This document shows, in pieces, positions 1 to 64,000 of a stretch of 64,000 nt of DNA. The stretch covers positions 1 through 64,000 of the forward strand of contig CAMDJM010000021.1 in NCBI GenBank assembly GCA_945900785.1. The letters are read 5' to 3'. A program made the position numbers and the translations under genes. The stretch's first letter is position 1. Each line of letters starts with the position of its first letter. Under the pieces are notes generated by a model that saw only the letters and a list, made by a program, of their open reading frames with translations, had not been told where the DNA came from and ran no database searches. This DNA is from Akkermansia muciniphila (lineage in GTDB: Bacteria; Verrucomicrobiota; Verrucomicrobiia; Verrucomicrobiales; V1-33).

Positions 1-1
1 G

Positions 2-214
2 CGGGCCAATCCTTATCATAACGCCTGGACGGAATCCTTCATGGGCACCCTCAAAGCCGAAATGTTGCAGGGCGGCACCTTCATCGACGCCCACGACGCC
101 CGCATCGAGATCTTCGCCTACATCAACGCCTACTACAACACCCGCCGCAAACACTCTTCCCTCGCCTACCAGACCCCCGTTCAGTTCGAATCAAATCTCG
201 TCCAAAATAACTAA
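2..214 (+). mobile_element. IS3-family transposase (OrfB, integrase core) C-terminal part, truncated by window edge
   Basis: Frame-2 translation RANPYHNAWTESFMGTLKAEMLQGGTFIDAHDARIEIFAYINAYYNTRRKHSSLAYQTPVQFES..NN*; typical IS3 OrfB C-terminus (AWTESF..LK.E....YI..YN..R.HSSL.Y.TP..F). Confidence 0.93.
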
Positions 215-235
215 TCTTTTTGGTCCATATAACAG

Positions 236-517
236 TTGCACATCAGGGACCTAAGGGAGGTTCATGCCACCGTGCCCATAGAGTTGCGCGAGATTCCCCG
301 CGAAACCGAAGTTCCGGAGCAGCTCAGCGACTGGGCTTTAGGAATATCGCCCGGTTCAGAGGAAACGAAGAGACTCCTGGACAAACTTGATTCGTGGGCT
401 GGTGATATCTTACCATGGCTGGAATATCAAATGACATTGCTTGCATTTTCGGACATTGATGCGTTTCCAAAATTAAAGCGAGCATGGGAGGCAGAGAAGA
501 AAGGTCTGGACATATAA
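236..517 (+). CDS. hypothetical protein; possible 3' fragment of a gene interrupted by the IS
   Basis: Open frame starting from a TTG only ~20 bp after the transposase stop; no recognisable family. Confidence 0.4.
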   Translation: MHIRDLREVHATVPIELREIPRETEVPEQLSDWALGISPGSEETKRLLDKLDSWAGDILPWLEYQMTLLAFSDIDAFPKLKRAWEAEKKGLDI

Positions 518-570
518 TAAACCAAATCACCAGGGAATTTAACTGCCGCGAGTCCCGAGCCGGCAGGATC

Positions 571-1764
571 CTACTCCGGATACATCAGAATGGGCTGACG
601 GCGGGAGCGGAAAGCGGCTTCGTCGTTTTCCCAGGCGCGGGTGGCTTCGGGCCAGGGAATATTTTGTTCGATGGCGGCGCGTCCGCTGGCATTGCCGAAC
701 AGAAGATCAATCGCGATAGGGTTGGTGACGTATTCGTAGATCTCGGTCCGCCATTGGAACTCCCCTGGATTGAGGCTGCGCGCGGTTTGCAAAAAGGTGT
801 ATCCGGTGCGGACGGGACGGAAGGCGTCAGGATCGGTGACGTGGATTTGCACCCCGCCACAATCCTTTCCGGCCTGTTTTTGGAACGTGGGGCGGAAGGT
901 GAGGGGACGGAAGGTCACGCCAGGGAGTTTCGCCTGTTCCAGCCGGGCGGCGAACTCGCGCCCTGACAACCACGGAGCGCCCATGATTTCAAAGGGCCGG
1001 GTGGTGCCGCGGCCTTCGCTGAGATGGGTGCCTTCCACGAGGCAGGCCCCCGGATAAACGAGGGCCGTGGCAGGTGCCGGCATATTGGGGGAGGGCAGAA
1101 TCCAAGGGAGGCCGGTGTCCGGAAATAACATACCGCGTTTCCATCCCTCACACGCCACCACGGTGAGCGGGGCTCCGGCGATGCCGCGTTCCTGAACATA
1201 CAGTCTGGCCAGTTCCCCCATAGTGAGGCCGTGGCGGATGGCGGTATCGGCGCAGCCCACAAAGCTTTGAAAGCCGGGCTCCAAGGCAGGGCCTTCCACG
1301 GCGAGGCCCCCGATGGGATTGGGGCGGTCGAGGATCATGACCGGCAGCCCCAGGGGCAGCGCGGCCTCCAGACAATACAACATGGTGGCCTGGAAGGTAT
1401 AATACCGGCTCCCCACGTCCTGCAGATCGATCACAAGGATATCGAGCCCGCGGAGACTCTCCACCGTGGGACGCAGACTGAAGGCGTTGGTTCCATACAG
1501 ACTGTGGAGACGGGCGGCGGCCCCGTGGCCGGTGGACTCATGCTCCGCGACGTGGATGAGATCCTGAGCCTGCCCCATCAAGCCGTGTTCAGGACCAAAG
1601 ATCGCCGAAAGGGTGAGGTGGGAAGCCGCCGAAAAAAGGTCAATGGCATGGCGCAGCGAGGAATCGCAGGAAGCCGGGTGCGCCACCAACCCCACCTTCA
1701 TCCCACGCAGGGGAGCGAATGCCTGGGCTGTGAGAATATCCAATCCGGTTTGAACCTTTGTCAT
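571..1764 (-). CDS. DUF1343 family protein (NamZ-type exo-beta-N-acetylmuramidase-like)
   Basis: TGLDIL...GMKVGLVAHPAS...IFGPEHGLMGQAQ...LVIDLQDVGSRYYTF...ILDRPNPIGG. Confidence 0.88.
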   Translation of the reverse strand: MTKVQTGLDILTAQAFAPLRGMKVGLVAHPASCDSSLRHAIDLFSAASHLTLSAIFGPEHGLMGQAQDLIHVAEHESTGHGAAARLHSLYGTNAFSLRPTVESLRGLDILVIDLQDVGSRYYTFQATMLYCLEAALPLGLPVMILDRPNPIGGLAVEGPALEPGFQSFVGCADTAIRHGLTMGELARLYVQERGIAGAPLTVVACEGWKRGMLFPDTGLPWILPSPNMPAPATALVYPGACLVEGTHLSEGRGTTRPFEIMGAPWLSGREFAARLEQAKLPGVTFRPLTFRPTFQKQAGKDCGGVQIHVTDPDAFRPVRTGYTFLQTARSLNPGEFQWRTEIYEYVTNPIAIDLLFGNASGRAAIEQNIPWPEATRAWENDEAAFRSRRQPILMYPE

Positions 1765-2151
1765 ATGACACCTTAAGGCTGGTCCGGCATTTCGTCCAGA
1801 TGAGCTTCACTCGGCCGGGCATCCTTCTTTTTTATAGATTAAAAAGCCGTGCTCAGGATAGGCGAATAGCGGTCCTCCCATGGGATACAGCATCGGCAAC
1901 CCCCGGGCCAGGAAGGTCAGTCAAGTTCCTGCAAAAGCCTACCGCTCCGGAGGCCCTGCTGCGGTGGATCCTCCCGTGCTCCAGCCTCAGACATCCTGAC
2001 CTGCCTGAAGGTAAGTGCTGGACATTGGGGCAAGGAGATGAATCGGCCGCCCCAGCCACTTTGGGCTTTGGAGTGCGGATGGCTTGCCGGTCGTCCTGGC
2101 ATTGAGCGGTCTCCAGGATCACTGATCCCGGAGGGCAGGCTGAAGAAAACA

Positions 2152-3009
2152 TCAGGACAATTTCCCTGACATACGGGCATAATGAAACAGAAACTGCTGG
2201 GCATAACCGCCGGCGGGGCCAAAGTGCGTGCGGGCAAAGTGACGCAGGGCGGCAGCCTTGATGTCAGGATCCCCGGCAAAATAAAGTTCGCGCAGGACCC
2301 GCTCGACCCAGACATCGACCGGGAAAGCCGCTAGCCGCTGCCAACCAAAGAGGAGGGCACAGTTGGCAATTTTTTCCCCAACGCCATGCAACTGACAGAG
2401 CGCCGCCCGGGCGGCATCGTCCGGCAGCGAGGCGACGGCAGCGAGGTCAAACCGCCCGCTGGTGATGTCGCTGGCGGTGCGGTGCAGGAAGGGGGCCCGG
2501 TAACCAAGGCCACAGGCCCGCAGGGCTATTTCACCGGCCCCGGCGAGCGCTGCTGGTGTTGGATAGGCCCATTGCTCCGGCAGCCCTGGCGACGGAATGG
2601 CTTCCCCGAACCGCTGCCGGAGCGTGAGGGAAATCTGCCGGATGTGCGGGACCTGTTTCAGTGAGGAGGTGATGAAGGTAGCGAGGCATTCCCAAGCCGG
2701 CTGCCGGATGATCCGCAGGCCCGGACACCACTCCATGGCGCGCCGCAGGGGCTGGTCTCCAGCCGGGAACGTAGTGCTGAGGGCGCTCAGATCATGATCC
2801 AGTCCCAGGTAATCCATCACCAGTTCCCGGGTCCCGGGGCTGCAATGGAGCCCCTCGGGGGTGGGCTGCGAAAGTTGGACAGGTGTGGCCCCAATGAGCC
2901 CTGCCCACCCGCCTTCATGCGCGTGCCAGTGAAAGACCTGACCACTTTGCAGGGTGGCGGTGAGATCGAATGGCCAGCCGGAGAGTGGAATGATATCGGG
3001 AGCTGGCAT
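2152..3009 (-). CDS. 8-oxoguanine DNA glycosylase (OGG1-like, HhH-GPD)
   Basis: TLQSGQVFHW..., LHGVGEKIANCALLFGWQRLAAFPVDVWVERVL (HhH-GPD with catalytic K/D pattern). Confidence 0.9.
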   Translation of the reverse strand: MPAPDIIPLSGWPFDLTATLQSGQVFHWHAHEGGWAGLIGATPVQLSQPTPEGLHCSPGTRELVMDYLGLDHDLSALSTTFPAGDQPLRRAMEWCPGLRIIRQPAWECLATFITSSLKQVPHIRQISLTLRQRFGEAIPSPGLPEQWAYPTPAALAGAGEIALRACGLGYRAPFLHRTASDITSGRFDLAAVASLPDDAARAALCQLHGVGEKIANCALLFGWQRLAAFPVDVWVERVLRELYFAGDPDIKAAALRHFARTHFGPAGGYAQQFLFHYARMSGKLS

Positions 3010-3011
3010 AG

Positions 3012-3105
3012 GGATCAGAGGAGAGAAGTCAGAAATCAGAAGGCAGAGGTCAGAAGGCAGCAGGCAAAAGGCAGAGGTCAGAGGTCAGAGGTCAGAGGTC
3101 AGGGA
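3012..3105. repeat. degenerate short tandem repeat, ~7 bp unit (GGTCAGA/GGCAGA)
   Basis: aggcagaggtcagaaggcag...gcagaggtcagaggtcagaggtcagaggtcaggg, directly 5' of the glycosylase start codon. Confidence 0.9.
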
Positions 3106-3151
3106 TGGACTCTGCCAGATGGTGGCGCGCATCAAGGGCGCTGAGGATCTT

Positions 3152-3790
3152 CTACCCCCGGCTCACGATAGCAATCAAATGCCGCAGTTCATCGGCTGCC
3201 TCGTTGGGATCCTGCACGGTAGCGGCGACTTCGGCACGAATGAGGTTGGGGAAGCGGCTGCAGAGCCGGTGCATAGCTACTTTCACAGCGGTGGCAATCA
3301 GGCCTAACGTGGCAGCAGCGGGGGCCTAGGACAGATCGGAAGCCGCGTCCAGCCAAGGCTTCAAAGTTTGGAAAAGAGCCGGCTTTAGCGCATGTTCCTT
3401 TTCCAAAACCGCCAGCGCCCGGGCAATCACCGTGAAGGCCCACTCCCGGTAAAAAACCAGCGTATCATCCTCGATTGGGAGCTGCAGGTCAGCATTGGAA
3501 TCATCCTCCAACGCTACATGCTCCGCTCCACCACCCCGTTTCTGCGCCATGGCCTCTTCACGGTGTTTGGTCAGGAAATGCCTCACGGCCCCCAACAAAC
3601 AAGTCCGCAACCTTCCCCGCGCGGGATCCAGGCAGCCCAACCACCCGGGAGCAAGCCCGCAAAAAATCCATGTGCCATTTCCCGGGCAGCCTCTTCACCA
3701 CGCCCGTCATGGCGGAGAAAGGCCACCACCGGCGCGTAATAGTCTGCTCACAAATCCGATAGGGCCGCTTACGGCATTCAACCGGGATCG
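3152..3790 (-). pseudogene. degenerate ECF-type RNA polymerase sigma factor (large Planctomycetes/Verrucomicrobia-type family)
   Basis: Minus-strand pieces DYYAPVVAFLRHDGRGEEAAREMAHGFFAGLL / LDPARGRLRTCLLGAVRHFLTKHREEAMAQKRGGGAEHVALED.../ APAAATLGLIATAVKVAMHRLCSRFPNLIRAEVAATVQDPNEAADELRHLIAIVSRG*; frameshift near 3640, in-frame TAG at 3326-3328. Confidence 0.82.
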
Positions 3791-3860
3791 CACTGGAGAA
3801 ACCGTTCTGCCCCAGCAGGATTTGGACGAACTCTTCGAAGACATGCGCGGGCCATATTAG
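3765..3860 (+). pseudogene. possible C-terminal remnant of an antitoxin for the adjacent PIN toxin
   Basis: ...PLTAFNRDRTGETVLPQQDLDELFEDMRGPY* ending 21 bp before the PIN gene; no intact start. Confidence 0.35.
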
Positions 3861-3881
3861 CCTGACAAGGCTCATTCCATT

Positions 3882-4313
3882 ATGATTTGCGCTGACACCA
3901 GTTTCCTGATCTCGCTTTACGGAATGGACGCCAATACCCCTGCTGCCGGGCAGCAATCGGCTGGCACCTCGTATCCCATTCACGTTAATGCCGTCATCGA
4001 TTTTGAATTTCACAACGCAGTTCGATTGCTGGTGTTTCGACAAAAAATTGCCCCAGCCCAAAGGCTTTCGCGGGTTGCCGCCTACCAGGCTGACAAAACT
4101 GCCGGGCTTCTTGTGGTGTCGGGTTTGGATACCAACGCAGTATTTGTGGAAGCTGAGGTGATTTCTGCGGCACACGGAGAACAAGGCGGCCATCGCGGAT
4201 ACGACATTCTCATCGTCGCAGCTGCAAAGCTCATCGGAGCCAAGGAATTCTGGAGCTTCGATGGTAAACAACGGGCGCTTGCCGCCGCAGAGGGATTTAC
4301 TGTCGGCCCCTGA
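3882..4313 (+). CDS. PIN-domain ribonuclease (VapC-like toxin)
   Basis: MICADTSFLISLYG..., NAVIDFEFHNA, HRGYDILIVAAAKLIGAKEFWSFDGKQRALA: PIN acidic residues retained. Confidence 0.85.
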   Translation: MICADTSFLISLYGMDANTPAAGQQSAGTSYPIHVNAVIDFEFHNAVRLLVFRQKIAPAQRLSRVAAYQADKTAGLLVVSGLDTNAVFVEAEVISAAHGEQGGHRGYDILIVAAAKLIGAKEFWSFDGKQRALAAAEGFTVGP

Positions 4314-4385
4314 CGACCGCAGGTTCCTGACTGTTTTGCCGGGCGGGGTTACAGAAAAAGAGACACGACACCCCAGCAGCAGGGC

Positions 4386-5486
4386 TCACAACCACCGGCG
4401 GCGGCGGAAATACAACAGCATGCCGATCCCGAGGAGCACGAAGATGATCCAGACGATGGGATACCCCAAGGGGTGCTTGAGTTCAGGCATGAACTCAAAG
4501 TTCATCCCATACACGCCAGCGATAAAGGTGAGGGGCAGGAAAATAGTGCTGATGGCGGCCAGCACTTTCATGATTTCATTCATGCGCTGGCTCAGCACCG
4601 CGTGGTGATATTCCCGGATGGAGGTGACGGCTTCGCGGATGTGGTCGGCGGTCTCGATGGCCCGCCAGGCATGGTCGTAGAGATCACGCAGAAAAGGGGT
4701 CAGGGATTCCGTGGTGAGTTCCCCTTCGTGGTGCTGCAGGCCGACCGCGACCTCGCGGATGGGGCGGATGGTGCGGTAGAGGAAATTCGTCCGGGCACGC
4801 AGCTGATGGATTTCACGGAGGTCCACCACGGCATCCGGCAAAGTCAGCAATTCGTCCAGGCGGGCCACTTCCTCCTCCATAAGATCCAGGGCCAGGAGAT
4901 AATGGTCCAGGAGGGCATCCAGGAGCGCCCAGGCCAGATAGTCAGGGCCCTGCTGGCGCAGGCGTCCTTTCCCCTGCCGCAGGCGCTGGAGCACGGGATC
5001 GAACACGGCGGAGGGGCCTTCCTGAAAGCTCAGCAGCACCCGCTTGGTCAGGATGAGGGAAAAATGCTGCACGTCATAGGGTTCCGTGGAATTGTCAGGC
5101 CGGATGCTGAGCAACTTCGCCGTAACAAAAAGGTAGTCGCCAAAGTCATCCACCTTGGGTCCCTGATGGGGATTCAGAATATCATCCTGCACCAGAGGGT
5201 GGATGTGATAGGCCTCCAGCAGGCTGCGGATGCGGGTGGTCTCATGGAGGCCGGTCACGCGCACCCAGACGGGGCTGTCCCCTCCTTCAAACGCGACGCA
5301 CTCCGCCCCCGTCGCCACTTCCTGCTCCCGCACGCTTTCCGGACAAAAGTCAAAAACCGTGATCGAGATTTCAGGCATGCGGGGCTCGCCCTGATATTCG
5401 CCAGTGCCCGGAGCGGCCGCAGGCAGTTGCCCCCGCTGGGCACGACGACGGGCCCGCCGGGAAGTTCTGGATGATGAATCAGACAT
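4386..5486 (-). CDS. corA: CorA family magnesium/divalent cation transporter
   Basis: C-terminal ...LTFIAGVYGMNFEFMPELKHPLGYPIVWIIFVLLGIGMLLYFRRRRWL (GMN motif); start placed at internal ATG (MSDSSSRTS). Confidence 0.95.
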   Translation of the reverse strand: MSDSSSRTSRRARRRAQRGQLPAAAPGTGEYQGEPRMPEISITVFDFCPESVREQEVATGAECVAFEGGDSPVWVRVTGLHETTRIRSLLEAYHIHPLVQDDILNPHQGPKVDDFGDYLFVTAKLLSIRPDNSTEPYDVQHFSLILTKRVLLSFQEGPSAVFDPVLQRLRQGKGRLRQQGPDYLAWALLDALLDHYLLALDLMEEEVARLDELLTLPDAVVDLREIHQLRARTNFLYRTIRPIREVAVGLQHHEGELTTESLTPFLRDLYDHAWRAIETADHIREAVTSIREYHHAVLSQRMNEIMKVLAAISTIFLPLTFIAGVYGMNFEFMPELKHPLGYPIVWIIFVLLGIGMLLYFRRRRWL

Positions 5487-5606
5487 TGGTATGCGCTGAC
5501 ATGGCATGATCCGGCGGCGGCTGCATCCGGGATCATGGACAAAAATGGCTCCGCTTCAGTCTGCTCATGGGAAAGTGGCAGGCATCGAGACCCAGTTGGC
5601 AGAAAT

Positions 5607-6752
5607 TCAGCTTCCTCGTTTTTGCTTCACAATGACGCCGAGGTTCCAGGCATCGTGCATTTCCTGCAGTGAAGGCACTTTGAGAGGTCGCACGAGGCGG
5701 AATCCCAGGAATTGAGCACTGGTGTGATACCAGCGACTTTTCGGCAATTGAGGATCCATAACCTTCCAGACGTCCCGGGATCCCTGGCGGCAGGCACTGC
5801 GGAGGCGGTCCGCATCATCGTCCCAGGAGCCGCCCCGCACCGTCCGGGGATAGAGCGTAACCGGTTTATTGTAAGGATTTTGCACCGCTCCACCTGGTTC
5901 CTTTGATGCCACAATGGCGTAAAAATCAGGGCTATATTGATCCAGCACCCACTCCACCACATTGCCATGCATGTCATAGAGACCCCAGGGATTCGGCTTT
6001 TTTTGCCCGACGGGATGTGTGGTCGCGTCACTGTTTTCCCAGGACCAGGCATATTCCCCCAGTTTTGAGGCATCATCCCCGAAGGACCACGCCGTCGTTG
6101 TCCCGGCCCTGGCTGCGTATTCCCACTCTGCCTCTGTGGGCAGCCGGTAAAAGTGCCCCGTCTGTGCACTGAGCCACTGACAGAACTTATTGGCCGCATG
6201 CTCCGTCATACAGATCGCTGGATAGCCGGCCTCCCCCATCCCGAAACCCATGTCGGTATAAGGCGCGGTAGGGCTGCTGATGGCATCAACAGGTTCGGGA
6301 TCCGGCAGCGGCTCCTTTCGGCTGCCATCCAGCCACCGCGGCAGCGGCGTGACCATAAAAGGCCCATAGAGATCCCATGTCACCTCCGTGGCCCCCATCC
6401 AAAAGCCATCAAGCTTCACCCGCACCTGCGGCCCTTCATCCGCTTTGCGTTTCGCCTCTGCCGCCGGGCTCCCCATTAAAAATTCCCCTGCCGGAATCGG
6501 CAGCATTTCAAAGGTCTGGGGAACCTTTCCCTTCTTCATCTCTTCTGCATACTTCTTCAATTCGTCGCTCATCTCCCCACCTTGGGCCGTCAGGATTTGA
6601 TCCCTGATCTTGCGCGTCAGTTCTATCGTATCCGGCGTGTCGGGATTATTCCCCAAACCGCCCTCGCCCGCATGGGCTCTGCTGATGCATCCCAAAATGG
6701 CAAAGAACATGCCGGATAAAAACGACAGGGGAGTCCAATGGCTGGCGGGCAT
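5607..6752 (-). CDS. SUMF1/FGE-sulfatase-domain protein, secreted
   Basis: [16 protein letters not shown]..., [55 protein letters not shown]. Confidence 0.93.
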
Positions 6753-6965
6753 GCAGCGAAAACGGTCGTGGCTCTCCCAAGCTTCCAGACCGGCAGGCTT
6801 TCCCTCTGATTTTTTTATGCCACACCTGAATCCATGAGAGGCAGCGCCGGTAGCTTGGCAGAACGGTCAGGTGTGATAGGAGAGAACCTTCCCGCTTTTT
6901 GGTTAAGCAATTGTAAAAGCCCGGGCAGGCGGTGGATTTTGCGGCAGAGTATGGTTTGAATCCCT

Positions 6966-7682
6966 ATGTCTGCTGCTCCTGCCCGTATTTTACTGATTGA
7001 TGATGACCGCAAGCTTTGCCGGCTGGTGCGGGATTATTTGACGCCGATGGGCTATGCGGTGGAAGCGGTGCATGATGGGGCGGAAGGGGCGAAGCTGGCG
7101 CTTTCGGAGAAGTGGGATGCGGTGATCCTGGATGTGATGCTGCCCGGACTGGACGGGCTGGAAGTGCTGCGGCGGCTGCGTCAGGAATCCGGCATTCCCG
7201 TGCTCATGCTGACGGCCCGCAGCGATGAATCGGACCGCATTGTGGGTCTGGAATTGGGAGCGGATGACTATTTGCCGAAGACGTTTTCCCCGCGCGAGCT
7301 GCTGGCACGGCTGCGCGCGGTGCTGCGGCGGGCGCAGGGGCTGGCTGGGCCAGGACCTGAGCCAGTGACGGAGATTTGCGTGCGCGATTTGAAAATCCAG
7401 GTGGAGGCGCGCTCTGCTACGTTGGGGAGCGAGGTGCTGGTGCTGACGCCCGTGGAGTTCGAGCTGCTGGTGGTGCTGGCGCGGGCCAAGGGCCGGGTGA
7501 AGAGCCGGGAGCAGCTGGTGGACGAAATCCGGGACCGGGAATATGAGGTGTTTGACCGCTCGGTGGATGTGCATGTTTCCGCGCTGCGGCGGAAGCTGGG
7601 GGATGATGCGAAGGAGCCGCGCTACATCCGCACGCTGCGGGCGGCGGGCTACATGATGATCGATCCGGAGGGCCAGAGTTGA
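6966..7682 (+). CDS. OmpR/PhoB-family response regulator
   Basis: ARILLIDDDRKLCRL...DAVILDVMLPGLDG...GADDYLPKTFSPRELLARLRAVLRR plus winged-helix C-terminus. Confidence 0.96.
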   Translation: MSAAPARILLIDDDRKLCRLVRDYLTPMGYAVEAVHDGAEGAKLALSEKWDAVILDVMLPGLDGLEVLRRLRQESGIPVLMLTARSDESDRIVGLELGADDYLPKTFSPRELLARLRAVLRRAQGLAGPGPEPVTEICVRDLKIQVEARSATLGSEVLVLTPVEFELLVVLARAKGRVKSREQLVDEIRDREYEVFDRSVDVHVSALRRKLGDDAKEPRYIRTLRAAGYMMIDPEGQS

Positions 7683-9304
7683 AACGGGGACTGCCGCTAT
7701 CCGTGAGGATTCTGCTTTGGGCTTTGTTGAATCTGCTGCTGCTGGCGGCCCTGGGCTGGGGCTTGTTCCGGGGACAGTTTGGCCTGGGGCTGGATGCGTT
7801 ATTGGCCGGGCGGGCGGGCGACCGGCTGCAAAGCATGGCGGATGTGCTCGGCGGGGAGCTGGCCCGCACGCCTTCGGCAGAATGGGATGGCGTGCTGGCC
7901 CGCACCGCCGGGGCCTATGAGTTGAAGCTGGTGGTCCTCCGCATGGATGGCCAGCATTGGGCCGGGGAACGCATCGAACTTCCCACGGAGGTGCGGCAGC
8001 GGATCGGGGAGCGGTTCCCTGGAGAGCGTCCCCGCGGGGAGGGGCCTCCGGGCGAGTTCCGGCCCAATGGGTTCCGGCGCAATGGAGAGCGCATTCCAGA
8101 GCTGCCGCCAGGGCAGGAGCGCCGGGAACCGGGACCACCTGTGGTGGTATCCCCGCGTCCCCTGCCAACGAATGAAATGACCACGCCGGCCTTGCCTCCC
8201 CTGCCCGGCCGGGAGCGCGCGGAGGGCCCGGGCAATCCGGAGACGCGGCGCAATATGCCACCGCGCCGGCCCCGCTTCCTGATCCGTGCCGGGGAACCCT
8301 CACAATACTGGGCGGGAGTCATCCTGACAGGCCTGACTTCGCCGGAAGGACGGCCGGCGGGGGCCTTGCTGCTCGCCGTGGCGGATAGCCTGACAGCGGG
8401 CGGGTGGGTGGTGGACCCCCTGCCGTGGCTGTTGGGCGGGTTTGGGGCGGTGCTGCTGTCCCTGTTGTTATGGTATCCGCTGGTGCGGGGGGTGACCCGC
8501 TCGATCCGCCAGATGACGGCGGCTACCGAACGCATGGCGGAGGGAAAATTCGACACCGCCGTGCCGGTGGGCCGGAGCGATGAACTGGGCCGGCTGGGGG
8601 CTGGGATCAATCACTTGTCAGGACGGCTGGAGCATTTCATCCATGGCCAACGCCGGTTTTTGGGGGATATCGCCCATGAATTGAACAGCCCACTGGCGCG
8701 GATGCAGCTGAGCGCAGGCCTGATGGAACGGGATGCCGATGCCGCACAACGGGAGCGGGTGCAGGATGTGCAGGAGGAGGTGGAACTGATGACAAGGCTG
8801 GTGAATGAACTGCTGGCGTATTCCAGGAGCGGCCTGCAGGCCCGGGAAGCGGCCCTGCAATCCATCCCTCTGGCGGAACTGGTGCACCAGGTCTGCGCCC
8901 GTGAGGCCGGTCCCGGGCACCCGGTGGAGGTGGAGATCCCCGGCAGCCTGACAGTTAAGGCGGAGCCGGAACTCCTGGCCCGGGCGGTGGCGAATCTGGT
9001 GCGCAATGCTCTGCGCTATGCTGGCCATGCCGGGCCGGTCAAAGTCAGCGCCCTAACCCAGGATGGACAGGTCTTTTTAAGCGTAGGCGACTCCGGGCCA
9101 GGCGTGGCGGAAGCGGAATTGGAGCGCATTTTCGAGCCCTTCTACCGGCCGGACAGCGCCCGCACCCGGGAGGCTGGCGGAACAGGTTTGGGTCTGGCGA
9201 TTGTCAGGTCCTGTGTGGATTCCTGCGGCGGCAGGGTCAACGCACGCAACCGCCTGCCCTCCGGACTGGAAGTGGTGATCCGCCTTGCTCCGGGCTCCAG
9301 TTGA
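7679..9304 (+). CDS. sensor histidine kinase (HAMP-HisKA-HATPase) with long Pro/Arg/Gly-rich extracytoplasmic segment
   Basis: FLGDIAHELNSPLARMQLSAGLM (H-box), NLVRNALRYA (N-box), SVGDSGPGVAEAELERIFEPFYR, GGTGLGLAIVRS; overlaps the regulator by 4 bp. Confidence 0.95.
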   Translation: MKRGLPLSVRILLWALLNLLLLAALGWGLFRGQFGLGLDALLAGRAGDRLQSMADVLGGELARTPSAEWDGVLARTAGAYELKLVVLRMDGQHWAGERIELPTEVRQRIGERFPGERPRGEGPPGEFRPNGFRRNGERIPELPPGQERREPGPPVVVSPRPLPTNEMTTPALPPLPGRERAEGPGNPETRRNMPPRRPRFLIRAGEPSQYWAGVILTGLTSPEGRPAGALLLAVADSLTAGGWVVDPLPWLLGGFGAVLLSLLLWYPLVRGVTRSIRQMTAATERMAEGKFDTAVPVGRSDELGRLGAGINHLSGRLEHFIHGQRRFLGDIAHELNSPLARMQLSAGLMERDADAAQRERVQDVQEEVELMTRLVNELLAYSRSGLQAREAALQSIPLAELVHQVCAREAGPGHPVEVEIPGSLTVKAEPELLARAVANLVRNALRYAGHAGPVKVSALTQDGQVFLSVGDSGPGVAEAELERIFEPFYRPDSARTREAGGTGLGLAIVRSCVDSCGGRVNARNRLPSGLEVVIRLAPGSS

Positions 9305-9413
9305 AGGCGAGGGCTTGGTGTGAATTCCTGATGATCAGGAAAAGCGAAGAATCACGCCGGGACTTGTCAGATTTTCATGATGTGGTATTTATATGCGGAT
9401 TTTTTAACCTCCT

Positions 9414-10568
9414 ATGAATCGCTTCGCGGCCTCCCTTCAACTAGCTATTTTTTGTCTGGTCCTCTCATCATCCAAGGCCTCACTCCTGGCCGGGGTGAAG
9501 GTGTTGTATTTGGGAGATTCGCTGAGCTTTGGCTCCTTTGGGATGACCTTGGACAAGCAAATGCGGCAGGCGGGGTGCGAGGTCTACACCATGGTGACAG
9601 GGGGGGCGACTCCGTTTTACTGGCTGAGTGATTTTGAGCCGGTGGCGGCAGAAGCTGGCCATTGGGTCAAAAAGAAGGGATCCGACCGCCGTCTGCGGCG
9701 CGTCAGCAAAGTTCCCAAGGTCGAGACGATTTTGAAGACCTTCCCTGCCAATGTCGCCGTGGTCCAGACCGGAACCAACATGTATGCCATCCTGCGCGAC
9801 AAGAAAAAAACTCCTTCCGAACGCGTGAAGATGGTGGAATACCTGGTGGACCGGATGTGCCGGGTGCTGGAGACCGCCCATTGCCGGATTTACTGGGTCA
9901 CCCCGCCGGACAGCCATGTGTATAAATATCCGCGCGAACTCCAGGAACAAATGCGGGAAATCATGAAACGGGTTGCGGGCAAACACGGACGGGTTTTCGA
10001 CAGCTATGCCGTGACCCAATACACTGAACCTTATCCCAAGGAAGATGGCATCCATTACGGCCCGGAAGAAGCCACGGATTGGGCCCGGCGCGTAGCGCGG
10101 GATGCGATCCCATGGGTGAACGCGTCCCGCGAACAAGCCAGCATCAACAGCCCCAGCCCTGCGGAAGTTGATCCCGCCTCTGAGCTGCCTGTCGAAACGG
10201 TGCGCAAGGCCCTGCCTTCCCTGAACGAAGCCAATACCGTCAAGGTGGAGGCGATCCTCACGGAAAAGACGCCTTTTCTCCATCCCGAAACCTGCACCTA
10301 CCGCAATGCTGTGGCCTGCTATGAATACAAAGTGGTCAAGGTGCTCTCCGGCAAATATACGGGGGACCGTCTCAAGGTGGCCCATGTGGTGATGCGCAAC
10401 AGCCAGCTCAAGCCCGAATTGGAATGGGAAGTGGGACGCAAGGAAGTGCTGACCCTGGTGCCTCTGGCATCCTATCCCGATACCGAAAAACTGGAAACCC
10501 TGGATGAACTGCCGGATGAACCCCAGGGATCCACGCTTCCTCTCCTGACTCCTCTGCAGGGCAGCTAG
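9414..10568 (+). CDS. SGNH/GDSL-type hydrolase, secreted
   Basis: VKVLYLGDSLSFGSFG... VVQTGTNM ... DGIHYGPEEATDWA blocks. Confidence 0.75.
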   Translation: MNRFAASLQLAIFCLVLSSSKASLLAGVKVLYLGDSLSFGSFGMTLDKQMRQAGCEVYTMVTGGATPFYWLSDFEPVAAEAGHWVKKKGSDRRLRRVSKVPKVETILKTFPANVAVVQTGTNMYAILRDKKKTPSERVKMVEYLVDRMCRVLETAHCRIYWVTPPDSHVYKYPRELQEQMREIMKRVAGKHGRVFDSYAVTQYTEPYPKEDGIHYGPEEATDWARRVARDAIPWVNASREQASINSPSPAEVDPASELPVETVRKALPSLNEANTVKVEAILTEKTPFLHPETCTYRNAVACYEYKVVKVLSGKYTGDRLKVAHVVMRNSQLKPELEWEVGRKEVLTLVPLASYPDTEKLETLDELPDEPQGSTLPLLTPLQGS

Positions 10569-10626
10569 GCCGGTGAGGAAACCTGGGCATGGGTTGGCCG
10601 GAAAGCCTGCTGATCCGGCATTTAAA

Positions 10627-11706
10627 TCAAGCCCGGAGGATCATGACGTCGTCAGGATTGATGGTCACGGTGACCTGGGCATCATCGGCTTCGCGGAGGA
10701 GGGCCGGGTTGAGTTCGGAGAGGTGGAAGCTGGCACCGGAGGAATCGCGAACCGTGTATTGGGCAAGTTCCCCGAGGTAGACGGATTCGGTGAGGCGGCC
10801 AGTCAGGAGGTTGGCGGCCGCAGGTTGTTCCGTGAGGCGGAGAGCCTCGGGGCGGAGGCAAAGCTGGACCTTTTCTCCGGAGGCAGGATGCCAGTTGGGA
10901 TCCGTCAGGCGGCCAGTGAAGATGCCGTGGCTGGTGTGGGCGGTGGCATGGGAGCTGCTGCCGGAGGGGGCGATGAGTTCGGCGGGCAGGAAATTGGCCT
11001 CGCCAATGAAGGAGGCTACCGAGGCGGTGATAGGAGAGCGGAAGACCTCGCGCGGGGTGCCCACCTGGCTGATAACGCCTTTTTCCATGATAGCCATGCG
11101 GTCGGCGAGGTGGAGGGCTTCTTTTTGGTCGTGGGTGACGTAGACGGCGGTGACGCCGAATTCCTTGCAAATGCGCCGGATCTCGGAACGCATTTCGAGC
11201 CTGAGTTTGGCGTCGAGATTGGAGAGGGGTTCGTCAAGCAACAGCGCATCCGGGCGGACGGCAAGGCTGCGGGCGAGGGCAACGCGCTGCTGCTGGCCAC
11301 CTGACAGTTGATTGATTTTCCGCCCGGCAAGAGGGCCCATTTTGACCATCTGGAGGCTTTCCTGGACCCGGGTATCGATCTCAGCTTTGGGCAGTTTCCG
11401 CTCGTGAAGGCCGAAAGCGACATTCTCGCCCACCGTGAGGTGGGGCCAGAGGGCGTAGCTCTGGAACATCATGGCAGTGTTGCGCTTATGGGCGGGGAGG
11501 TGGGTGATGTCCCGCTCATCGAAAAGGAGGTGGCCCTTGTCCGGTGTATAAAAGCCGGCAATATGGCGCAGGAGGGTCGTCTTGCCACAACCGCTGGGCC
11601 CCAGCAGGAAAAACATCTCCCCGGATTCAATGCTGAGGTTAATGTTATCAAGAGCGGCCATGCTCCCGAAGTTCTTTGTCAGGTTGCGGATGTGGATCGA
11701 GACCAT
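10627..11706 (-). CDS. ABC transporter ATP-binding protein, PotA/FbpC/UgpC-like with TOBE-type C-terminus
   Basis: LGPSGCGKTTLLRHIAGF, LSGGQQQRVALARSLAVRPDALLLDEPLSNLDAKLR; no adjacent permease genes. Confidence 0.93.
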   Translation of the reverse strand: MVSIHIRNLTKNFGSMAALDNINLSIESGEMFFLLGPSGCGKTTLLRHIAGFYTPDKGHLLFDERDITHLPAHKRNTAMMFQSYALWPHLTVGENVAFGLHERKLPKAEIDTRVQESLQMVKMGPLAGRKINQLSGGQQQRVALARSLAVRPDALLLDEPLSNLDAKLRLEMRSEIRRICKEFGVTAVYVTHDQKEALHLADRMAIMEKGVISQVGTPREVFRSPITASVASFIGEANFLPAELIAPSGSSSHATAHTSHGIFTGRLTDPNWHPASGEKVQLCLRPEALRLTEQPAAANLLTGRLTESVYLGELAQYTVRDSSGASFHLSELNPALLREADDAQVTVTINPDDVMILRA

Positions 11707-11772
11707 GGGATACGGGGCAGGAGAGGCAGGCGGCGTGCCAGCCACCATGACTAAGGCGGGGCCGTGGCAAGG

Positions 11773-12690
11773 TCAAGCCTGGTGAAGATCCGGGAGGCCG
11801 CCCGTGTGCAGAAAAACGAGGCCTTCCGTCTGGAGTTGGGCGGAATCGGGGAGATAGCTGAGGGCGTGCAGCGCTTTCCCGGTGTAAATAGGCTCGCAGG
11901 GAAGGCGGTGACGCCTGGTGAATTCCTGACAAAACGCGCGCAGTTCCGGCGTGGAGCGCGCGTAGCCCCCCGCCTCGTGTCCTGTGATCCAACGCAGGAG
12001 CGGGGCGACTCCATGGGCCTTGGCCAGGGCCTGCTGCTCCGGCAGGTTGTGCAGCACGGGGACGGCCAGGACCTGCGTTTCCATACCGGCACGTGCCAAA
12101 GCCAGGGCGAGCCCTACCGCGGTCGTGGCCGTGGCAGAGGCGTGGAGAATCGCCCGGGGGAAAAAGGACTGGGCGCGCCAGCTATCGATAAGATCCTGAA
12201 ATCCCACGAATCCTTCCGGCCCGCCACCGCCTTCCGGAATGACCAGCACATCCTGCCAGGCCAGGTCTGCCATGCCGGCACGGGACTGGATTTCAGCCAG
12301 GGCGAGGGCTTTGTCCCGATAGGTGGCCCGGCTCACCTGACAAAGCTGCATGCCAAAGCGCCGCGCCGCCTGCAGCCAGGGATTCTCCATGGGCTCATCC
12401 CCCCGCAGGATGCCAATGGAGCTTAGGCCGCAGTGCTGGGCCAGGCACGCGGTCGACAGCAGATGATTGCTGAAAGCCCCTCCGTAAGTGAGGAGGGTGC
12501 TCTTCTTTTCAAGGCGGGCCCGTTGCAGCCAACCGCTAAGTTTGCGCCACTTATTCCCGGAAATGACCGGATGCAGCAGGTCGTCACGCTGGACGTGAAT
12601 CGTGCCCTGGGGCAGGTCCAGAGGTTGCAGTGGAGCCTCCTGGAGAAAGGCCGGAGCAGGTAACATGGAACCAGCAGCGGCGGGGTTCAC
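11773..12690 (-). CDS. PLP-dependent ACC deaminase/D-cysteine desulfhydrase family protein
   Basis: IHVQRDDLLHPVISGNKWRKL..., LLTYGGAFSNHLLSTA, VIPEGGGGPEGFVGF. Confidence 0.87.
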   Translation of the reverse strand: MNPAAAGSMLPAPAFLQEAPLQPLDLPQGTIHVQRDDLLHPVISGNKWRKLSGWLQRARLEKKSTLLTYGGAFSNHLLSTACLAQHCGLSSIGILRGDEPMENPWLQAARRFGMQLCQVSRATYRDKALALAEIQSRAGMADLAWQDVLVIPEGGGGPEGFVGFQDLIDSWRAQSFFPRAILHASATATTAVGLALALARAGMETQVLAVPVLHNLPEQQALAKAHGVAPLLRWITGHEAGGYARSTPELRAFCQEFTRRHRLPCEPIYTGKALHALSYLPDSAQLQTEGLVFLHTGGLPDLHQA

Positions 12691-13523
12691 CGGCCTTTGG
12701 TCGCGAGCAGTTCCACGATGTTGCGGAGGACTTCGTCGCGGTCCGTGCCAGCGAGGGATAGGGCCAGTTGGGCATTGAGCAAACCGTATTTGACGCCGAA
12801 GTCATAGCGACGCCCCTCCAATTCGCAGGCAAGATAGCGCTCCTGTGTGGCGATGCTGGAGAGGGCACTGCGGAAATTCACGGTGCCACCGGCAGCGAAG
12901 AGCCCCGTTAGGTGCTTCTGCACCGCAGGAGTGAGCACATGCATGCCGAAGAAGCAGAGATAATACCCAGCGCGCAATCCGGGCACCACCAGCTTTTGCT
13001 CGGCTTCTGTCGGCGTGGGCTTTTCCAGCACCGCTTCCACCTGATAGAGCCGCCGCGCGGCATGGACCAGCCGGCCGCCGACGGCGCCGTAGTAGGGCAG
13101 CTTGCTCTCGTGGGTGGATTGCACCGCAGAGACGGAACAGTTTTCGGCCCGGGCGGTTTCCACCAGTTGCTGGGCGCAGCCTTTTTCGGTGGCACTGAGA
13201 TAAAGGTGGTCCCCCACAAGGAGAAGAAACGCATCATCCCCACAAAAGCCGGCCGCGCAGTGAATGGCGTGGGCATAACCGAGGGGTTCCGCCTGCTCAA
13301 TAAAGGTGAGCCGCGCCGCATGTGCCCCTGCAGCCGTGCGGTAGGCCGGCTCATCGCCGGGGCTGATGACGATGCCGATCCTCCCGATCCCCGCCCGCAG
13401 GATTTCTTCAATAATAATAGCGAGTGCGGTTTTGCCCGTGCCATCGCGGTCCACAAGGGATTGGAGCGGCAGCGTGCGCTGATTTTTACCGGCGGCGGTG
13501 ATGAGGGCCTTGTTAATGTCCAT
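12687..13523 (-). CDS. UTP-glucose-1-phosphate uridylyltransferase-like nucleotidyltransferase
   Basis: MDINKALITAAGKNQRTLPLQSLVDRDGTGKTALAIIIEEILRAGIGRIGIVISPGD...; GalU-like architecture though N-terminal motif deviates. Confidence 0.8.
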   Translation of the reverse strand: MDINKALITAAGKNQRTLPLQSLVDRDGTGKTALAIIIEEILRAGIGRIGIVISPGDEPAYRTAAGAHAARLTFIEQAEPLGYAHAIHCAAGFCGDDAFLLLVGDHLYLSATEKGCAQQLVETARAENCSVSAVQSTHESKLPYYGAVGGRLVHAARRLYQVEAVLEKPTPTEAEQKLVVPGLRAGYYLCFFGMHVLTPAVQKHLTGLFAAGGTVNFRSALSSIATQERYLACELEGRRYDFGVKYGLLNAQLALSLAGTDRDEVLRNIVELLATKGR

Positions 13524-13601
13524 GCTGGGAAATCTATCCACCCAGGCCAGGGGTGGCGTCAACCGGGCGAGGGGATTTGTGACGGGGGGAACGGATCAAA
13601 G

Positions 13602-14333
13602 TCAGCGGCGCTGCCAGACGGTGCCCAGGGCCACACTCCATTGGAACTTGCGGGCGTGTTCGCGGATGAGGAAGGGAAGGTCCTTTTGCTGCGCCAGGGT
13701 GAAGTCAGGGAGCAAAGTTTCCTTGAGCCAGTCCAAAGTGCTGGCGGCGGGCCAGCGCCCAGGCGGGGTGTAGTCTGCCAGCCAGGTGCAGGGGGTGGTC
13801 AGCAGGAGGTGACCGCCCGGTTTGATCAGGGCAGGCAGCCGCTGGAGAAACCGCAGGGGCTCGGTGAGGCGGCAGATCAGGTTGGCCGCGTGCACAATGT
13901 CAAAGCTGCAAAGACTGGCTGGCAGGTTCATCGCATCGCCCTGCTGGAAGGTGACGCGTTCCGGGTGGACGCCGGGCGGCAACTCAGCGGTGAGAGGCTG
14001 GGTGAGATGGGCTTCGAGGGAGATTTGGTAGGACAGCGCGCCAGCCGACTGGATGGTTTGGGCCGCCTTGATAAAGGCGAGCGAAAAATCGATGGCCTGG
14101 ACTTCGGCACAGGTGCGGGAGAGTTCAAAGGCGGAGCGGCCGGTGGCGCAGCCAATATCAAGGGCCCGTGCCGCGTGGGCATGGGATGGCGGCAGCAGTG
14201 CCGTGACGGTGCGCACAGGGAAATTCAGGGCACTCACCGGGCCGTTTTCCCATGGGAGGATTTCGTGATCCTGACCATAGTGAAAAAGGAGGTATTCATC
14301 GACGAGGCGCTGGGTTTCGTAGGGGTTGGACAT
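13602..14333 (-). CDS. SAM-dependent methyltransferase resembling the OvoA C-terminal domain (putative 4-mercaptohistidine N1-methyltransferase family)
   Basis: MSNPYETQRLVDEYLLFHYGQDHEILPWENGPVSALNFPVRTV...ALDIGCATGRSAFELSR. Confidence 0.78.
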   Translation of the reverse strand: MSNPYETQRLVDEYLLFHYGQDHEILPWENGPVSALNFPVRTVTALLPPSHAHAARALDIGCATGRSAFELSRTCAEVQAIDFSLAFIKAAQTIQSAGALSYQISLEAHLTQPLTAELPPGVHPERVTFQQGDAMNLPASLCSFDIVHAANLICRLTEPLRFLQRLPALIKPGGHLLLTTPCTWLADYTPPGRWPAASTLDWLKETLLPDFTLAQQKDLPFLIREHARKFQWSVALGTVWQRR

Positions 14334-14397
14334 GGATTGGTAAATTGGAAAAGCTGAAAAAGGGAAAGGCAGCACCCGCATGGATGCTGCCTTCCGA

Positions 14398-14433
14398 AAG
14401 TAAAGCGGGATGAAGCCGCGCGCCTCATCCCGC
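14398..14433 (-). terminator. candidate rho-independent terminator downstream of the 14461-15681 gene
   Basis: Perfect 9-bp stem gcgggatga...tcatcccgc followed on the minus strand by tttactttc. Confidence 0.5.
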
Positions 14434-14460
14434 CCCCGTTTCCGGGTTTTGGGGCCGCAG

Positions 14461-15681
14461 CTAATCGGCCGCCAAAGCGTTCAGCAGATATTCCGAAGGG
14501 CGGAAATTCTCGATCAGGATTTCGTGCTGATCGCCGCGTTTCATGCGGACCTGGAGGATGTTGAAGTTGGGGGTCTTGTGAGGCGCAAAGAGGATGTCAT
14601 CGTGGGTAGCATTCTTGTGCTCCTTGAACAGGTCCGGTGTCAGGTGGCCACCCAGATGGTCATCGCGCCCCGTAGCGAGGTGGCAGGTGCCGAGAACTTT
14701 TTCGTCCTGAATGTCGGCATAGCTGATGGGTAGCACCTGGGTGCCGAAGCCGAGTTCACCCAGAACACCCGTCATCGGATCGTTGCTGAGCTTGGCGTTA
14801 TGGGCGGCGATCGTTTCCTGGTTTCCTTCGATGAGTTCAGAGAGGATAATGCGTCCACCCGTGACGGTCAGGCGGCCCAAGGTGCCGTCCTCATACTTCA
14901 TGGGGAACAAGCCTTCAGCACCAGTGGGAACAAAGTAAACTTCGCCAGCCGGCAGATTGGCAATATCCGGCTGGGTGCCACGGCAGAGGCCATGGGACTT
15001 TTGCGCTTCCTGCCCGCTGAGCATCAGCTTGGCAGTCAGGATTTCGCCCGTTTCCAATTGGAAGTCGATTTCAACCTCGTCGGCTTTGGTCATGGCCCGG
15101 CGGAGTTTTTCCGCATCGCGGCTCACGTCTTCGTAATCGACCGACAGACCGGAGTTAAGAATGATTTCATTCACCCCATGCAGGGTAGCCCCACGGAAGT
15201 TATACTTCTTCGCCATCGCGGTGAGAGGCGCAGTGGCGCTGAAGGTGGAAATGCAAAGGATGATATCGTAGTCCGGATACACATCGGTCTCCAGGCTCAG
15301 CATGTTACCCGCTTGGTCGGTGCAGGCATCGGCAAGGTCGAGGTTGCTGCCATAAGTCATTTCATAAGCAAACATTTCGCCACCCGTCATGCCAAGCGCG
15401 GCCATGACCCCATCGCGGTGCAGACCCTGATAGAAATGCTCGTAGGCGCGGCCCTGAATGGCAAACTGGGGATCCTTCAGAAAACCGAAGTCCTTCATGC
15501 CGGAGATATCCGGCAAATCAATCAGGATACACACCCGGCGGCCCTCGGTGGGCGTGAAAACACTACGGAGCAGGCGCTCCAAGCTGAAGGGTGGGAAGAC
15601 GCGGGTGGCAGCATCGGGAAGCGGGGCGGCGAGAGTCTGGGACATAGGGGGATGAGGACTGGAATGAGCTGTCGTATTCAT
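14461..15681 (-). CDS. M29-aminopeptidase-like / leucyl aminopeptidase-related protein
   Basis: ...TQPDIANLPAGEVYFVPTGAEGLFPMKYEDGTLGRLTVTGGRI..., GELGFGTQVLPISYADIQDEKVLGTCHLATGRDDHLGG. Confidence 0.6.
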   Translation of the reverse strand: MNTTAHSSPHPPMSQTLAAPLPDAATRVFPPFSLERLLRSVFTPTEGRRVCILIDLPDISGMKDFGFLKDPQFAIQGRAYEHFYQGLHRDGVMAALGMTGGEMFAYEMTYGSNLDLADACTDQAGNMLSLETDVYPDYDIILCISTFSATAPLTAMAKKYNFRGATLHGVNEIILNSGLSVDYEDVSRDAEKLRRAMTKADEVEIDFQLETGEILTAKLMLSGQEAQKSHGLCRGTQPDIANLPAGEVYFVPTGAEGLFPMKYEDGTLGRLTVTGGRIILSELIEGNQETIAAHNAKLSNDPMTGVLGELGFGTQVLPISYADIQDEKVLGTCHLATGRDDHLGGHLTPDLFKEHKNATHDDILFAPHKTPNFNILQVRMKRGDQHEILIENFRPSEYLLNALAAD

Positions 15682-15791
15682 GGGATAAACGCATCATGAC
15701 ACCTCAAGGATGAGGTGCGATGGTAAATTTTATTCCGGGAAGCGGCGGACGGGACTTGCCTTGGGAACCAAACCAAGGCTTAATTTCCGGC

Positions 15792-16016
15792 ATGCTCAAT
15801 CGCACTATCCTCCTGCCGGTCTGTCTGTTGCTGTGCCACTGTGAAACCGTCACCAGTCCCTCCGAGCGCCGGACTTCCCTGACGCAATCCGGCCTGACTC
15901 CTTCCGAACGCGTGGAGGCTGACAAAAACCGTCCCCTGTCCAGCAATCCTACAGACCCCATGAACAAGGTCAGCACCCGCGATGGCGCTGTGGGTTACCG
16001 GTTGTTGGAGTTTTAG
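15792..16016 (+). CDS. small putative lipoprotein
   Basis: MLNRTILLPVCLLLCHCETVTSPSERR...: signal peptide with lipobox-like LLCHC. Confidence 0.6.
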   Translation: MLNRTILLPVCLLLCHCETVTSPSERRTSLTQSGLTPSERVEADKNRPLSSNPTDPMNKVSTRDGAVGYRLLEF

Positions 16017-16035
16017 CCGCCAGCTGGGAAGCTAG

Positions 16036-16332
16036 TCAATCCGGGATCAGCGTCCCCAGAACAGAGGACTTGCTGACGACCAGCTTCCCTTCCTCCAGTT
16101 GCTGCTTCAGCAGAAGCGAGTGCGGCGCGGCGCGGTGTGCCTCCACGGCGGCCTGGTCAGCATAAAGTTCCACCAGCACAAAAACATGGGGACGATCCTG
16201 AACTTGTGTGACTTCAAAACGAAGGCAGCCAGGCTCAAGGGTCCGCGCGGCGTGGGCTGCCGGAGTGATGACCCGGAGGAATTCCGCGATTTTATCTGGA
16301 GGCGTTTCGATAGTGACGATGAGGGAGATCAT
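16036..16332 (-). CDS. antibiotic biosynthesis monooxygenase (ABM)-domain protein
   Basis: VTIETPPDKIAEFLRVITPAAHAARTLEPGCLRFEVTQVQDRPHVFVLVELYADQAAVEAHRAAPH. Confidence 0.87.
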   Translation of the reverse strand: MISLIVTIETPPDKIAEFLRVITPAAHAARTLEPGCLRFEVTQVQDRPHVFVLVELYADQAAVEAHRAAPHSLLLKQQLEEGKLVVSKSSVLGTLIPD

Positions 16333-16427
16333 GGAGCAAGGGCGGGAGGGTGGCGGGGGTTATTGGGTATTGGACATCAGTAAATCAAATATCAAAGGGA
16401 AACTAATTTTGAAGGGCGGCTGGTGGT

Positions 16428-16606
16428 GGCAGGGTCAAAAAACCGCTGGACTGGCCTTCCCCGGGGATGGATAGATCGATAGGGACCGGGCGGTGGCGTG
16501 GCGCAGGAGGCGCTCCACTGGTCCCTGTATAAGTTCCCCATCCAATGGGCAGGTGCCGTAGTGCATGGGGATGAAGTGTTTGGCCCCGAGGTCTGTGGAA
16601 GCGGCG
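16428..16606 (-). pseudogene. degenerate direct copy of the 3' end of the MBL-fold hydrolase gene at 17924-18904
   Basis: TDLGAKHFIPMHYGTCPLDGELIQGPVERLLRHATARSLSIYPSPGKASPAVF* vs TDLGAKHFIPMHYGTFPLGGEPMQEPVERLLRHAAARSLSNLTIPGEGQPGVF*; DNA similarity spans ggcagg...gcggcg and stops on both sides. Confidence 0.9.
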
Positions 16607-16771
16607 TGGGAACTTTCGCATCTGATCTTAAAACTGCGGATTTGCATAAGGGCCTTTGAACTTTGAACGCCCTCTCTGTTGGTGTGGCGGCACTGCAGTT
16701 TTAACAATCACAATTTCCTTTGGAGTAGAAAGAAGCTTGTCCAGGGAGTGCCCGGCCTATTCCGCAATCGG

Positions 16772-17587
16772 CTAAAGTTCTACCCCGGAGGATTTAAAGA
16801 GGGCTTTCAGCATTCTTTTATTCGTGAACACTTTACCAAAGTATTCAGCCACCCTGATGGCGTCTTTTAGGGAGTTGAAATGAAAAAGCACCGTGCCGCC
16901 TTCGGAGTTGTCGAAGTAGCCACCGGGGTGCGTGCCTGCATGATCCTTCACCAGTTTCTTTTTTTCAATGGCTTCTCCCATGACGTCACCCAAGGTGTTT
17001 CCCTCCATCTCACATTCCTGGCCCATGGTATCGTCAAGCATCCCGAATTCTGTGAACTGCAGCCGGACCTCAGGCTCCGCATCATCAAGCAATTTGGACA
17101 ACAAAAACGGGTAATAAGTATCCGCATCTTCGCTATCCGCGTCAAAGAACGGTTCCTTTAGGGTCGCCGTTTTTGACGGAATTGACTCGCTTCTGGGTGG
17201 CCCCTTGGTGCCGAACACCCTGCGTTCTCCCTCACCAGGCCCGATTTGCTCGATTTCCAAATGACAATAGCGGCGGTGATCTTCACCATCTACCGCTATG
17301 ATCTTGCGTATCTGAGCCAAGGCGATGGCTGCTTGACTTGCCGGTCCCTTCAACCGGACGATCCCATGAATCCATGACTTCGACTTTTCAAAGACTTTAA
17401 ATTTTAACCTCGTGTGACTAAGATAAAATGTGATGTGTTCAGAGAACATCCTTGCTCGCAACTTTAAGTCACCGGGTCCGGCATTGTCTTCATACGGCAC
17501 AGTCCCACCAGAGCCATTCGGGGAACAAGCCTTAAGTTTTCGAATTTCAAATATTACTTCGTCGCTCTTTATCATATAAGCATGCAT
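16772..17587 (-). CDS. hypothetical protein, no recognised family
   Basis: 271-aa ORF with lower GC than neighbours, between the two copies of the MBL 3' end. Confidence 0.72.
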   Translation of the reverse strand: MHAYMIKSDEVIFEIRKLKACSPNGSGGTVPYEDNAGPGDLKLRARMFSEHITFYLSHTRLKFKVFEKSKSWIHGIVRLKGPASQAAIALAQIRKIIAVDGEDHRRYCHLEIEQIGPGEGERRVFGTKGPPRSESIPSKTATLKEPFFDADSEDADTYYPFLLSKLLDDAEPEVRLQFTEFGMLDDTMGQECEMEGNTLGDVMGEAIEKKKLVKDHAGTHPGGYFDNSEGGTVLFHFNSLKDAIRVAEYFGKVFTNKRMLKALFKSSGVEL

Positions 17588-17659
17588 TGAGATTTCCTAA
17601 TTGAGTGCAATAAATCAGCAAAATTGTTTGTAAACTGACTTGTCATTGGATGATGCAGA

Positions 17660-17875
17660 TTACGCCCGTGGCGCACGCAATGAATAGAGACCCCGGAGTG
17701 CCGGCTTCCCCAGATAACGCGAACCCCGCTTGCGCTCTGTCCGGCTTCTGTCTTGCACAGATTTAACGATTCGCTTCGAACCACCCATCCACGAACGTCC
17801 GGCTCCCAAACAGGACTCCCCTGGTGAACTGGGCCACGCGCCGCATCAACACCCCGGCTCGCACCGCCGCCCGGT
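17660..17875 (-). pseudogene. C-terminal remnant of a REP-associated tyrosine transposase (RAYT)
   Basis: Minus strand THRAAVRAGVLMRRVAQFTRGVLFGSRTFVDGWFEANR then, after a frameshift, KSVQDRSRTERKRGSRYLGKPALRGLYSLRAPRA*; matches the RAYT C-terminal pattern RVR.FT.G...GSR.FV...F...KR..GAR......LYSLR.LR. Confidence 0.7.
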
Positions 17876-17923
17876 GCGTTCCCCATCGCGGGTGGCTAGA
17901 GAATCTTCTGGAGCGGGCAGGAT

Positions 17924-18904
17924 TCAAAAAACGCCGGGCTGGCCTTCGCCGGGGATGGTTAGATTGGAGAGGGACCGGGCGGCGGCGTGGCGCAGGAGGC
18001 GCTCCACCGGTTCCTGCATCGGTTCCCCACCCAGGGGGAAGGTGCCGTAGTGCATGGGGATGAAGTGTTTGGCCCCGAGGTCCGTGAAAGCGGCGAGGGC
18101 TTCCTCGGGGTTCATGTGGACCTCCCGGCCGCTCATGGAATCATAGGCTCCGATCGGCATGAGGGCGAGGTCAATGCCCGCGCTGCCTCCGATGCGGGTG
18201 AAGCCGTCGAAATAGGCGCTGTCGCCGCAATGGAACACGGTGCGCCCGGCGGAGTTGCGGATGAGAAATCCGCCAAAGCCGCGATGCGTATCATGCACCC
18301 AGCGGGCGCCCCAGTGCTTGGATGGGGTGAGGGTGATGGTGAGAGGACCGCAGGCGATTTCCTCCCAATAGTCGAGTTCCACGATCTCCCCAAAACCCCG
18401 GTTGGCCACCAGACTGCCGACGCCCTTGGGGGTGATGACCGGCTGGCCACAGGCGATGCGTGACAGACTGCCAAGGTGCAGGTGGTCAAAGTGCGCATGG
18501 GAGATGAGCACGAGGTGGATTACGGGCAACTCCTTCAAGGCCAGCCCGGGCATCCTGACGCGTTTTACAATGCCCAGCCATTTCGCCCAGACCGGATCGA
18601 TCAGAATATTCACGCCTTCCGTCTGCACGAGAAAGGTTGCATGCCCGATCCAAGTGACGTGGAAACGGTGATCCTCCGGGGTCGCCAGGTCCGGACGCAG
18701 CGTCTCGCCCTGACGGCGGGAGAAAATCTGCGGCAGGAGAATGCGGCGGATGAAATGATAGTTCCGCTGCAGGGATCCCTTGTTGGGGAGCAGTCCTACC
18801 TGAAGATCGTTGTCCGCAGATTTCCCGCCCCGGCGCAGGGAATCGCCCTTTTTCCGCAGGTGGGCGACGAGGTCGCGCACGGGCTGTTTCCGGGGGTTGG
18901 ACAC
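17924..18904 (-). CDS. MBL-fold metal-dependent hydrolase (UlaG/NAPE-PLD-like)
   Basis: FHVTWIGHATFLVQTEGVNILIDPVW..., LISHAHFDHLHLGSL, FHCGDSAYFDGF. Confidence 0.93.
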   Translation of the reverse strand: MSNPRKQPVRDLVAHLRKKGDSLRRGGKSADNDLQVGLLPNKGSLQRNYHFIRRILLPQIFSRRQGETLRPDLATPEDHRFHVTWIGHATFLVQTEGVNILIDPVWAKWLGIVKRVRMPGLALKELPVIHLVLISHAHFDHLHLGSLSRIACGQPVITPKGVGSLVANRGFGEIVELDYWEEIACGPLTITLTPSKHWGARWVHDTHRGFGGFLIRNSAGRTVFHCGDSAYFDGFTRIGGSAGIDLALMPIGAYDSMSGREVHMNPEEALAAFTDLGAKHFIPMHYGTFPLGGEPMQEPVERLLRHAAARSLSNLTIPGEGQPGVF

Positions 18905-18918
18905 AGGAAGGAGGGAAG

Positions 18919-19392
18919 CTATTTCGCGGGCACGGCGGCGGGCTTTTCCACGGGGAGCCCGGCAGCCTTCCAGGCATTCAGGCCGCCATCCAGGTGGAGG
19001 ATGGATTTGAACCCAAGCTTGCCCAGCACGCCGAGGCTGCGGGTGCTGCGCCCGCCGGCGGCGCAGTGCACGAGGTAGGTTTTGGCAGGATCCAGTTTCG
19101 CCAGGTTCTTCTGGAAGTCAGGGGAGCCGATGTCGATGTTCTGAGCGCCCTTGAGGTGCCCTTCGGAAAACTCCTCCGGGCTTCTGACATCCAGGATGGT
19201 GATGGATTTTTCCGGGGCCTTGGCGGCCTGCGCGGCGGCGAGCGCCTTGGCCGCGTCCGGGGCGTTAAGATGGGTGACGGAGGACGCGGCGGGCGGGACT
19301 GCCGCAGACGGGGCGGGCGGTGCCGGCGTTTCTGCGGGAAGCAGCGCGGAGGACAAGGCAAACATCAGGCAGGCGGTGAAGGCAGTTTTCAT
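18919..19392 (-). CDS. rhodanese-like domain protein, exported
   Basis: SITILDVRSPEEFSEGHLKGAQNIDIGSPDFQKNLAKLDPAKTYLVHCAAGGRSTRSLGVLGKLGFKSILHLDGGLNAW. Confidence 0.93.
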   Translation of the reverse strand: MKTAFTACLMFALSSALLPAETPAPPAPSAAVPPAASSVTHLNAPDAAKALAAAQAAKAPEKSITILDVRSPEEFSEGHLKGAQNIDIGSPDFQKNLAKLDPAKTYLVHCAAGGRSTRSLGVLGKLGFKSILHLDGGLNAWKAAGLPVEKPAAVPAK

Positions 19393-19442
19393 ACAGGGGA
19401 ATACAACGCTGGATCCGGGGTGGCGTCGAGGCTGGAATTTGC

Positions 19443-21044
19443 CTACCGCGGCAGCAGGCCATCAAGGAGTTTCAGCCCGCTATCCACGCCCTGGTGCAGG
19501 ATTTCCGGGGCTTTCTGCAGGATAGGGGGCGCGGTTTCGATCACGGCTTCGGCGGCCTTGATGCCGGTGCGGGCCGCAGTGGCAGCGCCTTCCATGGATA
19601 GCCCGGCGACTTGATCCACCGTGGCATTGAACCACGCCCTGGCCAATCGTTCTGACAAATCCTCCACCGGTTGGTCCAGGGTGCCGCTGAGCTGGAATGC
19701 GGTCCAGAGCAGGCCGGCATCATCCGGACTCAAGGCCCCGCCCTGCCCCGGGCTGGCACTGAAACGCTCGGCGCTCAGGAAGACGGTTTGTTCCGCCCCG
19801 GCCAGATAGCGCAGGGTGCCCGGCACGATGCCGAGGAGCAATTTTCCCTCCAGGCTGCCCCCGCGCCCTGTATTCACCTGACCCTTCAGCCGGAGCAATC
19901 CTGGAGCATCTGCGCGGATCCGCCGCACCTGCCAGGTCTCTGGAGCCACGCGCTCGTATTGGCCGGTGGCCTCCTTGATCTGCATCCGGAAAAAGGCGGC
20001 ATTCTGTGTCTTTTTTGCGATCACATCCAGCAGTGGCAGGGCTTGGAGCAACAAATCCTTCATCTGGAAATCGCCCTCGATCTTCACCGTATCCGGCTGC
20101 CGCCAATCACCGCGGAGGTTTGCGGTGCTCGAGGCCAGGCCAGTGCAGCGCTTCAACCAATCTTCCGGCAGCCAACGTTCCAGGCTGGCACTGCTGAGGC
20201 GCATTTTGAGCCGCAGCTCCCCGGGCGTCTGGAATCCCACGCTGCCTTCCGCTGTCACCATGGCTTCCTCGAGGGTGCCTTCCAACTGATCCAGCGAGGC
20301 CCCTTCCGGACGCAGCGTGCCACGGATCCGGGATACCTTCAGCGGTCGGCTGCTGCCAGCCATCCTCACTTCCCCGGCCCGTCCTGACAGGTCCAGACGG
20401 AAGGGTTTTACTTCCGGTTTCAGCTCCAGGGAAAAACCCCGCCCAGTCACCCCAGGTGAGTCCGCGGTGGCCTCTCTGACAAAATCAAACTGATCCACGG
20501 TGACCGGTCCCAGCACCGTCCGGTTAGGCAGCCAGCGTTGCAGCCAGGAGGGACCGGAGGCCTTGGGCACCACCGGCTCCAGCACGGGCGCGTTTTCCGT
20601 CAGGCGCTTTCCAGCGGAAAAATCCGCTGACACCTGAGCGATTCTGACAGAGTTCACCCGCCACACCCGATCCCAAAACGCCCCGGTATCCACCTCCGCC
20701 CGGAGATCGGAAAAGCGAAATTTCCGGAAAGCCGCCGCTTCCCGGCCATCCGCTTCAAAGGTCCCGGCAAAGGCCGCCGATCCCTGCCAGGTCACTCCAT
20801 CGATCCTGCACTCCGCCCGCAGCGCCTGGCCCGCCGCCGCATTCACCTGCGCCGTGAAGGCCTCACTCCGGAGATACCGGTCCACCCACACCCGCACCGC
20901 CCCTGCCCCGGCCAAGCACAGCGCCGCCACACCACCCAAAGCCAGCAAAACGCGCCGCCTTCCCTGCCGGGCAGGCTGGCGGCGGCCCCGGCGTGGCACT
21001 GCGGTGGACGGGGCATTTTCAATCGGGGCGGGGGAATCAGTCAT
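19443..21044 (-). CDS. AsmA-like / large exported membrane-anchored protein
   Basis: N-terminal TM plus repeated VNSVRIAQVSADFS... VKIEGDFQMKDLLL... type blocks. Confidence 0.5.
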   Translation of the reverse strand: MTDSPAPIENAPSTAVPRRGRRQPARQGRRRVLLALGGVAALCLAGAGAVRVWVDRYLRSEAFTAQVNAAAGQALRAECRIDGVTWQGSAAFAGTFEADGREAAAFRKFRFSDLRAEVDTGAFWDRVWRVNSVRIAQVSADFSAGKRLTENAPVLEPVVPKASGPSWLQRWLPNRTVLGPVTVDQFDFVREATADSPGVTGRGFSLELKPEVKPFRLDLSGRAGEVRMAGSSRPLKVSRIRGTLRPEGASLDQLEGTLEEAMVTAEGSVGFQTPGELRLKMRLSSASLERWLPEDWLKRCTGLASSTANLRGDWRQPDTVKIEGDFQMKDLLLQALPLLDVIAKKTQNAAFFRMQIKEATGQYERVAPETWQVRRIRADAPGLLRLKGQVNTGRGGSLEGKLLLGIVPGTLRYLAGAEQTVFLSAERFSASPGQGGALSPDDAGLLWTAFQLSGTLDQPVEDLSERLARAWFNATVDQVAGLSMEGAATAARTGIKAAEAVIETAPPILQKAPEILHQGVDSGLKLLDGLLPR

Positions 21045-21205
21045 GACCCTGCCACCCTGACAGCCTTCCGCTCATTCTGCAAGTTCCCACCGCGAATCGC
21101 CCCAGTTCCCCCAGCGTTGCGCCCGCCACGCCCGCAAGCTGCGCTGGATTTTTTCCGCGCTTTGTGATGAGGTGGCATATAAATCCCCCCACCCCCCAAA
21201 AAATC

Positions 21206-21910
21206 ATGACTTCCCCCTCCCGGATTCTCTTATATTCCCTTGGCTGCCTCGCCCTCGCTGCCCCCGCCCGCCTGCGTGCCGGGGAAGACTGGCAGGAAGC
21301 CGGACGCAACCTCTTCCAGAGCTACGCGGACGCCATGCAGGGCAAAAATTACTCCGTTTTCATCTCCAATTGTGAGAGCAAATCCCGCAGCCTCTTCCGC
21401 GAATTCACCCTTTGGCAGATGGACCTCATGTCGGACGACGACCTCATGGGCGTCCTCCCCCGGGATGATGGCGGCAACCCCATTTCACTCAAAGCCCTCC
21501 TGGAACTGGATGATGAGCGCTTCTGGTTTCTCTACACCGACTGGATGCGGAAGCGCGAATTGGCGATCACTGACAAAGTCCGCGCCCAGCAGGGACAATC
21601 CGGCCTGCCCATCTACAAGCTCAAAGTCCTCACCAAATACCAGGACACCCTCTTCATGATCGCAGAGCGCACCTACACCAAGCCTTCGCCCGTGCCCATT
21701 CCCCTCAGCGTCCTCGAGGCCGTGCAGGAAAAAGGTAAATGGAAGCTCAAAATCCCCCGCGAAATCATCTGGGACGCCCTCGAATCCGGCCGCACCCGCA
21801 CCCAGCAGATCCAGGAGGAACTCAAATACATCCCCTACGACGTCAAACCCCCGCTAAGGCCCTCAGCCGATCAGCACCCCCTCCCTGCCAAACCGCCGGA
21901 GTCAAAATAA
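21206..21910 (+). CDS. hypothetical secreted protein
   Basis: MTSPSRILLYSLGCLALAAPARLRAGEDW... signal peptide; open frame 235 aa. Confidence 0.65.
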   Translation: MTSPSRILLYSLGCLALAAPARLRAGEDWQEAGRNLFQSYADAMQGKNYSVFISNCESKSRSLFREFTLWQMDLMSDDDLMGVLPRDDGGNPISLKALLELDDERFWFLYTDWMRKRELAITDKVRAQQGQSGLPIYKLKVLTKYQDTLFMIAERTYTKPSPVPIPLSVLEAVQEKGKWKLKIPREIIWDALESGRTRTQQIQEELKYIPYDVKPPLRPSADQHPLPAKPPESK

Positions 21911-21977
21911 TCCATCCCCCGTTTAAAAACGTTCCTGTCAAACCAGCCCGCTCCTCTCCTCTCTTTCATCCATCCTC

Positions 21978-23072
21978 ATGACCGACCTTTGGACCCAAGC
22001 CAACCCACAACTCCGCAGCCTCGTTTCCTACGAACCTGGCAAACCCATCGAAGAAGTCGCCCGCGAACTCGGGCTCAATCCTGACGACATCGTCAAGCTC
22101 GCCTCCAACGAAAACCCGCTGGGACCTTCCCCCAAAGCCGTCGCCGCCATGCAGCAGGCCCTCCTCCAGGCCCACATCTACCCGGACGGCGGTGGATATA
22201 AGCTGCGCACCGCCATCGCTGAAAAATTCGGCCTCGAAATGGGCAACATCGTCCTCGGCAATGGCTCCAATGAAATCATCGAATTCATCGGCCACGCCTT
22301 TCTCAAGCCCGGCGACGAGGTGATCACCGCCAAACACGCCTTCGTCGTTTACAAACTCATGGCCACCCTCTTCGGAGCCACCACCGTGGAAGTCGACGAC
22401 CCTGGCTTCAAGCACGACCTCCCCGCGATGGCCGCCGCCGTCACCCCGCGCACCAAGGAAATCTTCATCGCCAACCCCAACAACCCCACCGGCACCCTCT
22501 GCCATCAGGCGGAGATCGACGACTTCATGGCCCAAGTCCCGGAGCACGTCATTGTCGTGTTTGACGAGGCCTACTATGAATTCCTTGAGGAGCCCCCCGA
22601 TACCCTGAAATATATCAGGGAAGGCCGCAACGTCGTCATCATGCGCACCTTCTCCAAAATCCAGGGCCTTGCCAGCCTGCGCATCGGCTATGGCATCGCC
22701 CCCAAACACCTCGCCGACATCCTGCAAAAAACCCGTCAGCCTTTCAACGCCAACGCCATCGCCCAAGCCGGCGCCCTCGCTGGCTTGCTCGACGAAGACC
22801 ACCAGGACCGCACCCGCGCCGTGAACAAGGAAGGCCGCCTCTTCCTGGAAGCCCTCTTCACCCGCCTCCATCTCGAATTCATCCCCACCCACGCCAACTT
22901 CATCCTCGTCAAAGTCGGCGATGGCGACGCCCTATTCCACCATGCCATGAAGCACGGCGTCATCCTCCGCGCCATGCGCGCCTATGGTCTCCCGGAATGG
23001 ATCCGCGTCAGCATCGGCACCATGCCCCAAAACCAGAAATTCGCCACCATCCTCGAAGGTTGGCTGCCCTGA
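21978..23072 (+). CDS. hisC: histidinol-phosphate aminotransferase
   Basis: IVKLASNENPLGPSPKAVAAM..., ANPNNPTGTL, VFDEAYYEF, RTFSKIQGLASLRIGYGI. Confidence 0.95.
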   Translation: MTDLWTQANPQLRSLVSYEPGKPIEEVARELGLNPDDIVKLASNENPLGPSPKAVAAMQQALLQAHIYPDGGGYKLRTAIAEKFGLEMGNIVLGNGSNEIIEFIGHAFLKPGDEVITAKHAFVVYKLMATLFGATTVEVDDPGFKHDLPAMAAAVTPRTKEIFIANPNNPTGTLCHQAEIDDFMAQVPEHVIVVFDEAYYEFLEEPPDTLKYIREGRNVVIMRTFSKIQGLASLRIGYGIAPKHLADILQKTRQPFNANAIAQAGALAGLLDEDHQDRTRAVNKEGRLFLEALFTRLHLEFIPTHANFILVKVGDGDALFHHAMKHGVILRAMRAYGLPEWIRVSIGTMPQNQKFATILEGWLP

Positions 23073-23280
23073 AAATATCTTCCATTCCACCACCTGCGAT
23101 GCTACGGGGCAACGGCGCAAAAGCGAGCGTCCGCAGGGCGAACGGCATGCCACCATCTGTGATTTCCTCACTGCACCCATTGGCTTCCAAACCGCTGTCA
23201 TTCCCAAAACCTGAATCACCACCGGGAGAAAAGGATCTGCCTGAAATGTCGTCCCATAGGCTGTTATGAATCAACCCGCA

Positions 23281-23735
23281 TTAGCCCCTTTTAAAGCGCA
23301 GCCCGTATTCATGCCGCAGGGCATCGTGATGCTCCTGCAGCGCATCCTTGGATAAGGACTCAAGCACGGTGTCGGAGGTGATAGGCAAGTCCAGAAATTC
23401 TTCAAGCGTTTGTATCTTGCCGACCACGCGGCCTTCGAACCGACCTTCGACGCGGCCTTCGATTTTGAGTTTTTCGGCGACTGACATAGTGGTGGTTTTG
23501 AGTGCTGGATTCGACGACAAGATCGGGTAAATCGACTGCGCGTCAGGTTCGCTGTCGGCGTGCAGAGCGTAGAGGAGCATCAGGCCGATCAGGTCGTCCG
23601 GCAAAGCATGGGCCGGAAATTGCACCAGCCAGGCAAAAAACTTGAGGATTTCGCGCTGGCGGACCAATTTCATCAAATTCAGCACGATCCGGAGCTGGGT
23701 ATCCGATTCGCCGGTCGTTGGATTATAATGGTTTA
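23281..23735 (-). pseudogene. C-terminal fragment of an Rpn-family (PD-(D/E)XK) transposase/nuclease-like protein
   Basis: TQLRIVLNLMKLVRQREILKFFAWLVQFP...YPILSSNPALKTTTMSVAEKLKIEGRVEGRFEGRVVGKIQTLEEFL; N-terminal nuclease part missing. Confidence 0.65.
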
Positions 23736-23743
23736 GATCCCGG

Positions 23744-23983
23744 GTGGAATGGATCCGCCGCCCCGTCTGGTCCGATGCCGTGGCCGCTGCCGTCAAGGAA
23801 GTGAATCGCCGCCTTGCCGCCCGCGTCTCCACCGATCCTGGAATCCGCTTCGTCGATCTCACTGGTGAGGTCCTGAGCTTGGACTACGTCGATACCCTGT
23901 ATTTCAACCCAGCCTTTTACCAAAAAATCCAACCCCGGGTCATTGCAGAAATCACAGCGCTTTCCAAGCCAGAGTCGAATTAA
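23744..23983 (+). pseudogene. C-terminal fragment of a possible SGNH/GDSL-type protein
   Basis: VKEVNRRLAARVSTDPGIRFVDLTGEVLSLDYVDTLYFNPAFYQKIQPRVIAEI; no plausible start, abuts the Rpn fragment head-to-head. Confidence 0.35.
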
Positions 23984-24169
23984 TCCTCAAAAGCCTGGAT
24001 CGGCCCGATTTCATTTTATCAATTTCATCGCCGTATTTCCCTGAATCATCCAAGCCCTCCGCGCCTTGCCCCGATCCCACCCAGCGCCCACCCAGCGCCC
24101 GCCCAGCGCCCGCCCTGCCCCTTCATTTCCCGCTTTCCATTTCCGGCGCTTTGCGGTTCCTAATGGCTG

Positions 24170-25459
24170 ATGTCTGACACCGTTTCCTCCGTTCCACGCT
24201 TTTCCCTGGGCCGCCCCTGGCTGGACGCCCTCACGCTCGGTGGTCTTCTCGGCTTCCTGAACTTCCTCACCGCCCGGCAGGATCCCGGTTGGTTGGCCTT
24301 GAATCCCTCGCCTTGGATCCTCCTGCCCCTGCTGACCGGTGCCCGCTATGGCTTCCGCTGGGGGTTTCTCTCCGGTGCCACGGTTTCCTTGATCGTTCTC
24401 GGCCTCCTCATGGTATTCCAAAAAGAGACCATCGCCGCTCAAAGCCTGTTCTTCCTGGCCCTGCCCACCATCGGACTCCTCGCCGGGGAAGCCCACACCC
24501 TTTTCGCCACCAAGCTCGCCGAGCGCGATGACGCCGTGGAAACCCTCCTCACCCAGCGCGACCACCTCGGGACCGACCTCGAAGTCGCCGAAGACGCCCG
24601 CTTCGAACTCCAGGAACGCCTCGCCCTGCTCAATGCCGACACCGCCTCCCTCGACCAGCAACTGCGTGGCCTCTTCGAACCCGGGGCCGGACCTATCTTC
24701 CCCCACCTCCTGCGCCTGCTGCGCGATACGGCGGGAGTGACCGATGCCGCACTCTATCAAATCAGCGGCTCCAACCTCACCCTTGGCGCCCTCCTTGGCG
24801 ACAGCAGCGCCTTGCCCGCCACGCTTTCCCTCCCGGACACGGAAATCGCCAATCTCGCCGTCACCCGCGGCACTCTTGTCACCTGCCGCCAGGTCTGGTC
24901 CAGCGTCCCCGCGTAAAACAGCCCCTGGCTCGCCGCCCTGCCCTGGCCGGCGCACAGCGGCCCCTCCCACAGCCTCCTCCTCATTCACCGGATGGACTTC
25001 GCCTCGGTCAATTGGCGCACCTTCTCCAGCATCCAAATGATCTGCCACTGGGTCGCTCAATTCATGGAACTGCGTGGCCTCACCGGCACCGCCGAGCCCA
25101 CCGCCGGCCCTCTCCTCGTCCCTGGCGAAACCCTCCGCCGCGCCACCAACGAAGCCGCCGCCGCCCACCGCGAGCACAGCCTGCCCTCCACCACGGTCAC
25201 CTTCCGCCTCGCCCCCGGCTCCACCGCCGAACACGCCGCCCGCCTCGGCGCCCTCATTGCCCCGCAACTCCGCACCACCGACCTCGCCACCCAGCACCCG
25301 GATGGCCATATCGAAGTTCTCCTCACCTTCGACAGCGCCCGCGACGCTGAACGCTTCACCACCCGCGTCCAAAGCCTCGCCTCCCGGGATCCGCTCCTGA
25401 ACGGCTACCTCCTTGGCGAAACCCCTGCCGCACCCAGCCCCAGCCTAGCCGCCGCCTAA
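24170..25459 (+). pseudogene. pelD: PelD-like c-di-GMP effector (TM helices, GAF, degenerate GGDEF) split by in-frame TAA at 24914-24916
   Basis: ORFs 24170-24916 and 24992-25459 are in the same frame with open sequence between apart from TAA; RTTD-LATQH-PDGHI reproduces RxxD-x5-(degenerate GGDEF); followed by pelE/F/G-like genes. Confidence 0.8.
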
Positions 25460-25469
25460 CTTACCCCCC

Positions 25470-25517
25470 GTGGCGCAGGCTTCCAGCCTGTGCGGCCAGT
25501 GGGCTTCCAGCCCGCTG
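25470..25517. repeat. REP-like intergenic palindrome
   Basis: tggcgcaggcttccagcctgtgcggccagtgggcttccagcccgctg; second copy at 51797. Confidence 0.75.
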
Positions 25518-25560
25518 AAAATAAGCAACGAAATAAATCAATTCCAGCCTTCCCTCCCGC

Positions 25561-26604
25561 ATGCTGCGTCATCCGCTCCTCACCCTGCCCGCCATGGCCC
25601 TCCTGGCGGTAGCTGATGGAGCCGCCTGCCTTGCTTTCGTCGGAAAATCCACCGCGCTTCCTCCTGCCGCCGCCAGCTTTCTCTCCCAGTTGCCGCCAGC
25701 GCTCACCCATTCCGCCAATGCAGCCATCCCGTTAGGCTTGCACGCTGCCATGGCCTTCCTTGCCTCACTGCTCGGAGCCGCCGCCCTCACCGAAGCCACC
25801 AAACTCACCCGCTTCACTCTCGCCCTCTTTTTCCTGGTTCTCACCCTGACCATTCCCGTCATCGGCATCCTCATCACTGCCGCTCTAGCCCTCATCCTCC
25901 GCCAGCCGTCCCTTGGCGGGCTCCGGCCTGAGGAGCGCTTCGTCTTTGGCAATCCGGAGGACACCGCTGCCCGCCGCGAGTCCCGCGATCCGCACCCGAA
26001 TCTCATCCCCCTAGCCGCCCGCTTTCGCGACATGGATGAAGACACGCTCTGCCGCGCTATTCTTGGTTTAAAGCACCTCGGCCCCGTCAGCGCCATCGCC
26101 CCCTTTCTCCGCCGCTTCCAGCAGGACCCCCGCACCTCCGTCCAATTCAGCGCCCAGGCTGTGCTCACCGGAGCCACCGAAGCCCTCGAAGAAACCGTCC
26201 GCACCCTCCGCGCCCGTGCCGCCGCCGACCCCCGCGACCCCGAAACCACCCTCGCCCTCGCCAGCACCCTGGATCAACTAGCCGGGTGGACCCCACCTGG
26301 CGACACCACCGCTGCCCTCTACCGCCGCGATGCCACCGCCCTCCTCCTGCCGTTGCAAAACCACCCTGCCCTCCAGCACCGCGTCCTCCCCCTCCTCGCC
26401 CGCCAACAACTCACCACCGGCCCCACCGCCGCCCTCCAAACCACCGCCGCTGCTGCCACTGCCACTACCCCCACATCCCCAGCCGCACACCTCGCCCATC
26501 TCCAATCCCTCTTCCAGCAAGCCCGCTGGGACGACCTCGCCGCCGCCGCCGCCCAACTCCCCCTCCCCCCCGGCCACGCCGAATCCCAAGCCTTCTGGAC
26601 CTAG
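25561..26604 (+). CDS. pelE: PelE-like membrane/TPR protein
   Basis: N-terminal hydrophobic helices, HEAT/TPR-like alpha-helical region, position between pelD-like and pelF-like genes. Confidence 0.65.
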   Translation: MLRHPLLTLPAMALLAVADGAACLAFVGKSTALPPAAASFLSQLPPALTHSANAAIPLGLHAAMAFLASLLGAAALTEATKLTRFTLALFFLVLTLTIPVIGILITAALALILRQPSLGGLRPEERFVFGNPEDTAARRESRDPHPNLIPLAARFRDMDEDTLCRAILGLKHLGPVSAIAPFLRRFQQDPRTSVQFSAQAVLTGATEALEETVRTLRARAAADPRDPETTLALASTLDQLAGWTPPGDTTAALYRRDATALLLPLQNHPALQHRVLPLLARQQLTTGPTAALQTTAAAATATTPTSPAAHLAHLQSLFQQARWDDLAAAAAQLPLPPGHAESQAFWT

Positions 26605-26620
26605 CCCGAGCAACGAAGCG

Positions 26621-26744
26621 GCCACGGATGGCACGGATGGCACGGATAATACGGATAAACACAGATTTACAAAAATTCACTTCCCTTCCAAAAACCTCTA
26701 TCCAGCCCTATCCGTGAAATCCGTTCTATCGGTGCCATCCGTGG
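26621..26744. repeat. inverted-repeat intergenic element of the (AC/TC)GGATGGCACGGAT type
   Basis: gccacggatggcacggatggcacggata ... tatccgtgaaatccgttctatcggtgccatccgtggc. Confidence 0.85.
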
Positions 26745-26778
26745 CCCCGCAGCAACCTTAAACCCCTAGAAACCACCC

Positions 26779-27135
26779 GTGGATTTCACCGGTATTCTCC
26801 TGCTCGTCCTCGCCAGCCTCACCAGCGGTTTGGCGGTAGCAGCCGTATTCCACGATAGATTCCAAAAGCCGATCGCCAGTCTCCTTTGCTTGCTCTCCGC
26901 CGTCGCACCTTGGTTCAGCATCCTGCCCCTCTTCTCCCATTTCCAATTTGGCAATTTCCTGATCATCTTCGGCCTCTTCGGTGCCACTCCCGTCCTCCTA
27001 ATCTCCTTCTTCCTGTTTGGCCTTGGCAAGCCGTATCCTGCCCGCGCCCGCTCCGCCGGCTTCGCCCTTACCGCCATGTTCAGCGCCCTGATCACCTTTT
27101 TAGCTACTTTCAACTTATTGTCAAAAATGGAGTAA
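26779..27135 (+). CDS. small multi-TM membrane protein (paralogue of next gene)
   Basis: 118 aa, HDRFQKPIASLL..., FGLGKPYPARARSAGFALTAMFSALITF. Confidence 0.65.
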   Translation: MDFTGILLLVLASLTSGLAVAAVFHDRFQKPIASLLCLLSAVAPWFSILPLFSHFQFGNFLIIFGLFGATPVLLISFFLFGLGKPYPARARSAGFALTAMFSALITFLATFNLLSKME

Positions 27136-27165
27136 TCAGCCCTCCTCCTTCCTGCCGCTTTTCAA

Positions 27166-27582
27166 ATGAATCTTCCCGTTCTCTTGTCTTACACCAGATT
27201 GCACAGTGTTGACCAAGCCCAGCTGTTGTTTGTCAGTGGCGTTCTCACCATCATTTTTGCACTGAATGCTGTTTCCTATGATAGATTTCAGACATTTGGG
27301 GCAAGTTGCCTAAACTCACTGACAGCCTTGGCCGTTTATGTAACTATTCTCCTGAAGTTTGATGCGTTGCCGGCCATTGAACATGCGTTCCATCGAAAGT
27401 GGTTGCTCCCACTGCAGTATCTTGGAGTATTTTGCGGTCCCCTTCTTCTTGCCACAGGTGCCATGTTTCGGTTGGGCCCCCCGCATCCAAAGCGGGCTCT
27501 TGCCGTCGGTTTCTCCTTTGCGGGCATGGTTAGCGGATTACTTTTCGCCTTTCCAGTAATTTACCAATTAATACACAACTAA
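27166..27582 (+). CDS. small multi-TM membrane protein (paralogue of previous gene)
   Basis: 138 aa, YDRFQTFGASCL..., FRLGPPHPKRALAVGFSFAGMVSGLLF. Confidence 0.7.
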   Translation: MNLPVLLSYTRLHSVDQAQLLFVSGVLTIIFALNAVSYDRFQTFGASCLNSLTALAVYVTILLKFDALPAIEHAFHRKWLLPLQYLGVFCGPLLLATGAMFRLGPPHPKRALAVGFSFAGMVSGLLFAFPVIYQLIHN

Positions 27583-27680
27583 GATTCGCAGGAATCCAAT
27601 CCAACCCGAACCACCAGGCTCTTCCAGCAGCACCCCCCAATAACCAATAAACAGGAACCAATAACTTCCACCCCCCTCCC

Positions 27681-29240
27681 ATGTCCCGCCCCGCCACCAC
27701 CACCACCCCAGAGGTCTGCCTTCTCGTCGAAGGCACCTACCCCTACGTGGCGGGCGGAGTCTCCACCTGGGTGCACCAGATCATCACCGCCCTGCCGGAT
27801 CTCAGTTTCTCCGTCTTCTTCATCGGGTCGGAAAAATCCCCCACCGCCAAATACAAGTATCAGCTTCCCGCCAATGTCACCCGCGTGGACGAAATCTACC
27901 TGCACGACCCAATCACCGCTCCCCCGCGCCGTCAGGCCCGGGGGGAGGATGCCGCCGCCGTTCACCAGGCCATCCGCCAATTGCTGAGCCACGCCCCGGA
28001 CGACCCTGCCGCCGCTGGGGCACTGGATGATCTTTCCACCAAAGTCGCCTGCCTCGCCCGCCGCGTTTCCTTTGATAACTTCTGGCGGGCCACCGGCACC
28101 TGGCAGCTCATCCAGGAAATTTACCATCAGTATGCCGAAGGCGGTTCCTTCCTGGACTTTTACTGGTCCCTGCGCAGCCTTGTGGAACCCGTCTGGCGGC
28201 TCATGTCCAGTGTCCTCCAGGTCCCGCCCGCCCGCGTCTATCACAGCCTTTGCACTGGTTATGCCGGGTTCGTCGGTGGCCTCGCCGCCCGGCACCATAA
28301 CGCCACCTTCCTCCTCAGCGAGCACGGCATCTACGTCCGCGAACGCATCGCCGACCTGCAAAAAGCCCGCTGGATCCACGATCCGCCCATCCTGCGCCCG
28401 GGCCTCCTGCAACGCCCCACCCTGCTGCGCCGCGTCTGGATCGCCTTCTTCGAACTCCTTGGCCGCTTCGCCTACCAATCCGCCCGCCGCATCACCACCC
28501 TCTTTGTCAGGAATGCCGGATTCCAGATCGAACTCGGCGCGCCGCCGGACAAGCTCGAAATCATCCCCAACGGCGTCCATCCGCCGGACTTCGATCAACT
28601 GCGGGCCACGCGCAATGCCCTGATCGCCCAAAACCCGGAACGCGAAGTCGTGGGCTTCCTCGGCCGTGTGGTTTCCATCAAGGACGTCAAAACCCTCCTC
28701 CGGGCCGCCCGCCTCACCGTCGACCAGCGCCCCGCCGCCCAATTCCTTATCGCTGGCCCGCTCGACGAGGAACCCGCCTATGCCGCCGCCTGTCAGGAAC
28801 TCAGCCGCAATCTCGGCCTCGAAAACCACGTCCAATTCCTCGGCCCCCAGCAGCGCGATGATCTCCTCCCCGCCATCGACATCATGCTCCTCACCAGTTT
28901 CAGCGAAGGTCTCCCCTTTGTTATTCTCGAAGCCTTCGCCGCCGCCATCCCCTGCGTCAGCACCGATGTCGGTTCCTGCCGCGAACTCATCGAAGGCCGC
29001 GCCAACGAACAACCACCCCTCGGCCCCGCCGGCCTCGTCGCCCCCGTCGGCAAAGCCGAACTGATCGCCTCCGCCCTGATCCGCCTCCTCCGCGACCGCC
29101 CCCTCGCCACCCGCATGGGCGAAGCCGGCCGCACCCGCGCCACCGCCCACTACGCCCGCGACGGCGTGGTGCAACGCTACCGGGAGCTGTATTGCGGGGA
29201 GGGAGTTATTGGGAAGGAGTTATTGGTTAATGGTTATTAG
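27681..29240 (+). CDS. pelF: PelF-like GT4 glycosyltransferase
   Basis: PEVCLLVEGTYPYVAGGVSTWVHQIITALPDLSFSVFFIGS..., VVGFLGRVVSIKDVKTLLRAA, SFSEGLPFVILEAFAAAIPCVSTDVGSCRELI. Confidence 0.95.
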   Translation: MSRPATTTTPEVCLLVEGTYPYVAGGVSTWVHQIITALPDLSFSVFFIGSEKSPTAKYKYQLPANVTRVDEIYLHDPITAPPRRQARGEDAAAVHQAIRQLLSHAPDDPAAAGALDDLSTKVACLARRVSFDNFWRATGTWQLIQEIYHQYAEGGSFLDFYWSLRSLVEPVWRLMSSVLQVPPARVYHSLCTGYAGFVGGLAARHHNATFLLSEHGIYVRERIADLQKARWIHDPPILRPGLLQRPTLLRRVWIAFFELLGRFAYQSARRITTLFVRNAGFQIELGAPPDKLEIIPNGVHPPDFDQLRATRNALIAQNPEREVVGFLGRVVSIKDVKTLLRAARLTVDQRPAAQFLIAGPLDEEPAYAAACQELSRNLGLENHVQFLGPQQRDDLLPAIDIMLLTSFSEGLPFVILEAFAAAIPCVSTDVGSCRELIEGRANEQPPLGPAGLVAPVGKAELIASALIRLLRDRPLATRMGEAGRTRATAHYARDGVVQRYRELYCGEGVIGKELLVNGY

Positions 29241-29352
29241 TTATCAGGAAAATGCCCGCCCCTCTGCCTTGCCCTATCCTCCCTCATCCGTTCCCCCATC
29301 CTCCCCACAGCGCCCCGGCCCCTAATAACCAGTAACCATTAACCAATAACTC
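29217..29352. repeat. 29-bp near-perfect inverted repeat between pelF and pelG
   Basis: Left arm ggagttattggttaatggttattagttat; right arm reverse complement ggagttattggttaatggttactggttat. Confidence 0.88.
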
Positions 29353-29360
29353 CTCCCCCC

Positions 29361-30740
29361 ATGGCCGGCATCGGATTCGAACTCAAACACCTCTCGCGGC
29401 ATCAGAATGTCGAAGGAATCCTGCGCGCCTATGGGTTTGCCGCCGTCATCAGCAGCGGGCCCTGGATCATTTCCATTTTCGCACTGCTCATTCTCACGTA
29501 TTTTCTGCGCTCGCTGCTGAACCAGGGGGAACTGGATCTTTTCTCCACCTCGGTGACTCACGCCTACGCCTTTTCCCTCATCCTCGTTGGTCCGCTCCAG
29601 CTGGTGCTCACCCGTCACGCCGCCGACCGCTTTTTCACCAAATCCCGGGATAGCATCTTCCCCGCCTGCTATGGGGCCCTCGCCCTCACCGCCCTGCTCT
29701 CCGCCATCGTGGGGGGCCTCTTCTTCCACTTCGCCGTTCCTGGAAATCTTCTCTATCAGGTCAGCGCCACCGCCCTGCTGGTCCTCGTCTCCTGCATTTT
29801 CATCGTCTCCAACTACCTCAACGCCCTCAAGGACTACCAATCTGTGGTGCTCGGGTTCGCCATTGGATACGCCACCGCCTGCATTCTCGCCTGGGCCGGG
29901 GCGCAGTGGCTGGGAGCCGCTGCTGTCCTGCCAGGATTTACCGCCGGACATGGACTCCTCCTCGTCTGGCTCATCGCCTGCCTGCACCGGGAATTCGGCC
30001 GCCCTGGCCCCGGAGCCCATAGCGCCTGGGACTTCCTTCGTTACTTCCGCCGCTTTCCTGCCCTCGCCCTCCGCGGCTTCTTCTACAGCCTCGGCATCTG
30101 GGCGGATAAACTCGTCTTCTGGTGGTTCTCCGCCGGCCGCGAACAAATCGTCCCCGGCGGCCTGCTCTACGCCGCCCCGCAATACGACACCGCCGTCTAT
30201 CTGAGCTTCCTCAGTATCGTCCCTGGCATGGCCGTCTTCTTCCTCAAGCTGGAAACCGACTTCGCCGGGAAATACGCCGCTTTCTTCTCCGCCATTGAAG
30301 ACCGCGGCTCCCTCCAACAAATCCAATCCGCCAAGACGTCCGTCATCCTCACCCTCCGCGCCGGCCTCGCCCAGCTTTTCAAAATCCAGGGCCTCGTCAC
30401 CGCCTTCCTCGTCGTCTTCGCCCACCCCATCGCCACCCTCGCCGGCATCGGCTCTATCCAAACCGGCATCTTCCAAATCACCCTCTTCGGTGCCTTCCTC
30501 CTCGTCTGCTTCCTCTCGCTCCTCACCATTCTGTTCTACTTCGATGACCAACGCGGCGTCCTCCTCGCCAGCCTCACCTTTGCCCTCCTCAACATCGGCC
30601 TCAGCCTGCCCACCATCCTCATGAACGAAGCATGGCATGGCTTCGGTTTCGTCGTCGCCGCCGGCCTCGCCCTCCTCATCGTCACCCACCGCGTCAACCA
30701 CCACGTCGCCCGCATGGACGAAATGGTCTTCCGGGCCTAG
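29361..30740 (+). CDS. pelG: PelG-like polysaccharide transporter/flippase
   Basis: MAGIGFELKHLSRHQNVEGILRAYGFAAVISSGPWIISIFALLIL... typical PelG N-terminus; multi-TM. Confidence 0.95.
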   Translation: MAGIGFELKHLSRHQNVEGILRAYGFAAVISSGPWIISIFALLILTYFLRSLLNQGELDLFSTSVTHAYAFSLILVGPLQLVLTRHAADRFFTKSRDSIFPACYGALALTALLSAIVGGLFFHFAVPGNLLYQVSATALLVLVSCIFIVSNYLNALKDYQSVVLGFAIGYATACILAWAGAQWLGAAAVLPGFTAGHGLLLVWLIACLHREFGRPGPGAHSAWDFLRYFRRFPALALRGFFYSLGIWADKLVFWWFSAGREQIVPGGLLYAAPQYDTAVYLSFLSIVPGMAVFFLKLETDFAGKYAAFFSAIEDRGSLQQIQSAKTSVILTLRAGLAQLFKIQGLVTAFLVVFAHPIATLAGIGSIQTGIFQITLFGAFLLVCFLSLLTILFYFDDQRGVLLASLTFALLNIGLSLPTILMNEAWHGFGFVVAAGLALLIVTHRVNHHVARMDEMVFRA

Positions 30741-30774
30741 CAGAGATCACTATTTCCACCTTCATCTGCAACCG

Positions 30775-31082
30775 ATGACAGTGGCCTTGAAACAGTTTGC
30801 CGTTTTGTTTTGCCTATGCGTGATTTTGAGCAGCTATTTCTCCCCTGATGCGCTCAAGGCCCTGCCGGTCATCATGCTTGGACCTTTACATTTGTTTCGG
30901 CAAATTCTGTGCTGGATACGAATATCGACATTTGGATTTCAGGCCCGATGGCGATCCTCGTCTGGTGGCGTTTGATTTCATGGAGTTCGAAAGGTTTTAG
31001 GGCGCATTTTTTGATCAGCGTCTGGCCACTGTCCGTTTTCTACGGATTATTCAAATTGATGGTCAGTTCTTTTGTGACCTGA
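30775..31082 (+). pseudogene. small membrane protein, apparently frameshifted
   Basis: MTVALKQFAVLFCLCVILSSYFSPDALKALPVIMLGPLHLF then +1/-1 shift into ANSVLDTNIDIWISGPMAILVWWRLISWSSKGFRAHFLISVWPLSVFYGLFKLMVSSFVT*. Confidence 0.35.
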
Positions 31083-31444
31083 AATTTTCGCGACTCACTC
31101 ATTGATCACTGTGGATCCGGAGACCGCTGGTTTACTGACTGGCGACGACTGGGAGCGGACAGTTTCATGGACGTCTCAGTTTTTTCTTCCGGTAATCCAA
31201 GGGCTTTCCGCAGGAGGTGCCGCTCCTTCATCTTCCATCGGGAGAGCGATCAGGCGGTTTTCCTGCTATAAAAAATGACACCGCATCCTTTATCAAATAC
31301 GTTATCTTCAATACCGTATTGATTTTGACGTATTTTGAATCGAGCGGAGTTTACCCGCAGGGAAAGTATCGGATCCATGAAACGCTGGGACTCCCACAGG
31401 CTAGACCGGCAGAACAAGACCCGCGCGACACCCGGACGATTGAA

Positions 31445-32491
31445 CTAAAAGTTCAAGGTCAGCGAGAGGGAGCCGAAGATCTGGGCGTCGCCCTGGCCTT
31501 TGAATTCCCGGCTGCGGTAGAGGTAGGCGTAGCTCAGTTTGGTGTTGCGCCAGTTGATGGAAAGACCGGCGGCGAGATCGGCGACGAGCGGTTCTTTCGT
31601 GACCGAGTGGCTGCTTTCGAAGGTGTTGCCATCAAGGAAGATATCGCGGGCGACGGCGCGGCCTTCGGCGCGGCCGAAGACATGAATGCCAAGGTTGTCC
31701 TGCCAGTGTTTGGCTTTGCTGTTTTCCACGGGCGTGGAGGTGGAGGAGGCATCGCTGATGGCGGCGGTGCCGAAATCGTCAGGAAGATTCCAGCCGAGGC
31801 GGAGTTCCGTGCCCAGTCGGGCATTGATCGCGACATTCCCTACCGTAACTCCCGCAAAGGGCAGGAGATCCCAATCCCAGCCTCCTTCACTTTTATCGCG
31901 GATGCGCCACATGATTTCCCACGCCAGGGCGGCTCCTACTTCGTTGCCCAGTTGGTTGTTCCAGCCACGCGGCACGGCAATGTCCCTGGCTTCATGAATG
32001 AGGCGCTGCGTTTCCTGGGCATAGGACCAGGGTCCCACCACGCCGAGATTGAGGATGAGGGAATTCCTCACGGTTTCATTTTTCCAGATCAGGCCAAGTC
32101 CCGCATAGAGCCATCCCGCGTAAGGCCGGTCATCCGTGATCAAATCCGTGCGGATGGTATCGCTAGGGGTAAACATGTTCTGGCCGATGCTGAAGACCAC
32201 ATTCCGCGAAAAAGAACCGTCCCCCAGCAGGGAAATATTATCACAATTTCCGGTCAGGCCACCAAAGGTTGGATCATCGCCGTATTTCTTCAGGTTGGCG
32301 GACGTCCAGCTGAGTCGCGTCCCATTGGTGTAGCGCTGATCGGTGCCGGCGAAGAGGTCATTTTCAAAATAGATGGAGAAGACCCCAGCAGCGGGCGCGC
32401 CGGTCTCCAAAGGAACAGCAGGAGGTGCGGCGTTGGTAGAGGCTACCAGAACAAGGAAAAGAATTTTGGAAAGGCGGGGTGGGATAGCCAT
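31445..32491 (-). CDS. LpxR/DUF2219-family outer-membrane lipid A deacylase-like protein
   Basis: FSIYFENDLFAGTDQRYTNGTRLSWTS..., GQNMFTPSDTIRTDLITDDRPYAGWLYAGLGL. Confidence 0.9.
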   Translation of the reverse strand: MAIPPRLSKILFLVLVASTNAAPPAVPLETGAPAAGVFSIYFENDLFAGTDQRYTNGTRLSWTSANLKKYGDDPTFGGLTGNCDNISLLGDGSFSRNVVFSIGQNMFTPSDTIRTDLITDDRPYAGWLYAGLGLIWKNETVRNSLILNLGVVGPWSYAQETQRLIHEARDIAVPRGWNNQLGNEVGAALAWEIMWRIRDKSEGGWDWDLLPFAGVTVGNVAINARLGTELRLGWNLPDDFGTAAISDASSTSTPVENSKAKHWQDNLGIHVFGRAEGRAVARDIFLDGNTFESSHSVTKEPLVADLAAGLSINWRNTKLSYAYLYRSREFKGQGDAQIFGSLSLTLNF

Positions 32492-32525
32492 GAGGTGGAG
32501 GGAAAAAGAAAAGGCCAAGGATATG

Positions 32526-32555
32526 AAAAATGGAGGAAGCCCTGGGGCTTCCTCC
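32526..32555 (-). terminator. rho-independent terminator of the small lipoprotein gene at 32604-32801
   Basis: Minus strand ggaggaagccccagggcttcctccatttttc: strong GC stem plus T-run. Confidence 0.7.
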
Positions 32556-32603
32556 ATGGAAGTGACAGGGGATACCCGCCGCTGGATTTAGCTGCCAGTT
32601 TGA

Positions 32604-32801
32604 CTACTGGGCGGTAACAGAACGGGTATCCGTCGAGGAGGAAACTGCTGGGGCCATCCCACCGGTGTTGTAACTGGAACTGGTGTGACGGGAGCTTTCG
32701 GTGACCGTGGTCGGCTCTGGCTTCACCACCGTTGTGGTGGAACAGCTGGAGAAAATGAGGGCAGCGATGCTGACTAAAATAGTTTGGATAATAGTTTTCA
32801 T
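32604..32801 (-). CDS. small putative lipoprotein
   Basis: MKTIIQTILVSIAALIFSSCSTTTVV: lipobox FSSC. Confidence 0.75.
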   Translation of the reverse strand: MKTIIQTILVSIAALIFSSCSTTTVVKPEPTTVTESSRHTSSSYNTGGMAPAVSSSTDTRSVTAQ

Positions 32802-33440
32802 AGGTTGGTCACGGTTTGGTTTTTTGGGGGGATGCTAAAAACCGGCCGCAGGACGGCAGGTTCTACTTGATTCCTTTTGCAGAAGCAATGCCAGAGCCCC
32901 AAGGACACTCGCAACCTGTTGATTGTTAATCAATTTCGCATCCTGCCCATTCTGAATCAGCTGGGCCTTTGGTGGCAAAGTGCGGCACAGCCTCGGCCGC
33001 TGTGGCGAAATGCCTCCCCCGAAGCAGATGCCTGGGCCGGCTGCCGCGCTTCTTTGGATCAGCGGCAGCTCCGACGAGCTGGAGGCGCTTTCCGCATCAT
33101 TTCCCGGACACCCGCAGATCCTGGACTGGACCCAGCACGAAGGCCGGCACTGGACCGGATGTGCTGCTCAAAACCGCAGCGTCCCGGCGATCTGCACGAA
33201 GTCACTCTGGGGTGATGCGCCGGTGTTATTTACAAAACTGCCGGGGAAGAAATGCGTTGACATAGGCGGCTTTCTGTCATCCCCCTCCAAGGGCGTGTCA
33301 AAGTCTATTTGAAGGAACCGATCAGGCGCTCAGCTTCATCTGCCTGCTGCGCAGCCGGGCTTGCTGCCGCCTGTTTGGCGGACTACCAGACCATGACGCC
33401 AGCCTCGCGGCAGGATGCGTTCCCTTGGATCACCCTCATC

Positions 33441-34226
33441 ATGACACGGTTCACCTTCATCATCCTTTCCGGTGCAATGCTGCTGGCTGGCTGCCGGCCA
33501 CCACCCAAACCAGCGGGCACGACCCTGACCATCGCCGTGGCTTCCAGTGTGCAGTTCGCCATGGAGGATCTCATCAGGGAATACCACGCGGTCATCCCTG
33601 AAGTGACGGTCAATGCGGTGTATGGCGCATCGGGCACTTTCTTTGCGCAGATCCAGAACCAAGCCCCCTTCGATCTTTTCCTTGCGGCGGACCTGGATTA
33701 CCCTGGCAAGCTGGCAAAGGCGGGATTCGCGCTGGATGGCGCGGTCTCGCCCTATGCCGTCGGCGGACTCGTGCTGTGGGTGCCTAAGGCTTCGCCGCTC
33801 GACGTGGAACGGCTAGGCATTCAAACTCTGGCTGATCCGGCGGTGAAGAAAATCGCCATCGCCAATCCAAAGCTGGCTCCTTACGGTTCGGCAGCCGTCG
33901 CGGCGATGCAGGCGCTCAGAGTTGATGAGCAGGCGGAGCTAAAACTTGTGCTGGGTGAAAACATCAGCCAAACGGCGCTATTTGTGGAGAGCGGCGCGGC
34001 GGATATCGGTTTCCTTGCGCTTTCCCATGCAGTGTCGGACAGGATGAAGGACAAAGGCCGTTATTGGGAAGTGCCCGCAGAGGCCTTTCCCGCCATTGGG
34101 CAGGGGCTGGTCATCCTCAAAAGCTCGCCAAATGCTGCTGCCGCGCTTGCCTTCCGGGAGTTCATCCTGAGTGATGCCGCAGGCCGGGTGCTGCAACGGT
34201 ATGGTTTCAAGCTGCCGGGGAAATAA
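33441..34226 (+). CDS. modA: molybdate ABC transporter substrate-binding protein
   Basis: TLTIAVASSVQFAMEDLIREY..., YGASGTFFAQIQNQAPFDLFLAADLDYPGKL; lipobox LLAGC; followed by modB, modC. Confidence 0.93.
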   Translation: MTRFTFIILSGAMLLAGCRPPPKPAGTTLTIAVASSVQFAMEDLIREYHAVIPEVTVNAVYGASGTFFAQIQNQAPFDLFLAADLDYPGKLAKAGFALDGAVSPYAVGGLVLWVPKASPLDVERLGIQTLADPAVKKIAIANPKLAPYGSAAVAAMQALRVDEQAELKLVLGENISQTALFVESGAADIGFLALSHAVSDRMKDKGRYWEVPAEAFPAIGQGLVILKSSPNAAAALAFREFILSDAAGRVLQRYGFKLPGK

Positions 34227-34232
34227 GCTATT

Positions 34233-34907
34233 ATGGACTGGCAAGCCATCAGCCTCAGCCTGCGGCTCTCCGCCTGCACCACGGTCATTCTCATCGGGCT
34301 CGGTCTGCCGCTGGCATGGTGGCTGGCGAACACCCGCTGGCGCTGGCGTTTTCTCGCCGAGGCCGTGGTGGCCTTGCCGTTGGTGTTGCCGCCGACTGTG
34401 CTCGGTTTTTATGTGCTGATGGCCATCAGCCCGCACAGTCCCCTGGGACAGTTTTATGAATCGTTATTCGGTCAACGGCTGCCCTTTTCCTTTCAGGGAC
34501 TGCTGATTGCCTCGGTGCTCTACAGCCTGCCGTTTGCGGTGCAGCCCTTCATGGGTGCCTTTGCCACGGTGGACCGCCGCATGATCGAGGCCTCATGGTG
34601 CCTTGGCGTGAGCGGCTTCGGCACCTTCCGCCGGGTGGTGCTTCCCCTGGCATGGCCGGGCGTGCTGGCCGGCATCGTGCTTTGTTTTGCCCACACCATG
34701 GGGGAGTTCGGCGTGGTGCTCATGGTCGGGGGCAATTTGCCCGGCGTCACCCGCACCATCTCCGTCTCGATTTACGATGAAGTGCAGGCGCTGAACTATG
34801 ACGCCGCGCATCAAACCGCGCTGGCAATGCTGTTTTTCTCCTTCCTGGTGCTCTCCCTAACTTACGCCCTGCAGCGCCGGCTGCTCCAGCCATGGCCGAC
34901 ACGCTAA
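34233..34907 (+). CDS. modB: molybdate ABC transporter permease
   Basis: AVVALPLVLPPTVLGFYVLM..., FGTFRRVVLPLAWPGVLAGIVLCFAHTMGEFGVVLMVGGNLPG. Confidence 0.96.
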   Translation: MDWQAISLSLRLSACTTVILIGLGLPLAWWLANTRWRWRFLAEAVVALPLVLPPTVLGFYVLMAISPHSPLGQFYESLFGQRLPFSFQGLLIASVLYSLPFAVQPFMGAFATVDRRMIEASWCLGVSGFGTFRRVVLPLAWPGVLAGIVLCFAHTMGEFGVVLMVGGNLPGVTRTISVSIYDEVQALNYDAAHQTALAMLFFSFLVLSLTYALQRRLLQPWPTR

Positions 34908-35554
34908 CAGCAGACTTCCGCATCACCCATCCCCGCGGCCCGACCATCCATGGCGCGCTGGAGATGCCCGCCCTGCGGCACAGCATCACCGTGCTTTCCG
35001 GCCCCTCCGGCTGCGGCAAAACCACTATCCTCCGCTGTCTGGCCGGACTGGATCGACCGGACCAGGGGCGCATCCGGTTTGGTGAGAAAGTGTGGTTTGA
35101 TGCCGATAGCAAAACGCACCTCACGCCGCAGGAGCGCGGCATCGGACTGGTGTTTCAGGACTATGCGCTCTTTCCCCATCTCAACGTGGAGGAAAACATC
35201 GCGTATGGACTGCATGCGTTGGCAAAACACGAACGCCAGACCCGCGTGGATGAAATCATGCAGCGCTTCGGACTTAATGAGCAGCGCCTGCGCCGGCCCC
35301 GCCAAATCTCCGGCGGCCAGCAGCAGCGGGCCGCCCTCGCGCGGGCGCTGGTCACCCAACCCCGCCTGCTCCTCCTAGACGAACCGCTCTCCGCGCTGGA
35401 CACCGGACTGCGCCACGACCTGCGCGAAGAGCTGCGCCTTCATCTCAAGGCACTGGACATTCCCGTCGTGCTGGTCACGCATGACGAAGCTGAGGCGCAG
35501 TTGCTGGCAGACCAAGCGGTCAGGATGCAGCCTTCCGGGATGAACAGAAGCTGA
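34892..35554 (+). CDS. modC: molybdate ABC transporter ATP-binding protein (short, no TOBE domain)
   Basis: LSGPSGCGKTTILRCLAGLDRP, ISGGQQQRAALARALVTQPRLLLLDEPLSALD; overlaps modB. Confidence 0.93.
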   Translation: MADTLTADFRITHPRGPTIHGALEMPALRHSITVLSGPSGCGKTTILRCLAGLDRPDQGRIRFGEKVWFDADSKTHLTPQERGIGLVFQDYALFPHLNVEENIAYGLHALAKHERQTRVDEIMQRFGLNEQRLRRPRQISGGQQQRAALARALVTQPRLLLLDEPLSALDTGLRHDLREELRLHLKALDIPVVLVTHDEAEAQLLADQAVRMQPSGMNRS

Positions 35555-35590
35555 TTTTGAAAAACCGCCGGAAACTTTCCGCGCCGGAAG

Positions 35591-37052
35591 TTGCAGAACG
35601 GAGTGCAAGGCAGCGCCGCAAAGCCGGGCCACCTGTTCAACATACAACCTCCCACATCCACGAACACCAACAATCCAGTCATCCTGGCCATGGGCCTGCT
35701 CTGCACGGCCGTGCTGCCTGCCACCGCGCAAAACCGGAACACCGTTACGCTCTTCCACGTCAATCATGGTGCCGGGTGCACTGAAGTCACCGCCTCCGGG
35801 GACTACGCCTATGTGGCCCGGGGCGCTGCGGGCATTGAGGTGGTGAAAATCGCCGGGGCCGGGGCTCCGCTGCGGGTCGGCACGATCCGGCCGTATTTAG
35901 GCCAGGGGAATATCTGCATTACCGATGTGCAGGCGGTGGGAAATACGCTATACGCCAGCAATGACGTGCCCAACGGCGGACCCGTGCCGCACACGGGGCT
36001 GTTCATTTTTGACCTGGCCACCAGTCCGGTTGCCCCAGCCATAAGCGGCACTATCACCTGGGGGGCGGGGCCGCTTTATCATCTCGCCGGCAGCGTGCAT
36101 AACTTCTGTGTGGATGTCATAGCGGGCCGCTCCTATGCCTATCTGGCCTCCGCGATCAGCAATGAAGTGGTGGTCTTCGATGTGACCAATCCAGCGTTGC
36201 CGGAGTTCAAGGACCTGCTCCGCCCCCCCCCCGGCCTCCCCGGGCTTTTCCCGCGGATCGGTGCATGATGTGGCGGTGAAAAACGGGAAGTGCGTTTCCA
36301 CCTGGGCCACCGGTGGATTTGTCATCCATGATGTCAGCAATATCGCGGGCAGCTACCTTGATCTGCAGGCCGGGGAATTTGTCAGCGCAGTGAGCCTGAT
36401 CAACTACACCACCTATCCGAACGCGCTGGTCTATCATGCGGCATTTTCTAAAGACGGAAATACCCTCCTCACGGTGGATGGCCGTTACTACAATGGCTGC
36501 CGCAGTTGGGATCTGTCCAGCATCACCACCCCGATGGTGCCCCTCGTGCAGACCGGCAGTTTCACCAGCGGATCCACTGACTTCATGCATAATATCCACG
36601 TGGCTGGCAAGTATGTTTACCTTTCCAACTTCATGGATGGCTGCCGGATCGTGGAACTGCGGCCCGGCGGACTGCTCCGTGAAATGGGCCGCTATGATAC
36701 CACGCCTACGGTAGGTGGCGCAGGATCGTCCGGGGTCTGGGGCGTCTTCGTTGCGGGACAGAAGGTGCTGCTGGGCGACACCGCGCTGGGTCTCGTCGCC
36801 GTGGACTTCAAGGACACCATCAGCGTTCCTCTGGCGGAATGGAAACAGAGCACCCGGACCCTGACATTGCAAAGCACCAGCACCACCGCCCCTCCGGTGG
36901 GACTCAGCGTGGCTGGATTTGGACCCATGACCTAGAATGTGAATACAGGCCGGTATCAGTTGGTGCTGGGCCAGGTCTACAGCAATCCAGTCAGTGTGAC
37001 CGTGCTCTCCGACATCGGGGGCCGGCAGGTGGCCAGTGTCCGCCGCCGGTAG
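35591..37052 (+). pseudogene. secreted LVIVD-repeat/beta-propeller-like protein, broken at a C10 run (36223-36232) and by in-frame TAG (36933-36935)
   Basis: Deleting one C gives ...KDLLRPPPASPGFSRGSVHDVAVKNGKCVSTWATGGFVIHDVSN...; after TAG the frame continues NVNTGRYQLVLGQVYSNPVSVTVLSDIGGRQVASVRRR*. Confidence 0.85.
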
Positions 37053-37223
37053 GTGGGCCCTTTCCTTGATCCCTTTTGATGGCCAGGCCGGGAAGGCATG
37101 GCGGGAGATCCCTGGGATTTCCTGTCAGCCTTCCCGGCCTTTCGTTTGGTGGGGCGATTCCGGCAAACCGCCGCTTGCACGCCTGGGAGGGCAGGGGAAA
37201 CTGGCAGGCTCTCCGCCGATCCC

Positions 37224-37697
37224 ATGTCCTATCGCTATCTCCACCGCCGCCGGGTGCTCTTTTCAGAGACCGATCTGGCTGGGATTGCGCATTTTTCGAA
37301 CTTTTTCCGGTGGATGGAGGAAGCGGAGCATGCCTTTTACCGCTCTCTTGGACTATCCGTGCATCCCCGGCAGCATGGCATCACGGATACCAGCACGGGA
37401 TGGCCGCGGCTGAAGGCCTCAGCGGAATACCGGCTGCCCCTTCAGTTTGAAGAGGAATTTGAGGTGGAGCTGCTGGTGGCGGAAATGCGGTCCAAGGCGA
37501 TCCGCTACGAGCTGAAATTCTGGAAGATGCCCGATGATCCCCCCGCCAGAAAGCTGGCCGCCCGGGGGGAATTGGTGGTGGTAGCGGTGCAGGCCACGCC
37601 TGGCACGCGGGAAATGCAGGCCCGGGCGATCCCTGACGACTTTCGTGAACGTATCTCCTGTGCTCCGGCTGAATTGCTGCAGGCCCCTCCTTCCTGA
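37224..37697 (+). CDS. acyl-CoA thioesterase (4-hydroxybenzoyl-CoA thioesterase/YbgC-like hotdog)
   Basis: YRYLHRRRVLFSETDLAGIAHFSNFFRWMEEAEHAFYRSLG. Confidence 0.9.
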   Translation: MSYRYLHRRRVLFSETDLAGIAHFSNFFRWMEEAEHAFYRSLGLSVHPRQHGITDTSTGWPRLKASAEYRLPLQFEEEFEVELLVAEMRSKAIRYELKFWKMPDDPPARKLAARGELVVVAVQATPGTREMQARAIPDDFRERISCAPAELLQAPPS

Positions 37698-37731
37698 AAA
37701 CCACCCAACCATCCCCGTGAATTCCCTCAAA

Positions 37732-38379
37732 ATGAATACTACCGCATTAAGTTATGCCCTTGGCACCGTCATCTGCTGGGGCCTTTACAGCGTGCTGCTG
37801 CACAAGGGCAGCCAATTGATGACGCTCGCGGGAAATCCGGATATGGGCTCCCGCATGAAGGCCTTTTTGCTGGTGGGGGTGGCCTATTTTGTGGTGGGTA
37901 TCGTGGGCCCCATGGTGATGATGAAACTCAAAGGCACCCCGCTGAACTTCCCCACGGGCGGTGTGGTTTGGAGTTTTGTGGCTGGTCTGGCCGGGGCCAT
38001 CGGGGCTTACTTTTTGCTGATGGCCCTGAGTTCCGGCACTTCGCCGATGGAATCCAAGGCCCTCGTGCTGCTGGTGCCCGCGATTGTTTTTGCCGGTGCC
38101 CCTATCGTAAATGCGGTGGTGAGTATCACCAAGGATGGCGTCTGGGGGCAAACCCACTGGCAGTTTTACGCCGGCATTATTCTGGCGGCAGCAGGCGTGG
38201 CCATGGTAATGCAATACCGTCCGCTGGCCACACCGGCTGGGGCTCCAAAACCTGCCCCCGCTCCCATGCCAGCCGCCATTTCCGGGCCGATTGCGCCATT
38301 TCCTTCCCTAATTTTCCCCGTTCCACCGTTAGCGCCGGGTTATGTGGATGTGACCACCCGCACCTGGAGAGTCAGCTAG
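37732..38379 (+). CDS. DMT/EamA-like small-molecule transporter membrane protein
   Basis: MNTTALSYALGTVICWGLYSVLLHKGSQLM... multiple TM helices. Confidence 0.7.
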   Translation: MNTTALSYALGTVICWGLYSVLLHKGSQLMTLAGNPDMGSRMKAFLLVGVAYFVVGIVGPMVMMKLKGTPLNFPTGGVVWSFVAGLAGAIGAYFLLMALSSGTSPMESKALVLLVPAIVFAGAPIVNAVVSITKDGVWGQTHWQFYAGIILAAAGVAMVMQYRPLATPAGAPKPAPAPMPAAISGPIAPFPSLIFPVPPLAPGYVDVTTRTWRVS

Positions 38380-38431
38380 GTTTTCCAAGCCCCGGTCCTG
38401 TTATCCCTGCCACCTCCCCTCCCCGACCCGC

Positions 38432-39712
38432 GTGCTGCGCAGCGAAGAGATAGAACGGTTCCGCCCCGTCATCCGGCAGCGGCAATGGGAGCGGCTGCGT
38501 GCCCTGCTGGACACGGTGCAGACCACCAATCCCTTCCACCGGAAGCGGCTGATGAATATGTCAGCGGCCATTTCCCTGGAGGATTTCGTGCGGCGCTGTC
38601 CGCTCATGACCAAGCGGCTGCTGGTGCAGGACCGGGAGAACTTCCCACCCTATGGCTCGAACCATACCTATCCTTTGGAAAACTATACCCGGTTTTGCCA
38701 GACCAGCGGCACCACGGGGCCACCCCTGACCTGGCTGGACAGCCGGGATGACTGGGAAGGCATGCTGAATCTTTGGCAGGAAATTTTCGGGGCCTTTGGC
38801 ATCGAGCCCGGCGAGGACCGGCTGTTTTTCCCCTTTTCGTTTGGACCGTTTTTGGGATTTTGGACCGCCTTTGAAGCCGCCAGCCGCGTGGGCTGTCTGG
38901 TCATTCCCGGCGGCGGCATGAGCACCAATGCCCGTCTGCAGCTGATGCACGGGCACGGCGTGACGGTGATCTGCACCACGCCGACCTACGCGCTGCATCT
39001 TGGGGAGACGAAGGAGCAAAGCGGGGAATTGCGTCAGGGACCCTGGGCCTTGAAAAAAATCATCGTCGCCGGTGAACCCGGCGGCAGTCAGCCGGAAATC
39101 CGCGCCCGCATTGAAGCCCTCTGGCCGGGAGCCCACGTGCTGGATCATCACGGCCTGACAGAAACAGGTCCGGTCAGTTATCAGGACCCGGAGGACGCCG
39201 GCCGGCTGCGGGTGATGGAGGAGGCCTATTTTGCGGAGATCCTCGACCCGGCGACGGGCCACGAAGTGCTGGAAGGCAGCACCGGGGAGCTGGTGCTCAG
39301 CACCCTGCACCGGCTGGGCAGCCCCATGCTGCGCTACCGCACCGGGGATCTGGTGAGGAAACGTTATGCCGCCGATGGCGGACTCTGCCTGGAAGGCGGC
39401 ATCCTCGGCCGGCTGGACGACATGATCTGTGTGCGTGGCGTGAATATTTACCCCACCGCCGTGGATGCGGTGCTGCGCCGTTTTCCCGAGGTGGTGGAAT
39501 ATCAGGTCCGGGAAATCCGGGCCGGTGCCCTGCTGGATTTGAAAATTGTGGTGGAAGTGCCGCTGACGGTGCGGGATGTTTCGGTATCCGGGCGCATCGC
39601 GCTGGCCTTGCGGGATGCTTTTCAATTGCGTATGGAAGTCGAGGTGGTGCCGCAGGGCACGCTGCCCCGCTTCGAATTCAAAGCCCGCCGCTGGATCAAG
39701 GAACTACCATGA
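38432..39712 (+). CDS. phenylacetate-CoA ligase-like adenylate-forming enzyme (PaaK family)
   Basis: TNPFHRKRL..., YTRFCQTSGTTGPPLTWLDS, DHHGLTETGPVSYQ, YRTGDLVRKRY, LGRLDDMICVRGVNIYPTAVDAVL. Confidence 0.92.
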   Translation: MLRSEEIERFRPVIRQRQWERLRALLDTVQTTNPFHRKRLMNMSAAISLEDFVRRCPLMTKRLLVQDRENFPPYGSNHTYPLENYTRFCQTSGTTGPPLTWLDSRDDWEGMLNLWQEIFGAFGIEPGEDRLFFPFSFGPFLGFWTAFEAASRVGCLVIPGGGMSTNARLQLMHGHGVTVICTTPTYALHLGETKEQSGELRQGPWALKKIIVAGEPGGSQPEIRARIEALWPGAHVLDHHGLTETGPVSYQDPEDAGRLRVMEEAYFAEILDPATGHEVLEGSTGELVLSTLHRLGSPMLRYRTGDLVRKRYAADGGLCLEGGILGRLDDMICVRGVNIYPTAVDAVLRRFPEVVEYQVREIRAGALLDLKIVVEVPLTVRDVSVSGRIALALRDAFQLRMEVEVVPQGTLPRFEFKARRWIKELP

Positions 39713-40395
39713 TGATCGCTGAACTCTCCAATATCACCAAGACCTACCGCACTTCCCCGGAGGCACCGGAACAGCGCGTCCTGACAGGATTGAACCTGGC
39801 CATCGCGACCGGCGCGACCCTATCCATCTCCGGCCCCAGCGGCTGTGGCAAGAGCACGGTGCTGAACCTGCTGGGCACCCTGGACCAGCCGGACGCAGGC
39901 ATCGTGAAGCTTTTCGGGGAGGAAGTTCCCTACGGCAATGAGATCGCCCTGAGTGATCTGCGCGCCGAAAAACTGGGATTCATTTTTCAACTGCATCATC
40001 TGCTCCCGCAATGCACCGCGCTCGAAAACGTGCTCATCCCCACCCTCGGCGGCTCCCGGCGGCCGGATGCCGGGGAAGCCGCAGACCGGGCGAAGCGTCT
40101 TTTGAACCGGGTCGGCCTGGGAGCGCACATGGACAAAAAACCCGCCCAGCTTTCCGGCGGGGAGCGCCAGCGCGTCGCGGTGGTGCGCGCCCTGATCCGC
40201 GCTCCCGGGCTGATCCTCGCGGATGAACCCACCGGGGCCCTGGATGCCGCCAGCGCTTCGCTTCTGATCGATCTGCTATTGGATCTGAACAAGGAGGAAG
40301 GCCCTGCGCTGGTGCTGGTGACCCACGATCCAGCCCTCGCCGGGCGGATGGCGCAGAAATACCGGCTCACGGAGGGCGGCCTTTCCCTGGGCTAG
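39709..40395 (+). CDS. LolD/MacB-like ABC transporter ATP-binding protein
   Basis: ISGPSGCGKSTVLNLLGTLDQPDAG, LSGGERQRVAVVRALIRAPGLILADEPTGALD. Confidence 0.93.
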   Translation: MMIAELSNITKTYRTSPEAPEQRVLTGLNLAIATGATLSISGPSGCGKSTVLNLLGTLDQPDAGIVKLFGEEVPYGNEIALSDLRAEKLGFIFQLHHLLPQCTALENVLIPTLGGSRRPDAGEAADRAKRLLNRVGLGAHMDKKPAQLSGGERQRVAVVRALIRAPGLILADEPTGALDAASASLLIDLLLDLNKEEGPALVLVTHDPALAGRMAQKYRLTEGGLSLG

Positions 40396-40470
40396 AGGCA
40401 CAATCGGCGGGATCCACGCCCTCCCGGCTTGAAAAACCTGACATCCTGCCTACTGATCCTGCGATTGACC

Positions 40471-41193
40471 ATGGCTGCTCCCACTCCTGACCGCCTTGAC
40501 ACGATGCAGCGTATCGAGCTGGCGGCCGGAGTTGAGGTGGAACTGCATCCTGCCGGGCCGGTGGTGCGGGCCAAAGCGTGGCTGTTGGACGTCCTGTGGA
40601 TGGGTTTGGGATACCTGCTGGCAGGGGTGGTGGTAGCACTTTCGGCGACTGTGGGCGGAATGGAGATCGGCGGCGGGGTTTACCTGCTGTTCATGTTTTT
40701 CATGAGCTGGGGCTACCGGGTGGTTTTTGAAGTGAGGCGCGGGGCGACGCCTGGCAAAAAAAGCTGTGGCCTGAAAGTGGTGATGACGTCCGGAGCGCCG
40801 GTGACCTGGACGGCGGCGGTCCTGCGGAATCTGCTGCGGGTCGCTGACTTTTTGCCTTCGTGCTACCTGACCGGCCTCGTCTCCTGTCTGTTAAGCCGGC
40901 GGTTCCAGCGATTGGGGGATCTGGTGGCGGATACCATGGTGGTTTACCGTCAGCAGGATGCCTCCCCGGTTTTTCTGCCCCAGGAGAGTGTGCCGGTGCC
41001 GGCAGTGCCGCCAGCGGTGGCGCTCAGCTGGGAGGAACGGGCCTGCATCATCCGCTTCAACGAAAACCTGCCCATGTGGTCGGAAAGCCGCCGTGAGGAA
41101 CTGGCCGGCCAGTTGGAAGTCCTGACCGGAATGACCGGCCCGGAGGGGGTGCAGCGCCTCGCCGGCATTGGCACCTGGCTGCGCGATTCCTGA
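40471..41193 (+). CDS. RDD-family membrane protein
   Basis: VVRAKAWLLDVLWMGLGYLLAG..., YRVVFEVRRGATPGKKSCGLKVVMTSG, RRFQRLGDLVADTMVV. Confidence 0.9.
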   Translation: MAAPTPDRLDTMQRIELAAGVEVELHPAGPVVRAKAWLLDVLWMGLGYLLAGVVVALSATVGGMEIGGGVYLLFMFFMSWGYRVVFEVRRGATPGKKSCGLKVVMTSGAPVTWTAAVLRNLLRVADFLPSCYLTGLVSCLLSRRFQRLGDLVADTMVVYRQQDASPVFLPQESVPVPAVPPAVALSWEERACIIRFNENLPMWSESRREELAGQLEVLTGMTGPEGVQRLAGIGTWLRDS

Positions 41194-41214
41194 AATTCAA
41201 ACCTTCCTTTTCCA

Positions 41215-42180
41215 GTGACCCAACTCCGCTTCGAACAGGAACACACCGCCCGCTGGGCGGAGACGGAAGCCTTGATCAAGTCGGCGCGGCTGAAGCAGTG
41301 GACGCCGGACCAGGTGAAACTGCCAGGGCTCTACCGGCAGCTCTGCGCCGACCTCTCGCTCGCCCAGCACCGCATGTATGGAGCGCGCCTCTGCGGCCGC
41401 CTGAATGCCCTTGTGATCGATACCCGCGAAATCATCAGCAAAGGTGCGCTGGTCAACCGCCGCCGGGCCCTGACGCGTTTTTGGGGCAGTTGTCCGCAGG
41501 CGGTGCGCCGGGAATGGCGGCTGTTCTGGATTGGCATGCTGCTCTTCTGGGGACCGTTCCTTGCCTTTATCATCGCCGCCTATCAAAACGAACGCTGGAT
41601 CTTTGCCGTGCTGGATGAGGGCACCATGAGCAGCATGGATGAGATGTATGGGGAGGATTCGCCAGTGCATCACCTGCGGGCAAAATTCGGCTCGAATTTC
41701 ATGATGTTCGCCTACTACATTGAGCACAACATCGGGATTGGCCTGCGCACCATCGCGGGCGGGGTGCTGGCAACGCTGGGGGCAGTGGTGTCCACCGGGC
41801 TGCAGGGGGTTTTGTTGGGGGCGGCTTTTGGGTATACCCACTATCAGGGGAATGCGGAGCGCTTGTATACCTTCGCGGCCGGGCACTCCTCCTTTGAGTT
41901 GATGGGTTTGGTGATATGCGGGGTCGCCGGCATGCGCCTGGGCATGGCGGTTTTGAATCCCGGCAATCTCAGCCGTGCGGACGCGCTGAAAGTCACGGCA
42001 AAGCAGGCCCTGCCGCTAATTTACGGGGGACCGGCCCTGGTGTTGATTGCGGCATTTATTGAAGGATTCTGGTCGGCCTCCGACACGCCTGGAACGGTGA
42101 AATTGGTAGTGGGCGGGGTGCTCTGGGTGCTGTTGGGATCATGGCTCCTGTTTGCCGGGAGGGGGGCGGATGAAGCTTGA
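41215..42180 (+). CDS. SpoIIM/DUF95-family membrane protein
   Basis: NRRRALTRFWGSCPQAVRREWRLFWIGMLLFWGPFLAFII..., NIGIGLRTIAGGVLATLGAVVSTGLQGVLLG. Confidence 0.88.
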   Translation: MTQLRFEQEHTARWAETEALIKSARLKQWTPDQVKLPGLYRQLCADLSLAQHRMYGARLCGRLNALVIDTREIISKGALVNRRRALTRFWGSCPQAVRREWRLFWIGMLLFWGPFLAFIIAAYQNERWIFAVLDEGTMSSMDEMYGEDSPVHHLRAKFGSNFMMFAYYIEHNIGIGLRTIAGGVLATLGAVVSTGLQGVLLGAAFGYTHYQGNAERLYTFAAGHSSFELMGLVICGVAGMRLGMAVLNPGNLSRADALKVTAKQALPLIYGGPALVLIAAFIEGFWSASDTPGTVKLVVGGVLWVLLGSWLLFAGRGADEA

Positions 42181-44860
42181 TCATATTTCAGCCGTTCTGA
42201 GACCCCGCCAAAGTGCGGAGGCGGTGGATCTGGGGTTGGCCATGGTGCGGCGGCATGCTCCCGGGATCTACCGGGCCTGGCTGCTTTTTGTGCTGCCGCT
42301 CTGGGGCGTGCTGGGCGCTTTGCTCCATGACTATCCCAGTGTCCTGGTCGCCGTGGTCTGGTGGCTGAAGCCGCTGTATGACAGGATCGTGCTCTTTTAT
42401 CTCGGGCGGGCACTGTTTGGGGAGGCTCCCACGCTGCGGGAACAGATCCGGGAATGGCCCCGCCTGCTCACCCGGCGTCTGGGCCTTTCCCTGCTGTGGG
42501 GCCGGTTTTCCGGCGTGCGCTCCTTCACCATGCCGGTGGTGGTGCTGGAAGGGCTGACGGGAAAATCTTATGAAAGCCGGACGGCGATTCTGAAACGCCA
42601 CGGGGGCGCGCCGGCCATTGGCTTTATGCAATTGTTTTTGCTCTTGGAGTTGGCCGTCATCATGGGATTGTGGATGGGCATCCGGGATTTCCTGCCGGAG
42701 GAGGCATTGGAGTGGATGGCTCAGATCAGGATTTACCTGAAGCAGGGGGGAGATCCGCCGCTCAGTCTGCTGTGGAGTCTGGCCGGATGTTATCTGGTGG
42801 CCGTGGCGTTTCTGGAGCCGTTTTATGCCGGGGGCGGGTTTGGTTTATACATCAATACCCGGACCCACCTGGAAGGATGGGATGTGGACCTGGCCTTCCG
42901 CCAGTTGGGCAGCCGGCTGCGGGCCCGGCTGGTGCCGCCACTAGCCTCCCTGCTGGTCTTTTTGCTGGCCCTGGGCAGCGTGGCGGATGGCCTGGCGGCT
43001 GGCGGTGTCCAGGTGGAGCGTGACCAGGCGAAGCAGCAAATCAGGGAAGTGCTGGCTCATCCGGAATTTGAGGAACACGTTGGAAAATACAAGGAATGGG
43101 TCAGTGACAGCCCACCGTCCTCTTCTTCAAGTCCATCGCGGGCAGCGCAGGGCTGGGACTGGAGTTGGATTTATTCGTGGCTGAAAGGATTCGGGAGCCT
43201 GTTTTCCGGGAACTGGCATGAGGTGGCACTGCGGCTGCTGGCAGCAGCGGCGATTGCGGCGCTGTTGGCATGGCTGGGCTGGTGGTGTTGGAAGGGCCTG
43301 CGTTTGCCGCAGCGGCAGCGTGTGGAAAAACCAAAGGATCGTGGCCCCAGGGTAGTGATGGGTTTGCAAACCACGCCGGAATCCCTGCCGCCGGATGTGC
43401 CCTCAGCGGCATGGATGGCGTGGCAGCAGGGCGATCAGGAAGGTGCGGTGCGCCTGCTCTACCGGGGGGCCCTGACATGGCTGATCGGCCAGGCTCCCGG
43501 GCCGGTGCGGGAAAGCGATACCGAAGGGGACTGCCTGCGCCACGCCAGCCGCTTGCCGGACGGAAATCAGCGGAGTTATTTTTTTGAAATCACGGGAACG
43601 TGGCTGGCCTGCGCCTACGGACGCACCCCGCCTCCTGCCGCATTGATGCAGGGCCTGTGCGGCCGCTGGCCCTTTGCCGCCGGGGCACCAGGCCTCCCTG
43701 GGGCAAATCCGTTGGGACCAACGCTCCTGATTTTCCTTCTGATAGGAATGCTGCCGGCGCTCAGCGGGTGCGGCGGCCATTTCGAGGAAAAGGAGCGCGG
43801 GCTGGGCTACGTGGGGGAGGCCAAACGCAATCCCTGGCTGGCGGCGGCCCGTTTTCTGGAATTGAATGACTACCAGGTAGTGAATCAGCGGGGCGTGATG
43901 GACCTGCCTGGTCCGGACGCGGTATTGATCGTGCCGGCCGGAGCCCTCCAGTCCCGGGGTCCTGCGAAACATGTCCTGGACTGGGCCCGCCGGGGAGGGC
44001 ACCTCATTTACCTCGCGGAAGGAGGCGACTCCTTCCTGGACGACTGGAACACCCCTGACTACAAAAGCCCGGTGAATCAGGAACTTCACCCCATGGCGGC
44101 GGAATTGGGGATCACGCTGAAACGGGATAATTCTGCTGCCCGCGTTCAGGAAGTGCAGCTCAAAAGGGAAACCTACCAGGTGAGCCTGCAGGAGGAAATC
44201 CGCTTTGAAGTTTCGGCCGACTTGCGGAAGCCTGACATTCTGGCGGGCCCGCCGGCCGGAGCCTCGCTGGTTAGCCTCCGTCAGGGGATGGGACGGGTCA
44301 CCCTGATCTCCCATGCGCACCTCCTGAGGAACCGTTATATTGACGAAGGGGAGCACGCGGCCCTGCTCCTCGCCCTGGTGCAGCAGACCGGGGCCGGGGC
44401 GGTGTATTTTATCAAGGCCGGACGCGTCAGCCTCTGGGAGATGCTGCTGGAGCATGCCTGGCCCGTCATGTTGGCACTGGTGGTGCTGCTGGTCTTTTGG
44501 CTCTGGCGGGTGCTGCCGCGCTTCGGGCCTGTCCGGGGGCTGCATCAACGCCGGGAGCTGCGCTTTGTCACCCACCTGGAGGAAGCAGGGGCGTATTTCT
44601 GGCAGCACCGCCTCACGGATGCCCTGCTGGAGGCCCCCCGGCAGGCCGTATTCGCCGCCGCGCGCCGCCGGGCCCTGCGTCAGGAGGAGCGGCATTTCCA
44701 CGCCCTCGTCGCCGCGCAATCCGGCCTGACAGAAGAGCGCGTCAATGAGGCCCTCTCCGCCGGAGGCCGCCAGGATGCCCGCGCCTTCACCAGCCAAATG
44801 GCGGATCTCCAGCAAATCCTCCACAGCCTAACCACCGCCCCTCTCCCACCCGGCACCTGA
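42170..44860 (+). CDS. fused DUF4129-like and DUF4350-like membrane protein
   Basis: N-terminal TM region, WMAWQQGDQEGAVRLLYRGALTWL (DUF4129-like), internal LLIFLLIGMLPALSGCGG then DUF4350-like RNPWLAAARFLELNDYQV...VLDWARRGGHLIYLAEGG. Confidence 0.82.
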   Translation: MKLDHISAVLRPRQSAEAVDLGLAMVRRHAPGIYRAWLLFVLPLWGVLGALLHDYPSVLVAVVWWLKPLYDRIVLFYLGRALFGEAPTLREQIREWPRLLTRRLGLSLLWGRFSGVRSFTMPVVVLEGLTGKSYESRTAILKRHGGAPAIGFMQLFLLLELAVIMGLWMGIRDFLPEEALEWMAQIRIYLKQGGDPPLSLLWSLAGCYLVAVAFLEPFYAGGGFGLYINTRTHLEGWDVDLAFRQLGSRLRARLVPPLASLLVFLLALGSVADGLAAGGVQVERDQAKQQIREVLAHPEFEEHVGKYKEWVSDSPPSSSSSPSRAAQGWDWSWIYSWLKGFGSLFSGNWHEVALRLLAAAAIAALLAWLGWWCWKGLRLPQRQRVEKPKDRGPRVVMGLQTTPESLPPDVPSAAWMAWQQGDQEGAVRLLYRGALTWLIGQAPGPVRESDTEGDCLRHASRLPDGNQRSYFFEITGTWLACAYGRTPPPAALMQGLCGRWPFAAGAPGLPGANPLGPTLLIFLLIGMLPALSGCGGHFEEKERGLGYVGEAKRNPWLAAARFLELNDYQVVNQRGVMDLPGPDAVLIVPAGALQSRGPAKHVLDWARRGGHLIYLAEGGDSFLDDWNTPDYKSPVNQELHPMAAELGITLKRDNSAARVQEVQLKRETYQVSLQEEIRFEVSADLRKPDILAGPPAGASLVSLRQGMGRVTLISHAHLLRNRYIDEGEHAALLLALVQQTGAGAVYFIKAGRVSLWEMLLEHAWPVMLALVVLLVFWLWRVLPRFGPVRGLHQRRELRFVTHLEEAGAYFWQHRLTDALLEAPRQAVFAAARRRALRQEERHFHALVAAQSGLTEERVNEALSAGGRQDARAFTSQMADLQQILHSLTTAPLPPGT

Positions 44861-44861
44861 C

Positions 44862-44950
44862 ATTTCCCAATTTCCCAATTTTCCCATTTCCCCATTTCCC
44901 CATTTCCCCATTTCCCAATTTCCCAATTTCCCAATTTTCCCAATTTTCCC
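44862..44950. repeat. short tandem repeat, ~8 bp unit (CCCAATTT/CCCATTTC)
   Basis: catttcccaatttcccaattttcccatttccccatttccccatttcccc... Confidence 0.92.
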
Positions 44951-44976
44951 CTTCCACTCCTCATCCCATCGCTTCC

Positions 44977-45999
<1,023 letters not shown>

Positions 46000-46040
46000 G
46001 CCTGCCGGAAGGATCCACCGTCTTCTTCCCCAGTTCCGCC

Positions 46041-47351
46041 ATGCTCCTGCCTGCCCGTCATCTCCTCCCCGCCCTGACCGGATGGCTGCTGCTCGGTTTT
46101 GCCGCGAGCCTGTGGCCGCCCGGGATCCCCTGGTGGACCGGGGCCGGTCTGTTATTGGCGGCGGTGGCTCTTTGGGACGCCATCGGACTGGCCACTACGG
46201 CCCGCGTCACTACCACCCGGGAGGTGCCGGAGCGGATGGCTCTGGCCGTGCCTCTGGAGATCCTCCTGACGCTTCACCATTCCGGCCTCCGTCCCGTCCG
46301 TGTCCGCGTCTGGGATACCTTGCCGCAGCATTTGGAAACCGTCGATTTTCCCTGGACCGGGATCGTCCCTGGCGGAGGCTTCAGCACCATCCAGGTGAGG
46401 GTGACCCCCGCCGGCCGCGGCCCGGCACCGTTTGGTCAGGTGCATGTGGAGCAGTTCTCCCGCTTTGGGTTTTGGTGCCGCCGCTTCCGCACCGGCACGC
46501 CGTCCCTGACAAAAATTTACCCGAACTACGAACCCGTAATCCGCTTCGCCCTGCTCTCCATGGGCAACCAGCAATCCCAAATGGGCATCCGCCAACTGAA
46601 CCGCCCCGGCCAAAGCCGCGAGTTCCGCCAGTTGCGGGACTATCAGGATGGCGACGCCATGTCCCAAATCGACTGGAAAGCCACCTCCCGCCGGCTCAGC
46701 CTGGTCAGCCGCGAATATCAGGAGCAGCGGAATCAAACCCTGATCCTGATGGTGGATTGCGGACGGCGTCTCCGCCCCATGGATGGCGACCTGTCGCAGT
46801 TCGACCATAGCCTGAACGCCCTGCTGCTGCTCAGCTACATCGCCCTGCGCCAGGGGGATCTCGTTGGCGTGATGTCCTTCGGCAGTGAAACCGTGCGCTG
46901 GCTCCCCCCGGTCAAAGGGCCTCACGCCATGCCCGCTATCCTGAATCATCTCTACGACTATCAACCCAGCGCCGCGCCGGGCGACTTTGGCCAGGCAGCG
47001 GAAAACCTCATGGCCCGCTGGTCCCGCCGGGCGCTGGTGATCATCGCCACCAACCTGCGCAGCGAAGACCAATTTCATTTTACCGCCCCCCTCGCGCTGA
47101 TACGCCGGAAGCACCTCGTGGTCGTCGCCAGCCTGCGCGAAAAGGAGGTCAGTGTCATGGAACAACCGCAGGTCGCCGATCTCTCCACCGCCGTCCGCTT
47201 CAGCGCCGTGCTCCAATATCACGATGAACGCCGGCAATTGCTGGAAAAACTCCACCAAGGCGGCATCCTGACCGTCGATGCCGCCGCCGCTGAACTCCCC
47301 ATCGCTCTGGGAAACCTTTACGTCAGCATCAAAAAGCGCGGCCTGCTTTGA
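46041..47351 (+). CDS. DUF58-domain protein
   Basis: REFRQLRDYQDGDAMSQIDWKATSRRLSLVSREYQEQRNQTLILMVDCGRR. Confidence 0.95.
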   Translation: MLLPARHLLPALTGWLLLGFAASLWPPGIPWWTGAGLLLAAVALWDAIGLATTARVTTTREVPERMALAVPLEILLTLHHSGLRPVRVRVWDTLPQHLETVDFPWTGIVPGGGFSTIQVRVTPAGRGPAPFGQVHVEQFSRFGFWCRRFRTGTPSLTKIYPNYEPVIRFALLSMGNQQSQMGIRQLNRPGQSREFRQLRDYQDGDAMSQIDWKATSRRLSLVSREYQEQRNQTLILMVDCGRRLRPMDGDLSQFDHSLNALLLLSYIALRQGDLVGVMSFGSETVRWLPPVKGPHAMPAILNHLYDYQPSAAPGDFGQAAENLMARWSRRALVIIATNLRSEDQFHFTAPLALIRRKHLVVVASLREKEVSVMEQPQVADLSTAVRFSAVLQYHDERRQLLEKLHQGGILTVDAAAAELPIALGNLYVSIKKRGLL

Positions 47352-47419
47352 ACCGGGTAAAGCAGGGAGCCAAACCACTTTTAACTGCCAATAGGAAAGA
47401 AATTGTGCAAACATTCACC

Positions 47420-48025
47420 ATGAACCGCCGATGCCTGATTCACGCCCTGTCTGGTCTGCTTTTGTGCCCACTCGGCCTCCCCGCCTTGGCGGAGAAAAAG
47501 GAAGTGATGCCGGCCACCGGGGAAAATGTGGTCAAGGCGGCGCGGGCCTGGATTGGGGTGACCCTGATTTATGATCCGGCTTACGTTTCCTTGAGTTATC
47601 CCATGGGCGATGTGCCACCGGATCGGGGGGTCTGTTCCGATGTCGTGATCCGGGCCTTGCGCCCCTGTGGGGTGGACCTCCAGCAGTGGGTGCACGAAGA
47701 CATGAAGGCGAATTTTTCCGCCTATCCGAAAACCTGGGGCATGACCCGCACGGACCGCAGCATCGATCACCGGCGGGTGCTGAATCTGGCAGTGCTCTTC
47801 AAGCGCAAGGGCTTCGCGGTGCCGGTCACGAAAAACGCGGCGGATTACCTGCCCGGGGATCTGGTGACCTGCACGGTCGCCGGGAAGCTGCCGCATATTG
47901 TGGTCGTGAGCGACCGGAAGAACGCGGAGGGCGTGCCTCTGATCATCCATAACATCGGCCAGGGCGCGAGGGAGGAGGACCGGTTATTTGAGTTTCCAAT
48001 CAACGGGCACTTCCGCTGGAAGTGA
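47420..48025 (+). CDS. DUF1287-family exported protein
   Basis: GVCSDVVIRALRPCGVDLQQWVHEDMKANFSAYPKTWGMTRTDRSIDHRRVLNLAVLFKRKG. Confidence 0.92.
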   Translation: MNRRCLIHALSGLLLCPLGLPALAEKKEVMPATGENVVKAARAWIGVTLIYDPAYVSLSYPMGDVPPDRGVCSDVVIRALRPCGVDLQQWVHEDMKANFSAYPKTWGMTRTDRSIDHRRVLNLAVLFKRKGFAVPVTKNAADYLPGDLVTCTVAGKLPHIVVVSDRKNAEGVPLIIHNIGQGAREEDRLFEFPINGHFRWK

Positions 48026-48160
48026 TTTCCCGTGGAGGCCTTCCACAGTCCCAACCCTCCGGAATCGCGCGTCCACGGATTTTGGGGCTTTCCACCACGA
48101 GCAACTGGCAACCCGCAGGAACGTCTGTGGATTTAGTTAGACTGAAAAGGACGCCGACGG

Positions 48161-48201
48161 ACCACGGATGGATGAGACTGATATTCACAGATTTATGGGA
48201 A
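48161..48201. repeat. partial copy of the ACGGATGG...CACAGATTTA intergenic element
   Basis: accacggatggatgagactgatattcacagatttatggg; compare 26621-26668. Confidence 0.6.
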
Positions 48202-48335
48202 TAGATGCACCCACCTGCAGAGTGACGCTCAGATTTGGGCAAGTCCTTCGCAAGTTACTGATTTTGTGTCCTTCGCGTCCTTCTGTTGAATTTCCACTGC
48301 CTTTGTCAAGTTTGGCAGGGCGCTTGGATTTTTGG

Positions 48336-49028
48336 TCAGAGGCGGGGGAATGCGGTGCGCGGCGGGTGGTGGTAGACCTTGGTGAGTTGGGTGGCTTCGG
48401 AGAGGCTGCGCGGGGTGATCATGAGCCGAGCGAGCGGCGCGGGGCCCTGCTCGATGGTTTCGATGAGTTTCCGGTAGGGCTTCCAGTTGAGGTCGCCGAG
48501 TTTTTGGAGCTTGCCGAGGGTTTCGCCAGTGGCTTTTTGACAGGCTTTGTAGATGAGTTCAGAGCAGTAGATTTTTTGATCGTCGAGGTCGTATCGGATG
48601 TCATAGGGGCGGCCCAGCCAGGTTTTTGCGGCGCGGATGATGTCAGGAATTTTCGGCTGCAGGGCATCGTTCAGCCGATATGCGGCGAAGCGCTGGTCGC
48701 GGGCTTGATTCAGCCAGTCCAGCAGTGGGGTTTGGCGGACGGGGCCAATGGCTTTAAGAACCACCCAACCCTGCGGGGTGCGGTGGAGAATGCCGCAGTG
48801 GGACCATGGGGAGTGGGTGCAGCCCTCAATGGCTTCAACCAGCGGGACTTTGTTCAGGGATTGGAATAGCAGGTCGCCCTCCTGCCAGGTGAAGGTGGCA
48901 GGTGGCGCGGGGGCGGTTTTACCGGATTTGGCAGGCGCGGCGGGGGCTGGTTCACGTTGGGCCAACCCCGCCCATCCTGATGCGTGGAGAAGGACGCCGA
49001 AGAAGATGAGCAGATGGACTGGTTTCAT
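48336..49028 (-). CDS. YiiX/permuted NlpC-P60-like (papain-like amidase) protein
   Basis: WQEGDLLFQSLNKVPLVEAIEGCTHSPWSHCGILH..., YDIRYDLDDQKIYCSELIYKACQKATGE. Confidence 0.87.
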   Translation of the reverse strand: MKPVHLLIFFGVLLHASGWAGLAQREPAPAAPAKSGKTAPAPPATFTWQEGDLLFQSLNKVPLVEAIEGCTHSPWSHCGILHRTPQGWVVLKAIGPVRQTPLLDWLNQARDQRFAAYRLNDALQPKIPDIIRAAKTWLGRPYDIRYDLDDQKIYCSELIYKACQKATGETLGKLQKLGDLNWKPYRKLIETIEQGPAPLARLMITPRSLSEATQLTKVYHHPPRTAFPRL

Positions 49029-49272
49029 AAACAGAGGTCAACGATTTCAGGAGCCGGGTCAAATCCGGATCGCGATCCGGTCTGGTGCCTTTCAAGGCAC
49101 TGGGGTAAAATCTGTGTAAGGAATGTGGAGCCTGAGTTCCGATTTGCTGATGGCTCCCTGCAGTGCGGCTGTCATAATGCAGGGCACCTGAGTCCATGAC
49201 TTATGCTGGAGATGGCTGAAAGGCAAAGTTTTTCCAGCCCGGGCCTGTTCCAGACTGGCGTTTCCGGGGAAC

Positions 49273-50361
49273 TTGACCTATAGCTCCGGGGTGAAGTCTA
49301 AATTCCTGCTCTTCTTAGCCGTTAGCCTGGCCTGTGCTCCGGTCGGCCGGGGCGTGGAACCTCCGTTGCCGGGAGAGGAAGCGCCGCAGCACTCGGAGAC
49401 GGGGGATTTTAAGCCGCTGCTGCAGCCGGGGGATGAATTGCCTCCGGGCAGTGAGGCCCCGCCCATGCCGGAGGCTCCAGCCGAGTTGCCGCCGGAGTTG
49501 TTCCCTGATGGGATGCCGCCCGGGGCGGATGGGGTGGATGGATTACCTCCACTGGAGCCGCCAGGGTCGCCGGACCTGCCGGAACCTGCCTTGCCGGTGC
49601 CATCGGGGCAGGAAACGCCGCTGCTGCCACCGCCTTCCGTGGAAGGGATGGAACTGGCGGCCCGGGCTTACTGGCATAAGAGCCCGCGCGAGGCCCGGAA
49701 GCTGGCGAAGCAGGAGCGGAAACCCCTGCTGATGTTCTTCTATCAAAGATGGACCGCCGCGCCTGGAGGAACCAACGGAGCGCCCGGAGGGGATAATAAT
49801 ATTTCAATCAATGACGATCTCCTGGCATCTCCGGAGTTCAACGAATTCATGGGATCCCGCGTAGTGCTGACCCGCTTGTTCTATCCCAAGGGGGACCAGA
49901 AAAAGAAATACACGCCGGAAAAGCTGGCAGCGCTGGATCATTTCCGGGTATACTTCAAGGTCAAGGTGCTGCCCAGCATCGTGCTGCTGGATGAGAACGG
50001 TCGGGAAATCGCCCGCCAGCGGGGCTACTCCCGGGTGCGGAATGGTCCGGGCAAGGCGGAGCTGAGTGGAGCCCCGCCGATTTTTGAACGTCTGAAGACG
50101 GAAGTGGAGCGCCGGGAAAAAGTGATCGCGGCCAATGACGAAAAAATGGCCCAACTGCTGGCGCAAGACTACCGGGAATGGACCAGCCGGGCGGGCACAA
50201 AATTGCTGGCCAAACTGGTGTCGGATTCCACGGAGGAGATCATTCTGCGGGACGATGCCGGCACCCTGCGCCGCGTCCTCCCGGAACAATTGAGCATCGT
50301 GGACCAGGCCTGGATCCACCGGGAGCAGAAGAAATCCCAGCAGGCGGCCTCCAGCCCCTAG
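49273..50361 (+). CDS. exported thioredoxin-like-fold protein with Pro-rich N-terminus
   Basis: PLPGEEAPQHSE...LPPLEPPGSPDLPEPALPVP then REARKLAKQERKPLLMFFYQRWT...VLPSIVLLDENGREIARQRGY. Confidence 0.7.
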   Translation: MTYSSGVKSKFLLFLAVSLACAPVGRGVEPPLPGEEAPQHSETGDFKPLLQPGDELPPGSEAPPMPEAPAELPPELFPDGMPPGADGVDGLPPLEPPGSPDLPEPALPVPSGQETPLLPPPSVEGMELAARAYWHKSPREARKLAKQERKPLLMFFYQRWTAAPGGTNGAPGGDNNISINDDLLASPEFNEFMGSRVVLTRLFYPKGDQKKKYTPEKLAALDHFRVYFKVKVLPSIVLLDENGREIARQRGYSRVRNGPGKAELSGAPPIFERLKTEVERREKVIAANDEKMAQLLAQDYREWTSRAGTKLLAKLVSDSTEEIILRDDAGTLRRVLPEQLSIVDQAWIHREQKKSQQAASSP

Positions 50362-50419
50362 CCCCTAGCCCTTGAGCAGGCGGATCCAACGAACCGCTTC
50401 CCTCTTCTCCCTGAAAATC

Positions 50420-51070
50420 ATGAATACCCCTCCTCCCGATTCCCCCCCGCCGGTGCCTCCCTCGATTCCACCCATTCCTGCGGATCCTCCGAATCCGCCC
50501 ATTCCTCCGAATCCGCCAGTGATTCCACCCGTGCCGGCCGCTACAGAAAGCGGTGCCAGGGAAGCGGCAGATAAAGCATTGAAGATTACCCAGGAGGGGG
50601 TGGCGGCCTATAAAAGGCTGAACCAGCCTACCCAAATTTATTTGGGAGGATTGGCCGTGACGGTGCTTTTTTCGCTGCTGTTTGATGTGATCACGGTGCA
50701 GGTGGAGATGGCGAATGTGCCAGGAAATCTTACCGGGCTGTTATCACAAAATCATGGCACCGTATCCGCTTTCGGATCGGGGACGACCGGCAAGTTCGCC
50801 GTGCTGGCGGCGGCAGCGGGGATTGGTATTTGGGTCTGGAACCTGAAATCCGCTATCAAGGAAGCCTGGGTGCCTAAAGCGCTGGCTGGCTGTGCAGGGT
50901 TCAGCGCTTTGATGTATTTGGTGCTGATGTTGACCAGCAATGGATCGCGCATGGGAGTGGTTGAGGTGGATGTGGATATGACGCTTTTTGGATTCTGGAT
51001 CCCCTTTGCCGGGGCCATTGCCGCGACCGTGGTTTCAGTCAAAAAACTAAAGTCGGGCTCATCGGTCTAG
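50420..51070 (+). CDS. membrane protein with Pro-rich N-terminus
   Basis: MNTPPPDSPPPVPPSIPPIPADPPNPPIPPNPP... followed by TM helices. Confidence 0.65.
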   Translation: MNTPPPDSPPPVPPSIPPIPADPPNPPIPPNPPVIPPVPAATESGAREAADKALKITQEGVAAYKRLNQPTQIYLGGLAVTVLFSLLFDVITVQVEMANVPGNLTGLLSQNHGTVSAFGSGTTGKFAVLAAAAGIGIWVWNLKSAIKEAWVPKALAGCAGFSALMYLVLMLTSNGSRMGVVEVDVDMTLFGFWIPFAGAIAATVVSVKKLKSGSSV

Positions 51071-51166
51071 CAGGCGATTCAGGCTCACGGAACCCCGCAC
51101 ATTGCCCGGAGCCTGCGGTGTCCCTTGTCCTTGTCTGTGCAGCACCAAACCGCCCGGCCATCCCCA

Positions 51167-51691
51167 TCATCTCACAACGGCGCAGCGGTAGAAACCCCGC
51201 AACTGTCCTGGAGTCATGGAAGCCCTGACTTCATCGCCGTCCGCATCATTGAGCAACGTAAATGCCGTGGGGCTGCTAGCCGTGCCGCCTGCATGGACTA
51301 TGCTGATGAATCCGGTGGCAGCATCTGCCGGGACCGTCGCGGTGATCTGTTCCTCCGATTCGGCAGTAAAGGGTAAAGACGGCGTCGATGCCGTTGAAAC
51401 GGACCGCCGTAGCGCCAAACGGACGCTGGCCAGCCAGGACAACTTTTTGGAAATGGCCGCGATGATAAAAAAGGCACCGATTACCAAAGCCGGGCCAGGA
51501 ATCCACCAGAATGGCAAATTTCCTATCTTTAAATAAAGTGATTCCCCAATCTGCTCTTTTTTGGTTTCTGAAGACGCCGGTCCCAGTGAAGTGGCTTTTA
51601 CAGCAGATCCAGGAACGACAACCCGGCTATAGTTTCTTGCCTCAAAGGCTTCGCTATTGGTTTCCCAGAACCGACGGGCAAGCTGAATCAA
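51167..51691 (-). pseudogene. frameshifted IPT/TIG-domain fragment next to a small membrane-protein segment
   Basis: Frame A ...LAGQRPFGATAVRFNGIDAVFT, frame B ...FTAESEEQITATVPADAATGFISIVHAGGTASSPTAFTLLND; together read as an IPT/TIG repeat. Confidence 0.55.
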
Positions 51692-51796
51692 GGCCTACCA
51701 GCGGGCGTGAGCCGATGGAAAGCTTTTTGTGCATCATCGATAACGTATGAACAACTTCCGGGCCCTGCTGGATCAGCCGGGGGTGGATGTGCCGGT

Positions 51797-51844
51797 GTGG
51801 CGCGGGCTTCCAGCCCGTGCAGCATTCGGCCTTCCAAGCCGGAG
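51797..51844. repeat. REP-like intergenic palindrome, second copy
   Basis: tggcgcgggcttccagcccgtgcagcattcggccttccaagccgg; compare 25470-25517. Confidence 0.7.
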
Positions 51845-52103
51845 TTTACCGTCAAAGCCACCAGCCCCGAGTTCTTGCTGAAACACGATCATTGAGCACG
51901 TCCCCGAACCCGCCCCGTCTACCTGACGGGAAAGGGTTATCGAATGGACGCCTCTGTTAGATGGGGACTGAATCAATACTGAAAAATTAAAGGACAAAAA
52001 TTTCGCAATTCAGGAATATTCCCGCAGCCTGATTCCTCCAACTGCTGCTGCCACACCAACCGGTGCCGGGAGTCAACCTTCAAACTTCAACCCTACTGCC
52101 ATT

Positions 52104-52562
52104 ATGCTCACCCTAACTTACAAACGTTTGCTGCGGATGGCTTTGCCTCTCCTGTTTTGCCTTCCTCCGGGGGCGGTCCGGGCGGCGGACTTTCCGCAGG
52201 GCAGCCCCCCCTTTCACACCCTTTACGCGGATTTTGTGGCGGAGCGGAAGCGGACCGGCAAGCCTGGCGTGATCGTCTTTTCCGCCACCTGGTGCGCCTC
52301 CTGCCAGACCATGAAGCGGAAAGTTTACCACACGGCCCCGGTCCGGCCCTATCACGATAAATTCGTCTGGGCGTGGCTGGATGTGGATGATCCGGCAAAC
52401 CAAGCCGCCGCCAAGCTCTATCAAACTGGCGGGCTGCCGCATCTTGAGTTTTTGAATCCAAACGGGAAACCGGTCGCCCGCCTGCTCGGCAAAAAGGACG
52501 CCGCCACCCTAGCGCGGCAGTTGGCCGCCGTCGCTCCCAAACCATCCCCCGCCGCCCGTTGA
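52104..52562 (+). CDS. thioredoxin-family exported protein
   Basis: KPGVIVFSATWCASCQTMKRKVY...GGLPHLEFLNPNGKPVARLLG (CASC). Confidence 0.88.
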   Translation: MLTLTYKRLLRMALPLLFCLPPGAVRAADFPQGSPPFHTLYADFVAERKRTGKPGVIVFSATWCASCQTMKRKVYHTAPVRPYHDKFVWAWLDVDDPANQAAAKLYQTGGLPHLEFLNPNGKPVARLLGKKDAATLARQLAAVAPKPSPAAR

Positions 52563-52585
52563 TCCCTCATCCCCTCATTCCTATT

Positions 52586-53596
52586 ATGAAACTCCGTCTT
52601 CTTACCGCTTGGACCGCCCTGGGTTGCGCCGCAGCCCCGCTCCACGCCCAACTGCAAAATGGTCAGCAGCCCGATTTCGTGCTCCCGGATATCAATCCGG
52701 ATTCCGTCAGGAACACCACCCGGCCGCCCCGGCCGGATCTCTCGCCCCGGCACTACCGCCAACAAATCTCCGCCTACTACTTCAGTCAGGAATACTGTCC
52801 GACCTGCCAGGCGCAGTTCACCCAGCTCCAGGGCTTGTCCAACGCTTTAAAGGGCACCACGGATCTCCCTATCGTCATCACCGGCATCCATCTGCTGGGC
52901 GGCCCCCAGGATCCCGCAATGTTTGAGGGGAAGTCCCTCTCATGGGTGCGGGAGAACGCCACCCACCGCCCATGGCAGAGTTGGCGCGTCCCGGTTTCCT
53001 CACGCCCCGGTCAGGAAATCCGCTGGCTCGATCTGGGGATCGTGGATGAAAACAATCGTTTCGTCGCCGTGCAGAACTTCACGGAGACGCCCATCACCAA
53101 CCCCACCAACTATAACCGCCTGCGCAATACCCTGGTCGCCGCCGCCTCCATAGCGGATTCCGATATCGACGGCATTCCCGATCGTTGGGAGTTGGATCAA
53201 ACAGCGGCGGCGGGCACTCCGGGCAATCTCGCCGCTCTGGGCACCCTGACCCCTGCCGCATCCGGAACGCCCGGCCTGCTGGCCTATGCGTTTTCCATGC
53301 CCCTGGCGGAAAACCGCATCAGCCATCTCCCCGTCGTGTCCACCGCGATGCTCGGGTCGCAGACTTTCCTGCAAATGCAATACCGCCGCCGCCTCGGCTT
53401 GGAAGGGGAGCGGCTCGGATATCTCCCCAAGCGCTCTGCTAACGGGGCGGGCTGGACTCATCTGGCGGCTGACTGGACCGAAACGGCGGCGGTAAATCCC
53501 TTCGATAGATCCGGGACGGAGATCGTCACCCTCCGCCGCACCGCCCCCATTACCGGTGGGCGCGAATTGATCCGCCTGCGGATCAATGCCTTCTAA
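52586..53596 (+). CDS. thioredoxin-like exported protein with Verrucomicrobia-type C-terminal domain
   Basis: YYFSQEYCPTCQAQFTQLQGLSNAL (CPTC), DSDIDGIPDRWELD, C-terminal FLQMQYRRR...VTLRRTAPITGGRELIRLRINAF. Confidence 0.7.
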   Translation: MKLRLLTAWTALGCAAAPLHAQLQNGQQPDFVLPDINPDSVRNTTRPPRPDLSPRHYRQQISAYYFSQEYCPTCQAQFTQLQGLSNALKGTTDLPIVITGIHLLGGPQDPAMFEGKSLSWVRENATHRPWQSWRVPVSSRPGQEIRWLDLGIVDENNRFVAVQNFTETPITNPTNYNRLRNTLVAAASIADSDIDGIPDRWELDQTAAAGTPGNLAALGTLTPAASGTPGLLAYAFSMPLAENRISHLPVVSTAMLGSQTFLQMQYRRRLGLEGERLGYLPKRSANGAGWTHLAADWTETAAVNPFDRSGTEIVTLRRTAPITGGRELIRLRINAF

Positions 53597-53626
53597 TTGC
53601 ACGTAAAACCTGATGTTCTCCGTTCC

Positions 53627-54586
53627 ATGAAACCTATCAGCAAGTTTTTCCTCTGCCTGTGGTGCGGCCCCACGCTGCTCCCCGCCGCCGCGCAGGATGC
53701 CGGATTGAACCGGCGTGATGCCACCCCGGCGGATCTCAGGATGGCGCTGCCTCCCGCGGCCGCCCTCGCTGAGCGCCGGTCCGCCGCCGCCGTGGCCGTG
53801 GCCGGAGCGGACGATACCCAGCTCTACGGCGAGCAGGAAATCCTGATACGTCCTGACCTCTGGCAACCGTGGTCGGTCAGCGCCTCCATAGGCGGCGAAT
53901 GGCAGAGCAATGCTCCTCTCGCGGCGGAGGGGGAGGCTTCCGACTACGTGTTGCGCCAGTCCCCTAACCTGCGGAACACATGGAAACTATCCGATTTCTG
54001 GTATCTCAATACCGGGACTTCCGCGCAAACTTCACGTTATAACAACTTCGACGTGCTGGACTTCGACCGGATCGAAGGCGATGCCGGATTGCTCTGGATC
54101 GCCCCGCCGGACGGCCACCCCGTCTTCGCCAACTGGGTGCTGGGAGTTGGTGGCGCATGGTCGCGCCTGTCCGAAGCCTCGCACTTTTCCAATAAACTCC
54201 TGACCAATACTGCGGTCACCGGTTCCATCGCCCGGTCCTTTGCCCTGCATCCGCACCAGTTCCTGCTGGTCAGCCTCACCGGAGAGGTCAGCCTGGAGGC
54301 CAGCGAACCCGCCGCGCAGCGCGATGAATATGCCGCGCAACTGGCCTGGCGGGCCGAATGGAGTCCGCGCTGGGAAACCACCCTGCTGGCCCGCCTCGCC
54401 TATTATGACTATCGCGAACACCGGGACTGGAACTGAACCGGCTCCCTCGGCGTGGACTACCTCATCACCCGCAGCATCCGGCTGGGCCTGACCGCCAGTT
54501 GGACGGAAAACCAGTCAAACGAGGCCGTGTTTGACTATCAAAACACTTCGCTGGGGGCCGCTCTGCGGCTGCAGTTCCGTTTTTGA
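53627..54586 (+). pseudogene. outer-membrane beta-barrel-like protein split by in-frame TGA at 54434-54436
   Basis: ...LLARLAYYDYREHRDWN*TGSLGVDYLITRSIRLGLTASWTENQSNEAVFDYQNTSLGAALRLQFRF*; C-terminal aromatic residue typical of OM barrels lies after the stop. Confidence 0.78.
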
Positions 54587-54616
54587 TCACAGCCTTGTTT
54601 CAACCTTACACCCATC

Positions 54617-56161
54617 ATGAAAATATTCCCAATTCTAACTTCACTGTTCATTCTCACTTCGGGCACTCTGCCGGCGGCTCCGGCGGAAATCCAAATGCGT
54701 TCCGGCGACCTCGCCTTCAGTCAGGACCGGCTCCGCACCGCCGGCTCCCGGAGTGCGGCGGAAGCGCGGCTGGCGGGTGATGGCACCCTGCGCCTCGCCG
54801 GCCTGGGCGACGCCCTGACGGGCCGCACCGTGCAGGTGGACAAAGGCCTGGTGCTGCTTAGCTCGGGACGGGGAGTGCTGGGCCGGAAGGCCATCACCAC
54901 CTCCGTCGGCCCGCTGAGCCTATCGCTCAAGGGCACCACGCTCATCTCCCGCCTCCCGGATCAGCCCCTAAAAATTACCATTCTCGAAGGAACCGCCACT
55001 GCCCGGCTGGCGGACCGGCGCAGCCGGTTCATGGGGCTGGAATCCGGCATGATGCTCATGATGTCGGAATATGAAATCGACCTGCCCCGGCCTACGGAAG
55101 TGCGGCTCTCCCTCCTGCGCGGAACCTCCGGCCTGATGGCCAAACCCTTCGGACCCCTGCCCGCCGAGTCCGCCATCCTGGCTGCCACCGCCAGGCAGGA
55201 AAAGGAAATCGCCCGGCGCAGACTTGTCGCCTCGAATGTCAGACTACGAGGCGGCCAAGCCTTGTTAGGAGAAACCCCCGGCAGCGGTGATGACCCGGCG
55301 GGCGGCGGGGACGCGGACGGGAGTGCTTCCGGCGGCTCTTCCAGCAGCAGCGGGAGCAGCACCTCCACCTCCACCAGCAGCAGCGGGACGACCGCCACCG
55401 CCGCTGCCGGGACTGCCTCTGCCCATGTGTGTTTGGATTGTCTCAGCCATGCCACCCCGACCGGGGCCGTCTCCGGGAACGACGCCAACCGCCTCGCCCA
55501 GATCCGCGCGGAATTGGCCGCCAGCGGCATGACCGCAGACAGCACTGCCCGCGCCTCCAGCCTGCCCGGCGGCAAATCTTTCACCACCGTTTCCGTCAGC
55601 GGTTCGGCCGCCGCCGCAACAGGCGACCTCGGCACCGCCCTGACGGCCGACAGCGTGGTAACCGTCACCAACAGCTCGGACCTGACCGCTTTTGCCGAAG
55701 CTGTCGTCCTCGCCAACCTGGGGGAAAATTTAACCGCGGAAGGCTCCACCTTTTCAAACCGTCCCGGCGGCATCAGCCTCGACGCCGGCACCATCTACCA
55801 GCGGACCCTGACATTGCGCAACAACACTCTGGCTGCCGATGTTATTAAAACCCGCGGCTTCAACATCCCTGGAAGTAACGCCCTCCTCATCGAAGGCGGC
55901 AGCTTCAACGCCGGACAACTCCTGCGCCTCTACGGGGAGGGCGGCGGTGCCCTGCGCTTCCGGGGCGACGTCGCGCTGAACTCCCCCCAGACCGACCTCG
56001 CCGCCTCCATTATTGAGATCGAAGCTGGAAACCGTCTCCGCGCCGCAGGATCCGTGCGCGCGTTCAGCGGACTGCACCAATAAGACAAGGCTGGCTTCGG
56101 CACCCTGAAAAGCACCGGCCCCAAGACCCAGGACCCCTTTGCCGCCCGTCCCCGTTATTGA
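54617..56161 (+). pseudogene. FecR-domain-like exported protein with Gly/Ser-rich linker; in-frame TAA at 56081-56083 near its C-terminus
   Basis: ...LAFSQDRLRTAGSRSAAEARLAGDGTLRLAGLGDALTGRTVQVDKGLVLLSSGRGVLGRKAITTSVGPLSLSLKGTTLI...; after TAA: DKAGFGTLKSTGPKTQDPFAARPRY*. Confidence 0.68.
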
Positions 56162-56202
56162 TTTTGCTTGGATGATCCCGTTATTGATTTTTCTTGGTTA
56201 AT
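56151..56202. repeat. tandem 26-bp duplication spanning the last codons and stop of the FecR-like gene
   Basis: cccgttattgattttgcttggatgat | cccgttattgatttttcttggttaat. Confidence 0.92.
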
Positions 56203-56283
56203 CCAGTCTGAGCTTGGTTTCCAGCCCCCTGCAAGGATAAGCTGACAAACCAGGGAAGTGCCGGAGCCTGAAAACCAGTCCGC

Positions 56284-56502
56284 TCAACTTTGCTCCACTA
56301 ACACCTCCAACCGCTTGGCGCTGACGGGCTGGGCGGTGCCCAGTTCATGGGCGAAGACGGAGACCCGGTATTCCTCCAGCAGCCCGCGGAAGGCCGCGTC
56401 CCCACCCGCGTTAGCGCATCCTGGAAGCCGATCACCTGTTTCGGCTTCATTGCCGGAGCCACCGCCAAGCTCCTCAGTTCCTTCTGCAACCACGCGATCC
56501 CA
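56284..56502 (-). pseudogene. degenerate, internally deleted direct copy of the hrpA 3' end
   Basis: [35 protein letters not shown] joined to [34 protein letters not shown]; hrpA has [35 protein letters not shown]...[34 protein letters not shown]. Confidence 0.93.
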
Positions 56503-56504
56503 CC

Positions 56505-56590
56505 CTGGGCCAAAGGCCCCTCCCATCCCAGCCTGGGGCAACGCCCCAGGAAACCGGCCGCAACAACCCCAAGGGCTGAAAGCCCGCCCC
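56505..56590. repeat. REP-like GC palindrome cluster
   Basis: gggccaaaggccc, gcctggggcaacgccccaggaaa, aagggctgaaagccc. Confidence 0.75.
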
Positions 56591-56781
56591 ATCAAACCAA
56601 ACAATCGAGCAATCATCTGGCCTTCAACAATGCCCGCCCCTGCCTCCCTCCTTCATCGGCCGCTCAGTTACTGGACCCGTCCTCCGGGCACAATGCGGAA
56701 GCCACCTGTTTCCGAGCCGGGACCACCGTCGTCCTGCCAGAGGAGCGCACCCTGCACCTTCCTGCTGAAATGCATTTAGGA

Positions 56782-57780
56782 TCAAAGCCCGCTCTCTTTT
56801 GGGAAGTATTTCCGGATGAATTCCGCAGAAAGATCCTTGCGGGTTTTTGCCCATTGGATTTCATCGCGTCGGACACTCTCGCTCAAGGTTTTTCCTTTTT
56901 CCAGCAGCGACGTGACTTCCAACCCTACCTTTTTCGGATTCCATTTCTCTCCCAGCACCCCGGTTGCGGTAGTAAATTTGGAAAATAGACGCTGCTTTTC
57001 CTCCGCTCTGCCCGCTTTGGAAGTGGCAATTCGGTAGGCAAATGCTGCGTTTGTCATGGAATTGGTTTCCCAGTCGCCGGAGAGAAGCACGTCACCCAAA
57101 GCCTCCTGCAATAGCGGATTGTCGAAATCCGCAAATCGCATCATGCCCAGAATCCCTTTCAGCGCGGCCGCGCGCTCAGGCTCGCCCCAATGTTTGGTAT
57201 CCGAATTTAGCTGCTCTTTGAGAAAACGGGCAAATCCGGTTGGCTTATTGTGACGGTCATGCCCATCATCCGGCAGGACAGCTTCCTCCGTCTTAACCGG
57301 GCGCGGCTCCTGAGACCACAAAACGAGCCATCGCTGATATTTCTCCCGGCCGAAGTGGGCATCGGGGTTGATGGCGAGGGCTTTGTCGATCCATTTGACG
57401 GCCTCGTCCGGCTCGCCGGTGTAAATATAAAAAGTCCCCAAATTGGAATAGGTCTCATACAGGCCAGGGAAAAGCTTCTCCTTTTCCATCATGGTGGCGA
57501 TGGCAGCCCGGTGATCGCCCTGTTTATGCTGGGATACAGCCAGATCATCATAAACGGACGAAGTCGCGCCGCCTTTGCCCAGGGCTTGCTGACAGTTCGC
57601 GGCACGCCATCGGTAAAACTCCATGGAGTGCCGGGGGAAATTCCCCGTCATGATTTGCAAAGCCTCGGGAAACCGTGCCTTTTCCACCGTCATCGTCTCC
57701 GAATCCCACAAACACGCAGGGCATGAACCTGTTCCCAAAATCAGAACCACCGACAGAATAGTGAAGGAAATCGTTTTCAT
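56782..57780 (-). CDS. exported TPR-repeat protein
   Basis: MKTISFTILSVVLILGTGSCPACLW...; YETYSNLGTFYIYTGEPDEAVKWIDKALAINPDAHFGREKY (TPR). Confidence 0.83.
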   Translation of the reverse strand: MKTISFTILSVVLILGTGSCPACLWDSETMTVEKARFPEALQIMTGNFPRHSMEFYRWRAANCQQALGKGGATSSVYDDLAVSQHKQGDHRAAIATMMEKEKLFPGLYETYSNLGTFYIYTGEPDEAVKWIDKALAINPDAHFGREKYQRWLVLWSQEPRPVKTEEAVLPDDGHDRHNKPTGFARFLKEQLNSDTKHWGEPERAAALKGILGMMRFADFDNPLLQEALGDVLLSGDWETNSMTNAAFAYRIATSKAGRAEEKQRLFSKFTTATGVLGEKWNPKKVGLEVTSLLEKGKTLSESVRRDEIQWAKTRKDLSAEFIRKYFPKESGL

Positions 57781-57868
57781 GAATAACAAACGCTTATTCC
57801 TTCTGCCCTTCAGCGTCAAGCAAAGCCCTGCTCCATCTGAGCCAGCCTACGTCGAAAACCATCCCCAT

Positions 57869-60800
57869 TCACACTTCCTCCAATAACGCCTCCAGCCGCT
57901 TGGCGCTGACGGGTTGGGCGGTGCCCAGTTCCTGGGCGAAGACGGAGACCCGGAATTCCTCCAGCAGCCAGCGGAAGGCTTCGTAGTTGGCTTCCGGCAC
58001 TTGTGATTTCCAATCGCGGAAGGGCACGAGGAGGCGGGCCCGCTCGGCGTCCTTCACCGGCGAAAGCCAAGCCCGCTCCCCGCGTTGCAGCATGGCTTTC
58101 AGATAGCGTGGCAGGTGCTCCAGACGCTCGTGCGGAGTGTGCTTCAGGAAATCCGGCGGCACCAACCGGGCCAGATCTTCCTCCAACGCCCCGTAGCGCC
58201 GTTCGGTGCTGCGCAATTGCGCGATCAGGGCGTTGATGGTTTTGGTCATCTCCCGCACCCGCCCCGCGAGGGAGGGCAAGCCACGCCGGGCCTGCTCCGT
58301 CATTTCCTTGAAGCGCTCCCCGGTCAGGGGGCGCAGCGGAATGAGCCGCAACGAGTGCTTCAGCAGGTGCTCCAAAGCCAGGGCCGGCACGTCCGAACTG
58401 ACATAGGCATCCGAGGAAAGCTGCGTCCCCACCCGTGCCAGGGCATCCTGGAAACCAATCACCTGTTTCGGCTTCACTGCCGGAGCCGCCGCGAGGGTTC
58501 TCAGTTCCTTCTGCAGCCAAGCAATGTCCTTTACCAGCGCCAGTTCCGCCAGTTTCCGCACCGCCGCTGGCGCGGCCGACTCCGCCGCCGCCCTCGTCTG
58601 ATGCAGCCGCAGGGAAACCTTGCTATCCTTCTCCAGCACCGGGCCCGGCCAGCCCAGGACCGCCACGCCCCCCAGCGTTTCCACCACCACGGATTCCGGC
58701 AAATCCCCAAAAGTCCATCCGGTGAGGTTCGTCTTTTCCCAGCGCGACACCGCTGACAGCCACGCCGCCGATTCCCCCGCCTGCTCCTTCCCTTCCCGCC
58801 GCACTTCATCCAGATTCCGGCTCACTGCCAGCACCTGACGCTGCCGGTCCACCACCTGCACCCGCGGCTTCAAATACTCAGGCAGACTATCCGCCGGCCA
58901 ATCCGCCGCCATCACTGGAATGTCATAACGGTTGGTGATGAACTTGGATAGGCCTATTAAAAAATCACCCGCTCCGGGATCAAAGGATTCCGTGATTTCC
59001 TTGATCTTGTGCTCATATGGCATCAGGCGCTTCCGGGTCGCCTTCGGCAGCGCCCGCAGCAGCACGCCGATGATTTCCGCCCGCAACCCGGGCACCATCC
59101 ACTGCATCTTTCCACTGGTGAGATGCTGGGCCACTTCCACGGGCACCTCCACCGTCACCCCATCCCGCTCGCCCCCTGGCCGGTAGGCATAGGACACCGG
59201 CAGCACACTATTCCCCAGTTGCACGGTATCAGGAAATTGCAGGGGATCACACACTTCCTCACGGCCGCCCGTCAGGTCTGCCTCGGTGGCCAGCAGAAAA
59301 TCCGGGTCCGTCTTGAACTTGCTCTGCACCAGACGGTTCAGGTCGTGCACCGACGAAATCCGCTCCAGCCGCGCCTTGTAGAAATCGTAGAGCGCCTCCA
59401 TTACCATGAAGGTCCGCTGGCTCCGCGCCCGGGCAAAGACCGTTTCCAGCTTGTCGCGCAGCCGCCGGTTCGCGGCGTGGAAGGGATGTGTCACCGCCCC
59501 GCTATCCTCCAGCAGCGCATAACGGATAAAAATCTCCGTCGCCGACACCGGGTCGATCTTCCCATAGTCCACCCGGCTGCGCTTCAGCTCCAGCCCATGC
59601 AATAACACCCGCTCCAGCGCCAGCACCCGGCCGGTTTTTTCATCCCAGAGCGGCTCGCTGTAGCGGAACTCACACAAATGCCCGCCCACTTCCACCACCC
59701 ACTCCGGCTGGATCCCTGCCAGCGTCCTCGCAAACAACTGCGACGTCTCCACAATCTCCGCCGCCATAATAAATGCTGGCTGTTTGCTCTTCTCCGGCGT
59801 TGCGCCCTTCGGCAGTTTTTTGCTGCGCTCGAAGACATGTGATCCCGGAAACACCTGCACCTGACGATTCCCCGCGCCCTTGTAAACATTCCGCTCCTCC
59901 CGCCGCGCCACATGCCCCAGCAGCGCGGACAAGACCGCCCGGTGCACCGCATCCGCCTGCGGGCCGTCCGCCATCCGCAGTTCCGGCAACTCCGGACCCC
60001 GCATTCCCATGGTGTCCGCCAGTTGGCTATAGACATCCCGCCACTCCCGCATCCTCACAAACGACAAAAACGAGCCCCGGCACAGCTTCCGCAGGGCATT
60101 GCTGCTCCGCCAGGCATTCGCCGCCGTGGCCGCCTGCCAAATCTTCAGCAGCGTCAGGAAATCCGACGAGGGATGCCCGAACGCCGCATGCGCCTGCCGC
60201 GCCGCGTCCTTCGCCTCCTCCGGCCGCTCCCGGGGATCCGGAATGCTCAGGCCTGCCGCGATCACCAAAATCTCCGGCAGCACCTGCTCCTGCCGCGCCT
60301 GCAGCAGCATCCGCCCCAGCGAAGGATCCAGCGGCAGCCGCGCCAGCTCATGCCCCATCGGCGTCATTTCATGCACATCCGTCAGGGCCCCCAGCTCGTG
60401 CAGCAGCTCATAGCCGGAGCGGATTGAAGCCGGCAGTGGTGGATTCAAAAATGGAAAGCTCTCAATCTCCCCCAGCTTGAACGCCTTCATCCGCAGGATC
60501 ACTTCCGCGAGGTTGGAGCGCTGGATTTCCGGCTGGGTAAAGCGTGGGCGGTTTTCGTAATTCTCCTGGTCAAACAGCCTCACACAAATCCCGTCACTCA
60601 AGCGCCCCGCCCGGCCCGCCCGCTGGTTGGCACTGCTCTGCGACACTTCCTCGATCGGCAGCCGCTTCGTCCGCGTCCTCGGTGCATAACGGCTCATCCG
60701 TGCCAGCCCGGTATCCACCACATAACGAATCCGGGGAATCGTCAGGGAAGTCTCCGCGATATTCGTTGCCGCGATAATCCGCCGCTTTTTCCCTGGCGAA

Positions 60801-61674
60801 AAAATCCGCTGCTGCTCCTCCCCGGCCATCCGTCCATACAATCCCAACACCTCCACCCCACTGCCCAGGCTGCCCTCCAACTGATCCTTCAGCTCCCGGA
60901 TGTCCCGCTCCGTCGGCAGGAACACCAGCACATCCCCCTCATTCGATTCCATCCACACATCCTCCACCGCCCGCGCCGCCGCCGTGATGAAATCCCCCTC
61001 CAGTTCCTCCCCCATTGGCCAATAACGGATCTCCACCGGATACGTCCGCCCGCTTACCTCGATCACCGGAGCCCCGCCGAACGCCTCCGAAAACGTCGCC
61101 GTATCAATCGTCGCCGAGGTAATCAACAACTTCAGCTCCGGCCGTTTTTGCAGCAGCCCCTTCAGATAGCCCAGGAGGAAATCCACATTCAGCGAGCGCT
61201 CGTGCGCCTCATCAATGATGATCGCCGAGTAAGCCCGCAGCATCGGATCGCTCTGGATCTCCGCGAGCAAAATCCCATCCGTCATGAACTTCAGCACCGT
61301 GTCCCCGCTGGTATCATCATTGAAGCGCATCTTGCAGCCAACCAGACCACCCCACGGCACCTGCATCTCCTCCGCCACCCGTTTGGAAATACTCATCGCC
61401 GCCACCCGCCGCGGCTGCGTGCAGCCGATCCGCCCCCGCTCCGCCAGCCCCGCCTCCAAGCACATCTTCGGGAGCTGCGTCGTTTTCCCCGACCCCGTCT
61501 CCCCCGCCACGATCAGCACCTGATGCTCCCGCAACGCCGCCACAATACGGTCCCGCTGCCCGGAAACAGGAAGATCAACCGGATAACGAATGAGAGGAGC
61601 AACAGACACAGCAGGAAAAAGGAAAAAACCACCCCCGCCCCCAAGACAGGAACAGAGCCGCCCACTCTGACCCA
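57869..61674 (-). CDS. hrpA: ATP-dependent RNA helicase HrpA (DEAH/DExH); true start uncertain
   Basis: VLIVAGETGSGKTTQLPKMCLEAG, IIIDEAHERSLNVDFLLGYLK, LLITSATID, NQRAGRAGRLSDGICVRLF; DUF3418-like C-terminus. The supplied ORF runs to 62059. Confidence 0.94.
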
Positions 61675-61689
61675 TACTTTCCCATCCGC

Positions 61690-62059
61690 ACGGGGAAGTT
61701 CGGAGGTCGAGGTAAAAATCATCGCCGCCCACTTCCAGATGAACCCTCCTGCCGACGAAGGCAAAGCCCGCGCCCAACTCAAGGAGAAACCTTTGCACAT
61801 GATCCATCAGGGCCTGCTCCACTTCGGCATCGCGGCGGGGATCGGCGGTGCCAAGGAAGTCGAAGAGGTAGGGGTCTTTGAAAAGTTGAGCGGCGAGGTC
61901 AGAGTCCGCCGGGGGCATGGTAAGGGCAAAGTTGTTCAGGGCCTTGCCTGCGCGGAGGTGGAGCTGGCTTTGAATTTGCATCTCCAGGATGCTTCGGCTC
62001 CAGACGTGGGCGATGGTCTCGCGGATGTAAAAGTCGCGCGCGGCTGGGTCTTTGACCAT
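61690..62059 (-). pseudogene. DUF1016/YhcG-family PD-(D/E)XK nuclease fragment, in frame with hrpA
   Basis: MVKDPAARDFYIRETIAHVWSRSILEMQIQSQLHLRAGKALNNFALTMPPADSDLAAQLFKDPYLFDFLGTADPRRDAEVEQALMDHVQRFLLELGAGFAFVGRRVHLEVGGDDFYLDL, ending before the expected DLK-containing segment. Confidence 0.85.
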
Positions 62060-62268
62060 CTGGGCTGAGGGAAGGTAAGCAGGGGTTGGTGCGCTGACAA
62101 GTTATTACGGACGGAATTTCCGCACACCCACGTGCCCTGAATGACCCCACTCTCCCAGTCCTATTCAAACTTACGGCGGGCAGAACAATAGGATGAGGCA
62201 CCGGGGCTCACCGTGCCCGGCTTCGCGCTAACGCACCGCCGCCGCACCTGAGGTTCCGGAGCCTCCCG

Positions 62269-63903
62269 CTAGGGACCGACCGCCGCCGGGGAAACCCGGT
62301 AGGGCGTGGCCTGCTCAAAGGCGTAAGCATAGGCCAGGAGGTCGGCGTCCTTGCCTGGTTTTCCGATCAGGGTGACGCCGTTCGGCGTGCCGTCCTGACC
62401 GAGACCCAGTGGCACAGTAATGGCCGGATAGCCAGCGGTGGCGTAGAGTTCGGAGTGGCTGCCGCCCAAGCTGACCAGCACTTCCACCCTGGCACTGACG
62501 AAGGCCTGATCCAGCAGCGTGGCCATTTCCTGACGGAGCTTCAGGGCCAGGGCTTCGTAGGCTTTGGGTAGGGTTTCCTCCGTCGCTCCCAGCTCTTTCA
62601 GAAGCGGGGGCATCAGTTGGGCACCCAGATCAATCAGGTTTTGCCCCCGGGGGATGCGGGTTTCGGGCTTGGCGGCGTTGTAGGCTTGCAGCGCAGCGAT
62701 GGTTTTCATGGGCGACCCGGTGGAGGCGATAAAACCCAGAGTGTCCACCTGCAAGCCGAGGAAGATGAGAGGCAGGATCCGGGGCTTGGCGGCGAAGGTA
62801 TCGGGCACCTCGCATACCGCCGCTTTCGCCTTGCTGAGACCTTCATCCATGCGCCGCAGCCATTCCCTGGTTCCGCGGGATGGGTCCGCTCCGGTCAGGC
62901 TGGCGCGCAGCACGCCCGTGGCAACGCCTTCCAGGGCATTGGGCTTCAACCCGGCGGCATAATCTGTGTTCTTTTCATCCATCACGCCCAGCAGGATGGC
63001 GGCGTCTGATACGTTGCGGGCCATGGGACCGGCGGAATCCTGAAACCGGATCAGGGGCACCACGCCGTCTCCACTGACCACGCCCAGGCTGGGTTTCATG
63101 GCCACCACGCCATTGCAGGAGCCGGGCGAGATCAGGGAGCCTGACGTTTCCGAGCCAACGCTGATCACAGTGAGTCCAGCGCTGATGGAAATCGCCGATC
63201 CACTGCTGGAACCGGAGACCGGCAGGCCGTTCCGGTAGGCATTCACGCCGATGCCGCTGATGGCATTGTAGCCGGGTGGCTCCGTGGTCAGGGAACCGGC
63301 CAGTTCCGATAGGCTGGCTTTACCGAGAATGACCGCGCCCCCTTCGCGGAGACGGCGGGTCACGGTGGCGTCGCGGGCCGGCGAATGGTTCAGCAAAATC
63401 TCGGCCCCGGCGGTGGTGTGCAGCGGCGCGGCGGTGCCGATGTTATCCTTGAGATTCAGGGGAATGCCGTCCAGCGGCCCGCGTCCCTGGCCAGCCGCGC
63501 GGCGGCGGTCGGCTTCCCGGGCTTCCTCCAGACAACGGGGGTTCAGCTCCAAATAGCTGCGCAGGCTTTCATCGTAGCGCTGGATGCGGCTGAGGAACAG
63601 CAGTGTCAACTCCTCCGAGGTGCACTGGCCCGCTTTCAGGGCGGACTGAATATCTGTCAGGGTAGCCTCCCGCACCAGATCATGCAGCGCAGTCAAACGC
63701 ACCGGAGCGATTTTTTCCAGATCCCGCACAAAGGGCGCGAAATCCAACTGCCGCAGTCGGGGCAGCGGGGTGTGGACCGAAGGGGTGGCATCGGTTTTAA
63801 CTGGAGGGTCCTGCTGCGGGTGGCTGCATAGTGTCACCCCAGGAGCGAGCAGGAGAAGGAGGGCGGGGCAGACAGGGCGTGGAACCCATGAGGAAGGATT
63901 CAT
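62269..63903 (-). CDS. amidase signature family protein (GatA-like), exported
   Basis: SEELTLLFLSRIQRYDESLRSYLELN, GIPLNLKDNIGT, ILGKASLSELAGS, SGSSSGSAISISAGLTVISVGSETSGSLISPGSCNGVVAMKPS. Confidence 0.96.
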   Translation of the reverse strand: MNPSSWVPRPVCPALLLLLAPGVTLCSHPQQDPPVKTDATPSVHTPLPRLRQLDFAPFVRDLEKIAPVRLTALHDLVREATLTDIQSALKAGQCTSEELTLLFLSRIQRYDESLRSYLELNPRCLEEAREADRRRAAGQGRGPLDGIPLNLKDNIGTAAPLHTTAGAEILLNHSPARDATVTRRLREGGAVILGKASLSELAGSLTTEPPGYNAISGIGVNAYRNGLPVSGSSSGSAISISAGLTVISVGSETSGSLISPGSCNGVVAMKPSLGVVSGDGVVPLIRFQDSAGPMARNVSDAAILLGVMDEKNTDYAAGLKPNALEGVATGVLRASLTGADPSRGTREWLRRMDEGLSKAKAAVCEVPDTFAAKPRILPLIFLGLQVDTLGFIASTGSPMKTIAALQAYNAAKPETRIPRGQNLIDLGAQLMPPLLKELGATEETLPKAYEALALKLRQEMATLLDQAFVSARVEVLVSLGGSHSELYATAGYPAITVPLGLGQDGTPNGVTLIGKPGKDADLLAYAYAFEQATPYRVSPAAVGP

Positions 63904-64000
63904 GTGAGGGTGCGGAGGATGTTTCAGAGGAAAGATTTGCGCTGGTGCATCTGCCTGACTAACGCTTTCCCATTCTACCCATGCCTCCCCCCAGGCCCCC

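Follow-up and report, generated by a model that had tools for sequence, protein, structure and literature searches.

The minus-strand open reading frame (ORF) at 57869..62059, with 1396 codons and an ATG start, is best explained as an ordinary hrpA gene carrying a remnant of a yhcG gene in its leader, the two joined in frame by chance and the ORF over-extended as a gene call (probability about 0.8). The locus is mainly of interest as a warning for annotation: an automatic gene caller would record a fusion of YhcG with HrpA, yet the data favor a gene remnant lying in a normal hrpA leader. The window analyzed here is the first 64,000 of the 65,138 bases of contig C21 from a draft genome of 172 contigs that is 86% complete. 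An earlier note on this DNA had described a 1396-aa ORF with a DUF1016/YhcG start that passes into a normal HrpA, and both the ORF coordinates and the order of the Pfam domains agree with that description.

The YhcG-derived part was recognized by two Pfam profiles. PF06250 (YhcG_C) matched ORF residues 58-119 over profile positions 2-63 of 157 (68-74 bits), and PF17761 (DUF1016_N) matched residues 2-36 over profile positions 103-137 of 137 (25-29 bits), a score under its cut-off of 32.8 yet collinear with the YhcG_C match. The yhcG slice comprises ORF codons 2-119, that is, the end of DUF1016_N and part of YhcG_C. At the DNA level, the whole hrpA/amidase region was compared by blastn with the closest yhcG genes in GTDB genomes (L059-L072), which are full-length where the contig permits a view and come from genomes whose records carry labels such as Verrucomicrobia and Planctomycetes. 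Positions 62063..61704 matched the DNA of full-length yhcG genes at 85-86% identity with an E-value of about 1e-116, far beyond chance. Each homologue gave one block, the closest beginning at 62063 or 62055 and ending at 61704 or 61702 (80-86% identity), and such single, sharp-ended blocks against full-length genes indicate that the fragment (61702/61704..62063, minus strand) is an internal slice of yhcG cut at both ends, not a domain. Protein identity between the fragment and L059-L072 is 81-91%, the closest full-length homologues reaching 85% in DNA and 91% in protein. The interval first proposed for the chimera, 61600-62059, does contain yhcG DNA, but its hrpA-proximal part (61610..61702) is linker and the yhcG-derived DNA runs on to 62063.

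Protein alignments showed that the N-terminal ~150 codons of YhcG and everything past DFYLDL, including VIELK, are absent from the fragment, confirming an earlier remark that the catalytic lysine region is missing. DUF1016_N is represented by positions 103-137 alone of its 137. The YhcG motif has been described as E-D-E(I/L/V)K (PMC1189080), and the PD-(D/E)XK domain of YhcG_C that bears it is incomplete here, the sequence ending before LLFYHLRLRRYVVIELK. Because the catalytic E-(I/L/V)-K part is missing, nuclease activity of the fragment would be very unlikely. The missing 5' part of yhcG was not found in the intergenic DNA (62064..62268) that separates the remnant from an amidase-like gene (62269..63903, minus strand), and this interval had no significant match elsewhere in the same genome. 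A search for a second copy of the fragment across the genome returned the window itself as the sole match.

The helicase part of the ORF is complete. Residues 168-1394 carry DEAD/DEAH, Helicase_C, HA2, OB_NTP_bind and DUF3418 matches in that order after the fragment, with the DEAH core, HA2, OB-fold and DUF3418 arranged as in HrpA, and the gene (57869..61609, minus strand) encodes an intact ATP-dependent DEAH-box RNA helicase with 80% protein identity to the closest relative, G004, and 75% to a second same-genus genome, G003. DNA homology with both relatives begins at CCTCTCATCCGTTAC, which is codon 155 of the window ORF. The GTG at 61609 (61607..61609, minus strand) is the last in-frame start codon between 62059 and 61550 and gives MSVAPLIRYPVDLP. 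G004 has its own GTG at the same position, MPPTPLIRYPADLP (MPPTPLIRYP... vs MSVAPLIRYP... in the window), and G003 has an ATG nine codons ahead of PLIRYP. The frame upstream of hrpA in G004 is closed by a stop; the G004 contig reaches just about 135 bases past the hrpA homology on that side, making the upstream context only partly comparable. Taken together, the sequence evidence favors this GTG as the most likely site of hrpA initiation. No good Shine-Dalgarno sequence was found close to it. A terminator-like hairpin at 61655-61629 (minus strand) was considered and dismissed, about as many being expected by chance.

Between the fragment and the GTG lies a linker of 31 codons (61610..61702, minus strand), RTSPCGWESMGQSGRLCSCLGGGGGFFLFPA, which shows a loose, partial alignment to the non-coding G004 leader on its hrpA side and is probably hrpA leader itself. 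Its 31 codons stayed open in 43% of shuffles, which gives a chance of about 0.14 (~1/3 x 0.43, about 1 in 7) for an open junction in the correct frame. Other hrpA genes also have stop-to-stop frames of similar excess length on their upstream side, as in G177 (1456 codons).

To look for the same architecture elsewhere, as the earlier note had proposed, the full 1396-residue protein was searched in 57 relatives and in 387 genomes of the order, most of which gave long HrpA matches. None of the matches listed from either set joined the fragment to HrpA, so a conserved YhcG-HrpA architecture has no second case among those from the 387 genomes, three of which belong to the same genus and have hrpA without the fusion. 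All HrpA matches listed, except the window itself, begin at residue 119 or later. The G004 match starts at exactly residue 119 (80% identity), and a linker common to both genomes was therefore considered; it was rejected given the DNA homology from codon 155 and the upstream stop, and the early start is a chance extension. Searched as DNA against the 57 relatives, 61600-62300 gave nothing beyond weak matches to yhcG in three genomes that are more distant, and neither hrpA nor the amidase gene was found near yhcG at any of 80 yhcG loci.

These results bear directly on the possibility that the ORF encodes a real chimeric protein, an HrpA with a non-catalytic, YhcG-derived N-terminal extension of 119 residues that is either neutral or binds nucleic acid or protein. 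The frame is indeed open from 62059 down through hrpA, and all but a few fragment positions fit the YhcG family, with a dN/dS of about 0.07 to homologues. However, the fusion occurs in one genome alone among the matches listed, the linker partly resembles non-coding leader, a sigma-70-like promoter was sought upstream of 62059 and not found, and the slice halves the nuclease fold and drops its catalytic part, so that a stable fold is doubtful. We regard such a protein as unlikely. The headline of the earlier note, an in-frame chimera, is likewise not supported, given the lack of a fusion among the matches listed from the 387 genomes, the same-genus relatives whose HrpA homology begins at codon 155 and the GTG downstream of the fragment; its second option, a retained nucleic-acid-targeting add-on, lacks support on the same grounds (no conserved fusion, the codon-155 homology start and the GTG matched in G004). 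That the fragment is translated and kept, so that HrpA of this species would use a catalytically dead YhcG half-domain at its N-terminus to bind substrates or partners, seems very improbable. Were the fusion truly translated, it would add a new case in which an RNA helicase has captured a domain.

The age of the fragment was approached through its divergence. Compared with L059-L062, dS is 0.8-1.1 and dN/dS 0.06-0.07, and dN/dS to homologues as a whole is 0.06-0.08, with no stop and no frameshift in the fragment. Changes unique to the window fall at codon positions 1:2:3 in a ratio of 5:1:13, which still looks like purifying selection. These unique changes include G19V in the HGWSR motif, where the window has valine and 14/14 homologues compared have glycine. 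Most of the divergence probably accumulated while the yhcG gene was functional. The open frame and low dN/dS suggest that the fragment was either truncated recently or is still under some constraint, two histories that one sequence cannot separate.

The surroundings of hrpA vary. The amidase-like gene has only distant paralogues and no close orthologue in the same-genus genomes, while G003 has another gene upstream of hrpA whose orthologue lies on contig C43 in the window genome; the region upstream of hrpA therefore seems prone to rearrangement. These same two features could be expected if the draft contig had joined unrelated DNA near 61703 or 62063, as could the state of the assembly (172 contigs, 86% complete). 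However, both junctions lie inside the contig with 3 kb beyond them, an artefact would need either two joins separated by just 360 bases or a single join coinciding with the edge of a gene that was truncated beforehand, the fragment is found nowhere else in the genome, and gene order 5' of hrpA already differs between relatives. The data do not point to a chimeric contig, which we consider possible yet quite improbable.

Additional repeats and gene pieces were observed. Downstream of hrpA, at 56270-56498 (minus strand), the 3' end of hrpA is present in part a second time: 56270-56394 matches 57854-57979 (88%) and 56384-56498 matches 58411-58525 (84%), so that the copy has lost about 430 bases internally; this second remnant is another sign of rearrangement at the locus. 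An ORF with TPR-like sequence (56782..57819, minus strand) lies between this copy and hrpA. A short intergenic repeat at 56509-56559 has copies on C29 (three), C35 and C12, 85-97% identical over 33-51 bases. The same genome has two intact yhcG genes on C73 and broken ones on C10 (70028-70290, two pieces with a stop) and C41 (12046-12213, C-terminal part only). Fragmentation of yhcG is seen in another genome too, L075 (JAIFLJ010000039), which has a yhcG with an altered N-terminal part at 1-768 and a second small yhcG piece at 1596-1668, 0.8 kb downstream.

We favor the remnant because the fragment has sharp ends on both sides, no fusion appears among the matches listed, the GTG position is common with G004, a chance junction has a probability of ~0.14, long frames precede other hrpA genes, yhcG is broken on C10 and C41, and G19V has arisen. 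Counted against it are the lack of a stop or frameshift, the low dN/dS, the lack of a good Shine-Dalgarno sequence at the GTG and the short upstream contig of G004. In the history that we infer, a yhcG gene would once have stood upstream of hrpA, or been carried there by rearrangement; deletions on either side would then have removed about 150 N-terminal codons and all codons after DFYLDL, so that about 360 bp were left. With one breakpoint inside the hrpA leader, the remnant would happen to be in frame with hrpA across 31 stop-free codons, and hrpA would most likely be translated from the GTG as an ordinary helicase. A remnant extending the hrpA frame was the first option offered in the earlier note, and read in this way the locus is one of ordinary genome decay.

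Compared with known systems, the fragment resembles YhcG/DUF1016 (COG4804; PF17761 and PF06250; PD-(D/E)XK nuclease family) in that its 118 residues align gap-free to full-length YhcG at 81-91% identity. It differs in that just the final quarter is left of DUF1016_N and just the first 62 positions of YhcG_C, the E-(I/L/V)-K part being gone. The remainder corresponds to HrpA, the bacterial DEAH-box RNA helicase with DUF3418, with all domains collinear from codon 155 and 80% identity to G004, and its sole difference is the open frame that runs on upstream through the yhcG remnant.
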